A stretch of 64,000 nt of DNA from Levilactobacillus mulengensis (GTDB lineage Bacteria; Bacillota; Bacilli; Lactobacillales; Lactobacillaceae): assembly GCF_003946045.1 (NCBI RefSeq), contig NZ_RHNW01000001.1, positions 372,001 to 436,000 of the forward strand, read 5' to 3'. Numbering within the stretch: position 1 is the first letter of the stretch; every line of letters starts with the position of its first letter. Shown here in pieces: positions 1 through 64,000 of the stretch. Both the position numbers and the translations under genes were made by a program. The notes under the pieces were generated by a model. It was given only the letters and a program-made list of their open reading frames with translations, was not told the DNA's origin and searched no databases.

Positions 1-676
1 TGATCATCAGGTTTTGATAGACTTTGCCCGTCTTGATCATGATCCCCGTGGACAACATGTTCAGAACCATCTTTTCGGCAGTCCCAGCCTTTAACAGCGT
101 GGCCCCAGTAATGATTTCCGGTCCCACGACCGGTGTGATGGCGTAGTCGGCTAGTTCGGACAGCGGACTTCCCTCGATACAGGAAAAACCAATGCCCACG
201 GCACCATGGTCCTGCGCATACTGCAGAGCAGCCAACGTGTAAGGCGTCTGGCCGGAAGCGGCACTCGCAATCACCACATCCTTGTCGGTCAAGTCAACGC
301 CAGCCATATCGTTTTGCGCCAGCTCAATCGAATCTTCTGCCGCCTTGACTGTGTGGGTCAAAGCGTCCGTGCCCCCGGCAATCAAGCCAAAGGTCTGCTC
401 ACCACTCAGCCCATAGGTCGGTTGCAGCTCGGTCGCATCAATCACGCCGAGCCGGCCAGAAGTCCCGGCCCCCACGTAAATCAAGCGGCCCCCCTGGTCA
501 AAGAGTGGGTACGCAGCATCAATCGCCGCTGCGATTTGCGGCAATTGCTTTTGTACGGCGCGCGCTACGCGGTGATCCTCCCGGTTGATCGTCGCAACCA
601 TTTCTAACGTGGACTCTCGATCAATGTGTGTTGACCGGTGATTCCGTTGTTCTGTCAGTAAATCATCAAATTGCAT
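1..676 (-). CDS. murQ: N-acetylmuramic acid 6-phosphate etherase, partial (C-terminus beyond window)
   Basis: Read on the minus strand this opens with MQFDDLLTEQRN at position 676 behind GGAGG and runs off the left edge, so about 225 N-terminal residues are seen. The SIS-domain segments typical of MurQ are clear: VGAGTSGRLGVIDATE, then ASGQTPYTL and GPEIITGATLLKAGTAEK. The enzyme cleaves the lactyl ether of MurNAc-6-phosphate to give GlcNAc-6-phosphate, in cytosolic recycling of cell wall sugar. It is transcribed away from the peptide-binding gene at 2002 and has its own promoter. No PTS gene or regulator is visible because the window ends. Family assignment is secure. Confidence 0.96.
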   Translation of the reverse strand, partial: MQFDDLLTEQRNHRSTHIDRESTLEMVATINREDHRVARAVQKQLPQIAAAIDAAYPLFDQGGRLIYVGAGTSGRLGVIDATELQPTYGLSGEQTFGLIAGGTDALTHTVKAAEDSIELAQNDMAGVDLTDKDVVIASAASGQTPYTLAALQYAQDHGAVGIGFSCIEGSPLSELADYAITPVVGPEIITGATLLKAGTAEKMVLNMLSTGIMIKTGKVYQNLMI

Positions 677-739
677 CGTGTCGGCCTCCAAATCCGCAAG
701 TTTCACGGTTATGTATTCGCTTTCATAGTTACTACCCTA

Positions 740-768
740 GGTATAACATGTTTCATATTTAATTTCAA
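740..768 (-). promoter_or_regulatory. Predicted sigma-A promoter of murQ
   Basis: On the minus strand TTGAAA (763-768) and TATACC (740-745) are separated by 17 bases and lie about 65 bases upstream of the murQ start. The region is AT-rich. Seen in sequence; promoter activity is inferred. Confidence 0.6.
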
Positions 769-940
769 TTCGGATTTGATTTTCAAGTAAATTTCTTCGT
801 CATTATCGTAAACAAAAAAGTGCAAGGCCGGTGCCATCCGCTTTCATGGAAAATCAAAATTTTACCTATCATTTAGTTAACATTTACTAAATAGGTTGCT
901 CATTGGGTATGCCTCCGGAGGGGTGAAAACTGTGCTAACC

Positions 941-1123
941 ATTCCCAACGGCAGATTCAAGGTGCCCTGCTGTGGGGTCGGTTCCAGCCTGAGAAGCGGT
1001 CTTCCACCCCAGCTTTGTGACTGAGAATCGGTCACAAAGATTGTCCCATGTTCTAAGCTGAGAATAAATCACTCAGCTAAGAACATCGACACAGCTGTTC
1101 GCCTTGATCCGCCTCTGGTCACT
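941..1123 (-). repeat. Cloverleaf intergenic repeat 1, subfamily A
   Basis: Reverse-oriented copy. Outer arms GATTCAAGG and CCTTGATC pair; hairpin TTCTAAGCTGAG/CTCAGCTAAGAA; hairpin CTTTGTGAC/GTCACAAAG, a compensated variant of the usual CTTTGAGAC. The flanks GGGTGAAAACTGTG (left) and CACAGATTTTCACC (right) pair like the outer arms of a subfamily B element, so this copy may sit inside a B copy. Confidence 0.85.
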
Positions 1124-1170
1124 AACATCAGCCACAGATTTTCACCATTTGGCCCCTCAGACACACAAAA

Positions 1171-1214
1171 GGTCGTGTCAAGAAATGCCTTTCAGCATAT
1201 TTTCTAACACGGCC
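1171..1214 (-). terminator. Predicted terminator downstream of the peptide-binding gene
   Basis: GGTCGTGT (1171-1178) pairs with ACACGGCC (1207-1214), and on the minus strand the stem is followed by TTTTGTGTG. A diverged duplicate lies at 1466-1511. Orientation fits the end of the transcript coming from 5152-2002. Confidence 0.5.
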
Positions 1215-1287
1215 TGCATAAACAATTTAAATTTTAAAATGTAAAACTGAAAAGTCCAAACGAACTTAACCCTGCTGCCAGCCGAAG

Positions 1288-1457
1288 TCAGCCAGACACG
1301 CAGACGGCTGTGTCGACGGCGTTAGCTGAGTGGTTTGCTCAGCTTACCCCGTGGGACGTGTTGGGAAACGGGCGATTCTCAGCCCGGTTTCCAACCGAGC
1401 CGGAGGACCGCACCTCAGGCCGCAGGCGTTCCCCACAGCAGGCGGAGTGTCTCAGAC
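1288..1457 (+). repeat. Cloverleaf intergenic repeat 2, subfamily A
   Basis: Forward copy, nearly identical to repeat 4 (1808-1974) over its whole core. Hairpins TTAGCTGAG/CTCAGCTTA and GGAAAC/GTTTCC; closing GCTGTG/CACAGC. The left outer arm AGCCAGACAC is intact but the right arm keeps only GTGTCT before other sequence begins. Confidence 0.85.
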
Positions 1458-1465
1458 ACACAAAA

Positions 1466-1511
1466 GGCCGTGTCAGAAGTCACACCTCTCAGTGCAATTC
1501 CCAACACGACC
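1466..1511 (-). terminator. Second predicted terminator, diverged duplicate of 1171-1214
   Basis: GGCCGTGT (1466-1473) pairs with ACACGACC (1504-1511), and the minus-strand run TTTTGTGTG follows. The preceding CTCAGACACACAAAAGG is shared with the copy near 1157. Confidence 0.45.
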
Positions 1512-1586
1512 CACATAACCCACTTAAACTTTCAAAAAGTAAAACCGGAAAGTTCGAACAATATCATCACCGGTTAATTCCGTGTC

Positions 1587-1753
1587 AGCCGTGAGGGCGG
1601 GAAAAATAGCCTCAGCCGTGGGATTTTCTAAGTGCTCTCCTTAGAAAATGGCGACTTTGAAGCTCGTTTCCCAGAGGTTCAAAGCGAGTCCCGAGACCGC
1701 TCTTTGGCTCGGGGCGTCCTCCCCACCGCGTTCCAGGCTATTTTTCAACCCCA
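1587..1753 (+). repeat. Cloverleaf intergenic repeat 3, subfamily B
   Basis: Forward B copy. Outer arms AAAAATAGCC/GGCTATTTTT; hairpins ATTTTCTAAG/CTTAGAAAAT (10 perfect pairs), CTTTGAA/TTCAAAG and CCCGAG/CTCGGG, with the ACCGCTCTTTGG loop and the GGCGAC joining segment. Confidence 0.85.
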
Positions 1754-1807
1754 ACCAGCAAACCAGGGAAAGTCCCAAAGAACTTAACCTTGCTGCCAGC
1801 CGAAGTC

Positions 1808-1974
1808 AGCCAGACACGCAGACGGCTGTGTCGACGGCGTTAGCTGAGTGGTTTGCTCAGCTTACCCCGTGGGACGCGTTGGGAAACGGGCGATTCTCAG
1901 CCCGGTTTCTAACCGAGCCGGAGGACCGTTCCTTAGGCCGCAGGCGCTCCCCACAGCAGGCGGAGTGTCTGGCT
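1808..1974 (+). repeat. Cloverleaf intergenic repeat 4, subfamily A
   Basis: Forward copy ending 28 bases before the stop of the peptide-binding gene. Outer arms AGCCAGACAC and GTGTCTGGCT pair perfectly over 10 bases. Near-identical to repeat 2, about 520 bases away, which indicates a recent duplication. Confidence 0.88.
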
Positions 1975-2001
1975 GGCGAGGCGACCCCCGCCAAGGTCAA
2001 G

Positions 2002-3651
2002 TTACTTTTCAACCTTCATCCATTGGTAGCCGCGACTCATCCCCGCCGGATTCCAAACATACCCAGAAACCTTGGAATTCCACATTTCAACGGTAGCGGG
2101 TTGATACAACGGCACGACCCCTTGCTGCGTCATCAAGCGCTTTTCAGCGTTGACCAGGTCTTGGTAACGGGCTGCTGGCTTGTTGGCGTCTTTGTTTTCT
2201 GAATCCTTCACGTAGCCGTCATATTTGGCATCCGAGAAGTCACCGTTATTGTTGGTGTTACCGGTGCTCATCAGAGACAAGAAGTTGATTGGGTCGGCGA
2301 AATCGGCCCCCCAGCTGGACAGAACCAGCTCGAAGTTCCCGGCGTTTGACCGACTCAACCGCGTCTTGTAAGGTAACGTGTTGATAGTGACCTTCACGTT
2401 TGGCAGCTTTTGCAGCTCGGCTTGGATGTACTGGGCCACCGTCTTGGTCACGCTGGTATCATCCGCCAGCAACGTTAAGTTCAGGCTCTTTTGACCGGAA
2501 GCCTTTAAGCCCGCCTTCATCAAGGTCTTGGCCTGCTTCAAATCGTAAGTGACCCCGTCCTTAACGTAGGCGTCTTTGGCAAAATCAGCCTTAGTCTTCG
2601 GGTTACGAGACAGGTTTTGGGAAACGAAGCCCATTGGTGCCTTGGACCCGTCACGTAAGACGCTCTTGGCTAACTGTTGCTTATCGATGGCCATGGATAA
2701 GGCCTGGCGCACCTTTAAGTTCCGTAAGGCCTTGACCTTCTTCTGATTCATCTGCATGTAGTAGGTGGTCCCGCCGACAAAGGTCTTCATGTCCTGATTA
2801 TTCTTCAAGTTAGCGACCTGCGTGCCGTCTAGCGTCGTGGCATCTAATTCATGCTTCTGGTATAAGCTCAGTCCGGTCGAAGGATCAGCGACCACTTGGA
2901 AGTTCATCTTGTCCAATGTGATGGCCTTTTTATCCCAGAACTTGGTGTTCTTCTTCAAGACCCAGCTCTGGTTGGTCCCTTGCCACTTGGTCATGGTAAA
3001 TGGCCCATCGTACGCCGTTTGGTTGCTTGAGTGACCATTACTGCTCCCATTCTTCTCCACAACGCTTTGTTCCTGTGGGAAGAAGGTTGGGAACGCCAAC
3101 AGCAGTTTGAAGTAGGCAACTGGCTTACTCAAGGTGACCTTCAGGGTGTTCTTGTTCACGGCCTGAACCCCTAATTGGTTCGGTGCGAGGTTGCCCTTTT
3201 GAATGGCCCGATAATTCTTCAAGCCGGCCATCAAGTACGCATACTCGGATGCCGTCTTGGGATTGACCGTCCGCCGCCAGGAGTAAACGAAGTCGTTGGC
3301 CGTTACGGCCTTGCCATCGTTCCAGTGATTATTCTGCCGCAGTTTAAACACGTACGTCTTCCCACCGTTAGATACCGTCGTCTTGGTAGCCATGGCGTTG
3401 ATCAATTTTTCATTCTTGCCTAACCGATACAATCCCTCTTGCGTATGGTAGAGCATGGTTAAACTCGTAGAATCCGCAGCCTTGGACACGTCTAGCGTGG
3501 TGACCTCGGATTTGGCCGACAACTTGACGGACTGATTCGTCGCCAGTTGATTGGACTTGCTGGTGCTGGACGTTGACTTGCCACAAGCGGCTAATCCGCC
3601 CGCAACCAACAACGCGACCCCAATTAAAATACTAACTTGCTTTCCCTTCAA
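2002..3651 (-). CDS. Oligopeptide ABC transporter substrate-binding lipoprotein (OppA-like)
   Basis: 549 residues, normal for a family-5 solute-binding protein. The N-terminus has a lipoprotein signal with lipobox LAAC (Cys23), followed by a Ser/Thr-rich linker. The body carries the family features (LTMLYHTQEGLYRL, YVFKLRQNNHWNDGKAVTANDFVYSWRRTV, C-terminal ELVLSSWGADFADPINFLSLM), so it should bind peptides at the outer face of the membrane. The start is TTG at 3651, chosen because GAGGAG lies at proper distance and it begins the signal peptide. It follows the amidase by 13 bases and is probably co-transcribed. No permease or ATPase genes are adjacent, so it would have to serve a transporter encoded elsewhere. 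Confidence 0.93.
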   Translation of the reverse strand: MKGKQVSILIGVALLVAGGLAACGKSTSSTSKSNQLATNQSVKLSAKSEVTTLDVSKAADSTSLTMLYHTQEGLYRLGKNEKLINAMATKTTVSNGGKTYVFKLRQNNHWNDGKAVTANDFVYSWRRTVNPKTASEYAYLMAGLKNYRAIQKGNLAPNQLGVQAVNKNTLKVTLSKPVAYFKLLLAFPTFFPQEQSVVEKNGSSNGHSSNQTAYDGPFTMTKWQGTNQSWVLKKNTKFWDKKAITLDKMNFQVVADPSTGLSLYQKHELDATTLDGTQVANLKNNQDMKTFVGGTTYYMQMNQKKVKALRNLKVRQALSMAIDKQQLAKSVLRDGSKAPMGFVSQNLSRNPKTKADFAKDAYVKDGVTYDLKQAKTLMKAGLKASGQKSLNLTLLADDTSVTKTVAQYIQAELQKLPNVKVTINTLPYKTRLSRSNAGNFELVLSSWGADFADPINFLSLMSTGNTNNNGDFSDAKYDGYVKDSENKDANKPAARYQDLVNAEKRLMTQQGVVPLYQPATVEMWNSKVSGYVWNPAGMSRGYQWMKVEK

Positions 3652-3664
3652 AACTTTCGCTCCT

Positions 3665-5152
3665 CTAATCTAAAATAGTCTGGTGTAACAATTTTAACTT
3701 ACCTGCGCGTTCGAATAAAGCCCCGAGCTTTAATAAAACCGCTTCCTGACCCTTGGCCGCATTAAATTGAATTCCCAGTGGCAAGCCCTCGGCTGTAACC
3801 GCCGTTGGCAGACTGATAGCGGGTTCCCCCGTTAGGTTGGCCTGTTGCGTAAATGGCGAACGGGTCAGTGCCGGCAACCATTGATCGTAAATGAGTTGCT
3901 TCTGTGCCGCTGGCTTCAAGCTCGTGATGTCGGCCATCTTCGCGGCATTTTCTTCAGAAACCAACGTGTCACCAACCTTAGGTGCTGGCCAGGCGGTCGT
4001 TGGCGTCAAAATAACCGGGTACTTGGCGTGTAACTGGGCCATTTGCCAGGCCGCCTGATCCCATTTGCCCAAGGATTGACTGTACTCGGCCGCACTGGTA
4101 TTCAGCCCAGTCTGATACAGCGCCCACGTCAGGAGCTCCATGTCGTCACGCGTCAACGGTCGGCCCATGCCGTCCTGCATTTCACCCATGAAGGCCGCCG
4201 TTTCCCCAGCGTTCATGGTGTAGTAGCTTTCCATTAAGGCTACGCCATCAATTGGACTGTGAACCTCTTCAACATCAAATCCTTCACTGGTCAAAAAGGC
4301 CACGGCATCTTCGACCGCTTTAACGGCATCCGGACTGACCGGCGTGCCGACAGGGGATTCGGTCGTGTAACCGATGACCCCGGGCTGAACCGGCTGATCC
4401 AACTGGGCTAAGAAGCCCGGTTCCTCCAACGGCTGCTGAAAGACGGCCGCCGGTTGAATCGTTTGTAAACTGTCTAGTAAGGCCGCGGTATCTTGCACGG
4501 AACGAGTCAGACCGAAGTCGATGGCCGCTCCCTGCCAAGACCGCCAGTCACCAGGACCCACGGGAACGCGACCGCGCGTTGGCTTCAAGCCAATGGTTCC
4601 GGACCAGGATGACGGAATCCGAATCGATCCCCCACCATCACTGCCGGCAGCCAGGGGCACAATCCCTGCGGCCACCGCTGCCCCGGCACCACCGGAGGAC
4701 CCCCCGGGTTGGTAATCCAGGTTCCACGGGTTGTGCGCGTCGCCATAGATATCGGCGTCCGTGATATTTTTAAAGCCAAATTCGGGGAAATTGGTTTGAC
4801 CAATCACAATGAATCCGGCCCGCTGCAGCGCCTCGACAAAGAAGTTCGTCTGCGTAGCCACGTTGTCCTTCAACAAACGTGAACCGCTCGTGCTCGATTC
4901 ACCCTTCAGTTGTTGACCCAGGCCCTTCAAGAGTAAGGGCACACCCAGAAATGGCTGACCGGTATCGGTTTGCGCCGCCGCTTCCTTTAAGGCTTTCTCT
5001 TTTCTAGTCGTGATGACCGCATTTAACTGCGGATTTTGCTTCTCAATCTCGGTAAATGCCCGTTCAATCAGCTCTTGGCTGGTCACTTCACCGCTGCGCA
5101 CCCGCTGTGTCCACGTCAATGCTGGTGTACCGATCCAATCCGTAATTGCCAA
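3665..5152 (-). CDS. Amidase, amidase-signature family
   Basis: 495 residues. The amidase signature is plain: Lys76 in LLLKG, GGSSGG with the cis-serine near 152, and SDGGGSIRIP with the nucleophile Ser176, giving the Ser-cisSer-Lys triad. It hydrolyses amide bonds; the substrate cannot be told from sequence. It is too divergent and out of context to be GatA, since no gatC or gatB is nearby. The start is TTG at 5152 with AGGAGG eight bases upstream. It is the first gene of a two-gene unit with the peptide-binding lipoprotein, which suggests a peptide-like or amino-acid-amide substrate (inference). Confidence 0.93.
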   Translation of the reverse strand: MAITDWIGTPALTWTQRVRSGEVTSQELIERAFTEIEKQNPQLNAVITTRKEKALKEAAAQTDTGQPFLGVPLLLKGLGQQLKGESSTSGSRLLKDNVATQTNFFVEALQRAGFIVIGQTNFPEFGFKNITDADIYGDAHNPWNLDYQPGGSSGGAGAAVAAGIVPLAAGSDGGGSIRIPSSWSGTIGLKPTRGRVPVGPGDWRSWQGAAIDFGLTRSVQDTAALLDSLQTIQPAAVFQQPLEEPGFLAQLDQPVQPGVIGYTTESPVGTPVSPDAVKAVEDAVAFLTSEGFDVEEVHSPIDGVALMESYYTMNAGETAAFMGEMQDGMGRPLTRDDMELLTWALYQTGLNTSAAEYSQSLGKWDQAAWQMAQLHAKYPVILTPTTAWPAPKVGDTLVSEENAAKMADITSLKPAAQKQLIYDQWLPALTRSPFTQQANLTGEPAISLPTAVTAEGLPLGIQFNAAKGQEAVLLKLGALFERAGKLKLLHQTILD

Positions 5153-5217
5153 ATCAAACGCCTCCTACAAATTTTATGTACTTCAATCTGAAACCATAAA
5201 AATTGGGCCATCGCCAT

Positions 5218-5406
5218 CGTTCCCGCCGGCGAATTCAAGGTGCCCAGCTGTGGGGAACGGTTCCAGACTGAAAAGCGGTCTTCCACCTCGCCTTGAAACC
5301 TCGCTGAAATTCGCGAGTTTCCAAGGTCGTCCCGTGCTCTAGGCTGAACAAAAACTTCAGCCAAGACCACCGACACAGCAGGTCACCTTGATTCGCCTCT
5401 GGTCAC
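5218..5406 (-). repeat. Cloverleaf intergenic repeat 5, subfamily A
   Basis: Reverse copy just upstream of the amidase gene. Outer arms GGCGAATTCAAGGTG/CACCTTGATTCGCC; closing GCTGTGG with the CGACACAGC side; hairpin CTTGAAACCTCGC/GCGAGTTTCCAAG. Confidence 0.88.
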
Positions 5407-5783
5407 TGATATTGACACAATATTTTACGGTTCCAGCGCCTACTGCGAACAACGACTCACGCATTCATGAACGATGCCAAGTCAATTGAATAATCCGACA
5501 ACAGGTCCTTTGACTACACGATTAAGCCATCCGTTCTAAAAATTCACTTACTAAAAACTAGGACCAACTGTAACTATACCGCTTTCCAATTAAATTTTGT
5601 TGTACAGCGCCCCGCAATTTACCGACTTTTCATAGTAAGAACGATTATTATAATTTGCCAGTCTTTGCTTACCTACAACATAAGCCAAAAGTCCTAACAG
5701 AATGGGCTATTTGTGAATTTCTGTGACACACTCGTATACACCTGAAGACGTCAACCGCCAAGCGTAAATGTCGTAGCAAATCT
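5407..5783. other. AT-richer spacer between two inverted repeats
   Basis: Nothing recognisable is coded here. The segment is bounded by repeat 5 (reverse) and repeat 6 (forward) in inverted orientation and is visibly richer in A and T than its surroundings. Confidence 0.5.
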
Positions 5784-5966
5784 GAGTGACCAGAGGCGGG
5801 CCAAGTTGGCCAGCTGTGGCGGTGTTGTTGGCTGGGGTCCTTTCCCAGCCTAGAACACGGGACGATCTTTGAGACCGCTCTTCAGGCTCAAAGTCGAGGT
5901 GGAAGACCGCCCCTCAGTCTGGAACCGGCCCCATAGCAGGCCGACTTGAGCCCGCCGCCGGGAACG
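5784..5966 (+). repeat. Cloverleaf intergenic repeat 6, subfamily A
   Basis: Forward copy with the full ends GTGACCAGAGGC and GCCGGGAACG. Outer arm GGCGGGC/GCCCGCC and AAGTTGGCC/GGCCGACTT; hairpins GGCTGGG/CCCAGCC and CTTTGAG/CTCAAAG. The outer arm is a compensated variant of the GGCGGAT/ATCCGCC type. Confidence 0.9.
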
Positions 5967-6001
5967 ACCCTATTTCACCACAGCATTTGCGAACACGACG
6001 G

Positions 6002-6030
6002 TTGTAAAAGCGTTTTCAAATAGTTATACT
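6002..6030 (+). promoter_or_regulatory. Predicted sigma-A promoter of the amino-acid ABC operon
   Basis: TTGTAA (6002-6007) and TATACT (6025-6030) with a 17-base spacer, about 40 bases before the start codon at 6072. Confidence 0.65.
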
Positions 6031-6071
6031 TAAAAAGTCTTAGGTCACAAATTGAAAGGACTGAAAAATTG

Positions 6072-6956
6072 ATGAATAAGACGAAGAAATGGTTGGTTTT
6101 AGGTTTAGGTTTAAGCTTAGTGATGGGCGTCGGTCTCGTTGGTTGCGGGAAGAACTCATCGTCGTCGGAGTCAACGAATACCAAGGTTGCTAACAAGAAG
6201 ACCTTGATTGTGGCAACGTCCGGGACTTTGTACCCCACGTCGTTCCACACCTCCAAGAACAGCAAGCTGACGGGGTATGACATTGAAGTTGTCCGCGCCG
6301 TCGCCAAAGGCTTGCACAAGAAGGTTGAGTTCAAGGAACTCAGCGTTGACGGGCAGTTAACGGCGGTCAACACGGGTAAGGCCGATATGGCAGCTAACGA
6401 CTTTGGTCTGTCCCCTGCCCGCAAGAAGCAGTACGCGCTGTCCACGGTGTACAAGCACTCCTTCAACAGTATCATGGTCCGGAACAGCAATGACTCCGGC
6501 ATCCACAACTGGTCAGACATCAAGGGTAAGAAGTCCGCTGGTGAAGCCGGAACGGGTTATCAACGGCTAGCTCAACAACTTGGTGCCAAATTGGTCAACT
6601 ATGACAACGTTTCGAATGATGTTTATTTGAAGGACGTTAAAAATGGCAAGACCGATATGATCATGAACGACTACTACCTGCAAAAACTGGCGTTGAAGGC
6701 CATTCCTAACAACGGTCTGCATTTGATCAAGAACATGTACTTTACCACCAGCGATGATGGTCAGGGTGTGGGGATCTTGATGAAGAAGAGCAACACCAAG
6801 CTGAAGGCCGAAGTCGATAAAGAAGTTCAAAAATTATTGAAGAACGGCACCATCAAGAAGATTTCTGAAAAGTACTATGGCGCTGATGTCACGAAGAAGC
6901 CGAACGTGAAGATCTCTAAGAACTTCACCATTAAGTCTAAGTACACGGGTCAATAG
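6072..6956 (+). CDS. Amino-acid ABC transporter substrate-binding lipoprotein
   Basis: 294 residues from ATG 6072 (a TTG at 6069 directly before it is an equally spaced alternative behind AAAGGA). Lipoprotein signal with lipobox LVGC, Cys25. The family-3 periplasmic-binding fold shows in SKLTGYDIEVVRAVAKGL, VDGQLTAVNTGKADMAANDFGLSPARKKQ and the C-terminal VDKEVQKLLKNGTIKKI. It should capture a polar amino acid or cystine-like ligand at the cell surface. The permease follows after 19 bases. The ligand is not predictable here. An own promoter is seen at 6002-6030. Confidence 0.93.
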   Translation: MNKTKKWLVLGLGLSLVMGVGLVGCGKNSSSSESTNTKVANKKTLIVATSGTLYPTSFHTSKNSKLTGYDIEVVRAVAKGLHKKVEFKELSVDGQLTAVNTGKADMAANDFGLSPARKKQYALSTVYKHSFNSIMVRNSNDSGIHNWSDIKGKKSAGEAGTGYQRLAQQLGAKLVNYDNVSNDVYLKDVKNGKTDMIMNDYYLQKLALKAIPNNGLHLIKNMYFTTSDDGQGVGILMKKSNTKLKAEVDKEVQKLLKNGTIKKISEKYYGADVTKKPNVKISKNFTIKSKYTGQ

Positions 6957-6975
6957 AAAGTCAGGTGGCGCCACT

Positions 6976-7665
6976 GTGCTAAAATATTTCTCGATTCCGG
7001 GATTTTTTAACGCCAAGTTGGCTTGGTCGTCCATCCCCCAGATTCTGGCGGGACTGCCGATGACCATCTACCTAACTTTAATGGCCTTCGTGCTGGCCAC
7101 GATTCTGGGGATGTTCTTGACGCTGGCGCAGCTCAGCCACATTCGGGTGCTTCACTGGATTGCTCGCGCCTATATTTCCTTTATGCGCGGCGTGCCCATG
7201 CTGGTCGTCCTGTTCATCGTCTACTTCGGCTTTGGCCTGACCGCCATCCCCGCCGCCATCATTTCGTTTACGATTGGTGCCGCGGCGTTCGTGTCCGAGG
7301 TCTTTCGGTCCTCATTCCTGGGGATCGACCACGGCCAGTACGAAGCCGCCTACTCGATTGGGTTGCCCTACCGCAAGGTCATGCGTCTGATCATCATTCC
7401 GCAGGCCTTCCGCATCAGCATTCCAGCGCTCGGCAACATTCTGCTGGACATGTTCAAGGGAACCTCGCTGGCCGCCATGATTACCGTGACCGAAATGTTT
7501 ATGGACGCAAAAATTGTGGCCGGAGCCAATCAGGACTACATGACGATCTACATCACGATTGCCATTCTCTACTGGCTCTGTTGCGTGGTCTTAACGGCCG
7601 GCCAGAACTGGCTCGAGCGGTATTTAGATTATGACCGGAAATCAATTCACATGAAAATGATTTAG
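6976..7665 (+). CDS. Amino-acid ABC transporter permease (HisM/GlnP type)
   Basis: 229 residues, hydrophobic, with the conserved cytoplasmic EAA loop EAAYSIGLPYRKVMRLIIIPQAF that contacts the ATPase, and typical segments MRGVPMLVVLFIVYFG and ALGNILLDMFKGTSLAAMITV. The start is GTG at 6976 with AGGTGG upstream. It pairs with the binding protein encoded just before it to form a polar amino-acid importer. The ATP-binding subunit that usually completes such an operon is absent: a strong terminator follows at once. Confidence 0.92.
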   Translation: MLKYFSIPGFFNAKLAWSSIPQILAGLPMTIYLTLMAFVLATILGMFLTLAQLSHIRVLHWIARAYISFMRGVPMLVVLFIVYFGFGLTAIPAAIISFTIGAAAFVSEVFRSSFLGIDHGQYEAAYSIGLPYRKVMRLIIIPQAFRISIPALGNILLDMFKGTSLAAMITVTEMFMDAKIVAGANQDYMTIYITIAILYWLCCVVLTAGQNWLERYLDYDRKSIHMKMI

Positions 7666-7677
7666 TATTCTACAAAT

Positions 7678-7710
7678 AAGGTCCGAAACCGTCAATTGGT
7701 TTCGGACCTT
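7678..7710 (+). terminator. Terminator of the amino-acid ABC operon
   Basis: AAGGTCCGAAACC pairs perfectly with GGTTTCGGACCTT around a 7-base loop, then ATCTTGTTCT. It may also act for the convergent methyltransferase gene. Confidence 0.85.
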
Positions 7711-7754
7711 ATCTTGTTCTCGTACGCTTAACTACAAGTAAAAGCTCTGGCGCT

Positions 7755-8477
7755 TTACAACTTAACCCCGCGCACCAAGTAGCTATTCATCCAGGGGCCA
7801 GACCACCACCCATTGATGCCCAGCGAATGGGCTTCCCGAACATCCAACTGCGCCGCACTGAGCATCTGCCGATACTCAGCGGCGTGATGGCCGGTGTCAA
7901 TGATGACCAACTGACCGCCCGGTTTCAACACCCGGACCGCCTCTTGTAGTGCCCGCTGCCGCTGCTGGACGCCATGAATATTATGCAACGCAAAACTGGT
8001 CGTGATAACGTCAAATTGGTCGTCCGGAAAGGGCAAAGCCACCATGTCGCCAGTCACTAATTTGACCCGGTCGGTAAGCCCTAATGCCGTTACGTTTCGC
8101 TGGGTGACCGCCGCGGCGTTATGCGACTGGTCGCGCGAATGCCACAAGTCCAGTCCCACGGCTTGTCCCGACTTTTCTAATCGCCCGGCCAACCGGGTTA
8201 ACAGCGCTCCCCGACCACAGCCGAGATCCAGAATCTGGTCAGTCGCCTGCACACCCAGTCGCGGAATCAGCTGATCAAACAGCCGATACTTTCCCCGGAC
8301 CGTGGTATGTAAGAACAGGCCCCCTTCGACGAACACGATAACCGCCGCAATCACCTCCAGCACGATAGGCGCTGATGGCCGCAACACGTAACCCTGCACA
8401 AACAAGAAGACCGCCGCCAATAAATATAGTACGGGAACGAGTGGTGCATCGATCCCAAAAGTTTTCCAATTAGACAA
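7755..8477 (-). CDS. Membrane-anchored class I SAM-dependent methyltransferase
   Basis: 240 residues. Two hydrophobic segments near residues 8-50 (PLVPVLYLLAAVFLFVQGYVL and PIVLEVIAAVIVFVEGGLFL) precede a Rossmann methyltransferase domain with motif I DLGCGRGALLTRLA, motif II VGLDLW and FDVITTSFALHNIHG. A UbiE-like methyltransferase of unknown substrate, probably held at the membrane. I place the start at TTG 8477 because GGAGG lies eight bases upstream; the upstream TTG at 8504 has no ribosome site. Monocistronic, convergent with the ABC operon. Confidence 0.85.
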   Translation of the reverse strand: MSNWKTFGIDAPLVPVLYLLAAVFLFVQGYVLRPSAPIVLEVIAAVIVFVEGGLFLHTTVRGKYRLFDQLIPRLGVQATDQILDLGCGRGALLTRLAGRLEKSGQAVGLDLWHSRDQSHNAAAVTQRNVTALGLTDRVKLVTGDMVALPFPDDQFDVITTSFALHNIHGVQQRQRALQEAVRVLKPGGQLVIIDTGHHAAEYRQMLSAAQLDVREAHSLGINGWWSGPWMNSYLVRGVKL

Positions 8478-8608
8478 AATCCTGACCTCCCCAATTTTTC
8501 CCAATCACCCCGATTCGTTCACTATAGCAAAGGCACAAAAGGTTGTAAAGCCCTTTTTAAATCTGTACATTGCCGTACCAAACCTGTACATTAATCGTCG
8601 CACAAAAA

Positions 8609-8637
8609 AGTGGTCGAGATTATTTTCTCAACCACTT
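8609..8637 (-). terminator. Terminator of prs
   Basis: AAGTGGTCGAGA/TTCTCAACCACTT hairpin; on the minus strand TTTTTTGTG follows. It lies 17 bases beyond the prs stop. Confidence 0.85.
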
Positions 8638-8653
8638 CACGCAACTTATATTT

Positions 8654-9640
8654 TTACTGTTTTTGGCGCTTAGGTGCCTTGTGGAACAAGGAATCGACGG
8701 GTTCTTCATGGTAAATCAGGTCGATGGCCTTTCCAAACATGTCGCCGACGGACATCACGACAAACTTGTCGCTTTGCTTGTCCTCTGGCAATTGAATGGA
8801 GTCGGTGATGACGACCTTCTTCAACACGGAATCGTTGATGCGTTGGGTCGCGTCACCGGACAGAACCGCGTGGGTCGCCGCCGCGTAAACGTCCGCCGCA
8901 CCGGCCTTCTTCAAGGCGTCGGCGGAAACGGTGATTCGGATGGCGGTATCAATGATATCGTCCACCAAGATGGCGTGCTTGCCCTTCACATCCCCAATGA
9001 CAGCCTCGGGATGCGCCGCGTTCTCCGTATCGGAGCGGTTGTCGATGATGGCGATTGGCGCGCCCAGTAACTCGGCTAACCGCCGGGCCCGGCTGACCCC
9101 CGCATGGTCGGGAGCGACCACAACGATGTCCTCATCGGCCAAGGTCGTGCTGTTTTCAAAGTAGCTGGTTAGTAACCGGTCACTCTGGAGGTGGTCAACG
9201 GGAATGTCAAAGAATCCTTGCAGCTGAGCCGCATGCAGGTCTAAGGCAATCACCCGATTGACGCCATCCATTTGCAACAAGGACGCAATTAGCTTAGCCG
9301 TAATGGGTTCGCGGGAACGGGCTTTACGGTCGGCCCGTGAGTAACCGTAGTACGGAATGACCACGTTGATTTTCTCAGCGCTGGCCCGCCGTGCGGCATC
9401 CACCATGATCAATAATTCCATCAGGTTCGTGTTAACCGGATCCGAAACGGATTGGATCAGGAACAATTCATCCCCCCGAATACTTTCGTCAATACTGATC
9501 TGAATCTCACCGTCACTAAAGTGCTTGATTGTTGCCTTCCCTAATTCGACACCTGCCGCCTTCGCAATCTTTTCGGCGAGTGGTCGGTTCGAGTTCAAAG
9601 CAAAGACTTTCATTCTGCCAGCTTCGACGTGTTCTGCCAT
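8654..9640 (-). CDS. prs: Ribose-phosphate pyrophosphokinase-like paralogue with altered catalytic loops
   Basis: 328 residues from ATG 9640, chosen for GGAGGC just upstream. The fold and ATP/ribose-5-phosphate parts match PRPP synthetase: [32 protein letters not shown] (134-144), [13 protein letters not shown]. Two catalytic segments differ from the family rule. The flexible loop normally reading DKRR reads DNRS (200-203), losing the catalytic lysine. The PRPP loop normally DDIIDTAGT reads [11 protein letters not shown] (227-237). Lactobacilli often carry two prs genes, so this may be a regulatory or low-activity paralogue rather than the housekeeping enzyme (inference). Gene family certain, activity uncertain. 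Confidence 0.88.
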
Positions 9641-9796
9641 AACAGCCTCCCTGTGGGTTTTCCACAAATTCGTATATTTGACGTTCTGCCAGGCGCTGGT
9701 CATCTTAATCAGACCAACTGACGCCCAGCAGTGCGCTTTTTTCTGTCTTTATTATCGCAATCTTTGACCGGAAACGCAACGCTTGCAACCGCTATT

Positions 9797-12352
9797 TTAG
9801 ACGGATGGCATAAATTGTTTGGGTGACACACCCTGCATACCGATCATGGGGTCAATCTTTCGGCTCAAAACCAGTTCCGGCGTCAGGCGGTAATCCGTTG
9901 GCGTCGTGGGTTCCGCGGTGTCAGTCGACGCCGTATCCCCTGTTGCTGGCTCGGGTGTTTCCACCTCATCCGTGGTTGGTGCCGCAACCGGTTCAGGCGT
10001 CTCGGATTCAGCTACTGGCGCCGATTCTGCCGGATTCGCAGGCGTCACGGGCGTTCCGTCTGGGTCCAACACCGTTTGGATTCGCGTCGTCAGCGTGGTG
10101 CGCCGGTTGACGCCCAGGCTGGTGACACAGGCCTCAAAGGCCCGCGGCTCACCCAGGAGGATCAGCATGTCCGCTGCCCGCGTCACCGCCGTATACAACA
10201 GGTTCCGTTGAAGCATCCGGTTATACTGACCGACCATGGGCAGGATCACCATTTTAAATTCGGACCCCTGCGACTTGTGAATCGACATACAGTAGGCCAG
10301 AGTCAGCCGGTTCCAGTCGTTGCGGGCGTACGTGACCTCGGTCTGCTCAAAGGCAATCGTCAGCTGGTCACTCTTGACCTCGCTGTGCTTATCGCTGGCC
10401 AGGTCGATCCCGGTGATCACTCCGATATCCCCGTTGAACACGTTGTTTTCAGGACTATTGACCAGGTGTAAGACCTTGTCACCAATCCGAAATTTCTGGT
10501 TACGGAACTCAACTTCCTTGGTCCGCTCAGACTTTTTCGGGTTCAAAATGTCCTGCAACACCACGTTCAACCGGTCAATCCCGGCCGAGCCCCGGTACAT
10601 GGGCGCCAGCACCTGAATATCACTGGCAGAAAAGCCCTTGGCGTGGGCCTTCTGAACGATTTGGTCGATCACGCTCTCCACCTGATTAGCGTGGCAGGCG
10701 ATGAACGACCGGTCCTTTTGGTTCTTGGTAAAGTCAGCCGGTAGTTTTCCCGACTTGATGGCGTGGGCCAACGGAATGATGGACGAGCCATCCCCCTGTC
10801 GGTAAATCGTATCGAGCTGAATCTTTTGCAGCTGGTCGCTGGCCAACAGGTCGTGAAAGACCTGACCGGGGCCGACGGACGGCAGTTGGTCCTTATCGCC
10901 GACTAGCACGACTCGCATGCCCACGGGCACGGCCCGCAAGAGCGTCTTCATCAGGTAAACGTCGACCATCGACGTTTCATCGATGATCAACAGCCCGCCC
11001 TCTAAGTCGTTGGTGGCCGCCTCATCTAAATTATCTTCCCGACCGGTCAAGCCCAACAAGCGGTGAATCGTGCTGGCCGGTAAGCCGGTCGATTCACTCA
11101 TCCGCTTGGCCGCCCGCCCGGTTGGCGCGGCTAGGAGGATTGGAAACGGTTTTTCCTTGTATTCGTTGATGTCTAAAGAGACCTCGTGCATGCGGGCATA
11201 CAAATTGACCAGGCCGCGAATAATCGTGGTCTTCCCGGTCCCGGGTCCCCCGGTCAGCAGCATGACCTTGGCCTGGATAGCCGCGGTCAACGCCGCCGTT
11301 TGGGACTCATCGTACACGATGTCGCCCTGCTTCTCCACGATGCGGAGTTGCTTACGGATGGCATCATCGTTGAACTTGGCCGGCGAATCGTCCGCCTTTA
11401 ATAGCCGCTGAAGGTGCTCGGCAATCTGCCATTCGGCGTCGTAGAGCGTCTTCAAATAGATCCGCTGGTCATCGCCCACGACCTTCTGTTCCTTAGCCAG
11501 CTCTAACAGTTCATCCGCCAGCTTGGCTGGGTCCAAGCGCACGTTGCGGGAATTTTCCAGCAGGCTCAACGCGTTGGCTAACAATGGCTTAGCCGTGGTA
11601 TAGGTATCCCCGTTGGCTACTGACAGGTCGTTGAGCGTCTGTAACAGGCCGGCCCGCAATCGTTCGGGCTTATCCGCCGCGTACCCCAGTTGGGTAGCGA
11701 TTTGGTCTGCTCGCCGAAAGCTGACCCCGTTGATATCCTCGGCCAATTGGTACGGATTCTCATGAATCACGTCCAGCGTTTTTTCCTGGTACCGGTTGTA
11801 AATGGCCGCGGCCAAGGTGCTCCCGAAGCCGTAACCGTTGAGTCCGATGATGATCTGTTCCATCCCGTTGTTGGTCTGGAGCTGACTGATCAGGGTCGCC
11901 GACACCTTGGGCGACAAGCCAAGTGGCTGGAGCACCGCCGGATCGTTTAAAATTTCTTCAATGGCGTTGGTGCCCAAAGCATCCACAATTTTCTCGGCCG
12001 TCTTCTTGCCCAGCCCGGGGAAGTCGTCGCCGCTTAAATAGCCGACCACGCCGCTGCGGGTGGTTGGCGTTTCATTTTGATAGTTATCCGCCTGAAATTG
12101 GACCCCGTACTTGGGGTGTTCCACGCGCTTACCCGTGAAGCGGTAGGTCACGTCATCCTTAATATCGGCAAAGTTTCCGGTGACGACAATCTCGTCTTCG
12201 TGCCAGTCCAAGCTGGTCTCGGAAACCTTGACCAGCATGACCTTGTAGAAGCTATCGTTGCTGGCAAAAAAGACCGCACTGACGGTGCCGACCACATAAT
12301 CGGCCTGAGGCGCGCCACTTTCTTCAAATAAATCGAGCGATTCGGTTGCCAT
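9797..12352 (-). CDS. recD2: RecD2-type 5'-3' DNA helicase
   Basis: 851 residues. The N-terminal region holds the RecD2-specific OB-like and helix-hairpin-helix part (SGDDFPGLGKKTAEKIVDALG). The SF1B helicase core has Walker A LTGGPGTGKTT near residue 370, motif II LLIIDETSMVD, GDKDQLPSVGPG, and motif VI AYCMSIHKSQGSEF with YTAVTRA. A Pro/Thr/Glu-rich linker of about 60 residues leads to a conserved-looking C-terminal tail (KIDPMIGMQGVSPKQFM). The protein unwinds DNA 5'-3' without RecBC and acts in repair. ATG start behind GGGAGG. It follows the TPR gene by 13 bases, in one transcript with 13717-12366. Confidence 0.96.
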   Translation of the reverse strand: MATESLDLFEESGAPQADYVVGTVSAVFFASNDSFYKVMLVKVSETSLDWHEDEIVVTGNFADIKDDVTYRFTGKRVEHPKYGVQFQADNYQNETPTTRSGVVGYLSGDDFPGLGKKTAEKIVDALGTNAIEEILNDPAVLQPLGLSPKVSATLISQLQTNNGMEQIIIGLNGYGFGSTLAAAIYNRYQEKTLDVIHENPYQLAEDINGVSFRRADQIATQLGYAADKPERLRAGLLQTLNDLSVANGDTYTTAKPLLANALSLLENSRNVRLDPAKLADELLELAKEQKVVGDDQRIYLKTLYDAEWQIAEHLQRLLKADDSPAKFNDDAIRKQLRIVEKQGDIVYDESQTAALTAAIQAKVMLLTGGPGTGKTTIIRGLVNLYARMHEVSLDINEYKEKPFPILLAAPTGRAAKRMSESTGLPASTIHRLLGLTGREDNLDEAATNDLEGGLLIIDETSMVDVYLMKTLLRAVPVGMRVVLVGDKDQLPSVGPGQVFHDLLASDQLQKIQLDTIYRQGDGSSIIPLAHAIKSGKLPADFTKNQKDRSFIACHANQVESVIDQIVQKAHAKGFSASDIQVLAPMYRGSAGIDRLNVVLQDILNPKKSERTKEVEFRNQKFRIGDKVLHLVNSPENNVFNGDIGVITGIDLASDKHSEVKSDQLTIAFEQTEVTYARNDWNRLTLAYCMSIHKSQGSEFKMVILPMVGQYNRMLQRNLLYTAVTRAADMLILLGEPRAFEACVTSLGVNRRTTLTTRIQTVLDPDGTPVTPANPAESAPVAESETPEPVAAPTTDEVETPEPATGDTASTDTAEPTTPTDYRLTPELVLSRKIDPMIGMQGVSPKQFMPSV

Positions 12353-12365
12353 CTGTGCGCCTCCC

Positions 12366-13052
12366 TTACTGTTGGTCGTCAGTCTTGCCCCGTTGCGTTT
12401 GCACGAAGCGTTCGATGTCGGCTAGCCGTTGCTGGCCCTTCTCATAGTACGTGGGGTCCAGTTGCTTAGCCTGTGCGAAATGGTCCTGGTAGGGTTGGCC
12501 TAAGACCATGGCCACCAAGCCACGGTCAAAGTGAGCCCGGCCGTTCTTGGCGTCCAGTTGGAGCACGCGATCATAGTATTCGGCCGCCTGGTCCATGTTA
12601 CCTAAGGCCAACAGGTTTTCGGCCATGACCTGGAGGGTCGCCTCGTCGTTCGGTTGACTAGTCAGCGCCGTTAACGCAAAGGCCAGCGCCCGTTTGTGGT
12701 CGCCATTCGCCATGTAGCTCTGCGCCATCATCAGGTAGCCGGCACCCTTCCACCGCTCACCCAGCTGATCAAACTGCTGGATGGCCTTGGAATAGTCTTC
12801 CGCAGCATAGTACACGTTGCCCAGTCCGTAGCGCAACTTTTCCACCACGGCCGGTTGGGTCGCAAAGAGTCCGAGGGCCTTCATCAGGAGTTCCTCGGCT
12901 TGCGCGTAGGAGTTCAGGTCGACCAGCACCGTGGCCAATTCATAGTACGCTTCCGCATCACCAGGATGGGTGTTAATTCGTTGAACCAATTGATGGACGA
13001 GTTGTTCTGATTTTTGTTTATCCGCATCGCGGGTCATTTTTTCTTCAGTCAT
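12366..13052 (-). CDS. Tetratricopeptide repeat protein
   Basis: 228 residues made largely of TPR helices, for example AEAYYELATVLVDLNSYAQAEELLMKAL, VVEKLRYGLGNVYYAAEDYSKAIQQFDQL and DQAAEYYDRVLQLDAKNGRAHFDRGLVAM. Cytosolic, no signal peptide. TPRs mediate protein contacts; no enzyme motif is present. The gene sits between a histidine phosphatase (8 bases upstream) and recD2 (13 bases downstream), an arrangement I recall as common in lactobacilli. Function unknown. Start ATG 13052 with AGGTGA. Confidence 0.9.
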   Translation of the reverse strand: MTEEKMTRDADKQKSEQLVHQLVQRINTHPGDAEAYYELATVLVDLNSYAQAEELLMKALGLFATQPAVVEKLRYGLGNVYYAAEDYSKAIQQFDQLGERWKGAGYLMMAQSYMANGDHKRALAFALTALTSQPNDEATLQVMAENLLALGNMDQAAEYYDRVLQLDAKNGRAHFDRGLVAMVLGQPYQDHFAQAKQLDPTYYEKGQQRLADIERFVQTQRGKTDDQQ

Positions 13053-13060
13053 TTTATCAC

Positions 13061-13717
13061 CTAAATTGTATCGGTTGGCGTCGCAGTTGCCGTCAAGAAG
13101 CTAGTATTGTTCCAGTCGACCAGGTCGTAGTGGTGCCCGTCCACGGTCTCCAGCACCGTCACACTGGTGTTTCGCAGACCGCCACGTTTCCGCAGGTCGG
13201 CCAGTGGCGTCCCCAATAACGCGTTGATTTCCGCGTTCAGGGCTGCACCATGGCTGACGATGAGAACGTTGTCGGTCGGCTTGGAATTAGCCGCCACAAT
13301 TTTTTGAATGGCGGGCGTCATCCGGTCGATCACCTGGGTAAACGTCTCCCCACCAATCTTCGCCGCATCGTATTGGTCCGGATGATTGCGAAAGGCATCG
13401 AGCTCGGCGGGAAATTGGTCGCGCACCGCGGTAAACGCCATGCCTTCCATCTTGCCTAAATGAAATTCCTCCAGGCGGCTAACCAGCGTCAGCGGCACCT
13501 GTTGGTGTAATTCTTTGACCACGTGTTGGGCCGTCACCCGGGCCCGTTTGATGGGGCTGGCGTACGCGTGGGTGAACGGCGTGTTCTTTAAGAAGCGGCC
13601 AACCTGTACCATTTGGTCATAGCTCTCGGTTAACAGCGGGGAATCGCCCCCGGCGCCTTGGAAGCGGCCTTCCAGGTTCCATTCGGTCTTGCCGTGGCGA
13701 ATAAAGTATAATTTCAA
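13061..13717 (-). CDS. Histidine phosphatase family protein (phosphoglycerate mutase-like)
   Basis: 218 residues. The phosphohistidine motif RHGKTEWN is at residues 7-14, SPIKRARVTAQ supplies the second arginine, EFHLGKMEG the glutamate region, and SHGAALNAEI the second catalytic histidine. These are the active-site elements of the branch-1 histidine phosphatases. Annotated relatives are called phosphoglycerate mutases, but a broad-specificity phosphatase is as likely, since cofactor-dependent glycolytic mutases have a different length and helix pattern. Start TTG 13717 with AAAGGA upstream. First gene of the transcript continuing through the TPR gene to recD2. Confidence 0.92.
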   Translation of the reverse strand: MKLYFIRHGKTEWNLEGRFQGAGGDSPLLTESYDQMVQVGRFLKNTPFTHAYASPIKRARVTAQHVVKELHQQVPLTLVSRLEEFHLGKMEGMAFTAVRDQFPAELDAFRNHPDQYDAAKIGGETFTQVIDRMTPAIQKIVAANSKPTDNVLIVSHGAALNAEINALLGTPLADLRKRGGLRNTSVTVLETVDGHHYDLVDWNNTSFLTATATPTDTI

Positions 13718-13798
13718 AATTGTTGCCGTCCTTTCCGTAAAGTCACATAGTCTATATTATGCCAGTTTTTCCTAAGTTTTCAAAGAAACATCCGTTAG

Positions 13799-14108
13799 AA
13801 AATTCAAATTGCTGGGGTTCTTGGTCTGCCTCCGCTGCGGTGAATTAGTCGGCGGGGACGGCCTGCCGCTTCGGTGGACGGGGATTGCCACCCTGTGGGG
13901 ACCGCCTGCGGCCTAAGAAGCGGTCCTCCGGCTCGCCTTTGAGCCGAAGCCCACGTCTCAAAGGTCGTCCCGTGCTGTAAAGCTGGGAAGCCCACCCAGC
14001 TAACACCACCGACACAGGGTTCTATCCCCGTCCCCCTTTCGCTCTGGCTGTCCCCACCGACGATTCACCTCCGCTCCGGCATCCCAAGAACGGACTGATT
14101 TGAATTTT
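13799..14108 (-). repeat. Cloverleaf intergenic repeat 7, subfamily A with very long outer stem
   Basis: The core has AGCTGGG/CCCAGCT and CTTTGAG/CTCAAAG hairpins. Outside the usual ends the pairing continues: GGACGGGGAT/ATCCCCGTCC, then GGCGGGGAC/GTCCCCACC, GGTTCTTGG/CCAAGAAC and AAATTCAAAT/ATTTGAATTT. The whole inverted structure spans about 310 bases. Confidence 0.85.
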
Positions 14109-14344
14109 ACGGTTGTTTCTTTCACTCAGGTCGATGGCATTATTATCTACTGCCATCGTGCCTACCACTTTAAGTTGACTAATCACTCTTAATTAAAGTT
14201 AAGCCAACTAGAACATCCTTCCACCTAAAGTTGCTCTGCCAGGACATCCCCACAACTTGACCGAGAGTTACCAGTAGCCAAATCAGTGCCAGCTTCCCAT
14301 TAAACCAGCCTCGCCACCACATCAGCTGCCAGTTACCGCCGTCT

Positions 14345-14490
14345 CCGCCGCAGGGATGGTGAAAATAGGTTCAGCCGTGGGACTTATTGTGAGAACGCTT
14401 CGTTCTCATAATAAGTGGTGTTTTTGAGACGCGGGCTTCGGCTCAGAAACAAGGTCAAAGACCGCCCTGCCCACCGCGTGCCACTCACCA
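14345..14490 (+). repeat. Cloverleaf intergenic repeat 8, subfamily B, right arm shortened
   Basis: Hairpin ACTTATTGTGAGAACG/CGTTCTCATAATAAGT with TTCG-like tip; TTTGAGAC/GGCTCAGAA hairpin; third hairpin reduced and the right outer arm lost after CCCACCGCG. Confidence 0.75.
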
Positions 14491-14600
14491 ACTAGACCAG
14501 TCACACCTGTCTAAGGACTGACGACTCACCCCCTCACGACAGTCTCAGCCTTTTTGAAACAGTCCACTATTTCGATAGGAGCTGGTTACCGCCGTCGTGA

Positions 14601-14775
14601 GCCGTGAGGGCGGAGAAAATGGGTCCAGCTGTGGGATTTTCTGAGTGGCTTGCTCAGAAAATGGCGACTTTGAGACGCGGGCTTCGGCTCAAAGCGAGTC
14701 TAGAGACCGCTCTTTGGCTCTAGACGTCCTTCCCTCAGCGTTCCGATCCCATTTTCTCCGCCCGGTAAGGCGGCC
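14601..14775 (+). repeat. Cloverleaf intergenic repeat 9, subfamily B
   Basis: Outer arms GGGCGGAGAAAATGGG/CCCATTTTCTCCGCCC pair perfectly over 16 bases. Hairpins ATTTTCTGAG/CTCAGAAAAT, TTTGAG/CTCAAAG and GTCTAGAG/CTCTAGAC with the conserved ACCGCTCTTTGG loop. Confidence 0.9.
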
Positions 14776-14799
14776 CATCAACGACCCGTGTAACCAAAA

Positions 14800-14838
14800 A
14801 GCTCCCAATGAAACCGGCGAGCCGGTTCATTGGGAGCT
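14800..14838 (-). terminator. Terminator of mnmA
   Basis: AGCTCCCAATGAA(A)CCGGC/GCCGGTTCATTGGGAGCT hairpin; minus-strand TTTTTGG follows. Seven bases beyond the mnmA stop. Confidence 0.9.
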
Positions 14839-14844
14839 GAAAGA

Positions 14845-15990
<1,146 letters not shown>

Positions 15991-16043
15991 CTAAGATTCT
16001 GGAGAATCTACGATTTGAAGGTCGCATAAATCCAGTATTGCCT

Positions 16044-16072
16044 AGTTTACCCATTTTCAAGCGGTTTTGCAA
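16044..16072 (-). promoter_or_regulatory. Predicted sigma-A promoter of mnmA
   Basis: TTGCAA (16067-16072) and TAAACT (16044-16049) on the minus strand with a 17-base spacer, about 70 bases upstream of the mnmA start. Confidence 0.65.
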
Positions 16073-16119
16073 GCCTGGCGTTTCCTTTCACCTAACTGCC
16101 CCGTTTCCAGTGGTGGGAC

Positions 16120-16147
16120 TGGTCAAACTGCCCTAGACGTGTATAAT
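16120..16147 (+). promoter_or_regulatory. Predicted promoter of the ABC-2 exporter operon
   Basis: A perfect TATAAT (16142-16147) lies about 55 bases before the start, with a weaker TGGTCA (16120-16125) 16 bases upstream. Divergent from the mnmA promoter. Confidence 0.55.
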
Positions 16148-16200
16148 GATAAAATGATGAGAAAATAATTAAAATTTCTCATGGTTAGGAAGTGACATCT

Positions 16201-17169
16201 ATGCCCTCACCCATTATTACGGTCGACCACGCCAATTTTAGCTACGTGACCTTCACCAAGCAAGCCGGCTTCAGCGGCGCCTGGCACGACCTCTTTCACC
16301 GTCAAAAAAGCACCGTCGCGGCTGTTCAAGACATTTCCCTCCACGTCAACCGGGGCGAGGTTCTCGGCCTCCTAGGCGCCAATGGGGCGGGTAAAACGAC
16401 CCTGATCAAGCTGATGACGGGCATCCTGCCGGTTAATGCCGGTGACGTCCGCCTGTTCACCGACCAGGTTCCCTTTCGCAAGCGGCCGGCCTTCCTCCAG
16501 CGCATCGGCGTCATGCTGAGCCAGAAGAGCCAGCTGGCTTGGGACCTGCCACCACTGGATACTCTGGTGCTCCTGCGGGAGATCTACCACATCCCCCACG
16601 CCGCCTTCACCACCTGGCTGGCGTTTCTCACCAAGGAACTGGCCGTGACGCCGCAACTCCACGTGCCCGTTCGGAAGCTCTCACTGGGCCAACGGATCAA
16701 GTTTGAACTCATCTGTGCGCTGATCCACAAGCCCGAGATTCTCTTCCTGGACGAACCCACGATTGGTATCGACGTCAGTAGTCAGGCCAACATTTACCGC
16801 TTTCTCAAGCAGCTGAATCACGACACCCAGATGACCATCATCCTGACCAGCCACAACACCAAAGATATCGAGGCCCTGGCCCAACGCGTGGCGGTCATCA
16901 ATTACGGTCACAAGATTTTTGACGGCACGACGACCGGTCTGATCAGTCGTTACGCCACCGTGCCCCTTCTGGAAATTGTGACCGACGTGCCGTTGGAACC
17001 GCTACCCGAGCACGTGCGCCAGGTGGATGCGACCCATTACGAAATTGATGCGACCGCGCTAACGACCTTGCCGATCGACCCCCGCCACATTTTAAGTGTC
17101 AACCGGCACAACGGGAGCCTGGACGCCATTCTCACCCAACTGTTTTCCGAGGAGGCGCCGACACAATGA
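16201..17169 (+). CDS. ABC-2 type exporter, ATP-binding subunit
   Basis: 322 residues from ATG 16201, with AGGA at a normal distance; an in-frame GTG at 16192 touches the ribosome site and is unlikely. Walker A GANGAGKT (59-66), signature LSLGQRI, Walker B ILFLDEPTIGID and switch LTSHN are intact. The N-terminal insertion (FTKQAGFSGAWHDLFHRQKS) is typical of the NatA-like group that pairs with two distinct ABC-2 permeases, as found just downstream. The complex should export an unknown compound or act in drug efflux. It overlaps the next gene by four bases (ATGA), so translation is coupled. Confidence 0.92.
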   Translation: MPSPIITVDHANFSYVTFTKQAGFSGAWHDLFHRQKSTVAAVQDISLHVNRGEVLGLLGANGAGKTTLIKLMTGILPVNAGDVRLFTDQVPFRKRPAFLQRIGVMLSQKSQLAWDLPPLDTLVLLREIYHIPHAAFTTWLAFLTKELAVTPQLHVPVRKLSLGQRIKFELICALIHKPEILFLDEPTIGIDVSSQANIYRFLKQLNHDTQMTIILTSHNTKDIEALAQRVAVINYGHKIFDGTTTGLISRYATVPLLEIVTDVPLEPLPEHVRQVDATHYEIDATALTTLPIDPRHILSVNRHNGSLDAILTQLFSEEAPTQ

Positions 17170-17942
17170 AATATTGGCTGACTTGTCAAAACGCCCTGAT
17201 GGCCACGCTGGCCTACCGGGGCAACCTGGTTTTACACCTACTGATGACCGCCGTCAATGTCATGGTCACCATCTTCATGTGGCTGGCCGTCTACAGCTTT
17301 AGCGGTCGGAGCGACATCGCCGGCATCCAACCCAATCAGATGGTCATCTACCTGATTGTAGTCAACGTTTTAGCCCTTATCTTTTCCACAGAACCCATTT
17401 TCAAATTCAGCGGACTGGTCCGCAGTGGCAACCTCTCCGTCGTGCTCATGCGTCCCATCAATTATTTTATCCAAAGCTTCTGGGATTACCTGGGGCGGGC
17501 CCTGCCCTTTCTAGTCATCTATGGCCTGGCGACCGGTTTTATCAGTCCCGTCCTTCGCCGCGGCCTGCTGTACGGGCTCAGCAGCCTAGTTTTGATGGGG
17601 CTGACCTATGGCATGTTTTTCCTAATGATCACCGCCATCAGCCTGTGTAGCTTCTGGCTGGTGCAGGTCTGGCCGCTACGGCCCGTGCTGAACGCGCTCT
17701 TCCTCCTGTTAGGGGGACAAGCCTTTCCGCTTCAAGTGTTGCCACCGGCATTTGCCTGGCTGATCTATAATCCCTTTTCCCTGGCCGGTAACCAACTGAC
17801 GCTCCTGCTTTTAGGCAAACTGTCGCTCAACCAAATTTTACTGGCGGGCGGTTGGGCGTTGGGGTGGGCCGTCGTCGCCTTGGGTATCCTGAAGGTTGTT
17901 TGGCCCCGGGGTATCCGCTCTTATGAGGGGGTGGGGAGCTAA
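17166..17942 (+). CDS. ABC-2 family transporter permease 1
   Basis: 258 residues with six probable membrane spans and no enzyme motif. It resembles the ABC-2 permease family (DUF990-like) that works in heteromeric pairs. The first gene product begins MKYWLTCQNALMATLAYRGNLVLHLL, a cytoplasmic amphipathic segment before the first span. It overlaps the ATPase gene by four bases and the second permease by one base (TAATG), so the three subunits are made together. Confidence 0.88.
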   Translation: MKYWLTCQNALMATLAYRGNLVLHLLMTAVNVMVTIFMWLAVYSFSGRSDIAGIQPNQMVIYLIVVNVLALIFSTEPIFKFSGLVRSGNLSVVLMRPINYFIQSFWDYLGRALPFLVIYGLATGFISPVLRRGLLYGLSSLVLMGLTYGMFFLMITAISLCSFWLVQVWPLRPVLNALFLLLGGQAFPLQVLPPAFAWLIYNPFSLAGNQLTLLLLGKLSLNQILLAGGWALGWAVVALGILKVVWPRGIRSYEGVGS

Positions 17943-18709
17943 TGCTGAAAATTTATCGCGTGCTGGTCACGCAAAGCTTAGCGGAGACCATGACCTACCG
18001 GGTGACGACCGTGCTGACCGCCCTCTTCGGAGTCCTGTTCTACGCCATCGAGTTGATCACCGGTGGCGTATACTTCTCGTTTACCCCCACCATTTACGGC
18101 TGGAATTTTCTCGACTACCTGAACCTCATCACCACGGCCAATCTCATCAGCTACGCCTACCAATTCCTATTCGTCGCGGGCCACGAGAACCTGGTTGACC
18201 AAATTTTGGACGGCAACCTGGACTATTCTTTGTTGCGGCCGGTCAACTCGTACTGGTTTCACGCCTGTTACCGGGTGGACTTTCCTTCGCTGGTCACGCT
18301 ACTGCTGACCGGCGTCATCGAGGGCGTGATTCTAAGTAAATTGCACCCGACACCGCTGAACCTCTGCCTTTACCTGGTCGCGGTGGTGATCGGCATCGGC
18401 TTTGTCTTCGCCCTCAACCAGATCATGGTCACACTGGCCTTTTGGGTCGACGGCCTGTCCGCGCTCAACGGCCTGCCAGAAGACCTGATGGACGCGTCCG
18501 CGCGCCCGGCCAAGATTTATCCGCGGGTGATCCAACAGCTCTTTTTGTGGGTCATCCCCTCACTGGCCATCACCAACGTCCCGGCCCAGTTCGGCCACAA
18601 CCGGCCAACCTGGTTGCTGCTGTGGACGGCCCTGGTCACCGGCGTGTTGCTGATTCTCTCTTACATTGAATGGCAACGGGGTCTACTGAAGTACGTTTCG
18701 GCTAATTAA
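17942..18709 (+). CDS. ABC-2 family transporter permease 2
   Basis: 255 residues, about six membrane spans, beginning MLKIYRVLVTQSLAETMTYRVTTVLTALFG. It shows the same layout as the preceding permease (SYAYQFLF, GNLDYSLLRPVNSYWF resembling GNLSVVLMRPINYFI there), so the two are paralogous half-transporters of one complex. Start and previous stop share a base. The exported substrate is not evident. The NUDIX gene follows after 10 bases and probably belongs to the same transcript. Confidence 0.87.
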   Translation: MLKIYRVLVTQSLAETMTYRVTTVLTALFGVLFYAIELITGGVYFSFTPTIYGWNFLDYLNLITTANLISYAYQFLFVAGHENLVDQILDGNLDYSLLRPVNSYWFHACYRVDFPSLVTLLLTGVIEGVILSKLHPTPLNLCLYLVAVVIGIGFVFALNQIMVTLAFWVDGLSALNGLPEDLMDASARPAKIYPRVIQQLFLWVIPSLAITNVPAQFGHNRPTWLLLWTALVTGVLLILSYIEWQRGLLKYVSAN

Positions 18710-18719
18710 GGAGATTGAC

Positions 18720-19196
18720 ATGGAACACGAGCCCAATGACATCACGTTAGAAACGACCAACGGAAACTTCAACTACCGCGCAGCTGGCACCATCTTTGAT
18801 GCGACCGGCCGCATTCTCGTCACCACCTCGACCACCGCCGACGTCGTCTTGATCGGTGGTCGTGTCAAACTCCACGAATCCGCTGCGACGGCCATTGTCC
18901 GTGAATTTCGTGAGGAGCTGGGAGTTGAAGTCACCCCGATTCACTTACTAGCGGTGGCCGACCATCACGTCACGATTCCTGACGAAACCTGGCAACAAGT
19001 GGTACTCCTATTTCAAGTCGAAACGACAGTCGCCTTACCAGCGACCACCTGTAATGGCGATCGCTTACTCTGGAAAACACCAGAACAGCTCGCCAAGATT
19101 GATTTTCAACCAGCAGAACTCTGCCAGTTTCTCCAACCAAATCAGTCACCAAACTATGTTCAAGACCTAGATGATGGTTTTGGGTCTAGTTGGTGA
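18720..19196 (+). CDS. NUDIX hydrolase
   Basis: 158 residues. A complete NUDIX box runs from Gly47 to Val69: GRVKLHE followed by REFREELGV, so metal-dependent hydrolysis of a nucleoside diphosphate derivative is expected. The substrate is not predictable; the C-terminal half has no known specificity motif. ATG 18720 with GGAG upstream, 10 bases after the permease, so it probably rides on the exporter transcript. The coupling of a NUDIX enzyme with an ABC-2 exporter might be incidental. Confidence 0.92.
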   Translation: MEHEPNDITLETTNGNFNYRAAGTIFDATGRILVTTSTTADVVLIGGRVKLHESAATAIVREFREELGVEVTPIHLLAVADHHVTIPDETWQQVVLLFQVETTVALPATTCNGDRLLWKTPEQLAKIDFQPAELCQFLQPNQSPNYVQDLDDGFGSSW

Positions 19197-19261
19197 GCTA
19201 AAGGCTGAAAGTTCTACGTCTCCAGGTTTTCCGACTATTGTCGTGATAAAACACAAGTGGA

Positions 19262-19446
19262 GCCGGAGGAGGACAGGGATGCAGCCAGCCGTGGTAATAT
19301 TGTGAGCTGGCCAGTGGCTAGCTCACAATATGGGCGACTTTGGAGACACGTGATCTTCGTGGCTTCAAAGCGAGCGAGAAGACTGGTGTTTTTCCAGTCT
19401 GAAGCGTCCCCACAGCAGGCGGAATCCCTGGCAGCCGCAGTGCGGC
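19262..19446 (+). repeat. Cloverleaf intergenic repeat 10, A/B intermediate
   Basis: Outer CAGGGAT/ATCCCTG; closing GCCGTGG with CCACAGC; hairpin ATATTGTGAGCT/AGCTCACAATAT; hairpin CTTTGGAGACACG/CGTGGCTTCAAAG; third stem AGACTGG/CCAGTCT. It joins the NUDIX stop to a terminator. Confidence 0.83.
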
Positions 19447-19461
19447 AAAATTTAGCCTAAT

Positions 19462-19497
19462 AAAACCGCCGTCCCCATTATGGAGAGCGGCGGTTTT
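19462..19497 (+). terminator. Terminator downstream of the exporter/NUDIX operon
   Basis: AAAACCGCCG/CGGCGGTTTT stem with inner TCCCCATTATGGAGA, then TTTTTAG. It lies beyond repeat 10, so that repeat is in the 3' end of the transcript. Confidence 0.8.
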
Positions 19498-19668
19498 TAG
19501 TTGCAATCAGCCACTACTTTTTTGCAAGATTTCGCGGTCAATTATGATAGTTCGCTAACCCATCTCTGCCAAAATAGTTGCGGCGACTGGCCATTTCGCT
19601 AGAATCCGGCATAATGGCGGTATCAAACGAGCCCAGTACCGTCTACCGGACTCACTGGAGGGATCATC

Positions 19669-19938
19669 ATGCACGTTGTCCAACAAAATTCCAAGTTGCA
19701 GGAAGGTCTGTTTGGCGTCACGTTGCTGTTACTGATTCTTGCCGCCCTGACGACCCAGCCCATCGTCCTCGCCGTCATCAGTTTTCTCGCTCTGGTCACG
19801 CTAACGGGCCACTTTGATTTCTTCACCACGACCAAGGACCATCATTTTCTAAACGAGGCCGACCTCAGCCTGCAGATTCTCCTGCTGCTGATTGCGGTCC
19901 TCAAGTTTATTTTGGTGTCACGCGCGACCATTGTTTAG
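19669..19938 (+). CDS. Small membrane protein of unknown function
   Basis: 89 residues. Two or three hydrophobic segments (GVTLLLLILAALTTQPIVLAVISFLALVTL and DLSLQILLLLIAVLKFILVSRA) flank a short polar loop with FDFFTTTKDHHFLNE. I do not recognise the family. The gene is supported by a good ribosome site (GGAGGGATCATC before ATG 19669), by its own terminator at 19971-20002 and by being the only open frame in the gap. An integral membrane location is clear; role unknown. Confidence 0.78.
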   Translation: MHVVQQNSKLQEGLFGVTLLLLILAALTTQPIVLAVISFLALVTLTGHFDFFTTTKDHHFLNEADLSLQILLLLIAVLKFILVSRATIV

Positions 19939-19970
19939 TCGTCGATGACAGTAGCTTCGCGCACAACGCT

Positions 19971-20002
19971 AACAGGCTAGCCACCCAACGGCTAGCCTGT
20001 TT
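19971..20002 (+). terminator. Terminator of the small membrane protein gene
   Basis: AACAGGCTAGCC/GGCTAGCCTGTT hairpin followed by a T run. It sits against the convergent acetyltransferase stop at 20005. Confidence 0.9.
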
Positions 20003-20004
20003 TT

Positions 20005-20844
20005 TTACGTTTCGCTGACCACCGACTGCATCGCCTCAGCCGTGACCGGTTCTGGGTCGAACGGCTGCAACCCTTGCGCGACCACTAGATTTTCCAGTTG
20101 GGCAATAAAGGGTTCGATCCGTGCGTCCGCGGCAATTTCACCGAAGCGGCCAAAGTCGTACTGCCACCAGCGCAGGTCGAGCAGCCGGTCAATCGTCGGA
20201 AAGTCAAAGCGGTACTTGATGATTCGAGCCGGCCAGCCCGCCACGACCGCGTACGGCGGCACGTCATGCGTCACCAGACTTCCGGCGGCGACCACCGCAC
20301 CGTCACTGACCACCACGCCATGGTTGCCAAAGACCACGTCGTCACCAATCAAAACGTCGTTGCCAATGGCGACAGGCTGGACTACCGCGGCTGGATTGGC
20401 CACGGGACGGTAAGTCTGGCCACTCGTTTGCAAATAATCCTGATATGCCGCCAGTTTGCCATCGAAGCTGACACTCGAGGTGGTGAACCGGTCCAGGGGA
20501 TGGTTATGGCCCAGCTGACGGACCCGGTTGCCAATCGAGGTGTAGCGGCCAACCACCGTGTTTACCGGCAGCTGACTCCAGGCATAACTGAACGACCCCA
20601 TCGCGTAAAAGGCCGTGCCGCGACCGAACGTGGTATAGGGTTCAATGCTAGCGGTCGCGCCCCAGCGAATCTGGTCGGTTCCGACCTTGAACCGGGAGGC
20701 CGCCGAATTAAAGCGGGTATAGATGTGATGCGCCCGCAAATAATCATCGACGGCCGGCTGAACGGGGACCGTAATGGCCCGCGGCTTTTCGGTCAACTGC
20801 ACGTCGCGCTGAAAGAAGGTATTGTGTCTAATCACCGTTGTCAT
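20005..20844 (-). CDS. Hexapeptide-repeat acetyltransferase (CatB-like), downstream twin
   Basis: 279 residues. The left-handed beta-helix repeats and the xenobiotic/sugar acetyltransferase pattern are clear: [29 protein letters not shown] with the catalytic-type histidine, then [57 protein letters not shown]. It should transfer an acetyl group from acetyl-CoA to a sugar or other small hydroxyl acceptor in the cytosol. It is paralogous over its whole length to the gene directly upstream; the upstream stop TAA abuts this ATG with no gap, so translation is coupled. Confidence 0.9.
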
Positions 20845-21693
20845 TTAAGCTTCCTCCCGTTCCGTCGCTGCCTGAACGTCCGCCAACGTCAAGGGGTCCG
20901 GCGCGTAAGGCACCAGCGTCCCCGCCGCCTCCGCTGCCCGGATTTTTTCAATAAACTGGCCAATATCCTCCTGGACCTCAATATCACTGAATTGGCCGAA
21001 ATCGTACTGCCACCATTTCAGCGCCATCAACTCGTGAATCGTGGCGAAGTCAAAGCGAAACTTGATCACCCTGGCCGGCCAGCCACCAACGACCGCGTAC
21101 GGCGGCACATCCTTGGTCACCAACGACCCCGCGGCCACGACTGCCCCGTCGTTGACCACGATGCCCTTGTTGCCAAACACACAACCCTTGCCAATCCACA
21201 CGTCGTTGCCGATCACCACCGGCTTAATCTGATACATCCCATCCTGGCCGATGCTATCAAATTTAGACGCAGGATGGTCCGCCAAGTAGTCGTTAAACGG
21301 CTGATGGTAGTGGTCAAACGTCAGGCTCGACGTCGTAAAGTGGTGCAGCGCGTGGTCCACGTTCATCACGCTCGACCCCGCCGCAATCGAGGAGTAGCGT
21401 CCGACCACCGTGTTCACCGGCAGTACGCTCCAGGAATAACTGAACGCCCCCATCGCATGAAAGGCCGCGCCCCGACCAAACGCCGTGTAGGGTTCGATGA
21501 CGGCCTGATTGCCAAAGAAAATTTTGTCCTGATCAATTTTAAAGCGACTGTCCCGCGAGTGAATCTCGCTGTAGACCCGGTGTTCCCGGAATAACGCATT
21601 CACCGGTTTAGTGTACACGAGCCGCAGTCGATTACGGTTCGTGGGATAGGTCAAGTCTCGTTGAAAAAAGGTGACGCCCGCAATTTCATTCAC
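20845..21693 (-). CDS. Hexapeptide-repeat acetyltransferase (CatB-like), upstream twin
   Basis: 282 residues. Same fold and motifs as its twin ([83 protein letters not shown]). I place the start at GTG 21693: GGGGGA lies upstream and the N-terminus ([12 protein letters not shown]) then matches the start of the twin ([13 protein letters not shown]). The open frame extends further to a TTG at 21732 without support. The two genes are a tandem duplication that has diverged considerably, so different acceptors are likely (inference). Confidence 0.9.
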
Positions 21694-21748
21694 AATATAT
21701 TCCCCCAAATCTACGCATTCACGAATGGTCAACTGAGACGACTGCTTT

Positions 21749-21930
21749 CGTTCCCGACGGCAGATTCAAGATACCCTGCTGTGGGGTCGGTTCCAGCCTG
21801 AGAACCGGGCTTCCACCTCGACTTTGAGCCACAGTGCTGTCTCAAAGGTCGCCCCATGCTCTAAGCTGAGAATAACCCACTCAGCTAAGACCATCGACAC
21901 AGCTGTGTATCTTGATCTACCTCTGGTCAC
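21749..21930 (-). repeat. Cloverleaf intergenic repeat 11, subfamily A
   Basis: Outer arms AGATTCAAGATAC/GTATCTTGATCT: compensated changes relative to the GATTCAAGGTG type. Hairpins CTAAGCTGAG/CTCAGCTAAG and CTTTGAG/CTCAAAG. Confidence 0.88.
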
Positions 21931-22290
21931 TGACATAGACGCCCTCAGTTCACCATTTCCGTGAACAATCCTAGTTCTGCGCACAATCGTGTTGTCCCTT
22001 AACTATCTGATTGATTACACACTTGAGACCAAGTTAGTTTTGACTGCCATTGCTGTCATCATAGCGAGTTTCGTTCTTATAATCAACAGTTGAGCATGTA
22101 TGTTTATTATCGAACAAAATTGAGGCATTTGAGTTGACCGATAAGTGGCGTCACAATCAACTCACTATCCCTTACTTACTACTCAAAGAATTTAGGTCAC
22201 CCCAGCAAATCACACTTACAAGCAACTTTACGTTCAACTCACTAAAAACACAACGACCTTTTCCCACCAACTCAATTTTTCGCGAAAAAA
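21931..22290. other. AT-rich intergenic stretch, no gene recognised
   Basis: Low-GC sequence between repeat 11 and the terminator of the secreted protein gene. An open frame at 22134-22331 on the plus strand lacks a ribosome site and runs through the terminator, so it is not called. Confidence 0.5.
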
Positions 22291-22291
22291 A

Positions 22292-22312
22292 GCCTGGAAG
22301 AATATTCCAGAC
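22292..22312 (-). terminator. Terminator of the secreted protein gene
   Basis: GCCTGGAA/TTCCAGAC hairpin, minus-strand TTTTTTT follows. The same hairpin with a small loop change recurs at 23642-23663. Confidence 0.85.
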
Positions 22313-22346
22313 TTTTGGCTTAAATATTTAGTAATTGATGCTACGC

Positions 22347-23123
22347 CTAATCCAGACCTTTCACAGCCTTCTTTAAAGCGTGGATTAGGTTTTCAGTCGC
22401 ACCTAGCGCCTGATCATCATGCATCGATGTGTCTGAGATGTTTACTTTCTTTTCAACGCGCTTGCTCAACTTTGCTAACTTTGCATTCGTCTTTTTATCG
22501 AAGCGGCCCTTGAAAACGCTGTAAGCTTCAAGGATTGCTCGTGATTCTTTAGGCTTCGTTGCATACATGTAAGCAATCGCGTCGGGGAGTCCGAGACCTG
22601 GATAAGATACTGCCGACTTGTAAGCATTGACCGGCTTCATGATCTTAAATAGGCGATTTTCATCATCTCGCCGATCATAGGTCGTCATCCCCTTCGTTGG
22701 TTTGACCTTAGGTAGCCACCGCACAGCCGCTTGCACGCCACGCATATCCGAACGACGTTGCGCTAAATTCTTAGTCTTACTGAGATAGCCTCTCCCAATC
22801 CAGCCCTTAACACTGCCCCGTTTATTCTTGACGTAGTAATACGTGACCTTCTTACCTGTCGTCCTTTTAAGTTTAGCCGACTTCGTTGCATACAGTGCGG
22901 TTTTCACCATTTTAAGGGACTTAGCTGACTTAGTCGTGAGCTTCTTACTCGTATAGAGCGTCCCGCCATTCGGATAATACGTCGTTCTATGTATTTTCTT
23001 TGAACTAATGACTTTAGCAGCCGTCGTTTTTGCCATCGCCGTGGATGAATCCACGGTCAAAAATGCCAAGTTCACGCCAGCAACCAACGCGCCCACTACT
23101 GCGCCCTTAATTAATTTGTTCAC
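22347..23123 (-). CDS. Secreted basic protein of unknown function
   Basis: 258 residues from GTG 23123 (GGAAG nine bases upstream). A signal peptide is clear, with a hydrophobic core GAVVGALVAGVNLAFLTV and likely cleavage after AMA. The mature part is rich in Lys, Arg and Tyr. Residues roughly 35-110 (YYPNGGTLYTSKKL, KKVTYYYVKNKRGSVKGWIGRGYL) look like the small SH3/GW-like wall-binding repeats of lactobacillar surface proteins. The C-terminal half is helical and charged. The base composition is more AT-rich than the neighbours, as expected for acquired DNA. I do not recognise a family; wall attachment is an inference. Confidence 0.75.
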   Translation of the reverse strand: MNKLIKGAVVGALVAGVNLAFLTVDSSTAMAKTTAAKVISSKKIHRTTYYPNGGTLYTSKKLTTKSAKSLKMVKTALYATKSAKLKRTTGKKVTYYYVKNKRGSVKGWIGRGYLSKTKNLAQRRSDMRGVQAAVRWLPKVKPTKGMTTYDRRDDENRLFKIMKPVNAYKSAVSYPGLGLPDAIAYMYATKPKESRAILEAYSVFKGRFDKKTNAKLAKLSKRVEKKVNISDTSMHDDQALGATENLIHALKKAVKGLD

Positions 23124-23147
23124 TTTGATCTGCTTCCTTTGTCTCAA

Positions 23148-23560
23148 TATTTTTATGCTGCCATCATGGGTCCCACAGATTGCAAGAAAGCAATTAGTAG
23201 TCCTCCCGACCCATGTAAAAATAACCGACGACCATTAGGTACCCAATAGTTGTCGCAATCTGGTACTCATGTCTATCACGATTACGCTTGGTGCTAGTTG
23301 ATTTAGATTTGACCAAAAATAGCCCACTAAGGCTACACGATAGCTACTCTACTAACGATTAATCTCCTCAGATAAACCTAGTCGGCCTCAACTCACCCCT
23401 CTCCCAAAATATATTTTATATTAACATTTCACACACTTAATACTATCCATTTTTAAAATAAATATCAAGACACGATACCGATAGTACACGTACTATCGAT
23501 ACCTGTTTGGCGATCCTGAATGGCGGGTGAAAATGCCTAACCAGACAATTTTGGGTTGGA
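23148..23560. other. AT-rich intergenic stretch with one short palindrome
   Basis: No gene is seen. CGATAGTAC and GTACTATCG (23480-23499) form a nine-pair inverted repeat with a two-base centre, resembling an operator or small hairpin. The rest is unremarkable low-GC DNA. Confidence 0.45.
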
Positions 23561-23568
23561 AACTAAAA

Positions 23569-23593
23569 AGCCGCTCGAAAATACCAGCGGCTA
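23569..23593 (-). terminator. Second predicted terminator beyond DUF1831
   Basis: AGCCGCT/AGCGGCT hairpin; the minus strand continues TTTTTAG. It backs up the terminator at 23642-23663. Confidence 0.65.
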
Positions 23594-23641
23594 ACACACC
23601 CAGACTTAGCTAAGTGCCTTGAAGTCAGTAAGGACAAAAAA

Positions 23642-23663
23642 GCCTGGAAAGGATATTCCAGAC
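23642..23663 (-). terminator. Predicted terminator downstream of DUF1831
   Basis: GCCTGGAA/TTCCAGAC hairpin with minus-strand TTTTTTTGTCC, about 150 bases after the DUF1831 stop. Duplicate of the hairpin at 22292-22312. Confidence 0.75.
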
Positions 23664-23809
23664 TTTTCGCTGTGCAATTTACATGGTCGAAACGTGCGCC
23701 ACCAGGCAGCTGGTTCCGCTTAAACCTGATAGCCAAACAATCCAAACCCGGGATTATTCGACTATCAGCCTTAATGCTCGCCAGCTAACCGCCTGTCGTC
23801 CCACTCTTA

Positions 23810-24151
23810 TTACTTCTTCTGTAAAATTTCCCGGTCAATCAGGTTTTGCAGAATGAAATGGTACTGTTCCACATTGCCCTCGGCGTGGGCGCCCTTGAAA
23901 ATGTTGACCCGGGCGTTGCCGGACGCGTTGGTCGTGGACATCTTGAATCCGCTGAGGTCCTTGGCCACGACGACCTTTAACATCTGATTCTTGTTGTAAG
24001 GCGACGTTGGGTCAACCGACCGTTCCAGCGTGTAGTTGCCGGCGTTGGAGACTTGGAAACCCACGTCCTTCAACGCGTAAGCCTTAATATTTGGGTGCAA
24101 TTCGTAAGTATCCGTGTCACCCGTGATCTTCATTTCTTTTTCAAATAACAT
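23810..24151 (-). CDS. DUF1831 family protein
   Basis: 113 residues, cytosolic, beginning MLFEKEMKITGDTDTYELHPNIKAYALKDVGF. It matches the small DUF1831 family of lactobacilli, which I recall as the usual companion of the cysteine desulfurase gene; here the two are separated by a single base. That context suggests a helper role in sulfur transfer, but no function is established and no cysteine is present in the sequence, so it is unlikely to carry persulfide itself. Confidence 0.85.
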   Translation of the reverse strand: MLFEKEMKITGDTDTYELHPNIKAYALKDVGFQVSNAGNYTLERSVDPTSPYNKNQMLKVVVAKDLSGFKMSTTNASGNARVNIFKGAHAEGNVEQYHFILQNLIDREILQKK

Positions 24152-24152
24152 G

Positions 24153-25349
24153 TTACTTCACCTCGTTCTTTGAAAGTCGCTTCACGATGGCACTGACGTT
24201 CTTAATAAACGCGTCAATGTCGTCGCTCGTCGTTTGTGAACCAAAGGATAACCGAATCGACTCCGCAATGCGGGGGCTGTCGGCGCCAAACATGGCGGTC
24301 AACACGTGTGACGGTTCGATTGACCCGGCCGTGCAGGCAGATCCCCCAGAAACGGCGATGCCCGCCAAGTCCAGGTTCGTTTGCATCACGTAGGTCGAAA
24401 TCCCCTTGATCCAGATGTTTAAGACGTGCTCCAGGTTCTCGCCTTCCAGCGAGCCGTTGATGGCAAAGTCCACACCATTCTTGGTCAGACCGTCAACGAC
24501 TTGTTGCTTGAAGCCGTGGAACCGGGCCCGCTTTTCAGCCTTCACTTCCGGCGTCAACAGCTTAGCGGCCACGGCCATTCCAGCGATGGCGGGCACATTT
24601 TCCGTCCCGGCACGCCGCTTCTCTTCCTGGTCGCCACCCTTGATCAAGCTCGGGAAGTTCACGCCTTCACGTTTGTACAGGAAGCCAATCATCTTGGGGC
24701 CGTTGATCTTATGCGCGGACGTCGAAAGCATGTCGATGTGGTCACGCTGCACGTCGATGTCGAGTGACCCGTAAGCCTGCACGGCATCGGTGTGGAACCA
24801 CGCCTGATGATCCTTTAAAATCTCACCAATTTCGTGGATTGGCATCCGGCTGCCGACCTCGTTGTTCCCCATCATGATGGTCACCAGAATCGTGTCATCA
24901 CGCAGGGCCGCCTTGAAGTCGTCCAGGCTGATGCGTCCGTGTTCGTCGACTGGCAAATAGGTCACGTCAAAGCCTTGTTCCTCCAACGCATGCAGGGGCT
25001 TGAGCACGGCTTCGTGTTCAATCGCGGTGGTAATGATGTGTTTGCCCAAGGATTGACGCGTCAACGCGGTCTGGGTAATGGCAGTGTTGTCACTTTCACT
25101 CCCCCCACTGGTGAAGATGATTTCTTCATCGTGAGCCGCGTTAATGCTCTTGGCGATCACTTGGCGACTGTTTTCCATGACCGTGTGTGCTTGCCGACCC
25201 AAACCATACAGGGTTGAAGCGTTGCCGTACACGTTAGCCATCTTGTCGACCATTTCATTTAAAACCTCTGGCGCCATCGGTGTGGTGGCGGCGTTGTCCA
25301 GGTAGATTTCCCGGACGGCATTACTGTTATCAATGTGAATCTCTTGCAC
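24153..25349 (-). CDS. Cysteine desulfurase (NifS/IscS class)
   Basis: 398 residues. PLP lysine Lys214 in STSAHKINGPK; His in HEA and the GGSESDN phosphate-binding region; catalytic Cys339 in SGGSACTAGSIEPSHVL on the flexible loop. It takes sulfur from cysteine as an enzyme persulfide for tRNA thiolation (MnmA) and possibly ThiI or cluster assembly. Start GTG 25349 with AGGAGG eight bases upstream. It follows mtnN by 25 bases and precedes DUF1831 directly, one transcript. In related genomes mnmA is normally close by; here it is 8 kb away. Confidence 0.95.
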   Translation of the reverse strand: MQEIHIDNSNAVREIYLDNAATTPMAPEVLNEMVDKMANVYGNASTLYGLGRQAHTVMENSRQVIAKSINAAHDEEIIFTSGGSESDNTAITQTALTRQSLGKHIITTAIEHEAVLKPLHALEEQGFDVTYLPVDEHGRISLDDFKAALRDDTILVTIMMGNNEVGSRMPIHEIGEILKDHQAWFHTDAVQAYGSLDIDVQRDHIDMLSTSAHKINGPKMIGFLYKREGVNFPSLIKGGDQEEKRRAGTENVPAIAGMAVAAKLLTPEVKAEKRARFHGFKQQVVDGLTKNGVDFAINGSLEGENLEHVLNIWIKGISTYVMQTNLDLAGIAVSGGSACTAGSIEPSHVLTAMFGADSPRIAESIRLSFGSQTTSDDIDAFIKNVSAIVKRLSKNEVK

Positions 25350-25374
25350 CCTAAAAACCTCCTGAAGAGCCGAG

Positions 25375-26067
25375 TTAGTTCTGTGCAGCTAACAAGGCTA
25401 ATAACATTTGTGCAGAGCGGTGCCCCGCGTCAATAATAAAGTCGTCAAAGTTAACGCCGGAATCGTTGTCGGCGTTGTCGGACATGGCCCGAACCACCAC
25501 GTATGGCACGTCAAATTGATGCGCCACTTGACCAACAGCGGCCCCTTCCATTTCGCCAGATAAAGCATCTGGGAAGTGACCCATGATGTCCTTAATGGTT
25601 TCAGGACTGTTCAAGAATTGGTCACCGGACACAATCAGGCCTAATTTGGTCTTCAAACCGGTATCCGCAGCGGCCGCCACGATCTTTTCGCCCCATTCTT
25701 TGGACGCTTCAAATCGAGCTGGCTGTTGGGGTAATTGACCGTATTCGTAGCCAAAGGCCCGGGCATCGGCATCATGGTAAGCCGTTTCAGTGGAAACGAC
25801 CACGTCACCGATGTTCAGGTCAGGGGCCAAGGCGCCGGCTGACCCCGAGTTGATGACGATATCAACGTCAAATTGGGTGATCAGCAGGGCCGTGGTCAAG
25901 CCGGCCTCAACTTTACCAATCCCGGAACGAACCAGGACAACGGATTGCCCGTGAATCGTGCCTTGATAAAATTCCAAACCGTGAATGCTCGTGGTTTGAG
26001 CGTCTTCCAGGGCTTCGTGCAGTTCTTTAATTTCTTCTTCCATGGCGCAGAGAATGCCAAATGTCAT
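25375..26067 (-). CDS. mtnN: 5'-methylthioadenosine/S-adenosylhomocysteine nucleosidase
   Basis: 230 residues, full length. The PNP/UDP phosphorylase fold has the catalytic glutamate near residue 12 (AMEEEIKEL), the substrate loop GEMEGAA and the catalytic aspartate in MSDNAD. It cleaves adenine from MTA and SAH, recycling methionine and sulfur and yielding S-ribosylhomocysteine for AI-2. First gene of a transcript with the cysteine desulfurase and DUF1831. ATG 26067, AGGAG upstream. Confidence 0.96.
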   Translation of the reverse strand: MTFGILCAMEEEIKELHEALEDAQTTSIHGLEFYQGTIHGQSVVLVRSGIGKVEAGLTTALLITQFDVDIVINSGSAGALAPDLNIGDVVVSTETAYHDADARAFGYEYGQLPQQPARFEASKEWGEKIVAAAADTGLKTKLGLIVSGDQFLNSPETIKDIMGHFPDALSGEMEGAAVGQVAHQFDVPYVVVRAMSDNADNDSGVNFDDFIIDAGHRSAQMLLALLAAQN

Positions 26068-26116
26068 ATCGTGTGTCCACTCCTATTCGTGGTTTATCAT
26101 TTAACGAGTCGGGTCC

Positions 26117-26294
26117 AGCGCCTACCGGGCAGTGAAAATGGGCCGGAACGCTGGTGGAAGGACGCCTGAAGCCAAGGTGCGGTCTTCAGACTCGCTTTGA
26201 ACCGCTAAAAACGCGTTTCAAAGTCGCCATTTTCTGAACAAAACACTCAGAAAATCCCCCGGCTGAGCCCATTTGCACTACCCTCACGGCTCAC
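26117..26294 (-). repeat. Cloverleaf intergenic repeat 12, subfamily B
   Basis: Reverse B copy upstream of mtnN. Outer AATGGGCC with GGCTGAGCCCATT; hairpins ATTTTCTGA/TCAGAAAAT, CTTTGAA/TTTCAAAG and CTGAAG/CTTCAG. Confidence 0.87.
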
Positions 26295-26545
26295 CCAACA
26301 GTTAATGATAAACCCGTTGTTTTTTATTTAGTTTCTAATATTCATGACGCAACTACTAGCTGGCGCCTCACGGCTCACACCGGTTTAACCCGACACCAGT
26401 GATTGCGAGTCACTGCTATCCATTAATTTTTAAAAGGTGAAATGATGTATACCTTATAGATACAAAGTCTCATCCCAGTTAACTTAGCTTCACTCACACT
26501 CAACCAAATCAAGCCACCAAAGTCCGGTGGCTTTAACCTGTCTTA

Positions 26546-26725
26546 GCCGTAAAGCTGGTAAGCCCAGAACCCTGTGTCGGTGCTGTTTGGTCGGGCGATT
26601 TTCCCGGCCTTACAGCACGGGACGACTTTGAAACTCGTGATTTCCGAGGTTCAAAGCGCCTCTGAAGACCGCTTCTCAGGCTTCAGAGGTCGCCCCACAG
26701 GGTGGCGGACTTGCCAGCTGTCGGC
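26546..26725 (+). repeat. Cloverleaf intergenic repeat 13, subfamily A
   Basis: Outer AGCTGGTAAG/CTTGCCAGCT and ACCCTGTG/CACAGGGT; hairpins GGTCGGG/CCCGGCC, CTTTGAAACTCG/CGAGGTTCAAAG and CCTCTGAAG/CTTCAGAGG. Every stem differs from the consensus yet pairs. Confidence 0.9.
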
Positions 26726-26744
26726 GACAAAGCAAGGGTAAAGC

Positions 26745-27035
26745 TTAGTCGAGGAAGAAGAGGATGAGGTAAACCGCAATAATCAAAAGCACCAGCCAGA
26801 AGATTGCCCAATTGAGCCGTCGCCCTAGCCGTTGCTGTTTGCTGTCCACGGGATTGACCCGCTGTTCAGTGGGTTCGTCGTCACTGGGCTTTTCACCACC
26901 GTGTGTGCGGGCATATTCTTTTTCAACTTGCACCCGTTTGCGGTCGCGTTCCTGAAATTCCTGCTCGGCACGCTCCTGCTCCCGTCGGTAATCGGCGCGG
27001 GTCTTGGGACTATCTTGTTCATCGTCTGAACGCAT
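26745..27035 (-). CDS. Small tail-anchored protein of unknown function
   Basis: 96 residues from ATG 27035 (TAGGTGA upstream; an in-frame GTG at 27044 overlaps that site). Residues 1-70 are strongly charged and probably a helix or coiled coil (RREQERAEQEFQERDRKRVQVEKEYA). A single C-terminal membrane span WAIFWLVLLIIAVYLILFFL ends the protein, so the charged part should face the cytosol. It follows nudF by nine bases in one transcript. No family recognised. Confidence 0.8.
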   Translation of the reverse strand: MRSDDEQDSPKTRADYRREQERAEQEFQERDRKRVQVEKEYARTHGGEKPSDDEPTEQRVNPVDSKQQRLGRRLNWAIFWLVLLIIAVYLILFFLD

Positions 27036-27044
27036 TGCTGTCAC

Positions 27045-27587
27045 CTACTTCTGTAATAACCAGTAATAGATGGCCGTAATTGTCTTCGCGTCGCTGATTT
27101 CGCCGCTGTCAATCATGGCCTGAGCTTCTTCCTTGGTCACCGTCAACAGCTCCAAGTTTTCCCCTTGGTCCCGGGGCAATTCGGTCGTGACGGGTTTCAA
27201 ATCAGTCGCCAAAAAGAGCGTCATGTATTCATCAGAAAAACCGACGCTAGAATAAAATCCGGTAATCCGTTTTAACTGGCCCGGTTGGTAACGAATTTCT
27301 TCGTTGAGCTCACGCATCACCGCGTGTTCCACGTTGTCGGCATCCCGGCTGTCTAATTTACCAGCTGGAATTTCCAACGTGGCCGCTGCGATGGGCGCGC
27401 GCCATTGCCGTTCCAAAATCATTTTATGATCGTCCGTCAACGCTAAAATGCCCACGGCACCCGCGTGACGCACAATTTCTCTCGAAGCCGTATCCCCATT
27501 CGGTAGGCGGACCCGCTGACGTTCCAGCTTCACAATCACACCGTCGTAGAGTTTCTCGGTCGATTCAACGTGCTCTTCTAAGTCCAT
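27045..27587 (-). CDS. nudF: ADP-ribose pyrophosphatase-type NUDIX hydrolase
   Basis: 180 residues. N-terminal strand region VKLERQRVRLPNGDTASREIVRHAGAVGILAL is typical of NudF. The NUDIX box begins GKLDSRDADNVEHAVMREL and ends NEEIRY, keeping both metal-binding glutamates though the usual EETGY is EEIRY. The downstream YSSVGFSDEYMTLFLA matches the ADP-ribose group. It hydrolyses ADP-ribose to AMP and ribose-5-phosphate. It is flanked by csp (two bases upstream) and the tail-anchored gene. Confidence 0.9.
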   Translation of the reverse strand: MDLEEHVESTEKLYDGVIVKLERQRVRLPNGDTASREIVRHAGAVGILALTDDHKMILERQWRAPIAAATLEIPAGKLDSRDADNVEHAVMRELNEEIRYQPGQLKRITGFYSSVGFSDEYMTLFLATDLKPVTTELPRDQGENLELLTVTKEEAQAMIDSGEISDAKTITAIYYWLLQK

Positions 27588-27589
27588 GC

Positions 27590-27814
27590 CTAAGCCTCCT
27601 CAGTAGTACCCGTCACAACGGGCGTTACTTTTGCCGCTTGGAGGCCACGCATGCCTTGAACAATCACAAATTGCACGGTCTGACCAGCTTCTAACTTTTT
27701 GAACCCTTCCCCGACGATGGCCGTGTAGTACACGAAGATGTCGCCGTCTGCGGGCGTGGTGATGAAGCCAAAACCGCGTTGTTCATTGTAACTCTTTACT
27801 TTTCCAGTTAACAT
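27590..27814 (-). CDS. Cold-shock domain protein, divergent
   Basis: 74 residues from ATG 27814 (GGGAGGGAACACG upstream). The five-strand cold-shock fold is recognisable: TGKVKSYNEQRGFGFIT carries RNP1. RNP2, usually VFVHFSAI, reads IFVYYTAI, so the conserved His and Phe are both Tyr. The C-terminus VTPVVTGTTEEA is a little long. It should bind single-stranded RNA or DNA. It heads a transcript with nudF and the tail-anchored gene. Probably not the main housekeeping Csp. Confidence 0.88.
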   Translation of the reverse strand: MLTGKVKSYNEQRGFGFITTPADGDIFVYYTAIVGEGFKKLEAGQTVQFVIVQGMRGLQAAKVTPVVTGTTEEA

Positions 27815-27928
27815 CGTGTTCCCTCCCATACATAGTGCAAATTATACTCGCTTGAACGGTCGACCGCAAACAATGGTTCTTAGGCGGTACGGTCCGGCGC
27901 CAGCTTGACCAAATTTTACCCAAAAAAA

Positions 27929-27962
27929 GTCCCACCACCGACGTTCTGTCAGCGATGGGACT
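27929..27962 (-). terminator. Terminator of ileS
   Basis: AGTCCCA/TGGGACT hairpin with a long loop, then minus-strand TTTTTTTGG; 20 bases after the ileS stop. Confidence 0.85.
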
Positions 27963-27982
27963 CTTCAGATTAGCGATTAAGC

Positions 27983-30796
27983 TTATTTTTCTTCAAAACC
28001 TTCAGTTGCCGTTTCAGGGTAGTTGGCCCGAACGATAGCGGCACAGCGGGCACAGAAGTGTGGGTAGTCAGAATCGCTACCAACGTCTTCCTTGGTCAAC
28101 CGACAACGGTCACAGACCTCACCGGCAGCGGCGGAGACCTTCACGGCCATGTCACCAAAGTTCAGGGCGTCAGCTGGGGCTTGGTCCAACTTCGCAACGT
28201 CTAAACCGGAAACCAAGAGGATTTGTTGCACGTTTACGTTCAGATTGTCCAAGAGGCTCTGGGTCGCATCGTCCACGTACAAGTCCAGGTGGGCTTCAGC
28301 GGCTTTCCCGATTAACTTGGCGTCACGCGCTTCTTCCAAAGCCTTCAGAACGTGGCTCCGCAGGTCCATGAAGTGGTCCCAAGCGGATTTGTGTTCGTCG
28401 TCTTTGACTTCCACGGCGTCATCCATGTCCATCACAGCGGGCATTTCAGCCAATTGCACGAAGTCTTCTGGTTCTTTCAGGAAGCCCCAGATTTCTTCGG
28501 CCGTGTGTGGCAGGATTGGCGTGATCAACTTGGTCAAGGTCACGGCAATTTGGTAGAAGACGGTCTGCATGGACCGACGCGCAGCACTGTCTTCTGCCTC
28601 GATGTACAGCACATCCTTGGCAAAGTCGAGGTAGAACGCGGACAGGTCACTGACGACAAAGTTGATGAGTTCCTTGTAGATGTTCAGGAAGTCAAAGTTG
28701 TCGTAGTGGGCCTTGACGCTCTTGGTGAATTCATTCAGTTGATACAGCATGTGTCGGTCAACGGCAGTCAGCTGATCAAAGGCAACCGCATCCTTTTCGG
28801 GATCAAAGTCACTGGTGTTGGCCAACAGGTAACGCATCGTGTTCCGCAGTTTCTTGTAACTGTCGGAAATCTTCACGAAGGATTCCGTTGAGACCCGCAC
28901 GTCGGCTGAGGTATCCACGGAGGTTACCCAGAGACGCACGATGTCGGCACCCATCTTCTGGATGATTTCACTAGGCGCAATCGTGTTCCCGATGGACTTG
29001 GACATCTTGTGCCCGTCCTTGTCCAACGTGAACCCTTGTGACACGACCTGCTTGTATGGGGCCTTGCCAGTAGCGGCAACACTAGTGATCAAACTAGAGT
29101 TGAACCAGCCACGGTATTGGTCGGAACCTTCCAGGTAAAGGTCAGCTGGGAAGTCCAGGTAGTCGCGTTCGGCCAGCACACCCTGGTGAGACGAACCGGA
29201 GTCAAACCAAACATCCATGATGTCGGTTTCCTTCGTGAATTCGCCATTTGGTGAGTGTTCGCTGGTAAAGCCTTCGGGCAAGAGATCCTTGGCTTCACGC
29301 TTGAACCAGATGTTGGAACCGTACTTGCCAAATAAATCAGCCACGTGGTCGACCGTTTCTGGCGTGATGATAGCTTCACCGTCTTCACCATAGAAGATTG
29401 GCAGTGGCACACCCCAGACCCGTTGACGGGAGATAACCCAATCGCCACGGTCCTTGATCATGTTTTCCAAACGACGCTTGCCCCAATCTGGTTGGAACTT
29501 AACGTCTTGTAAGGAAGCCAAGATTTCATCACGGATCTTGTCCACGGACGCGAACCATTGTGGCGTTGCCCGGAAGATAACGGGCTTCTTGGTCCGCCAG
29601 TCAAATGGGTAACTGTGTTCGTATGGCATGTACTTCAGTAAGGCGTTGCTGGCCTTCAACTTGTCCAAGGCGATCTGGTTGGCATCTTCGTAGAACACGC
29701 CATCAAAGTCTTCGCCGGCTTCGGCGGTCATGTACCCTTGGTCGTTAACGGGCACCAAGACAGGCAGGTTGTAGAGCTTACCAACGTTAAAGTCGTCTTC
29801 CCCTAAACCTGGTGCGGTATGAACCAGACCAGTCCCGGAGTCAGTCGTCACGAAGTCGCCTAACATCACGACCAGCTTACGGTCAGCGATGAATGGGTGT
29901 TGGGCAATGATGTTGTCCATGTCTTGCCCCATGACGGTCTTCAAGACTTTGACGTCTTCCCAACCGAAACGTTCGGCATTTTCAGCCACTAAGTCGCTAG
30001 CCAAAACGAATTTCCGGTCTTCCCCAGCGGGTTGGACAACGGCGTATTCGATACCAGCATCGATGGTGATCCCTTCAGAACCAGGAATCGTCCAAGGCGT
30101 CGTGGTCCAAACGACCAGGTAAGTGTCATCGTCTAAGACACCCTTGCCGTCAACGACCTTTTCGCCGTAGAAAGCGGATGGTGACGTTACATCGTGGTAT
30201 TCCACTTCGGCTTCAGCCATCGCAGATTCAGATGACCATGACCAGTAAACGGGCTTCTTACCCTTGTAGATTAACCCACGCTTGGCAAATTCACCAAAGA
30301 CGCGGACTTCAGCGGCCTCAAATTCAGGCTTCAAAGTCAGGTAAGGATTGTCCCATTCGGCAGAAACACCCAGCCGTTTGAAACCATCGCGTTGTAAGTC
30401 GACTTGCTTCAAAGCGTAGTCGCGACAGAGGTCACGGAACTCAGCGGTCGACATCTTCTTGCGGTCGTAACCGGCCTTCGTCAATTGTTGTTCAATTGGC
30501 AGACCATGCGTATCCCAGCCGGGAACGTAAGGGGCACGGAACCCATTCATGGACTTGTAACGAACAATGATATCCTTGGAAATCTTGTTCATCGCATGAC
30601 CCATGTGGATGGGGCCGTTCGCGTATGGCGGCCCATCATGTAAAATAAATGATGGCTTCCCTTCGTTTAACTTTTGACGGGCTTCGTAAATCTTGTTGTC
30701 TGCCCAGGCTTTTTGCCGGTCAACTTCTTTGACTGGTAAATTACCGCGCATCTTAAACTTGGTCTTACCCAAGTTCAGCGTGTCTTTCACTCGCAT
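27983..30796 (-). CDS. ileS: Isoleucyl-tRNA synthetase
   Basis: 937 residues, normal length. HIGH motif as HMGH in [22 protein letters not shown] in [11 protein letters not shown], the editing domain with [12 protein letters not shown], and C-terminal zinc cysteines CDRC and CARC. It charges tRNA-Ile in the cytosol. ATG 30796 behind AAGGAGG. Expression should be governed by the Ile T-box at 31684-31925, which lies about 890 bases upstream with three cloverleaf repeats and no gene in between. Confidence 0.98.
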
Positions 30797-30928
30797 ACCG
30801 TATTTCCTCCTTAAAATTTGTTCCTCGGTTGGTGAACCGGTGAGCTCAAGCCGTTTCCCGACCTCAGCTCACCGGTCAACCCGACCGTTAATTCTCATTG
30901 CGTTAAAACCTTCGACTGGTCTTTGCCC

Positions 30929-31104
30929 TCCGCCTACCGGGGCGTGAAAATGGACCGGAACGCTGGTGGTAGGACGCTCGAAGCCAAAGAGCGGTCTTCA
31001 AGCTCGCTTTGAACCTCTGAGGACCGAGTTTCAAAGTCGCCATTTCCTGAGGAAACCTCAGGAAATCCACCGGCTGAGTCCATTTTCACACCCCTCCCGG
31101 CTAA
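30929..31104 (-). repeat. Cloverleaf intergenic repeat 14, subfamily B, in the ileS leader
   Basis: Hairpin ATTTCCTGAG/CTCAGGAAAT (10 perfect pairs), outer GTGAAAATGGACC with GGCTGAGTCCATTTTCAC, conserved CCAAAGAGCGGT loop. Lies between the T-box and ileS. Confidence 0.9.
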
Positions 31105-31220
31105 GACGAGCTGTTACTGTAAACCCCGTGTTACCGGTCAAGTTGACCGGCGAGGCTGGCATTCACTACAGGCAAAAGTGATCGGCCACTAAAACAAACT
31201 AACACTGGCACCACTAGCCT

Positions 31221-31409
31221 CAGCGACCAGAGGTGACTCAAGATGTCCTGCTGTGTCGATGGTGTTAACGACTGTTTTTTAGTCGTTTACAGCATGGGAC
31301 GACTTTGGAGACACGTGCCTTTCGTGGCTTCAAAGCGAGCCGGAAGACCGCCCCTCAGGCTGCAGGCGGTCCCCACAGCAGGGCATCTTGAAAGTCACCG
31401 CCGGGAGCG
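31221..31409 (+). repeat. Cloverleaf intergenic repeat 15, subfamily A, in the ileS leader
   Basis: Outer GGTGACT/AGTCACC and CAAGATG/CATCTTG; hairpin GTTAACGACT/AGTCGTTTAC; stem GACCGCC/GGCGGTC. Near-identical to repeat 16, 244 bases further on. Confidence 0.92.
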
Positions 31410-31464
31410 ACAATCAACACCCATACAAAACCAAGTGTTTGTTTGCCTTTCGGTTGGCCGTTGT

Positions 31465-31653
31465 GAGCGACCAGAGGTGACTCAAGATGTCCTGCTGTGT
31501 CGATGGTGTTAACGACTGTTCTTTAGTCGTTTACAGCATGGGACGACTTTGGAGACGCGTGCCTTTCGTGGCTTCAAAGCGAGCCGGAAGACCGCCCCTC
31601 AGGCTGCAGGCGTTCCCCATAGCAGGGCATCTTGAAAGTCACCGCCGGGAGCG
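31465..31653 (+). repeat. Cloverleaf intergenic repeat 16, subfamily A, tandem duplicate of 15
   Basis: Only a few substitutions separate it from repeat 15. The two tandem copies and repeat 14 fill the gap between the T-box and ileS. Confidence 0.92.
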
Positions 31654-31683
31654 CAGTCCCAACGACCAACAGAAAAGAGCAAA

Positions 31684-31925
31684 CAAAAAACGACTTGCCG
31701 CTAGGGACGAAGTCGTTTTCGTGGTACCACCCAAATTTAGCAGGCCGCGCAGCCGAAACGGCAAACGCAACCCACCCTCAAACGACGTAACGTGCCGTAC
31801 CCGCCACCGCTTACTAAGAGTTCAGCCGTGGAGCTTTGGGAATGATACCGGACAAAAAGAGCGGGCGTTAGCCTTCCACCATCGCTAACTCGCTAGTACC
31901 TTCTTTTTGAACAGTTCTTTTCTCA
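31684..31925 (-). promoter_or_regulatory. T-box riboswitch, isoleucine specific
   Basis: On the minus strand the T-box core GGGTGGTACCACG (31721-31733) precedes a terminator ACGACTT/AAGTCGT with TTTTTTG (31686-31716). Upstream lies a stem I with GTTAGC/GCTAAC tip and AAAAAG/CTTTTT base; its 3' side reads GGTATCATT, offering ATC (Ile) as specifier. Uncharged tRNA-Ile should stabilise the antiterminator and switch on ileS, the next gene downstream. Core and terminator are certain; the specifier placement is my reading. Confidence 0.88.
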
Positions 31926-31929
31926 GTGC

Positions 31930-32637
31930 CTAATTATTATCTTTGTCAAACTGTGGTTGGTCGTTGTCTGGGAAAATCACAACGGTTTCGCCATTGTCGT
32001 CCCCACTATCGGTCACAGGGGCTTCCGTTACCGGCGTCTCTTCAACCGGTTGGGATGCTTCTGAGTGTACGCCCTGAGGCCCGTCGTTGTCAAGCCGGTC
32101 ACCAACGACCTTCTTGATTTCTTCGTAGCTGGACATGGACCCTTCCTTTAACAGGCTGTCCCAGTCGTTAGACTTAACCACTTCCAACTGACTTTCCAGC
32201 ATGACTTGGAGCCGTTGCCGGAAGACCCGCGTGCTCTTCTTCAAGTCGTCGGTTTCAACGGCCAGCTTCTTGGCACGCTTGGAAGCTTCGTTCATGATCT
32301 GGTTACCCTTGTTCGTGGCTTCAGAAACGATGTCAGAGCTTTGCTTCTGGGCTTCGCGAATGATAATCTCAGATTCCTTTTGGGAGTTGGCCTTGACCTT
32401 ATCGGCGGCCTCTTGCGCAACCAAGATGGATTGGTTCAGGGAATCCTTCAAGTCGTTAAAGTACTTGAGCTTCTCGTTCGCTGCATCCAGTTGTTCCTCT
32501 AATTCTTTGTTGTGGTTCAACGTGATTTGGTAATCCTTGATGACTTGATCCAAGAAATCATTGACCTCGTCAACGTTGTAACCGCGCATCTTTGTGCCAA
32601 ACTCTTTATTGTGAATATCTAATGGACTTAATACCAT
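31930..32637 (-). CDS. divIVA: DivIVA-type cell division/polarity protein
   Basis: 235 residues. The N-terminal membrane-curvature domain reads LSPLDIHNKEFGTKMRGYNVDEVNDFLDQVIKDY, followed by long coiled coil (residues about 40-160) and an acidic disordered tail (ETPVTEAPVTDSGDDNGETVV). It marks septa and poles at negatively curved membrane. ATG 32637 with GGAGGG. Last gene of the ylmH-yggT-sepF-ftsZ string, 19 bases after ylmH. Confidence 0.96.
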   Translation of the reverse strand: MVLSPLDIHNKEFGTKMRGYNVDEVNDFLDQVIKDYQITLNHNKELEEQLDAANEKLKYFNDLKDSLNQSILVAQEAADKVKANSQKESEIIIREAQKQSSDIVSEATNKGNQIMNEASKRAKKLAVETDDLKKSTRVFRQRLQVMLESQLEVVKSNDWDSLLKEGSMSSYEEIKKVVGDRLDNDGPQGVHSEASQPVEETPVTEAPVTDSGDDNGETVVIFPDNDQPQFDKDNN

Positions 32638-32656
32638 TGCACTGTTCCCTCCGCAT

Positions 32657-33436
32657 CTATTTCTGCAGCACCGCTAGGGTGACCCGAATCTTTTCCTTCT
32701 TCGTTCGACCAACGACTTCATCCAGCCGAATCCGGCCAAAGCCACGCACGGACACGATGTCCGCCACGTCTAGTTCGAAATCTGGTTTCAGGGTCTCGGC
32801 CCAGTTCAACCGGACCTTGCCCCCTTCGATCAGTTCCTTGGCGCGGTGCCGGGACAAATGAAAGCCCGTCCCCACGATGTTATCTAACCGCAGTGACGAC
32901 AGTGTCGCCCCCTCGGTCTCCCACTCATTCATGGGAACCAGTAAGTTGTTCCAAGACTCTGTCTGCAACCGTGCCTTGACCCGGCCGATGTGATCGACCT
33001 GGCCCGACAGGTAATCCGCCATGCTGCTTTCCGTGATTACCTGCCAGTTCAGGCCATCGGTGAGAATATCCCCGAGGATTTCACGCTCAATGCCTGAACC
33101 CAGCAACGTGCCTAGAATCTGACTGTGATGAAGCGTGGCAAATTTCACGGGATAGTCGACACGCAGGACCGTCAGCTCAAAGTCCTTCGGTTCTGGTTCG
33201 TAGTAATCCGGATAAAACAGTGCCCGCCGCATTTCAGCGTGTTCGTGGCCCCCATTGAACCGGACGTGCATGTCTGCTCGCCGGGCCAACGTGGACGCGA
33301 TGTACACTTGCCGGGGGTTCAAGAAGTGCGTGAGAACGGGGCGATATTCGTCTTGGACTTGTTGAATCCAGCCGCCAATTGCGTCAATCAGCGGGGCTTC
33401 GTCCGGCCGAAAATGCTGTAGCACATTCTCATCCAA
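32657..33436 (-). CDS. ylmH: YlmH family S4-domain RNA-binding protein
   Basis: 259 residues. The N-terminal and central part matches YlmH (LNPRQVYIASTLARRADMHVRFNGGHEHAEMRRALFYPDYYEP; HSQILGTLLGSGIEREILGDI). The C-terminal S4 domain (TGFHLSRHRAKELIEGGKVRLNWAETLKPDFELDVADIVSVRGFGR) binds structured RNA. Family work links it to ribosome quality control and division-cluster context. TTG 33436 with AGGAGG upstream. Operon with yggT (18 bases) and divIVA. Confidence 0.95.
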   Translation of the reverse strand: MDENVLQHFRPDEAPLIDAIGGWIQQVQDEYRPVLTHFLNPRQVYIASTLARRADMHVRFNGGHEHAEMRRALFYPDYYEPEPKDFELTVLRVDYPVKFATLHHSQILGTLLGSGIEREILGDILTDGLNWQVITESSMADYLSGQVDHIGRVKARLQTESWNNLLVPMNEWETEGATLSSLRLDNIVGTGFHLSRHRAKELIEGGKVRLNWAETLKPDFELDVADIVSVRGFGRIRLDEVVGRTKKEKIRVTLAVLQK

Positions 33437-33454
33437 CTTCTTCGCCTCCTATTT

Positions 33455-33739
33455 TCATGTAAATAATAATCTAAGAATCATCGACTCTAATCCTGACAGT
33501 CCGTATTGGACCAACGTGAGGACGATGATGGCCACTACTGGCCCAAACCCGAGTGGTCCGACCGACACAAAATCAAAGTAGTGAAGGAACGGTTCCACGA
33601 GTCGGCCAATGATTTGACCAAATTTTGACTGATAGCCACCAGGGAGCCAACTGAGCAAGGCATACACCACAATCAACAGGATGTACGCGCTAACGGCCCA
33701 GTTCAAGACTTTAAATAGCAAAAGGACAAATTGTATCAC
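33455..33739 (-). CDS. YggT family membrane protein
   Basis: 94 residues, two membrane segments separated by a short loop with the family motif LLSWLPGGYQSKFGQIIGRLVEPFL and a second FVSVGPLGFGPVVAIIVLTLVQYGL. It is the YlmG homologue normally found between sepF and ylmH, connected with division or membrane organisation. GTG 33739, 12 bases after sepF. Confidence 0.93.
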   Translation of the reverse strand: MIQFVLLLFKVLNWAVSAYILLIVVYALLSWLPGGYQSKFGQIIGRLVEPFLHYFDFVSVGPLGFGPVVAIIVLTLVQYGLSGLESMILRLLFT

Positions 33740-33751
33740 GGCGTTGCTCCT

Positions 33752-34186
33752 TTATTGTGCGACTTGAGTCCCGAGGTTGGCGGCAACATCGCCGCTGACC
33801 TCGAAGTTGTGGGGGGTGCACAGAAAAATCTGTTCACCGATCCGTTTGATTTCGCCACCCACGGCAAACGCGGTTCCATTTAGGAAATCCACGATGCGTT
33901 GGGCTTGGGATTCATCCACCCGGGCAAAATTAACGATGACCGCATCCCCACTAGTAATCTGTTTCGCAATCGACTTCGCATCGGAATAGATTCGCGGTTC
34001 GCAGATCGCGATATGACTAGTATTTGCAGATCGCATGGCAACCACCTTTCGACTGTCGGCCGGTCGACTGGGGGTTGGCGTTGGCTTCGACTGGGCTACC
34101 GGAGCCGTTGTTGGGTCGTCCTCGTAGTCTTCGTCATATTCATCGTTCATGCCAAAAAATTTGCTGAGACTAAACTTCTCCGCCAT
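33752..34186 (-). CDS. sepF: Cell division protein SepF
   Basis: 144 residues. N-terminal amphipathic membrane-targeting helix [13 protein letters not shown], an acidic/proline linker, and the C-terminal SepF domain ([65 protein letters not shown]). SepF rings align FtsZ filaments and anchor them to the membrane. ATG 34186, 41 bases after ftsZ. Confidence 0.96.
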
Positions 34187-34227
34187 GGTGCGCCACTCCT
34201 CTCAACACGAATTCTATCTGATTGACG

Positions 34228-35502
34228 TTACTTCCGCCGCCGCTTGAAGAAAGGTGGCGTGTCTTCGCCCTTGTTGTCATCTGCTACCGAGGCGTCATTT
34301 TCACTCGGGTTAAAGATGTTGAAATCGGGCTTGTCAACGCCAGCAAATTCACTGTTGGAACTGCTAGTGTTGTTGCTGCTCTTAGGTTCTGGCCGGTGCG
34401 CTGGTTCGCGGATATCCCAGTTGCCAAATGGATCCTTTTCAGTCTCCTGGCTGGGAGCATCGTTGCGGGAATCAGTGTTCCGTGGTTGTTGAGTTTCAGC
34501 ACGACGGGCAACGCGGCTGTGTTGGGCAGCTTCGCGTTCTTCCTTCTTCTTGTCGATCCCCGTTGCGATAACCGTGACCCGAACCTCATCGCCGAGGTCT
34601 TCGTCAATAGAAGTCCCGAAGATAATGTTAACGTCGCTAGTAGCGGCATCGGACACGATTTGTGAAGCAGCTTGGGCTTCAAACAAGGACAGGTCTGGGC
34701 CACCGGTGATGTTCAACAGAACTTGTTCGGCCCCATCGATAGAAACTTCCAGCAGTGGTGAGGAGATTGCCTTCTTGGTAGCGTCTTCCGTGCGGTTTTC
34801 ACCGTTAGCGGACCCGATACCCATTAAGGCTGCCCCTTGGTCCTTCATGACCGTCTTCACGTCGGCAAAGTCCAAGTTGACATAGCCAGGGCTCGTGATC
34901 AAGTCAGAGATGCCTTGAACCCCTTGACGTAAGACATTGTCGGCTTCTTGGAAGGCTTCCATCATTGGCGTCTTCTTGTCAACGATTTCTAACAAGCGGT
35001 TGTTGGCAATGACGATCAACGTGTCCACGTTCTCCTTCATTGCGGCAACCCCTTCAGCGGCGAAACGACCCCGCCGTGGGCCTTCAAAACTGAATGGCCG
35101 GGTAACAACCCCAACCGTCAGTGCACCGCCCTCTTTGGCGATTTTAGCCACGATAGGCGCAGCACCGTTACCAGTACCACCGCCCATTCCGGCAGTGACG
35201 AAGACCATGTCGGCCCCTTGTAAGGCTTCGGTGATCTGTTCTTCGCTTTCTTCGGCAGCTTTGGCCCCAACTTCTGGGTTAGCTCCGGCACCAAGACCCT
35301 TGGTGAGTTTCGGCCCGAGTTGAATTTTCGTTTCGGCCTTTGAGGCTTCGAGGGCCTGCACATCCGTGTTGGCCACGATAAATTCGACACCCTTAACGTC
35401 TTCGGCAATCATCCGGTTAACGGCGTTGTTACCACCACCGCCGACACCAATCACCTTAATGATGGCCCCATTATTTTGTGCTGAATCTAGTGAGTATTCC
35501 AT
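34228..35502 (-). CDS. ftsZ: Cell division GTPase FtsZ
   Basis: 424 residues from ATG 35502, chosen because GGAGG lies upstream and [24 protein letters not shown] is the usual N-terminus; the open frame extends upstream without support into ftsA. GTP-binding G-box [13 protein letters not shown]; tubulin signature [10 protein letters not shown] (107-116), where the canonical form is GGGTGTGAAP; T7 loop NLDFADVK. A disordered linker ends in the conserved tail [11 protein letters not shown] that binds FtsA/SepF. 22 bases after ftsA. Confidence 0.98.
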
Positions 35503-35524
35503 TTGTGTATTCCTCCATCTCGCG

Positions 35525-36859
35525 TTAGTCGAAGAAGTCGCTGAAGAACTTTCGAATGCCTTCAGAGCGATTTTTCTTCTTTTTCGGTTTCGCTTGCTTA
35601 CCCTGAGTTGATTGTGGCGCAGCAGACTGCTGTTGTTGGTTCTCAGCATCCTGTTCACGTTGACGAATCTCGTCGGTTTCATCGGCTAGTTGGGTGGAGC
35701 CCGTCAAAGCACTCTTGATGAGCAGATCAATCTCACTCAGCCCCCCAAAGTATTTCACAAGAGCCAGCGCCAACGTAAAGGAAGGATGACGCAGTCCCAT
35801 TTGATCTGGCACGTAAACCCGAACGTTAGTGTTAAATTCGTCCGTGGCCAAATCCGTAATGCCTGGCAAGGCCGCAACCCCACCGGTTAACACGATACCA
35901 CCGGGTAATTCAAGGGCTTGCACCTTATCCAAATTACCGCGGAGGCGCTTGAAGATCTGGTCCAACCGGGCCTCAATGATCTCCGCTAAGTATTTTTCTG
36001 AAATTGGCGTGGGTTGGCTTTGGCCGACCACGTCAACGGGAAATTCGTCTTCGTCGCTGGCCTGCGTCGAATCAGCGTAACCATAGTCGCGCTTCAACTT
36101 CTCCGCACTATCCAGGGAGGTGTTCAGGACCACGGAAATATCCTTGGTGATGAATTGGCCACCCTCTTGGTCCACGTCGATGTACTTCAATTGGTGATCA
36201 TGAATGACCGCAGCAGTGGCTTGGCCACCCCCCAAATCGATCAAGATGGTCCCAAAGTCTTGTTCACCGTCGTTCATGACCATCATGCCTTGGGCCATCG
36301 GATTGATGACCGTTCCCCGCAGGTTCAAGCCGGCTTGTTCAACGGCCTTACGGGTATTATGCATAATGGTCTTAGGGCCGGTAAAGATGGTCCCATGAAG
36401 TTCGAGGCGGACCCCGACCATCCCACGGGGATCCTTGATGCCATCAAACCCGTCAACCACGAATTCATCGGCTAAAATGTCGACGACTTCTCGTTCTGGC
36501 GGTAGGCTCTGGATCAGCGCAGCGGCGGAGACACTCCGGACGTCACGACCCGTGATTTCACGTGACTGGTCGTCAATGGCGATCATGCCACTACATGGTT
36601 CAATTTTTAATAAGTTTGCGGGAATCCCCACAATCACATCATGAATCTCGATGCTGGCCTTCTCTTCGGCTTGTCGAACGGCGCGCTGAATGGCTTCAGC
36701 TGCTTTGTCAATATCCACGATGACACCGCGGCTGACCCCATTCGAACGTTCATTTCCCACACCAATAACGTTCATTTGCCCTTTAACATTCTCAGCAACA
36801 ATGACTTTTATTGAGGTGGTTCCTATATCGAGACCAACGTACATCCCTGAATTATCCAT
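35525..36859 (-). CDS. ftsA: Cell division protein FtsA
   Basis: 444 residues. Actin-like ATPase with phosphate-1 loop [14 protein letters not shown], the SHS2/1C domain ([18 protein letters not shown]), phosphate-2 [14 protein letters not shown], and adenosine motif [16 protein letters not shown] Gln-rich basic linker leads to the amphipathic membrane helix [11 protein letters not shown]. It tethers FtsZ to the membrane. ATG 36859 with AGGAGG upstream. Co-transcribed with ftsZ. Confidence 0.97.
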
Positions 36860-37001
36860 AGAAAAAGGAACCTCCTAAGTTAATTATCGATCAACACTGC
36901 ATGAATTCGCTTTTTCTCCTAATTATTTTTCAGTTTACCACATTTACTAGGGGTTGAAAAAGCCTTATTGACGCTTTTTATACAATGCAATCAAAATGAA
37001 A

Positions 37002-37859
37002 TTATTTTTTGAACGGGTACGAGTACGCCCCGACTTCCAAATTGACCACACCCTTTTGTTTCAGCTTGGCCGCAATGCCTGGATAATAGGCCATTTTCTT
37101 GGCGAAACTAGGGATGCTAGCATACACCTCGTTGCCGTCGTTCATGAATAAATGAACCCGGTCGGGGTTATCCTTGGTCGGTGATGCTTGAATCTCACTG
37201 ATGCTGCGTTTGATTTCACTATCGAGCTTGGCGTACTGCAAGATCATTTGGTGAAGTGATTTGGCTTTTTTGAAATGGCCGTAGACCGGCGTGCCACTCT
37301 TGGGTTGATCAACCGATTGTTGACTCACAATACCATTTTCCAAGACCTCATAGTAACGATTTTGCTTCATGACGTAGCCCGCCGTAGCAAACTCAGTGAC
37401 GTGAACCGTGACCCGGTTGGGCTGACGGAAGGTAATGTCAACGGCCTTAAGTCGTGAATTACGCGCCACTGCTTTTTGTTGCAGGCGGTGTTCGTGCCCG
37501 ACAACCTGAAAGATTGAATCGCCCGGACGTACCCGGGTCGCTTGCTGAACCTGTTTGGCCGAGAGCGCTGACGCCCCGGTGACCCGCACCGTTTGAAAGT
37601 GGCTCAGGGGCGACAGCAGGTACACCATCGCCAGGATCACCACGGTAAAGCTCGTCAGTAGGATGCTCAGCCGCCGAATCAGTTTTCGGTTACGTTGATG
37701 CTTGAGTCGGGGCAACTTGTCCCCGATGCGCTTGGCCTTGTGCACCCACTTGGGGGTCTTGGCTTGCTTGCGCTTGGCCGCCGCCTGGGCTTGGTACTCT
37801 TCCCATGGCGTCATGGCCCGCTGTTGTTTTGACTCGTTGCGGTTCAGCCGAAACTTCAC
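37002..37859 (-). CDS. divIB: Cell division protein DivIB/FtsQ
   Basis: 285 residues from GTG 37859, with GGGAGG nine bases upstream. A basic cytoplasmic N-terminus (about 75 residues, KRKQAKTPKWVHKAKRIGDKLPRLKHQRNRK) precedes one membrane span LTSFTVVILAMVYLL and an external POTRA domain (FQTVRVTGASALSAKQVQQAT) and beta domain. It forms the FtsQ-FtsL-DivIC type complex at the septum. Between it and murG lie two cloverleaf repeats, which is not the usual tight dcw spacing. Confidence 0.93.
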   Translation of the reverse strand: MKFRLNRNESKQQRAMTPWEEYQAQAAAKRKQAKTPKWVHKAKRIGDKLPRLKHQRNRKLIRRLSILLTSFTVVILAMVYLLSPLSHFQTVRVTGASALSAKQVQQATRVRPGDSIFQVVGHEHRLQQKAVARNSRLKAVDITFRQPNRVTVHVTEFATAGYVMKQNRYYEVLENGIVSQQSVDQPKSGTPVYGHFKKAKSLHQMILQYAKLDSEIKRSISEIQASPTKDNPDRVHLFMNDGNEVYASIPSFAKKMAYYPGIAAKLKQKGVVNLEVGAYSYPFKK

Positions 37860-37911
37860 GACCGTCCACCTCCCATCCACTCACTAAAATTACTTATAAT
37901 CTTGTTTTTGT

Positions 37912-38096
37912 CATCGCCTCCGGGATGGTGAAAACTGAGCCGTGACGCTGTGGGCGAACGCCTGGAGCCAAGGAGCGGTCTCCAGGCTTACTTTGAACCG
38001 CTAAGGAACGCGTTTCAAAGATATCAGTTGCCTAAGCGGTAAACCGCTAAGGCAACTCCCACGGCTGAGCTCATTTTCACCATCCCTGCGGCTAAC
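37912..38096 (-). repeat. Cloverleaf intergenic repeat 17, subfamily B, between murG and divIB
   Basis: Outer GATGGTGAAAACTGAGCC with GGCTGAGCTCATTTTCACC; hairpins AGTTGCCT..AGCGGT/ACCGCT..AGGCAACT and GCCTGGAG/CTCCAGGC around CCAAGGAGCGGT. Confidence 0.9.
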
Positions 38097-38272
38097 ACAA
38101 GTTTAACCCGCAGTTGCGTTCGTCCATGTCGCACTGGACTAACCTGTTGTGTCGTTAGTCGTTCTTCTTCTTTTTCAGTCATCCGACTGACGATTGTCGA
38201 ACACTGGTGCAGACATCCTGGAGAATTGTTTCAGGCTAACACGCTGTTACCAGAAAAATTATCGTCCGTCTT

Positions 38273-38467
38273 AGTGACCAGAGGTGACCAGAGGTGGCCA
38301 AGTTGGCCCGCTGTGTCGACGTTCTAAGCTGAGCACTTTTCTCAGCTTAGAACACGGGACGACCTTGAAGACTGCTGTTTTTCAGGCTTCAAGTCGAGGC
38401 GGCACACCGCCCTTTGGCTGGCGCCGTTCCCCATAGCGGGCCTGTTTGATCCCACCGGCGGGAACGA
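38273..38467 (+). repeat. Cloverleaf intergenic repeat 18, subfamily A, after murG
   Basis: Hairpin TTCTAAGCTGAG/CTCAGCTTAGAA, 12 perfect pairs; CTTGAAG/CTTCAAG; outer GGTGGCCAAG against CTGTTTGATCCCACC (weaker). The left end GACCAGAGGTG is itself duplicated. Confidence 0.87.
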
Positions 38468-38500
38468 TACCCAACCGACTATTTCCTAAGTCCGCGTTGT

Positions 38501-39595
38501 TTAGCCCTGCTTCAGGGTTTCCACAACGTCTAAGACCCGGTCGGCGGCGTCTGGGACGCCTAATTGCTTGGACGCCGCGGCCATGTCTTGGCGTAGGCCA
38601 TCGTCGGTCATTAACTGGTCGGCCTTTTTGATTAAGGTCTCGCCGGTTAGATTCTCTTCGGTGATGATTTCCGCCGCCCCCACGGACGCCAGGGATTGCG
38701 CGTTCTTGGTTTGGTGGTTTGCCGTGACGTAGGGACTGGGAATCAGGATTGACGGAATGCCGTCAGCCGTGATTTCTGCCAGGCTGGTTGCGCCGGCCCG
38801 GCCGACGATTGCGGCGACCTTGGGCAGGACCTCTGGCATGTTACTGATGTACGGCTTGACGACCACGTTAGCGGCCACGTCAACGTTTTTTAGCTGTTCC
38901 ATGACGCCGTCGTAACGCTTTTGCCCGGTCACGAAGACCACCTGGTACTTGCGCTGGTTAAACGTTGGAATCGCAGCGACCGTGGCGGCGTTGATCTTGA
39001 GCGCCCCTTGGGAGCCCCCGAAAATCAGCAGCGTGGGCACGTCGTCTTGCAACTTGTACTCGGACCAGCTGAAGTGGCTGACCACCTCCGCAGCTTCCTG
39101 GGCCCGGGGATTCCCGGTCTTCACCATTTTGCTAGCGGGTAACTGGTCGAGGGCCGCGTCAAACACGTAGGCGATGCGGTCCACGTAGCGGCTCAAGAAT
39201 CGGTTGGTGATCCCAACGACACTGTTTTGTTCGTGGATCATCGTGGGGACGTGCAACCGTGCGGCGGCGTAAACCACGGCACCGGAGACGTAGCCCCCCG
39301 TGCCGACCACCACGTCCGGCTTGAATTGCCGAATCATCTTCTTAGCGGCGTGCACACTTTTTAAGAATAAGTAGATCGTTTTGAAATTTTCTAGGGACAG
39401 GGAACGCTTGAAGCCTTGGATGCGCGTTGCCTGAAACGGAATGCCTTTGGCTGGCACAATCGTGCTTTCCAGGCCCCGTTCAGAGCCCACGTACATGACC
39501 TCTGAATCTGGTTCGCGTTTCTTTAACGCCTTGATAAGCGCCAGCGCCGGGTAAATGTGGCCCCCGGTACCGCCACCCGATACCATTAATCGCAT
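38501..39595 (-). CDS. murG: UDP-N-acetylglucosamine--N-acetylmuramyl-pyrophosphoryl-undecaprenol GlcNAc transferase
   Basis: 364 residues. GT28 fold with [14 protein letters not shown] at the N-terminus, [27 protein letters not shown] and the UDP-GlcNAc site [13 protein letters not shown]. It converts lipid I to lipid II at the inner membrane face. The ATG shares a base with the murD stop (TAATG), so the two are translationally coupled; AGGAGG is within the end of murD. Confidence 0.97.
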
Positions 39596-40974
39596 TATTT
39601 TTCCTCCTGTTTGCCAGTTAACTGCTCAACGGCCTTGATAAACCGGTCACCTCTGACCTCGAAGTTCGGGTATTGATCCCAACTGGCATTGGCGGGCGAC
39701 AAGAGGATGATGTCGCCGGGTTCACTTAAATCGTACGCCACGGGAACCGCGGTTTCAACGTTTTCGGTCATTTTAATGGCAGAAATTCCCGCTTGCTTAG
39801 CCGTTTCAGCTAACAAATCAGCCGTCTGGCCAAACAAGACGATGGCTTTGACGTGGGCCTTGAAGGCTGGCAGCATCTTTTCAAAGGTGTAGCCCCGGTC
39901 CAGACCCCCTGCCAGTAAGACAACGGGGGCGGTGAAGCCCTTTAAGGCCATCTCAGTGGCTTCCATGTCGGTCGCCTTGGAGTCGTTGTAGTATTGCCGA
40001 CCCTCGGCCTCTAACACGTACTGAGTCCGGTGACGCACGCCACCAAAGGTCCGCAGTACGGCCACGATGGCACTGGTGCTGACACCCTTGATTTTGGCCA
40101 CGGCGATGGCAGCCAGCGCGTTTTCTACGTTGTGGTCGCCAGGAACCTTGATTTCGCTGGCAGGCATGATGGCTTCTTCCTTAAAGTACAGCACGCCATC
40201 CTTTTCGTAGGCCCCATCCTCGGACTGGTTGGTCCGGGAGAATGGGACGACTTGCGCCTTGGTGTTGCGGCTCAGGTCACGCCACTCTGCGTTGTCAAAG
40301 TTCACGACGAAGTAATCCTTGTCCGTTTGGTTCGCGGTGATTTTCATCTTGGCAGCCACATAGTTGGCCCGCGTCTTGTGGTAGTCCAAATGGTTGGAGA
40401 AGATGTTGGTCAGCACGGCGATGTGGGGATGAAATTCAGTCGTTTCGGCTAACATGAAACTGGAGACTTCCAGCACCAAGGTGTCGTCCGGCGTGACTTC
40501 CTGGACGACCTTGCTGGCAGGAATCCCAATGTTCCCGGCGTAAACGGCCTTGCCCGTTTGCCGGTCGCGGTCCAACATCTTTTGGATCATCGTGGTCGTC
40601 GTGGTCTTCCCGTTGCTCCCGGTCACGGCCACCAACTCGGCGTCAGCAACCTCGCCAACCAATTCCATTTCACCAATCACAGGAATCTTTTCAGCCAACG
40701 CCCGTTGCACAACGGGAACGTCGTAGAAGATTCCGGGGTTCTTGACAATGTAATCGTAACCCGGATCCAACAGGTCAGCGGTTTGTTCACCGGTAATCAC
40801 GGTAAACCCATCCGCTTGGAGATCCTGGGCATCCTGATTCTCAGCCAACGGTTTGACATCACTGACGGTGACCTGCGCACCCAGCCGCTTCAATAGGCGC
40901 GCTGCATTGACCCCACTCTTGGCTAGTCCCAGGACCAACACTTTTTTATTTTGATACGTCGTGATTTGTTTCAT
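39595..40974 (-). CDS. murD: UDP-N-acetylmuramoylalanine--D-glutamate ligase
   Basis: 459 residues. N-terminal [15 protein letters not shown] for UDP binding, ATP loop [13 protein letters not shown], central NHLDYHKT and C-terminal ligase domain with [11 protein letters not shown] and NDSKATD. Adds D-Glu to UDP-MurNAc-Ala in the cytosol. First gene of the murD-murG unit: upstream lie 800 bases with two cloverleaf repeats and the mraY terminator, so it must have its own promoter rather than being read from mraY. Confidence 0.97.
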
Positions 40975-41085
40975 AATAACCGTTCGCTCTCCATTCTTAT
41001 GCTTATGTTTTTAATTTTGTTTAATTGTGTTAAACCAGATTCGTTTCGGACCGGATTTGTTTCGGACCGGATTGCGGTGAATTTG

Positions 41086-41266
41086 CCGCCTGCGGCTGCC
41101 AGGACTACGCCTGCTGTGGGGCCGGTTCCCGCCTGAGAAGCGGGCTCCCACCTCAACTTTAAGCCGTGAAAGTGCCACGTCTCAAAGGTTGTCCCAGGCT
41201 GTAAGCCGGCAAGAAACGCCGACTAACACCCTCGACACAGCCGTCTCCGTCCTGTCCTCCTCCGGC
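41086..41266 (-). repeat. Cloverleaf intergenic repeat 19, subfamily A, between mraY and murD
   Basis: Outer CAGGAC/GTCCTG; closing GCTGTGG with GACACAGC; hairpins AGCCGGC/GCCGACT and a CTTTAAG..CTCAAAG stem with inner CGTG/CACG. Confidence 0.85.
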
Positions 41267-41486
41267 TCTTGATTGCGCGTTGACCAAACTAGTCGTTTAG
41301 CCCAATCAATGCCAGTAACTCTCTAATGAACGCCAGACTGGTTACCCGCTATAAATGGATTAACCAGCAAATGATACGGCGCAGCGAACCAATCCTGTTG
41401 GCAAAACCATCCTGTCTAGGTTCTACGGGCTAAACCAGTCTAACCAGCCACCCACCACACCAAACAAGCAGCCAGCCCATTTTTAG
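41267..41486. other. Spacer between repeats 19 and 20, nothing recognised
   Basis: No open frame with a ribosome site, no hairpin with a T run. Promoter elements for murD are not evident in it. Confidence 0.4.
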
Positions 41487-41720
41487 ATTCTCTGGCCACC
41501 GCCATTTCCGCGGAGCTGGACAGGTGCGAAACCCTGTGTCGAGGCTGTTGGTCGGCGATTTCTGCCGGCCTTACAAACTGGAACGACTTTGAGCCATTGT
41601 GCTTTCCAATGGCTCAAAGCGAGGGCCAAGACCGCCTTTCGGCTTGGCCCGGTCCCCATAGGGTGAGAGCACCTGGCCAGCGCAGCGGCAACCTAACACC
41701 GCCCGCCCAGCCAGAGAACC
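41487..41720 (+). repeat. Cloverleaf intergenic repeat 20, subfamily A with long outer stem
   Basis: Hairpins CTTTGAGCCATTG/CAATGGCTCAAAG (13 perfect pairs), GGTCGGC/GCCGGCC and GGGCCAAG/CTTGGCCC; outer CAGGTGC/GCACCTG and ACCCTGTG with ATAGGGT; farther out TTCTCTGGC/GCCAGAGAA. Confidence 0.9.
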
Positions 41721-41727
41721 TAAAAAA

Positions 41728-41756
41728 GGGCTAACCTGCGGCGTGCGGGTTAGCCC
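41728..41756 (-). terminator. Terminator of the mraZ-to-mraY operon
   Basis: GGGCTAACCTGC/GCGGGTTAGCCC hairpin, minus-strand TTTTTTAGG follows, 17 bases after the mraY stop. It ends the upstream half of the dcw cluster. Confidence 0.9.
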
Positions 41757-41773
41757 CCACCACAGTCGCAGCT

Positions 41774-42745
41774 CTACTTTGGTAAGATGACCCACAAGCC
41801 AGTAACCGCGGTAATCAACCCAATTCCCCAGAAAGTCAAATCAATCTTCCATTCACTCCACCCCTTCATTTCGAAGTGATGGTGAATCGGACTCATCAGG
41901 AAAATTCGCTTACCCGTTAGCTTAAATGAGGCAACTTGCAAAATAACACTCGCCGTCTCAATCACAAAAATCAGGCCGATCCACAGCAGGGACAATTCAT
42001 GATGCAACAGAATTGACACGGCCGCTAAGGCGCCACCTAAGGCCAATGACCCGGTGTCACCCATGAAAATCTTGGCTGGCTTGTGATTAAAGATGAGAAA
42101 ACCGAGAAGACTGCCGACTACGGCAAAACAGAAAATAACGATGTTGAGTTGGTGCTGGTCCCAGGCAACGATTCCGTAAGCCGCAAAAGCAATGCTAGCT
42201 AACCCACTCACCAGGCCATCGAGGCCATCGGACAGGTTCACCGCGTTACTGAAGCCAACTAACCAAATAATCACGAAGACGGCGTACCAGCCACTCATGT
42301 GCCAGTTGCCCATCCCCGGAACGTGCAGGGCCATTGGGAGTTGTTCTTGGGTGTAGACCCAGAATAAAATCAACGCCCCAACGATTTGTCCCAGCAGTTT
42401 TTGCCAGGCCTTTAAACCTTCATTTTGCCGATGGAACAGCTTGATGCTGTCATCCCACGCCCCTAAGGCGCCGTATAAAACCAGGATGAACAGTAAGATC
42501 CAGGTGGTAGACAGCACATGGTGTGGGCCGACGATCCAGCTCGTCGCGAGCGTCATTACCGCAATCGCAACAATGAATAACAGGCCACCCATGGTTGGGG
42601 TCCCTGATTTCTTTTCGTGCCACGTGGGGCCCTCTTCACGAATCATTTGGCCTTCGTGCCGCGCCCGGAAGTACCGGATCAATGACGGCATAAACGCCGC
42701 CGTTATTACAAATCCACCCAACAGGGGTAAAATCACATTCATCAT
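41774..42745 (-). CDS. mraY: Phospho-N-acetylmuramoyl-pentapeptide transferase
   Basis: 323 residues from ATG 42745; the frame starts earlier at TTG 42757, which touches the GAGGA ribosome site. About ten membrane spans. Motifs: [20 protein letters not shown] (the aspartate pair), [14 protein letters not shown] and the carbohydrate-loop [14 protein letters not shown]. It makes lipid I from UDP-MurNAc-pentapeptide and undecaprenyl phosphate. 25 bases after pbp2x and followed by a terminator. Confidence 0.97.
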
Positions 42746-42770
42746 TGTTCGACTCAATCCTCATTCTCTT

Positions 42771-44930
42771 TTATTTGTTTTGTTTCAACGTGACCGTGAG
42801 CCCCGCGCCGGAGCCGACACTAGTGCCAGCCTTGACGCTTTGTTTCGTGACGTACCCGTCACCGGACACGGTCAGTTTCAATCCTTCTATCTGTGCTAAT
42901 TTTACCACATCACCCTTGGACCAGCCGGTTAAACTTGGCAGCGCAACTACGCCACCGGTCTTCAGGAAGACCCGTTGACCATTATAGAGTGTGGTCCCCG
43001 TCTTAACGGATTGGCTCAACACTTTGCTCCCAGTTCCCAAAACGGTCACCGTGGCGCCGGCCTTAGTCAGTGCGCTTGAGGCACTGGTGGTCGACTTCCC
43101 TGTCACGGCGGGCATCTTGTTGCTGGCTGATTTGGTCGTTTGGGCATCCTCTTGAAGGGCCCGGGCCATGACTGGCTTCATGATCGACGCCAATAACTGG
43201 CTAGCGGTCTTGCCACCCAAGTGCGGTTGTTTCATGGTGATGTACATCACGTACTTGGGATTGCTAGCGGGCACCATGGCGGCGACGGAGTACAGGTAGC
43301 TGTCGTCACCCGACAAGTACCCGCTCCCATTGCTGACCTGCGCGGTACCGGTCTTGACGGCGACCCGCTCGCCACTCATTTTATAGTCGCCCCCAATACC
43401 ATAACTCTTATAGACGACATCTTCCATGTGTTTCCGAACCGCTTTAGCCGTTTTGGCTGAAATGGGGTTACCCACGGTCTTCGGCGAGTACTTGGCGACG
43501 GTCTTGTTGGTGTTCGGGTCGGTGACCTTACTGATGACGTAAGGCTTCATCATCTTCCCGTTGTTGCTGACGGCCGTCAGTCCCTGTAGCATCTGGAAGA
43601 ACGTAACCTGAATCCCTTGACCAAAGGACGTGTCGGCCTGTTCAATCGGCCGCTGGAAGGCAATGCTCCCGGACAATTCACCCGGCAAGCCGGAATGGGT
43701 GCTCTTCAGGAACCGGAAGCGGTCAATGTACTTCTTCCAGGTCTTGGCGCCCATCTGTTGTTCCAGGTGCGCCATAGCCACGTTACTAGACAGGGCGAAT
43801 CCTTTGTCATAGGTAATGGTTCCCCAGCCGGACGTATTCCAGTCAGGCACAATTTGATTACCAATGGCATATTTCCCGGATTGATAAGTCGCGTTCCCGT
43901 TGTAATTACCGCTGTCAATGGAGGCCGCCATGGTGAAGATCTTCATGGTTGAGCCGGGTTCATAGGCATCCTGAACCAGCGTATCCCGCCAAATTTGGCT
44001 GAGTCCCGCCTTGGTAGAGGCGTTGAAGGTCGGTCGCTGGGTGGCGGCGAGAATCGCACCGGTCTTAGCATTCATCAGGACCGCGTTCATCGAGTTGGCC
44101 TTGACTTGGTCTTGGACGCTGCTCATTTCCGTTTCCAACAGCGTCTGGAGCCGGGTATCGAGCGTAGTGTAGACGTTGTCGCCGTTCTTGGCCTTCTTGG
44201 ATTTCTGCTTGGTTCCCGGTAATTGGTAGCCGTACATATCCTTCTTGATCTTTTGCGAACCATTGGTCCCGGTCAGTTCCTTGTTAAACGCCTGCTCGAG
44301 GCCCATGGTTCCTGTCAGCGTGGTCTCCCCCGCCTTGTTGGTCTTCGACTCGGCCAATCCCACTAGATGGGAAGCGAAAATCCCATTGGGATACAGCCGG
44401 GCTTCCTGTTGAATAAAATTGACCCCGTTAAGATGGGCCTGTTGAATCTTCTGCTTAGTGGTCAACGAAATGTTTTGCCCCGCCGTGCCAAATTCAACTT
44501 GGAACGTGTTGCGATTGCTGGGGTTCAACGCCTTTAGGGCCTTCTTCTCGCTGATGGGTAAGTACTTTGCCAAAACGCGCGCAATTTTGGGCTTATTCGT
44601 GGCATAAAGTTTCTGCCCGTCCACGCCCCTTTGCCGCTTGTCCAGCACCACGTAGAGTGAGTAGACGCTGGTATCCTCGGCAATAGCCTGACCGTTGGCA
44701 TCATAAATCGTGCCCCGCTTGGCTTTCAGCGTTTCATTGGCGGTGTAGAGCTTTTGCGCCTGGGAACTCAGATTGACGTTCTGGACGTTCTTACCGATCG
44801 CGATATACGAAAAGCGGCAAACAACAAAAATAAACAACACGCAGATAGCGTAAAACAGAAACTGCCCAAAATGCTTGCGGTTTCTGCCGGGTTGCTGATT
44901 TGTCGTTTGACGCTCGTGGGAATCTTTCAT
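42771..44930 (-). CDS. pbpX: Penicillin-binding protein 2X, septal transpeptidase
   Basis: 719 residues. One N-terminal span (FLFYAICVLFIFVVCRFSYIAI), a dimerisation domain starting RGTIYDANG, and a transpeptidase domain with STMK (327-330), SSN (381-383) and KTG (526-528). Two C-terminal PASTA repeats follow (MPAVTGKSTTSASSAL and LPSLTGWSKGDVVKL). It crosslinks septal peptidoglycan with FtsW. The start shares a base with the ftsL stop. Confidence 0.96.
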   Translation of the reverse strand: MKDSHERQTTNQQPGRNRKHFGQFLFYAICVLFIFVVCRFSYIAIGKNVQNVNLSSQAQKLYTANETLKAKRGTIYDANGQAIAEDTSVYSLYVVLDKRQRGVDGQKLYATNKPKIARVLAKYLPISEKKALKALNPSNRNTFQVEFGTAGQNISLTTKQKIQQAHLNGVNFIQQEARLYPNGIFASHLVGLAESKTNKAGETTLTGTMGLEQAFNKELTGTNGSQKIKKDMYGYQLPGTKQKSKKAKNGDNVYTTLDTRLQTLLETEMSSVQDQVKANSMNAVLMNAKTGAILAATQRPTFNASTKAGLSQIWRDTLVQDAYEPGSTMKIFTMAASIDSGNYNGNATYQSGKYAIGNQIVPDWNTSGWGTITYDKGFALSSNVAMAHLEQQMGAKTWKKYIDRFRFLKSTHSGLPGELSGSIAFQRPIEQADTSFGQGIQVTFFQMLQGLTAVSNNGKMMKPYVISKVTDPNTNKTVAKYSPKTVGNPISAKTAKAVRKHMEDVVYKSYGIGGDYKMSGERVAVKTGTAQVSNGSGYLSGDDSYLYSVAAMVPASNPKYVMYITMKQPHLGGKTASQLLASIMKPVMARALQEDAQTTKSASNKMPAVTGKSTTSASSALTKAGATVTVLGTGSKVLSQSVKTGTTLYNGQRVFLKTGGVVALPSLTGWSKGDVVKLAQIEGLKLTVSGDGYVTKQSVKAGTSVGSGAGLTVTLKQNK

Positions 44931-45331
44931 TATTTGTTTACATTCCTTATTCTGGCATTTTCTAAAATCAAGCCTTGTTTCTTAGCAATTTTATCAAGCC
45001 GACTACGACTCTGCAACTCATTGATCTGTTGTTGCGCATTCGTGTTGTGGTTCTGCACGGTCGTGATGCGGTTATTGATGCTTTGCAGGTTATGTTGCGC
45101 GTTGGTCATGGTAATTTTGGATGACACAACACAAACCATCATGACGGCTAAAACCAAGCCGCAGGCGGTTAACAAGCATTTTTCGAATTTAGAAATCGGC
45201 AACTTTTGGCTGCTCGGATTGCCTTGAGGGGCGACCCGGGGCTGGGCCTGACGTTGCGGCTGTTCTATGTTTGGGCGTTGTTGGGGTTCCGGCGAAAGGG
45301 GAACCGCTTCAGCTAAATTGTTCTGCGCCAT
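44930..45331 (-). CDS. ftsL: Cell division protein FtsL
   Basis: 133 residues. Proline/glutamine-rich cytoplasmic part of about 60 residues, one membrane span CLLTACGLVLAVMMVCVVSSKI and an external leucine-zipper-like coil (NAQHNLQSINNRITTVQNHNTNAQQQINELQSRSRLDKIAKKQGL). Low sequence conservation, but place and topology between rsmH and the PBP gene identify it. ATG 45331. Confidence 0.92.
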   Translation of the reverse strand: MAQNNLAEAVPLSPEPQQRPNIEQPQRQAQPRVAPQGNPSSQKLPISKFEKCLLTACGLVLAVMMVCVVSSKITMTNAQHNLQSINNRITTVQNHNTNAQQQINELQSRSRLDKIAKKQGLILENARIRNVNK

Positions 45332-45373
45332 AAATAATCATCTTCCTATGTCGAATTAATAGATTTGGTAAGA

Positions 45374-46318
45374 CTACTTAATTTTTTCTAAAATTCTGAG
45401 CTTTGCGCTATGTGCGCGGTGGTTCGCCGCTAGTTCTTCTTCAGACGGCAAAATAGGTTTGCGATTGACTAGTTTGAAATCAGGTTGCAGGTTGTCCGGA
45501 ATCACGGGTAAGCCCTGTGGTAAATCAGGCAACGAGGAGTTTTCCCGGAACATGGTCTTGACTAGCCGGTCTTCCAGGGATTGGAAGGTAATGACGCTGA
45601 TCCGGCCGTTCAGATCCAGGAGTGAAACAGCTTGTTCCAAGGAGTCTTCCAGGGCCCCCAGTTCGTCGTTAACGGCGATACGGATGGCTTGGAACACCTT
45701 CTTGGCAGGATGACCGCCGTGACGACGTGCCGCGGCAGGAATCCCTTCCTTGATGATTTCAACCAGCTGGCCAGTCGTATCGATTGGGGCGGTTGCCCGG
45801 TGCCGTTCAATGGCTCTGGCAATCGGTTTGGCAAATTTTTCTTCGCCGTACCGGTGGAAGATCCGCATGAGATCATTAAATTCCCATTCGTTGACCACAA
45901 TCCAGGCCGTGAGTTTCTGGCTCTGATCCATTCGCATATCTAACGGTGCGTCGTGTTGATAACTAAAACCACGGTCCGCCTCGTCAAATTGAGGAGAGGA
46001 AACCCCCAGGTCATACAAGATGCCGTCAACCGCGGTGATTCCCCGCTGATTGAGTTGGGCTTGGATGTCCCGGAAATTGCTCTTGATGAAGGTTAATTTA
46101 CCCTCATCGAGGTATTTTTTTAAGTGTTCTTCGTTGTAGGTAATCGCCGTTTGATCTTGGTCAAACGCGTACAGATGACCGGTCGTCAACTGCTCAAGGA
46201 TGCGCTGGCTATGGCCGCCGCCACCGAGAGTGCAGTCAACGTAGATGCCAGTTGGCTTAATGGCTAACCCAGCCACCGCTTCTTTAAGTAATACCGTTAC
46301 GTGATGAAAGTCTTCCAT
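45374..46318 (-). CDS. rsmH: 16S rRNA (cytosine1402-N4)-methyltransferase
   Basis: 314 residues from ATG 46318 (GGAG seven bases upstream; a GTG two codons before overlaps it). SAM motif [50 protein letters not shown], and [24 protein letters not shown]. Methylates C1402 of 16S rRNA at the decoding site. Second gene of the mraZ operon. Confidence 0.97.
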
Positions 46319-46340
46319 AAACACTCTCCTTTCTTAAACG

Positions 46341-46772
46341 TTACATGCCAAAATCAATGAGATTTTCAGCAATATCGTCGAAGTCTTCTTCTGCCGTGGT
46401 GGAAAAGTCTTGCCACCGGTCGGCGCTCCAAATTTCAAAGCGATTCGCTACCCCGACAATCACACACTGTTTAGTTAACGCTGCGTGGTCGCGGAGGGAT
46501 TTGGGGAGGTTGATGCGGCCCTGCTTATCGAGCTCGCATTCCGTTGCTGCAGAGTAGAAGAACCGGACAAAGGCCCGGGCATCCTTGCGATTAACTGGCA
46601 AGGCTTTCAATTTCTCTTGCAGGGCTCCCCACTCCGGCATGGGATAACCGAATAAACAGCCATCCATGCCGCGGGTGACAACAAATTGGTCGCCCAATTG
46701 TTCCCGAAACTTGGCGGGAATGATCAGCCGGCCTTTGGTGTCGATAGAATGTTCAAACTCCCCCATAAACAT
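46341..46772 (-). CDS. mraZ: Transcriptional regulator MraZ
   Basis: 143 residues from ATG 46772 (GGGAG upstream). Two AbrB-like DNA-binding halves with [15 protein letters not shown] and [16 protein letters not shown]. MraZ forms rings and represses its own operon by binding short direct repeats upstream; matching repeats are seen at 46809-46833. First gene of the unit running to mraY. Confidence 0.97.
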
Positions 46773-46808
46773 AGCCAATCACTCCCATTTGTAACTATCA
46801 CCAAGTTT

Positions 46809-46833
46809 ACCACACCCCCCCACTTTCTACCAC
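46809..46833 (-). promoter_or_regulatory. Predicted MraZ operator: three 10-bp-spaced GTGG boxes
   Basis: On the minus strand GTGGT, GTGGG and GTGGT occur with exact 10-base spacing, 37 bases before the mraZ start. MraZ proteins of other bacteria bind two to four short G-rich direct repeats at one-turn spacing. A candidate TATAAA lies just upstream (46848-46853). Confidence 0.72.
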
Positions 46834-46875
46834 AACGTTTCCGAATTTTTATAAATTTCCCCACAAATCTTAAAA

Positions 46876-46907
46876 AGGCCACGGCGAACAAGTGTTCACC
46901 GTGGCCT
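46876..46907 (-). terminator. Terminator of the DUF3397 gene
   Basis: AGGCCACGG/CCGTGGCCT with inner GAACA/TGTTC, minus-strand TTTTTAAG. It separates DUF3397 from the mraZ promoter. Confidence 0.88.
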
Positions 46908-46973
46908 AGCGCGTTTTACAACGCTTACTAAAAATGAGTCGATAACCAAAAAAATTAATATTTATGCATTAAT

Positions 46974-47327
46974 TTAGCCAATAACCACTAAAAAACAAGC
47001 GGCAAATCCAACGACCCAATACAGGTCCGTCAGCCGCCAGAATGTTCGGAAAAAGGTCGAGTAAAGTAACTCTTTGTTGTGAATCGCTTGTAAAAGCGTC
47101 ACAACGATACCAATGGCCATCCAGCCGATGATCAGCCACGGCAAAATCTGCCCCGCTCCCGCTGGAATCAAAAGGAGTGACGTGCCGATAAAGATCGGCG
47201 CCATCAGGTCCCACGTGTTCAATTGTGCTGGCCAGTGTTTCTTCAGCAGGCGCTTAACGCCCCGAATCAACAGCCAGCCGATGACTAGGATGCCCAGCGT
47301 TCCCGCCGGCGAGGTCCAAAACGTCAT
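46974..47327 (-). CDS. DUF3397 family membrane protein
   Basis: 117 residues with about four membrane spans (GTLGILVIGWLLIRGV, LMAPIFIGTSLLLIPA, ILPWLIIGWMAIGIVVTLL, LYWVVGFAACFLVVIG). I recall the DUF3397 family occurring just before mraZ in lactobacilli, which fits. Function unknown. Its own terminator follows. The start ATG at 47327 lies after GGGGGAAGTCGC. Confidence 0.78.
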   Translation of the reverse strand: MTFWTSPAGTLGILVIGWLLIRGVKRLLKKHWPAQLNTWDLMAPIFIGTSLLLIPAGAGQILPWLIIGWMAIGIVVTLLQAIHNKELLYSTFFRTFWRLTDLYWVVGFAACFLVVIG

Positions 47328-47375
47328 GCGACTTCCCCCTTATTTTTTGTTTGCTTGTTTTAACTCGTCTTAGCC

Positions 47376-47486
47376 CGCGCCTCCAGGTCGGTGAAAATTG
47401 GCCGGAACGCTGTGGGCGGACGGTGGGAGCCAAAGAGCGGTCTCCCACCTTGCTAAGCCTATTTTCACCGGCCCTCCGGCTGACAC
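47376..47486 (-). repeat. Cloverleaf intergenic repeat 21, subfamily B, internally deleted
   Basis: Both outer ends remain (GTGAAAATTGGCC on the left, GCCTATTTTCAC on the right) together with the GGTGGGAG/CTCCCACC stem and CCAAAGAGCGGT loop, but the other two hairpins are missing. Confidence 0.8.
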
Positions 47487-47646
47487 TCGTTTAAACCATC
47501 GCAACCCGTGTCCACGACAGTTTCATTATGTACGTTGCAATATTTTCTGGTACCCTTCCGGCAATGGCTCACGATCACGTTCCAACTCATTTCACTAGTA
47601 TCATTCTGAAAGGTGGAACACCCACCATAAAAAATGATTCGCAAGT

Positions 47647-47686
47647 CTGAGCGACCAGAAGTATCTTGAATCTGCCGCCGGGAACG
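47647..47686 (+). repeat. Cloverleaf intergenic repeat 22, subfamily A remnant
   Basis: Only the ends are left: GAGCGACCAGAAGTATCTTGAA runs straight into CTGCCGCCGGGAACGG. About 140 bases of the interior are absent. Confidence 0.8.
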
Positions 47687-47921
47687 GCAATCACTTGCCG
47701 GTTCATTTTCACCATCCCGGGAACGTGCCAACATGAAGCCGGTCGTGTCGTGCTTGAATACTTCCGTTTAATTATAAAGATTTCTAGCGAACGTTGCAAT
47801 CACTGGGCAGAACGTTAACGCTTCTTAAACTTTGTTTGCCGAACACCCGCCCGCCGTTCACAAACGAGTGGCTTGGTCGCGCAACCCCCACTCCGCAAAA
47901 AAATGGACTGTCATCCGCGAC

Positions 47922-47988
47922 AAGTTGTCGTGAAAACCGGTCGTCTTCCCCGTCGCAACGGCCCAGCTTTACGTTTTCGCGACAACTT
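47922..47988. repeat. Inverted repeat upstream of the DUF4044 gene
   Basis: AAGTTGTCGTGAAAAC (47922-47937) and GTTTTCGCGACAACTT (47973-47988) are complementary with one mismatch. It lies 80 bases before DUF4044 and might be an operator or hairpin. Confidence 0.5.
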
Positions 47989-48067
47989 TTGCGTGGCGGT
48001 TGCAATTCTGACGTTGCCACGGTAAACTAATTGAGTAATCTAGACGCAAAGAGGTGGCTACTTCCGC

Positions 48068-48190
48068 ATGGAAAAAAAGAAAAAATCAACATTTCAAAAA
48101 ATCACGAACGTTTTCGTTTGGATCATGATCATCGCAACCATTGGATCTCTGGTCTTTGGTGCCATTTCTTCATTAGGATTAATGGGCTAG
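48068..48190 (+). CDS. DUF4044 family small membrane protein
   Basis: 40 residues: a lysine-rich start (MEKKKKSTFQKITNVF) and one membrane span (VWIMIIATIGSLVFGAISSLG). It matches my memory of DUF4044, tiny proteins encoded next to the mraZ region in lactobacilli. A GAGGTGG ribosome site lies somewhat far upstream. Plus strand, divergent from DUF3397. Role unknown. Confidence 0.8.
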   Translation: MEKKKKSTFQKITNVFVWIMIIATIGSLVFGAISSLGLMG

Positions 48191-48197
48191 CATGGGT

Positions 48198-48236
48198 CGT
48201 CGTCACATTCTGTCGAATGTTGGCGGCTTTTTTTCT
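48198..48236 (+). terminator. Possible terminator of DUF4044
   Basis: ACATTC/GAATGT hairpin extended imperfectly to CGTCG/GGCGG, followed by TTTTTTT. Confidence 0.55.
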
Positions 48237-48379
48237 GCGCTTGATGACCTCTTTTAAATCTAAACATCGGCACCCGCAACGAATATTAATTAATTTTTTA
48301 ATCATTCTGTGTATCCCTTGACGCCGGGATTCTTTCGGCCTAAGTTGGGTCAGAAACTTAACTTATTCCTTTGTTCACA

Positions 48380-48437
48380 AATCAAAAAGGAGGCGCCCAC
48401 ACAACCACTCTGGTGTGCGGGTGCCTCCTTTTGATTT
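48380..48437. terminator. Strong bidirectional hairpin terminator
   Basis: AATCAAAAGGAGGC pairs with GCCTCCTTTTGATT, with inner CCCACAC/GTGTGCGGG. A/T runs lie on both sides. It stands between DUF4044 and the ftsK side. Confidence 0.8.
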
Positions 48438-48483
48438 TCCATCACCGACCTGATAACAGCTAACCATATCCTAACAGCAAAAA

Positions 48484-48532
48484 GCTCCCTACCCAATCAA
48501 CCAGGAATCCTGGTAAATCACCGTAGGGAGCA
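48484..48532 (-). terminator. Predicted terminator of ftsK
   Basis: GCTCCCTAC/GTAGGGAGC with inner CCAGGAATCCTGG; minus-strand TTTTTGC follows. Repeat 23 lies between it and the ftsK stop and would be part of the ftsK 3' UTR. Confidence 0.75.
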
Positions 48533-48599
48533 ACATTCAACTTACTAAATAGCTGCGACAACCACCCGACCAACACTGGCCAACTGGTTTAAACCAGTG

Positions 48600-48788
48600 T
48601 CAGCCGATAGGGCGGTCAAAAATAGGCTCAGCCGTGGGATTTAGGCCCTGGCCTGACACAGGTCAGGTCCTAAATGGCGTCTTTGAAACGCGCTCTTGGC
48701 GGTTCAAAGCGAGGCCAGAGACCGCCTTTTGGCTCTGGCCGGTCCTGCCCACCGCGTTCCGGCCTATTTTTGACCGCCCGGCAAGGCG
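48600..48788 (+). repeat. Cloverleaf intergenic repeat 23, subfamily B
   Basis: Outer GGGCGGTCAAAAATAGG/CCTATTTTTGACCGCCC, 17 perfect pairs; hairpins ATTTAGG/CCTAAAT, CTTTGAAAC/GTTCAAAG and GGCCAGAG/CTCTGGCC around ACCGCCTTTTGG. It ends 18 bases from the ftsK stop. Confidence 0.93.
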
Positions 48789-48805
48789 AAACCAAAGGCG
48801 AAAAC

Positions 48806-51151
48806 CTATTGGTCGTTGGGTTGGTCCGGAATGTCCGGTTGCTTGTAGACCTGGCGGGGCTTGCTCCCCTCCTGTGGCCCAATGTAACCACGCTGCTCCA
48901 AGTCATCCATGATGCGGGCGGCTCGGTTGTAGCCAATTCGGAAGCGCCGTTGTAGCAGTGAGGTGCTGGCCTTTTGTTGGTCGACCACGAAACTCAATGC
49001 TTCATCGAACAGCTCATCGTCGCTGTCGCCGGCCTCTTCCTGCTTAATCTCCTCGTCGCTGACCATCATGTCTTCATCGTAGTCCGCGGACTGTTGTTGC
49101 TTGATGAATTCAACCACGCTAGATACGTCTTCATCCGGGATAAAGGCCCCCTGGACCCGGACCGGCGAGTTGGCGTCGACGGGTTGATACAGCATATCCC
49201 CACGGCCCAACAACTTTTCGGCCCCGTTCGTGTCCAAAATCGTCCGGGAATCAATCCCACTGGACACGGCAAAGGCAATCCGCGACGGCACGTTGGCCTT
49301 GATCAGGCCGGTAATGACATCCACGGATGGCCGTTGCGTGGCCAGAATCATGTGGACCCCGGCGGCCCGTCCCATTTGGGCTAACCGGATGATGGCGTCT
49401 TCAACTTCGCTGGAGACCGTCATCATCAAGTCGGCCAATTCATCGACGACGACCACGATGTACGGCAACATTGGCCGTGCTTGGTCGTCCTCGGCGTTGG
49501 CCTTTTGGACGAAGGCGTTGTAACCAGAAATTTTCCGTTGCCCAAACTGTGAGAACAGTTCGTAGCGGCGTTCCATTTCGGCCACGACCTTGTGTAGGGC
49601 TCGCGCCGCCTTTTTCGGTTCGGAAACCACGGGCGTTAACAAATGGGGAATCCCATTGTATACACTGAGTTCCACTTTCTTCGGGTCGATTAGCATCAAT
49701 TTCAGCTGGTCGGGCCGGGCATTCATCAACATGCTCGTAATAATGCCGTTGATGGCCACGGACTTCCCACTCCCAGTCGCCCCCGCAATCAGCAGGTGCG
49801 GCATCTTGGTGAGGTCCATGGTTACGACTTCCCCGGTCACGTTCCGACCTAGTGGCACCTCCAACGGCTTGTTGGGGTGCGGCGGCTGGGCCTCGACCAC
49901 GTCGCGGAAGGCCACGGTGGACACTTCCTTATTCGGCACTTCAATCCCAATCAAGGACTTCCCAGGAATCGGCGCTTGAATCCGAATTCCCTTGGCGGCC
50001 AGCGCTAAGGCCAGGTCGTCGGCCAGGTTCACAATGCGTGAAACCTTGACCCCGATGGCCGGGTGTAATTCATACTCGGTCACGGACGGCCCCAGGCTGA
50101 CGTTTTTCACCTCGGCATCGACGCCAAAACTGTCGAGCGTTTGCTTTAAAATTTTCGTGTTGGCATCAATGGCATTAACTTCTTCGGTCTGATCAGTGGG
50201 TGGCACTTGCTTCAACAGGTCCGCCGTCGGCAACTGATAGTTCGGGTCGACCGGCGTGCTGCTAGCTAAGGCATCGGCCACGGCCGTATCTTCCGGCGCG
50301 TCGGTTGTCGATTTGTCAGGCTTCTTGCTGGTTGCATCCGCAGCCACCGTGATGTGATAGCTGGGTTCCGGTTGTGACTTAGGCGTTGGCTGTGGCTTCG
50401 GTTCGGGCAAATCCTTCTTGTCCGGATCCATAGGTGTTGTGACGGTAACCGTCGGCTTTTGCTCACTACGTTTGGTCTGCCGCTCCTTGACGCGTTCGCC
50501 CCCATTTTTCAGGGCCGTGCCGCTGGCTTGTAGGCCGTGCCGCAGCGTGGACCACACCGTCTGGAGCCAGTGTTCGATGCTGGCCAGGGGAATCTGGAAG
50601 AAGACGATGACCCCGCCCAGCATGATCAGCCAAGCCGCAATCTGCGACCCGACCAACGCAATCAACCAGGCAATCACACTCAGGAGTAACGTCCCGACCA
50701 GGCCACCGCCCAGTTGCGCCGTCAGACCACCCGTGACCAGGTCCGCCAAACCGGCGTGCCAAATCGTGGGTAAAAACTGACTGTGAATGTCAGCGGCAAT
50801 AAAGTAGTTGGCGCTCATCCAGAGCAGCCAGCCGCCATAGATCAACCCGCCACCGATTAAATAGTGACGGGCAATCCGGGGCAGCGTGCCGGTGATGGTC
50901 AACGCGACCCCCACCGCAGCCACCAGAACCAGGCCGAATTCGTAGGTGTCCCCCACCACCAGCCGCACCAGATTGGCGGCCAGCGTGCCGAGGAGCCCGA
51001 GGTTAAAGAGACCCAGCCCCGCTAAAGCAATCAGGACCAGGCCAATAACGTTTGCGGTATAGGGAAACGGTTGTTGCTTGGTTGATTTGCGGCGAGCCGG
51101 CTTGCGTTTAGTAGTTGGGCGACGCCGGGTCGTTTTTCGTTTGGTAGCCAA
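48806..51151 (-). CDS. ftsK: DNA translocase FtsK/SpoIIIE
   Basis: 781 residues from TTG 51151 (AGGAGG upstream). A basic N-terminus and four or five membrane spans, a Pro/Thr-rich linker (residues about 230-310), then the RecA-like motor with Walker [13 protein letters not shown] and Walker [14 protein letters not shown]. The C-terminal gamma winged helix ([27 protein letters not shown]) reads KOPS-like DNA. It pumps chromosome DNA through the closing septum. Follows trmL by 18 bases. Confidence 0.97.
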
Positions 51152-51169
51152 CCGACTGCCTCCTTTCGC

Positions 51170-51682
51170 TTACTTTAATTTGTCGTGCGGATACGTGTGA
51201 ACGCGTTCCAGATTAGGAAAAGCCTGTTGGCGCAGGACTTCGTAGATGACGATAGCCGCACTGTTGGACAGGTTCAGGGCGCGAATATGGGTGTCATCTT
51301 GCGGAATCCGGATGCACTTTTCAGCGTGCTTGCGCATGAAGGGTTCGGGCAGGCCCGTCGTTTCCTTGCCAAATAAGAAGTAGTGATCATTCTCGTTAAC
51401 GCTGTAGTCGGGTTCCGTGTAGTCTTGGTCCGCAAATTTGGAAACCAAATACAGTTGGGTGGGGTCTGGAATCGTCTCTAAAAACGCTGGCAGATTCTCA
51501 TGGTAGCGGACGTCGACCTTGTCCCAGTAGTCCAAGCCAGCCCGTTTTAAGTGGGCATCGTCAACGGAAAAACCGAGGGGCTTGATCAAATCTAAGACGG
51601 TGTCGGTCCCGGCACAGGTCCGGGCGATATTCCCCGTGTTGGCGGGAAACAGGGGTTCAAATAACGCGATGTGATTACTCAT
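51170..51682 (-). CDS. trmL: tRNA (cytidine/uridine-34-2'-O)-methyltransferase
   Basis: 170 residues from ATG 51682 (GGAG upstream); the open frame extends beyond into repeat 24 without support. SPOUT knot features: HIALFEPLFPANTGNIARTCAGT, YFLFGKETTGLPEPFM and the SAM-site IRIPQDDTHIRALNLSNSAAIVIYEVLRQ. Methylates the wobble ribose of tRNA-Leu isoacceptors in studied species. Probably one transcript with ftsK. Confidence 0.95.
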   Translation of the reverse strand: MSNHIALFEPLFPANTGNIARTCAGTDTVLDLIKPLGFSVDDAHLKRAGLDYWDKVDVRYHENLPAFLETIPDPTQLYLVSKFADQDYTEPDYSVNENDHYFLFGKETTGLPEPFMRKHAEKCIRIPQDDTHIRALNLSNSAAIVIYEVLRQQAFPNLERVHTYPHDKLK

Positions 51683-51811
51683 AAATTCTCTTCTCCGTTC
51701 TGTTGTCAAACATTCGTTCTGTCCCATTATTATAGCCATTCCCCAGGGTCTTTGACAAGGGCTGAACGCCAGACAACTCATGAATTTGACCAGAAAAATT
51801 GTGCGCTGACA

Positions 51812-51995
51812 TTCGCCTCCGGCTTCCAGGGATTCCACCTGCTGTGGGGAGCGCTTCCAGCCTGAGGAGCGGTCTTCCAGCTCGCTTTGGAGCCGTGAAG
51901 CCCCCACGTCTCCAAAGTCGTCCCATGCCGTAAGCTGACAAAAGCGTCAGCTAACGCCATCGACACAGCTGGCTACATCCCTGGCTTCCTGCGGC
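51812..51995 (-). repeat. Cloverleaf intergenic repeat 24, subfamily A, upstream of trmL
   Basis: Outer CCAGGGAT/ATCCCTGG; hairpins AGCTGAC/GTCAGCT and CTTTGGAG/CTCCAAAG. The outer stem is a compensated change from the usual type. Confidence 0.88.
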
Positions 51996-52083
51996 TAGAC
52001 TTAATTTTTCAGGCCATTCATTAGCAGTCAACATTCTCTTCTTATCAAATTTTTGGCTCTACGTTGAATTATGTATCACTTTC

Positions 52084-52259
52084 CGTTCCCGGCGGCGGAT
52101 TCAAGGTGCCCTGCTGTGGGGCCGGTTCCAGCCTGAGGGGCTTCCACCTCAACTTTGAGCCAAAGTGCGGTCTCAAAGTTTGTCCCATGGTCTAACCTGA
52201 GAAAATCACTCAGCTAAGACCATCGACACAGCTGGTCACCTTGATCCGCCTCTGGTCAC
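52084..52259 (-). repeat. Cloverleaf intergenic repeat 25, subfamily A
   Basis: Outer GGCGGATTCAAGGTG/CACCTTGATCCGCC, close to consensus; hairpin CTAACCTGAG/CTCAGCTAAG; third hairpin shortened (loop ACCGC lost). 90 bases from repeat 24, same orientation. Confidence 0.9.
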
Positions 52260-52656
52260 TCACATTGATCTTGAATTTTACGGTTACCAGATTTGCTCCC
52301 TGTCAGACTTACTCTCCGTACCACCATCAATGTCTAGACGATTTTAACCAACCGTTACCTTAAACCAGCATATTATCCGCCAATCTATTCCACCCGTTTC
52401 ATACGCCGGCTACAGTTAGAGACAAGCAACTTACAATCATTCAAACATACGTGTAATAATTTTCCTCTAGAAACATATTTGTCAACCAAAACATAACGGT
52501 CCTTTCCTAACGTTCTACGTAATCCCTATCAAATCAACAATTACACAACCGAGGGTCACTTAACGAACAAACCAAAATACTAATGTTTAGCGTATAAACG
52601 TGTTAACTTATGGGTGTCGGAGGGGGCAATATTTCAGCCTGTTAGGAGGAAAAAAC
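52260..52656. other. Upstream region of LPQTG protein 1
   Basis: AT-rich. From about 52445 it is matched by 54160-54367 upstream of the paralogue (shared AGAAACATATTTGTCAAC, ACCAAAATACTAATGTT-like and TAGCGTATAAACGTGTTAAC), so a promoter-bearing leader was duplicated with the gene. Confidence 0.6.
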
Positions 52657-53898
52657 ATGCGAAGAATAACAAAATTTGCGCTACTGGTTACCTCCAGCCT
52701 GGCACTCATCTTTCTATTTGAATCACCCACCAAAGCCTATGCTCGTGTTGTTCCGTCTAAGGGAACCAGTGAACCTGAGGCTACTATCCTCACTGACCCT
52801 GGTCAAGAAGAGATGTCGCATACCGCGGTCTTACCCGAGGACGGCGTCTATGACGTTAAATATTTTTGGTCCATCGACAACACCGTCAAGGTCAATGCCG
52901 GTGACACCATGAATTTCTATATTCCCAAGAACGTCAACGTTACCCGGACCCGTTCCTTTAACATGGCCAGTTACGACGGCAGGGCTAGCGTTGGTAAAAC
53001 GACCGTCACCATCGGCAGTCACATCGGCGTCTGTACCTTCAACAATTTCTTTGCGACGCACAAGTACCGTAAGGAAGGTTACATTTCCTTTGAAGTCCGT
53101 GGTGCCGGCGAGCCCGAAGAAGTGACACCACCCGTGACCACCCCAGAAGAGCCTGGGACCGAGGAGCCTAATCCCGAAGAACCTGAACCCGAAGTTCCTG
53201 GGGTTGAGGAACCCGGTGTTGAGGAGCCCGGCGAGGAACCTTACCCTGAAGAGCCTGGAACTGAAGAACCTGGGGTTGAAGAGCCCGGAACTGAAGAGCC
53301 CGGAACTGAAGAACCCGGGACTGAAGAACCTGGCGAACCCGAAGCACCTGGTGTCGAAGAGCCTGGCGTTGAGGAACCTAACCCAGAAGATCCAGCACCA
53401 GAGGAACCTGCTGGCGAAAAGCCCGGGCCTTCCACGCCTGGCGTCACCTACCCACCCGTTAAGCCTGAACCAATCGTGCCAGAGCCCGAAACGCCCGTTG
53501 TTACGCCTGAAGATCCCGGCTATCCTAGCGTGACCGTTCCTGGCAAACCAACGAAGCCGACGTTCAACAAGCCCGGCAAGCCTGTTCACAAACCAACCGG
53601 GTCTAAACCAACTGGGTCGACCCAAACCGGTGGGCAAACCGCTGCCATCACCCCTAGCGGCCAAGGCAGTGGCACCGCTAGTCACCCCGCAACCAGCGCG
53701 GCCATCAATCACCACGCAACGGGACAATCGCCAACCACGACGACCCCCGCTACCGGTCACGCCGCAGCGACCCAGCCATCCTCGACCTTACCACAGACGG
53801 GTGATCACCAGTCTGCGGGCATCATCGTCGCTGGACTCGCCCTCTTGTTAGCTAGCTTGACCGGTGGTTTCCTCAGCTTACGGGATCGTAAGCAGTAA
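52657..53898 (+). CDS. LPQTG-anchored surface protein 1 with Pro/Glu-rich stalk
   Basis: 413 residues from ATG 52657 (AGGAGG upstream). Signal peptide to about residue 32 (FALLVTSSLALIFLF). The N-terminal domain (about 35-155; VKYFWSIDNTVKVNAGDTMNFYIPKNVNV) resembles the first Ig-like domain of Gram-positive adhesins. Then come roughly 25 short repeats of the kind EEPGTEEPGVEEPG, a PxxPxKP region, a Thr/Ser/His-rich stretch and the sortase signal LPQTGD with hydrophobic stretch and RDRKQ tail. It should be covalently wall-bound with a rod-like stalk. Ligand unknown. Paralogue at 54368. Confidence 0.92.
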   Translation: MRRITKFALLVTSSLALIFLFESPTKAYARVVPSKGTSEPEATILTDPGQEEMSHTAVLPEDGVYDVKYFWSIDNTVKVNAGDTMNFYIPKNVNVTRTRSFNMASYDGRASVGKTTVTIGSHIGVCTFNNFFATHKYRKEGYISFEVRGAGEPEEVTPPVTTPEEPGTEEPNPEEPEPEVPGVEEPGVEEPGEEPYPEEPGTEEPGVEEPGTEEPGTEEPGTEEPGEPEAPGVEEPGVEEPNPEDPAPEEPAGEKPGPSTPGVTYPPVKPEPIVPEPETPVVTPEDPGYPSVTVPGKPTKPTFNKPGKPVHKPTGSKPTGSTQTGGQTAAITPSGQGSGTASHPATSAAINHHATGQSPTTTTPATGHAAATQPSSTLPQTGDHQSAGIIVAGLALLLASLTGGFLSLRDRKQ

Positions 53899-53916
53899 TG
53901 ACCCCCACTCCCCCCT

Positions 53917-53972
53917 AAGGTCAAGGTCAATCAGCCGACCATTAGCTCGCTCTGCTGATTGGCCTTGACCTT
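53917..53972 (+). terminator. Long hairpin after LPQTG protein 1
   Basis: AAGGTCAAGGTCAATCAGC pairs with GCTGATTGGCCTTGACCTT around an 18-base loop. No T run follows, so it may protect the 3' end; the next hairpin is the better terminator. Confidence 0.6.
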
Positions 53973-53993
53973 ACCAAACCCATGTCACCACAC

Positions 53994-54027
53994 AAATGCC
54001 CCGAAGACCTTTGCCTTCGGGGCATTT
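53994..54027 (+). terminator. Terminator of LPQTG protein 1
   Basis: AAATGCCCCGAAG/CTTCGGGGCATTT hairpin. Its duplicate follows the second paralogue at 55585-55616. Confidence 0.75.
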
Positions 54028-54367
54028 GTCAGACTAATTCACCATCTTTTGATAGTTTCAGCCAGCCAACTTAACCGGCCTATTATCGGCCAAACTGTTT
54101 CACCTGTTTTGCACGTCGTTGGCGTTTAGAAACGGGCCACTCACACCCATCTCACCAGGCGTCTAATAGTTTTATGGCAGAAACATATTTGTCAACTAAA
54201 ACGTGATTACGCTTCTCCACCGCTCTACATGATCCCCGTCAAATCAACAATTTAACAACTAAGAGTCACTTAACGAACCAATCAAGATACTAATGTTCAG
54301 CGTATAAACGTGTTAACTTATGGGTATCGGAGAGGAGCAATATTTCAGTCTGATAGGAGGAGAAAAC

Positions 54368-55519
54368 ATGCGACGAAGAACAAAATTTGCGCTACTGGTT
54401 ACCTCCAGCCTAGCACTCATCTTTTTAGTTGACTCACCTACTCAAGCGTACGCACGGGTCATTCCGGCTAAGGGGACTAGCGAGCCTGACGCTAAGATTG
54501 TCAGTGTCCCCGGTGGGAAAGTCATGTCACACACCGCGGTCTTACCTGCAGACAAGGTCTACAACGTTAAGTACAGTTGGTCCATCAGCCAAGCCGAAAA
54601 GGTCAATGCTGGTGACACCATGGATTTCTATATTCCCAAGAACGTCAACATTACTCGGACCCGCTCCTTTGACATGAGCAGTTACGACGGCAAGGCCATC
54701 ATTGGCAAATGGGACGTTACCATCGGCAGTCACGTCGGCGTCTGTACCTTCACTAATTTCTTTGCGACGCACGATTACCTGAAGAGTGGTTATATTTCCG
54801 TTGAAGTCTATGGCGCTGGTCAGTCCGAAGAAGTTGTCCCACCAACCAACCCCGAAGAACCCGGAACCGGTGAACCAGGCCCTGAGGAACCCGGGCCTGA
54901 AGTTCCTGGCATTGAAGAACCCGGTGAGCCTGAAGCACCTGGTGTCGAAGAACCGGGGACCGAAGAACCTGGTGGTGAAAAACCCGGGACCCAAGAACCT
55001 GGTGGGCCTGAAGCACCCGGTGTTGAAGAACCGGGGACTGAAAAACCTGGTGGCGAAAAGCCCGGGCCTTCCACGCCTGGCGTCACCTACCCACCCGTTA
55101 AGCCTGAGCCAATCGTGCCAGAACCCGAAAGCCCAGCCGTTACGCCTGATGACCCCGGCTACCCTGGTGTAACTGTCCCCGGCAAGCCAACGAAGCCAAC
55201 GTTCAACCAGCCTGGGAAGCCGATTCTCAAACCAACCGGGGGAACGCAAACCGGTGGTCAAACCGCAACCATCACGTCTGGTCATGGCAGTAGCAACGCT
55301 AACCCTCCCGCAACCAACACGGCCAGCAATCACCACGCAACAGGTCAATCGCCAACTATGACCCCCGCAGCCGGTCACGCCGCAGCGACCTATCCAGCCA
55401 CGACCTTACCACAGACTGGCGATCACCAATCCGCTGGCAGCCTCGTTGCCGGACTCGCCCTCTTGTTGACCAGCTTGACCGGTGGTGTCCTCAGCCTACG
55501 AAATCGTCAGCATCAATGA
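54368..55519 (+). CDS. LPQTG-anchored surface protein 2, tandem paralogue
   Basis: 383 residues from ATG 54368 (AGGAGG upstream). Same plan as the preceding gene: nearly identical signal peptide, Ig-like N-domain (VKYSWSISQAEKVNAGDTMDFYIPKNVNITRTRSFDMSSYDGKAIIGKW), shorter Pro/Glu stalk built on EEPGTEEPGGEKPG and GPEAPG units, PxKP region, then LPQTGD and RNRQHQ. The start codons of the two genes are 1,711 bases apart and leader plus terminator are duplicated too. Stalk repeats differ in number and type, as expected from repeat slippage. Confidence 0.92.
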   Translation: MRRRTKFALLVTSSLALIFLVDSPTQAYARVIPAKGTSEPDAKIVSVPGGKVMSHTAVLPADKVYNVKYSWSISQAEKVNAGDTMDFYIPKNVNITRTRSFDMSSYDGKAIIGKWDVTIGSHVGVCTFTNFFATHDYLKSGYISVEVYGAGQSEEVVPPTNPEEPGTGEPGPEEPGPEVPGIEEPGEPEAPGVEEPGTEEPGGEKPGTQEPGGPEAPGVEEPGTEKPGGEKPGPSTPGVTYPPVKPEPIVPEPESPAVTPDDPGYPGVTVPGKPTKPTFNQPGKPILKPTGGTQTGGQTATITSGHGSSNANPPATNTASNHHATGQSPTMTPAAGHAAATYPATTLPQTGDHQSAGSLVAGLALLLTSLTGGVLSLRNRQHQ

Positions 55520-55584
55520 CGTCAGCCGTCCATTAGCTCGCTCTACCGACTAGCCTTAACCTTACCAAACCCATGTCACGACAC

Positions 55585-55616
55585 AAATGCCCCGAAGGCA
55601 ACCGTCTTCGGGGCAT
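55585..55616 (+). terminator. Terminator of LPQTG protein 2
   Basis: AAATGCCCCGAAG/CTTCGGGGCATT hairpin, duplicate of 53994-54027. Confidence 0.75.
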
Positions 55617-55807
55617 TCGCTGACTATTTTAGGGCAAGAAAAAAGCAGCTCCTCGGTGTGGGCACGGCGAGGGACTACTTTAGTGAAGTGCTACTTGTCA
55701 GCCACCAACAGCTTTCACTGATGTTAACTGCCAAACGATTTCTCATCGATTAATATAACACTGTCCTGTCAGGTTCACAAGCATTTTTTATCGGTTTTTT
55801 AAACGTT

Positions 55808-56662
55808 TTACTTCACGCCCTCAGCGGTTAATAGGGTCACGTCAACGGTGATAGCTGGGAACGGATTGGCCTTGACCTCAGCCAAGCGGGCCTCATCGGC
55901 ACCCCAGTGCATTGGCGTCATCAGCATCAAATCGGCAAAGAGTTCGGCGGGAACGGGCACCTGGTAGCGAATTCGTTCCACGGTGGCGCTGGGATAGTGC
56001 TTCTGGAACAGGTCCAGCACGTTACTGTTGTCGTAGCTGGCGTGCGCACTGCCGGCCGGGAAGATGGCCTGGCGCAGCTCAATCAGGTAATCCGGATTGG
56101 GAATCACCTTCAGCAATTTGCCACCAGGCGCCAATACCCGATTGAACTCGTTGTAGGCCGATGGTGAGAACAGGTCCAAAATCGCCGTAAACTGGTGATC
56201 CGCAAACGGCATCTGGGCCAGGTCGGCCACGCAGAAGAAGGCGTCGTTGTCCAGTTGTGTGGCCAGGTTGATGCCGGGCTTGGATAAATCAAAGCCGACC
56301 GCAGCATCCTGGCCGTTTCGGTGTTTCAACACGTCATCGAGCGGCGTGCCCTCACCACAACCGACATCCAGAATCGTCTGGGGGCCGGCGGGTAATTTGG
56401 CCGCAAAGGCGTCCGTGATGCCCGCAAAGAGGCCGGCTTGGAGCATGCGCCGGCGAGCGGCTAACATGTCATTGTCATATTCGCTGGCCACGGCGCGCTG
56501 CATAAAGTACAGCGTCCCCTTCTTGGACAGGTCAACGTTGTGGCCGTTGGGGCAAATTAAACTGTGGCCTTCAACGGTCGCGTAGGGTGCTAAACACACT
56601 GGGCAGCGAAAGAGCTGGGTGTGTGCGGCTAAAAATGTTGCCGCTTGATCAATCTTCTTCAT
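55808..56662 (-). CDS. 23S rRNA (guanine-N1)-methyltransferase, RlmA family
   Basis: 284 residues. N-terminal zinc finger with CPVC and CPNGH (LFRCPVCLAPYATVEGHSLICPNGHNVDLSKKGTLYFM), then a SAM domain with ILDVGCGEGTPLDDVL. This combination defines the RlmA/TlrB group that methylates G745 or G748 in 23S rRNA; in Gram-positives usually G748. It overlaps the preceding AI-2E-type gene by 14 bases, so translation is coupled. ATG 56662. Confidence 0.92.
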   Translation of the reverse strand: MKKIDQAATFLAAHTQLFRCPVCLAPYATVEGHSLICPNGHNVDLSKKGTLYFMQRAVASEYDNDMLAARRRMLQAGLFAGITDAFAAKLPAGPQTILDVGCGEGTPLDDVLKHRNGQDAAVGFDLSKPGINLATQLDNDAFFCVADLAQMPFADHQFTAILDLFSPSAYNEFNRVLAPGGKLLKVIPNPDYLIELRQAIFPAGSAHASYDNSNVLDLFQKHYPSATVERIRYQVPVPAELFADLMLMTPMHWGADEARLAEVKANPFPAITVDVTLLTAEGVK

Positions 56663-57833
56663 GTGGCTTCTCTCCTGTTTCTGTCACGACGGGCTGCGGA
56701 TCCTCGTAGCCGCCGACAAATGTCTGATACCAATGGAAAAATTCGGTTGCCACGACCCGGATGACGGCGTACCCCGGGATTCCCAGGACCACCCCGATCA
56801 CGCCAAAGGCCTTGCCGGCAATCAGTAAGATAAAAATAATCGTTAACGGATGAATTTTCAGGGAGCTCCCCAGGACTAATGGCGAGATAATTCGGCCCTC
56901 CAACGTTTGTTCAATGATAAAGACGATCAGGACCTTCACCAACATCCACGGGGACACAAACGCCGCGACCACTACCGCAGGAACCATAGCGAGAAACGAC
57001 CCCAGGTAAGGGATCAGGTTCAACACCCCAGCGACGATGCCCAATAGCAGCGCAAATTTTAGCCCCACAATCAGGAAACCGATGTAGAACAGCACGGCCA
57101 CGATAAACGCCACGACCAGCTGGCCCCGCACGTAATTACTAACTTGGCGATTCATTTCCCGCAGTAACGTGACCACGGACTTGCGCCGGCTCACCGGTAA
57201 CAGGCGGGCCAGATAGTCGGGCAATTGGTGACCGTCGCGCAAGAGATAGAATAAAATGAACGGTGCCGTCACGATGGCGACCACAATGGATACCACGCGA
57301 CTGACGATACCGCCGACCGAGCTGACCGTGTTCTTGGCCAGACTAGACAAGGCGGACGACGAACTGTCCGACAGTTGTTGGTTAAACTGATCCAACTGCT
57401 TGCGCACCCCGTCGAGTCGGTCATCCTGGAGCCACTGCATACTGGTCCGCGTGAGCTGATTCCAGTAATGCGGCCACTCGGTGATCAGTGTCGTAGTCTG
57501 CCGTTGGACCATGGGAATCAGACTAACGACGCCCCAGGCCAGCAGAAGCGCCACGATAATGAAGAGACCAATGATCGACCAGCTCCGATGCACGCCCCGC
57601 TTTTCCAGCAGATCTACCACCGGATTCATCAGGTAATACCCGATGCCGGCCAAAATGATGGGCAATCCCAGAATCTGTCCCACTAAAATAAACGGCGTCG
57701 CGAGCCATGGGACTTTACTTAGGACCAATAAAATGAGTAAAATAAGGAGCGCGATTGTTAGAATGGAAACTAGCCGATTGTTCACGACCCAGCTCCAAAA
57801 CCACGACCGGTGTTGTTTGGATTCCGATTTCAA
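56649..57833 (-). CDS. AI-2E family transporter (PerM-like)
   Basis: 394 residues from TTG 57833 (GGAG eight bases upstream; an earlier in-frame GTG lies inside that site). Seven or eight membrane spans with the family pattern: paired spans at the N-terminus, an external loop of about 70 residues, then GIVAGVLNLIPYLGSFLAMVPAVVVAA and IEQTLEGRIISPLVLGSSLKIHPLTIIFILLIAGKAFGVIGVVLGIPG. Members move small solutes or ions (AI-2 export or Na+/H+ exchange have been reported); substrate unknown here. Confidence 0.92.
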   Translation of the reverse strand: MKSESKQHRSWFWSWVVNNRLVSILTIALLILLILLVLSKVPWLATPFILVGQILGLPIILAGIGYYLMNPVVDLLEKRGVHRSWSIIGLFIIVALLLAWGVVSLIPMVQRQTTTLITEWPHYWNQLTRTSMQWLQDDRLDGVRKQLDQFNQQLSDSSSSALSSLAKNTVSSVGGIVSRVVSIVVAIVTAPFILFYLLRDGHQLPDYLARLLPVSRRKSVVTLLREMNRQVSNYVRGQLVVAFIVAVLFYIGFLIVGLKFALLLGIVAGVLNLIPYLGSFLAMVPAVVVAAFVSPWMLVKVLIVFIIEQTLEGRIISPLVLGSSLKIHPLTIIFILLIAGKAFGVIGVVLGIPGYAVIRVVATEFFHWYQTFVGGYEDPQPVVTETGEKPHEED

Positions 57834-58034
57834 ATGCGTCACTCCTTGAAAGATTAAATGAGCTTTGAGATTAAGCTGTAATTCATTGGTTAGCTATGCC
57901 GATTAGGTCAGCCCTTGCTGGTTAAATCCATTAAGGGCAACAACCAGTCAGCTGACTAACGTTTCTGTTGGTTACTGGCCGTTCCCGGTCAACTGTTAAA
58001 CAGCTCCGAGGACGGGAAAATGAGTGGCCAGTCT

Positions 58035-58215
58035 GAGTGACCAGAGGCGAATCAAGCCAGACAGCTGTGTCGATGGTCTTAGCTGAGCGATTTTTTCAGC
58101 TTAGAGCATGGGACGACCTTTGAGACCGCCTTTTGGCTCAAAGTCGAGGTAGAAGCCCGCTTTCCAGGCTGGAACCGACCCACAGCAGGGCGTTTTGAAC
58201 CCGCCGCCGGAAACG
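58035..58215 (+). repeat. Cloverleaf intergenic repeat 26, subfamily A
   Basis: Full ends. Hairpin TCTTAGCTGAG/TTCAGCTTAGA; CTTTGAG/CTCAAAG; closing GCTGTG/CACAGC; conserved GGGACGAC. First of a tandem pair. Confidence 0.9.
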
Positions 58216-58275
58216 CCCAATCAACTGGCAGGACACACCTTAAGGATGGTAAAAACAGCCGCAAGGTGCCAGTAT

Positions 58276-58457
58276 CAGTGACCAGAGGCGGGGCAAAATG
58301 CCCAGCTGTGTCGGTGGTCTTGGTCGGAGTTTTTGTCCGACCTAGCCCACGGGACGACCTTTGAGACCGCTTTGTGGCTCAAAGTCGAGGTGGAAGCCCG
58401 CCTCTCAGGCTGGAACCGGCCCCATAGTAGGGCGTTTTGAACCCGCCGCCGGGAACG
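58276..58457 (+). repeat. Cloverleaf intergenic repeat 27, subfamily A
   Basis: Outer AAAATGCCC with GGGCGTTTT and GGCGGGG with CCCGCC; hairpin GGTCGGA/TCCGACC; CTTTGAG/CTCAAAG. Its stems differ from those of repeat 26 by compensated changes. Confidence 0.92.
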
Positions 58458-58539
58458 GCCCATAAGCTTAACCAGAGTGGATATATTGTACCATACTGTT
58501 AGCCGCTTGCGCAGAGCAAGCAGAGAAAGGATGACGATT

Positions 58540-59166
58540 TTGCTCTTAGTTGAACCGTTACTAGAAAATTATACTGACCTCCCCGCTGCCATTCGTGCCG
58601 GTGCCAAACACGTGGCACTGGCCGACAACTTGGCCGTGGGTGGCACCACCGTTAGCAAGGGGGTCATGGCCGAGGCCGTGCGTTACGCCCACGAACACCA
58701 GGTATCCTTAGACCTGATCATCGCCCCTCGTGGTGGCAACACCCCTTACAACGGCGTGGAAATTAAGATGATGGAAGCCGATCTGCTGGAAGCCCAACAA
58801 TTGGGTGTGGATGGCGCCATCTTTGGGGCCCTCACCGACCAACACCAGCTGGACGTTGAGGTGCTCAGCACGTTGGTTGCCGCCGCTGGTGGGATGACGC
58901 TAACGTTTGGCCAAGCCTTTGACGAGATTCGGCCCCAAGACCGGGGCACGGCACTAGACTGGTTAGCCAGTCAGGGTGTCGACCGCGTCCTGAGTGCTGG
59001 CACAGCCAGTGATGACCGCCAAGCCGACTGGGTTGCCAGCAAGCGTTTGGCCGACGCTGATGGCCTAACGTTGGTTCCGGCCGACGTCACCGCCGCGGAT
59101 GCCCAACAGGTTGCGGATGACTTACACGTGAACCTGGTTTATGGCCAACAAATTTTGAAATTTTAG
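58540..59166 (+). CDS. cutC: CutC family protein (copper homeostasis family)
   Basis: 208 residues from TTG 58540, eight bases after AAAGGA; an in-frame ATG at 58531 sits directly on that site. TIM-barrel CutC features: RAGAKHVALADNLAVGGTTVSKGVM, LIIAPRGGNTPYNGVEIKMMEADL, GAIFGALTDQHQLDVEVL and MTLTFGQAFDEI. Historically linked with copper tolerance; the true reaction is not established. Monocistronic with a strong terminator. Confidence 0.93.
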   Translation: MLLVEPLLENYTDLPAAIRAGAKHVALADNLAVGGTTVSKGVMAEAVRYAHEHQVSLDLIIAPRGGNTPYNGVEIKMMEADLLEAQQLGVDGAIFGALTDQHQLDVEVLSTLVAAAGGMTLTFGQAFDEIRPQDRGTALDWLASQGVDRVLSAGTASDDRQADWVASKRLADADGLTLVPADVTAADAQQVADDLHVNLVYGQQILKF

Positions 59167-59178
59167 CTTGTGATATTC

Positions 59179-59229
59179 AAAGAGACGGTAGTTGTGGACT
59201 CAGTGTCCACCGCTACCGTCTCTTTTTTT
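59179..59229 (+). terminator. Terminator of cutC
   Basis: AAAGAGACGGTAG/CTACCGTCTCTTT with inner GTGGAC/GTCCAC and a T7 run. Works against the convergent gene at 59237 as well. Confidence 0.92.
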
Positions 59230-59236
59230 CGTTAGC

Positions 59237-60517
59237 TTACCCTTTCACCATAAAGTCCCCATTCTTATCAATGCCATTTACAGCCATGGCCCGAACCAAT
59301 TTACCCTTGATACTCTTATCCTTGGATTTATCCGCATAGGCCGCCAAATACTGATAGAATTCTTTGAAATTCGTTGCCCGACTGTTCACTAGCGTGGCAT
59401 ACATTAACCCTTCGTTGATCAGTTCCTTGTTGGCTAAGCTATCGTCCCCATGCACAAATAACTGGTAAACATCAAACGGATCATCCTCGAGTGCTGCGTA
59501 CTGGCCATAATTGATATCAAATAAATCATTCAGCGCGCCCCAGACTGTATTGTTGGTCGATTTGCCATACAGTGCGGGGTTCTTTTGAACAATAGTGTCG
59601 TACGGGAAGCCGCGGGTTAACCCAAACATGTACCGGTATCGCTGGAAGATTGCCCAGCCCTCCTTGTAACTAACACCCGGGTCGGTGTTATAAGCAGAAT
59701 GACTGGCATAGCTCCCCGCCGCCAATCTATGATTGACCCGCCACATGTTCCAATGCGCCCACTCATGACTGACCGCCGAATTCATGGTTTCCGGCGTCTG
59801 ATTGCTAGTATTGATGCAGATGACCGACCGTCGAATCACCCCACCATCGTTGTCCTGCTTGCCGCGACTGTGAAAGGAGCTTTGACTATCGGTCAAGGTT
59901 GAGTCATAAATCAAATCAATTGGCTTAAGGGTCGCCCGATGCGTATCAATATAGGGTGACGCCGCCCTAATGGCAGCTGCTTGATTCCGATAGACGTCCG
60001 CGTAGGTTTTGTTTAGCCGAGCAAGCCGATAGTACATGGCCGCAGAGATAGCCGGCGTCTGATACACCGCAATTCGCTGAGAGTTGAGTGTCCGATTCTT
60101 AGGAATCGTAAGTGTGTGACTCACCTGATAGCGAGCATCCTTCAAGGTAATGGCATAGCCACGAGTTCCGTTGCCGAAGAAATATGTCAACTTGACTTGA
60201 TCAAATCGCCGATCAGCTTTTAATTTCAAGTGATTAATCGCTCCAGTAGCATTCGTCGTTGTTGTTTTTAAAAACACCCGCTTACCGGTCGTCCGGTTGA
60301 TGCCATAAATATTAACTCGGGCATTTGCTAAGGGAATCGCCGTTTCATAGTCGGCCCCACTATCCTTGATTGAAAAGCGGTAGTGCTTAATGGTTAGCGT
60401 GTTGCTGGCTGCCGATTGTGGAGCCGTCGCACGTTTAGGCTGTAATTGCACGACTAGCAGTAATGCTACCCCACAAACAATCCCCAATCCAATCAGGACC
60501 TTTTTCATCGTCTTCAT
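59237..60517 (-). CDS. Membrane-anchored putative zinc metalloprotease (HEWAH)
   Basis: 426 residues. One N-terminal membrane span (VLIGLGIVCGVALLLVVQL) with the rest outside. Residues about 40-140 look like a transthyretin/CnaB-type beta domain (IPLANARVNIYGINRTTGKRVFLKTTTTNATGAINHLKL). HEWAH at 251-255 fits the HExxH zinc motif and EGWA with Glu286 could be the third ligand, as in gluzincins. The family is not known to me. ATG 60517 with GGAGG. Whether it cuts wall protein or is regulatory cannot be said. Confidence 0.8.
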   Translation of the reverse strand: MKTMKKVLIGLGIVCGVALLLVVQLQPKRATAPQSAASNTLTIKHYRFSIKDSGADYETAIPLANARVNIYGINRTTGKRVFLKTTTTNATGAINHLKLKADRRFDQVKLTYFFGNGTRGYAITLKDARYQVSHTLTIPKNRTLNSQRIAVYQTPAISAAMYYRLARLNKTYADVYRNQAAAIRAASPYIDTHRATLKPIDLIYDSTLTDSQSSFHSRGKQDNDGGVIRRSVICINTSNQTPETMNSAVSHEWAHWNMWRVNHRLAAGSYASHSAYNTDPGVSYKEGWAIFQRYRYMFGLTRGFPYDTIVQKNPALYGKSTNNTVWGALNDLFDINYGQYAALEDDPFDVYQLFVHGDDSLANKELINEGLMYATLVNSRATNFKEFYQYLAAYADKSKDKSIKGKLVRAMAVNGIDKNGDFMVKG

Positions 60518-60600
60518 ATCAGGCTCCCTCCTAACTAAGAACTGCCGGACCTTTTGTCGCGAAATTCAAAGTCACTTTACTAACCCCGTGACTAGCAAAA

Positions 60601-60639
60601 ACGACTCTACTGTCGAGATTTTTCAAACAGTAAAGCCGT
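60601..60639 (-). terminator. Terminator of the matrixin-like gene
   Basis: ACGACTCTACTGT/ACAGTAAAGCCGT hairpin (two mismatched or G-U positions); minus-strand TTTTTGC follows. Confidence 0.75.
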
Positions 60640-60770
60640 TTTCACTTGCACGAACGCCCTTCGACCATGAGTTGCCGCATGCATTCATCTCAGCCGAGGA
60701 ACCGCATTTCCTCGGGAGTTTATCTTCATAGTCGCTGCTCGACCCGCTTCGTCCGCTTTCCCAAACTATC

Positions 60771-61643
60771 TTACTTAAACGTGGAACTGATCTTGCCATC
60801 ATGGTACAGCACGGAAGGTGTTTGATCCGCGTATACCCATTGTGCTAGACGTTGAGGACGCTTCCAACTCAATCCGGCTAACGCCAGGGCCGCACCATCC
60901 ATGGCTGTGCTCTTGACACCTTGCTTATTGACAGCCGGGGCCGCACTGCCCACGGACCAGTAGCTCATGACCTCTGAGCCAATCTTTCCGTGGACAAAAG
61001 CATTATTCCCCAACTTGCCACCACCCAAACTTGGCAGCCCCAGCGCGTGCCCGATTTCACGAATCAAAACGGCTTCGCGCCAATCCTGTTCTTCGGCAGT
61101 GGACAGGCCCGCTGATTTCCAATTGGCCGGGTGGAAGACCATCCCCTGACGGTCATAGGTTTGGCCTCCCAGCGATTTGTCATCGGTCTTCGTGTCGTGG
61201 ATGACCTCGTCGCTCTGCTTGGCACTAGTCACCACCGTCACAATTTTTTGACCCGCTAAGGTATTCCAAAAGGTCGCCGCATCCTGCACCATCGACTTGG
61301 TCATGAGCTTGGACTCCGTGTAGAGCTGGAGAGTCGCATCCGTTCCCATAAAGTTACTAATTTTCTCCTTGCCTACCTGGTAACGATAGGTCTTCGCCGC
61401 TTGGTCCAGGCTCGTGTTACCGGTGTACTGCGTGCCGTGCGTCAGGTTGGTCAGCTGCACCATCTTGGGTCGCGAGACCATTTTCTGGTTCAACAGACTG
61501 TCCTGCGTCGTGTACGCGCGCGACCGCTGGTAATAGTGATTGTTGCCGAACATTGCCCGGTACATCCTGTTCATCCCCCACATGGCGGTGCCGACAACGG
61601 CCGCTAGGAGGATGAGTAGCGTCACCCGTTTAACTATTTTCAA
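60771..61643 (-). CDS. Membrane-anchored matrixin-like protein with broken zinc motif
   Basis: 290 residues, TTG 61643 behind GGGGGGAA. One N-terminal span (TLLILLAAVVGTAMWGM). The C-terminal half resembles lactobacillar matrixin-like zinc peptidases: the segment EAVLIREIGHALGLPSL stands where HEIGHALGLxH is expected and the methionine turn VMSYWS is kept. However the first ligand is Arg195 (codon CGT, one transition from CAT) and the third ligand position is Ser, so only Glu196 and His199 remain. Catalysis is doubtful. It is 30 bases after the Mur-ligase/CapA fusion and probably in its transcript. Confidence 0.8.
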   Translation of the reverse strand: MKIVKRVTLLILLAAVVGTAMWGMNRMYRAMFGNNHYYQRSRAYTTQDSLLNQKMVSRPKMVQLTNLTHGTQYTGNTSLDQAAKTYRYQVGKEKISNFMGTDATLQLYTESKLMTKSMVQDAATFWNTLAGQKIVTVVTSAKQSDEVIHDTKTDDKSLGGQTYDRQGMVFHPANWKSAGLSTAEEQDWREAVLIREIGHALGLPSLGGGKLGNNAFVHGKIGSEVMSYWSVGSAAPAVNKQGVKSTAMDGAALALAGLSWKRPQRLAQWVYADQTPSVLYHDGKISSTFK

Positions 61644-61673
61644 CAGATGTTCCCCCCTCTCTTATGAATTATC

Positions 61674-64000
61674 TTAAAACGGCACAACCACCGCATTAAT
61701 ACCATCATCTAATTTTGTCGTCTTAAACTTCGGACCGTTAAATGCCCGAACCGTTTCAAAGTCTTCGTCTGACACAAAGTCTGGCTGCCAGAAGGTTTCG
61801 CGATTATCCGCATAGATTGGGCACCAATACAGTTCTTGCTTCGTAATATTCAGGCGCGCAATGGCTGCGTAAGGTGGTACATCTCGTTTCTTGAACTCGC
61901 CATTATTGTTAAACGCCCCATTACCAATACTGTAGAGAACCGGTGCTGCTCCAACATAGGTAATCGGTTGCAACCGATGTGGCCCGTGGCCAATAATCAG
62001 GTCGGCACCCGCCAAGACCAATCGATGAGCTGTTTCCTGCTGGGCCGCTTTAATCTCACCGTAATCAGTTCCCCAATGGGCACTAACAATCACCTTAGCA
62101 TCGGGATTAGCCTGCTTATACCGTTGGATATCGTTAATCATCAGTGTATCCAGGCAGTTCACCCCAGCCTGCTGATCCTTAGCATAAAAATCAAATAGAT
62201 TGTAAGCCGGATTCCGATACCAATAACCATTGAAGAGGGCAACCTTGTGGCCATCATAGTTAAACACCATAAATTTACGACTATCCAACCGATTATTTCC
62301 GGCCCCAACCGTTGATATACCAACCTCATTGAAGGCAGCTAATGTCCGGGTCAAAGCTTGTGGACCGTAATCATTAGCGTGATTGTTCCCTAGCATGGCT
62401 AAGTTAAAATGTCGCTGTTTAAATTCTGCCAACGTAGGTTCAGCCTTCGCATCCAAGACAAAGGGTTTCACGCTATCTAATGGACTTGCACCCTCAGCAA
62501 AGACAGCTTCAAAGTTCAAAACGTTATAAGCATCCGGACTAAAGAATTTGCCAATCTTAGCCAGAGAATGACTATACCCATATTTCTGTAAGGCATCCTC
62601 TTGACCGTGATTTTCTCGTCGCCGCGTATAGTCTTCACCAAAGTAAGTGTCCGCCAAAACATTCACCACGGGTGATGTCAGATTAATCGGTTCAATCACT
62701 GGAACTTCAGCTCGACTATCCGTTTGCGAATCGACCCAATCTTCCACGACCGCGTCAATGTAGCTCTGGTGTGGACTATTGACAAAGGCAATCGCCTGCT
62801 TTCCCCGTGCATCTTGCGTGAAGTAAAGTCCCGACCGTTCGCGCCAATCATTAAAGACAGACCCCGCGATTTTTCCCGTCTTAAAGAGCTGTGAACGTTT
62901 GTGGTAAAATTTGCCGTTAAACATCACCTGTTGGGTGCTTAGCAAGCTAAAGACGCCATTAGGAAGTTCCGTAAAGGCGGCCCCAATTTTTTCCAAATCA
63001 CTTAGGGTCGTCCGTTGCGGTTGTTTCCATGGCCGCCCCGTAATGTTGGTAACTGTTTGGTCGGACAATCCTAGGTCCGTGGCCTGCTGCTTTAATTTCT
63101 GTAAAATCACCTTGGAACTACCACCGTAGAGGTACTCGGCTAAATTCGTGACAACATCCGGTGCGGAGGCAACTATGGCTAAACTTAACAAGTCTAAAAC
63201 AGAAATACCTTGGCCTTTAGTCAAGCCAATTTTTAGCCGGCTGTGATCTTTTGGCATCTCATTCGTAATTTTTATGGAATCAGTTAATCGTAGTTTTCCC
63301 TTAGCTATCCGCCATAAAATATCCCGAATAATTAGTAAGCGACCAACACCATTACGAATGTAGGCTTCTGGCTGGGATTGATTAATGCTCGTCACAAAAG
63401 ACCCCGCCCCACTCGCATAATAATCTAAATTATCAACTAATCTGATTGCAATCTGATCAATGGAACTATTCCGGCTGGAGCCCTTGATAAATATCACTAA
63501 ATTTTGATTAGCTTCTTTCGCGATTGCCCGTGTAATCTCTCTTGGCGACGTGTAGTAACCTGCAAATTTTGAAGAATCAGCTTCCTGTACCACCCAATCT
63601 AGCTCAGGCCCATAAGTATAGAAGCTGTCAAAGTCAGTTTGATTTAACATGTGCATGATATCTGAATGTACTTTAACCGAAAGCCCTCTTAAGTTAATCA
63701 CACGACCTTCAATAAAAATCTTTTTAGTGTGCTCAGAAACACGGTACTGCTGAGCATATTTGATGAAATTCTGAACAGAAAGCAATTCGGCGTTGTGCGT
63801 GTCATCAATAACTGTGACCTTGTACCCATTTGCTTTAAAGTGACTGACAATTCGCGTACTTGTCTTTGCACATTTTTCGCCGAAATCCTGCAGAATAGCT
63901 GGCGTCATTTGTCCACCTAAAATGTGATAAGCAGCCAAGGCACCAATCATATCCGATACCATCCCATCGTCTAAGCCTTGTGCATCCACTTGAGCCAACT
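61674..64000 (-). CDS. Mur ligase/beta-lactamase-like/CapA fusion protein, partial (N-terminus beyond window)
   Basis: About 774 residues are visible; the frame is open at the right edge, so the start is outside. Order: a Mur-ligase C-terminal domain (about 25-135; NGYKVTVIDDTHNAELLSVQNFI), a serine beta-lactamase-like fold (about 150-420; GRLLIIRDILWRIAKGKLRLTDSIKI) and a CapA/PGA_cap metallophosphatase-like domain (about 445-750; NFEAVFAEG, MLGNNHANDYG, SAHWGTDYG, GHGPHRLQP). The middle domain lacks SxxK, and the SDN motif reads APD, so it is probably inactive. CapA domains go with poly-gamma-glutamate-type capsule synthesis. A role in a wall or capsule polymer is likely but unproven. Confidence 0.85.
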   Translation of the reverse strand, partial: LAQVDAQGLDDGMVSDMIGALAAYHILGGQMTPAILQDFGEKCAKTSTRIVSHFKANGYKVTVIDDTHNAELLSVQNFIKYAQQYRVSEHTKKIFIEGRVINLRGLSVKVHSDIMHMLNQTDFDSFYTYGPELDWVVQEADSSKFAGYYTSPREITRAIAKEANQNLVIFIKGSSRNSSIDQIAIRLVDNLDYYASGAGSFVTSINQSQPEAYIRNGVGRLLIIRDILWRIAKGKLRLTDSIKITNEMPKDHSRLKIGLTKGQGISVLDLLSLAIVASAPDVVTNLAEYLYGGSSKVILQKLKQQATDLGLSDQTVTNITGRPWKQPQRTTLSDLEKIGAAFTELPNGVFSLLSTQQVMFNGKFYHKRSQLFKTGKIAGSVFNDWRERSGLYFTQDARGKQAIAFVNSPHQSYIDAVVEDWVDSQTDSRAEVPVIEPINLTSPVVNVLADTYFGEDYTRRRENHGQEDALQKYGYSHSLAKIGKFFSPDAYNVLNFEAVFAEGASPLDSVKPFVLDAKAEPTLAEFKQRHFNLAMLGNNHANDYGPQALTRTLAAFNEVGISTVGAGNNRLDSRKFMVFNYDGHKVALFNGYWYRNPAYNLFDFYAKDQQAGVNCLDTLMINDIQRYKQANPDAKVIVSAHWGTDYGEIKAAQQETAHRLVLAGADLIIGHGPHRLQPITYVGAAPVLYSIGNGAFNNNGEFKKRDVPPYAAIARLNITKQELYWCPIYADNRETFWQPDFVSDEDFETVRAFNGPKFKTTKLDDGINAVVVPF

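Follow-up and report, generated by a model that had tools for sequence, protein, structure and literature searches.

An intact isoleucine T-box probably controls the isoleucyl-tRNA synthetase gene ileS in this Levilactobacillus genome, and the three cloverleaf repeats that separate the switch from the gene are probably tolerated passengers, with selection acting on the last 90 nt before ileS. The locus lies in the 64-kb window, by which we mean the whole stretch of 64,000 nucleotides that was analyzed. Read along the minus strand, divIVA is followed by the Ile T-box, its terminator, 888 nt, and ileS. The features of the locus are as follows.

31930–32637, minus strand: divIVA, the gene upstream of the T-box (ORF call; Pfam DivIVA, E 1e-43)
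31700–31935, minus strand: Ile T-box leader, specifier ATC followed by A (RF00230, 64.8 bits, E 1.8e-13)
31720–31732, minus strand: T-box core GGGTGGTACCACG with the UGGU bulge (read from the sequence; kept in relatives)
about 31685–31717, minus strand: T-box terminator hairpin and U-run (read from the sequence)
31463–31647, minus strand: cloverleaf repeat, type A, first of a tandem pair (nhmmer, self-comparison)
31219–31403, minus strand: cloverleaf repeat, type A, second of the tandem pair (nhmmer, self-comparison, fold)
30935–31107, plus strand: cloverleaf repeat, type B, in the opposite orientation (nhmmer, model, fold)
30826–30887, minus strand: ileS-proximal RNA hairpin, single copy, Levilactobacillus (pattern, alignment, fold, model R2)
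30806–30812, minus strand: ileS ribosome-binding site AAGGAGG (invariant columns in 29 leaders)
27983–30796, minus strand: ileS, isoleucyl-tRNA synthetase (ORF call; Pfam tRNA-synt_1, E 1.5e-145)

The ileS T-box covered the RF00230 model end to end (positions 1–219 of 219), and the end of divIVA overlapped the start of the match. Its score was below the gathering score of the family (93), which explains why this T-box was absent from the default Rfam scan. The distance to the ileS ATG was 888 nt from the end of the U-run and 932 nt from the core. The sequence-only reading, an earlier interpretation of the same letters, had placed ileS about 890 bases from a T-box that directly follows divIVA, with three cloverleaf repeats in between. 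This layout was borne out, and the core and terminator coordinates given there agreed with ours within one or two bases. Two other genomes encode ileS proteins with 99% and 98% identity to that of the window. The C terminus of DivIVA (ETVVIFPDND; window 31930–32000) was conserved in the genus immediately before the T-box, and this stretch may overlap the leader promoter. In the window, the sole Rfam match above gathering score was RF01065 (23S-methyl RNA motif; 55637–55737, minus strand).

The type-A tandem pair in the gap showed 98% identity over 188 nt. Folded on the ileS strand, gap repeats reached −83.9 and −87.4 kcal/mol (z −6.4 and −7.1). Besides the T-box, no Rfam 15 family was matched up to E 5 in 30700–32000. 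Between the T-box terminator and ileS, no run of at least five T was seen in the window; one such run each was found in 6/29 leaders, and therefore no depletion of intrinsic termination signals is claimed.

For the comparison of leaders, 35 Levilactobacillus genomes were searched, of which 30 gave loci; 29 leaders were counted, and L030 was left out because its sequence starts 28 bases before ileS. The results showed that the T-box was kept in 29/29 leaders, with or without repeats (ATC specifier, TGGTACCACG, and U-run). The distance from the core to divIVA was 182–201 nt in the 28 leaders with a divIVA end found. A comparison with relatives had been proposed in the sequence-only reading, and its outcome was a retained T-box behind which the repeat tract comes and goes, with a core-to-ATG distance of 160–1184 nt across the 29 leaders. 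Repeats were present in 15/29 leaders, 12 detected by nhmmer and three more by R1, a covariance model of type B. On the ileS tree, at least six repeat gains or losses were needed, five of them forced by well-supported branches, and the leaders L004, L010, and L019 contained apparent collapsed remnants of repeats when read by eye. Both repeat orientations occurred within a single leader. Tandem copies were 92–95% alike in three species, whereas copies occupying one position in sister species were 61–93% alike, suggesting duplication of copies or conversion between them. In L002, the fourth species, tandem copies were just 60% alike, indicating that conversion is not uniform. Another hairpin repeat type was observed beside or in place of the cloverleafs in the ileS leaders L018, L020, and L005. 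In several species, repeats had also entered the stretch that separates ileS from the cold-shock gene (L022, 4717–4897; ileS downstream flanks of L025, L026, and L027).

To place the ileS leader among other T-box leaders, 51 T-box loci of two species were compared, and repeats lay between T-box and gene in two of them, both ileS. This genome had 26 T-box matches, with repeats before the gene at ileS only. The other 25 matches ended no more than 183 nt from the called start of the gene with no repeat between, whereas ileS was 904 nt from its match end with three repeats. In the second species (G003), 24/25 T-boxes were 25–126 nt from the gene without a repeat; the exception was ileS, with two repeats and 738 nt from core to ATG. 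These distances rest on a simple start caller, apart from that of G003 ileS, which was taken from the core-to-ATG reading since the caller chose a false ORF within the leader (15 nt). Independent of gene starts, a search of the 1500 nt downstream of the 51 T-boxes found repeats at ileS in both genomes and otherwise at L144 and L213 only, at least 980 nt away and behind the regulated gene. On the upstream side, a repeat lay within 200 nt in 8/51 loci (L133, L134, L140, L153, L156, L197, L200, and L213), indicating that repeats do not avoid T-boxes as such.

The same pattern was observed in a second genus. In Lactiplantibacillus nangangensis, where 30 loci of 34 T-box matches were examined by model and profile searches, repeats of the cloverleaf family stood before the gene at ileS only. 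They formed an inverted pair (E 4e-16 and 2e-15), and the ileS leader of L. daoliensis carried an inverted pair too. By leader length, ileS was not unique in L. nangangensis, as the crude start caller gave 246–892 nt for six other T-boxes. In genera other than Levilactobacillus, the core-to-ATG distance was 60–129 nt in 34 of the 38 loci with both landmarks, 11 further loci without a landmark being left out. The four exceptions (159, 240, 683, and 713 nt) were all Lactiplantibacillus.

The repeats belong to one family with a unit size of 150–190 nt and a cloverleaf fold; types A, B, and C are labels of this analysis for clusters within it. By nhmmer, 70 copies were found in 456 kb of the contig. 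The window was denser in copies (26 in 64 kb, more than chance would give) than the other 392 kb read (44), and its count is therefore not to be scaled to the whole genome. Although ORFs of at least 150 aa cover 77% of the 456 kb, 4/70 copies overlapped such ORFs. The copies formed 46 arrays, comprising 28 single copies, four same-strand pairs, and 14 arrays with both orientations, and the mixed arrays ran plus then minus in 14/14 and minus then plus in none. R1 found the family in at least 33/35 Levilactobacillus genomes, the best 79 of 350 and of 301 candidates having been scored in the two matchless genomes (G022 and G031). In the Lactobacillaceae sample, R1 found it in at least 35/151 genomes and at least 10/40 genera, Levilactobacillus included. 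The Rfam scan of the window listed no repeat family, and a literature search by titles and the starts of abstracts, with few subscription journals, returned no description of the cloverleaf repeats or of the ileS hairpin.

Two copies in the window show how single repeats differ. At 51817–52001 there is an extra type-A copy that is absent from two close relatives; in the comparison with these relatives, no clear target-site duplication, which along with terminal inverted repeats marks MITEs, was seen at this single candidate, whose flanks have diverged. At 47382–47486 there is a 105-nt form, about 70 nt shorter, that is matched end to end by the type B model; this form, like comparably short ones in L111 and L121, has the look of a collapsed palindrome. 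Elsewhere in the window, 52363–55617 contains two duplicated stretches with 15-base repeats; judged by these repeats, surface proteins rich in proline and glutamate may be encoded there.

When a G-C pair of an RNA helix is replaced by A-U, G-U can serve as the intermediate, so that G-U pairs are common and A-C mismatches rare. The T-box of the 29 leaders behaved in this way, with G-U in 11.4% and A-C in 0.8% of helix cells when one helix judged spurious was left out (15.0% G-U with that helix). The consensus folds of the repeats were rich in two-sided changes (29 of 41 pairs in type A and 34 of 52 pairs in type B). However, G-U was scarce in the repeats compared with the T-box, amounting to 1.8% in type A, with A-C at 1.7% (1.1% and 1.3% without one ambiguous helix), and to 0.6% in type B, with A-C at 2.7% (A-C to G-U cells, 25 to 6). 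Fisher tests of repeats against the T-box gave p < 1e-8, with related sequences treated as independent. RNAalifold counts G-U as a pair, so helix choice should not lower the G-U share. Because two-sided changes are abundant and G-U is scarce, the repeats appear, as far as sequence can tell, to be maintained as DNA hairpins or corrected to that form again and again. The A-C excess over G-U in type B could reflect weak RNA selection acting on the complement of the modeled strand, but it is far below the T-box level. Since a single leader can contain both orientations, the repeats are unlikely to act in the control of ileS as strand-specific RNA. The sequence-only reading had left two options, namely repeats that the leader tolerates or repeats that bring a further layer of control or RNA processing. 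Tolerance is upheld by the intact T-box in 29/29 leaders, the gain and loss of repeats, their two orientations, and the DNA-type covariation; added control or processing is unsupported by the sequence. The count of G-U against A-C cells, calibrated on the riboswitch of the same leaders, provides a cheap test for telling DNA-hairpin repeats from RNA elements.

The last part of the leader behaved differently from the repeats in these comparisons. The hairpin at 30826–30887, 30–91 nt before ileS, had a predicted energy of −44.1 kcal/mol (z −7.9). Its exact pattern occurred once per genome in 33/35 Levilactobacillus genomes and lay just upstream of the located ileS in 32/33, the contig of the remaining one (G006) being broken there; the other two genomes had hairpin variants (L014 and L026). 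Model R2 of the hairpin matched 6/151 family genomes, all six Levilactobacillus, and, with the stricter filters for large searches, had no match in the other 39 of the 40 genera sampled. In all six genomes, R2 matched both strands because the hairpin is near-palindromic. In Rfam 15, no match for the hairpin was found up to E 5. The outer stem was almost invariant, and the inner stem varied with two-sided changes. The hairpin contained 23 two-sided cells, a value that 0/500 shuffles reached, and two of five covariation measures were weak (33/500 and 87/500 shuffles as high) because most of the hairpin does not vary. Two G-U pairs were near-fixed (28/29 and 27/29 sequences), indicating that the hairpin behaves as an RNA of the ileS strand. 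RNAalifold also pairs the 3′ flank ACCG of the hairpin with CGGT just before the ATG; this predicted pairing, in which no two-sided changes were seen, is at most a lead for translational control. The hairpin was equally conserved in leaders without repeats and therefore did not arise because of them, and two Lactiplantibacillus species accept repeats without it, indicating that it is not needed for tolerance. The hairpin, which the sequence-only reading had overlooked, is a better candidate than the repeats for a second control or stability element, and its role, we infer, may be insulation of the ribosome-binding site or protection of processed 5′ ends.

According to the explanation that we favor, uncharged tRNA-Ile would turn the terminator at 31685–31717 off, as expected from the conserved features of the T-box family, and transcription would run on to ileS. 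The 888-nt stretch would be a landing site for dispersed cloverleaf DNA repeats, which would often come in inverted pairs, multiply as tandem copies, undergo conversion between copies, and collapse. Transcription that ends at the T-box would never reach the repeats, and read-through RNA would carry them as an untranslated tract. Selection would act on the final 90 nt, where an extended RNA hairpin with a nearly fixed sequence precedes an exposed ribosome-binding site. Most likely, the hairpin would fold locally and keep upstream structure off the ribosome-binding site, and, should ileS mRNA be processed, it would cap the resulting 5′ end. Such a role would help explain why, among the T-box leaders examined, only this one puts up with repeats.

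The favored explanation was weighed against rival readings. That the T-box serves a different, missed gene in the gap is extremely improbable. The gap has eight ORFs of at least 40 aa, the longest of up to 133 aa and antisense to ileS, which speaks for such a gene; however, four of the eight, the two longest included, were tested and gave no Pfam match at E 0.01, in line with the earlier statement that no gene fills the gap. In addition, the specifier is an Ile codon, and in other genera divIVA is followed by T-box and ileS at the short core-to-ATG distance found in 34/38 loci. The missed gene that the sequence-only reading had named as its own refuting case was thus not found, either by Pfam on the ORFs or in other genera. 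A separate promoter between the repeats and ileS, which would drive most expression so that T-box and repeats hardly matter, is somewhat less far-fetched and still quite unlikely. Promoters were scanned with a simple sigma-A weight scan (29 leaders, 60 shuffles per leader). Between terminator and ATG, the best site was no better than shuffles (p < 0.05) in 28/29 leaders, and no promoter-like site downstream of the T-box was conserved in position among the 29 leaders. The exception, L016, has a good consensus match inside its gap. A strong promoter just upstream of the T-box was not found either (3/29 leaders reached p 0.05), and weak ones are possible. The sole promoter-like consensus site on the ileS strand in 30700–32200 lies inside divIVA (32093–32064), outside the stretch covered by the 29-leader shuffle scan. 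The L016 match and these last two observations favor a separate promoter, but the T-box is kept in 29/29 leaders read, and the promoter just upstream of ileS that had been named as the other refuting case did not appear as a consistent site.

A more serious rival, though an unlikely one in our estimation, is that the repeats add control by RNA processing, their stems being cut (e.g., by RNase III) and the hairpin guarding the new 5′ end. The repeat folds are very stable, the protective hairpin sits where it would be needed, and repeats entered the ileS leader in two genera. Precedents are the evidence that transcribed Correia elements are targeted by RNase III (PMC3049150) and the reported in vitro cleavage of the Bacillus subtilis thrS T-box leader by RNases J, Y, and E at a single site (PMC3542257). 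The thrS cleavage, taken together with structured repeats that can become RNase targets once transcribed, suggests that the repeats may affect the fate of the mRNA. However, repeats are absent from 14/29 leaders of the genus and come and go, their number, subtype, and orientation vary between species, and their covariation signature is of the DNA type. Processing may occur, but a conserved regulatory step is unlikely. The entry of repeats into the same T-box leader in two genera could mean that they are useful there, and control of ileS by the repeats is possible from the sequence.

A broader proposal is tentative, and we would give it somewhat more credit than processing. It combines an undescribed family of cloverleaf DNA hairpins, spreading as inverted pairs, with an RNA hairpin restricted to Levilactobacillus that would uncouple ileS translation or mRNA stability from the upstream leader and so make this leader a repeated landing site. 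In this proposal, the family occurs in at least 10/40 sampled Lactobacillaceae genera, and the enzyme that would spread it is hypothetical. The locus also represents a natural experiment on T-box modularity: within the genus, switch and gene lie between 160 and 1184 nt apart, whereas the switch itself and the gene-proximal hairpin are fixed. With a variable distance and a fixed switch, effects of leader length and structure on antitermination are directly testable.

The repeats were compared with known repeat systems. In PMC3116915, REPINs or BIMEs, the REP doublets of Pseudomonas and Escherichia coli, are described as dispersed extragenic palindromic units that form inverted doublets and tandem arrays, and in PMC3733652, REP units are palindromes of 20–40 bp with a GTAG or CGTC tag. 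The repeats studied here share the extragenic location and the inverted doublets (14/14 mixed arrays plus then minus), but they are cloverleaf units of 150–190 nt rather than short REP units, and 28/46 arrays are single copies. The genome contains five Y1_Tnp genes, as a RAYT-like neighbor would be, and 0/5 had a repeat within 1.5 kb, so that repeats driven by a RAYT are unsupported. Two defining features of REPINs and BIMEs, short REP units and a neighboring Y1 gene, are thus lacking. The BOX, RUP, and SPRITE elements of pneumococcus, structured intergenic repeats of which some are transcribed with genes according to PMC3049150, share with the present repeats that they are structured and lie between genes of a Lactobacillales genome. 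BOX is modular, whereas the repeats here are cloverleafs and often inverted pairs, a relation judged by the Rfam scan only.

The available parts of PMC1590033 and PMC2267715 name L. johnsonii as the sole lactobacillus, and in that of PMC2494555 the words "distance" and "brevis" are absent from the text. The B. subtilis thrS gene shares the T-box leader, but the reported cut lies in that leader, whereas here a cut is hypothetical and would lie within the repeats. With the RF00230 Ile T-box, the ileS leader shares the full-length match, the ATC specifier, the UGGU core, the terminator, and the synthetase gene downstream; it differs in its score below gathering, the 888 nt with repeats, and a core-to-ATG distance of 932 nt vs 60–129 nt elsewhere (34/38). 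Judged by these sequence features, the switch itself is an ordinary T-box.
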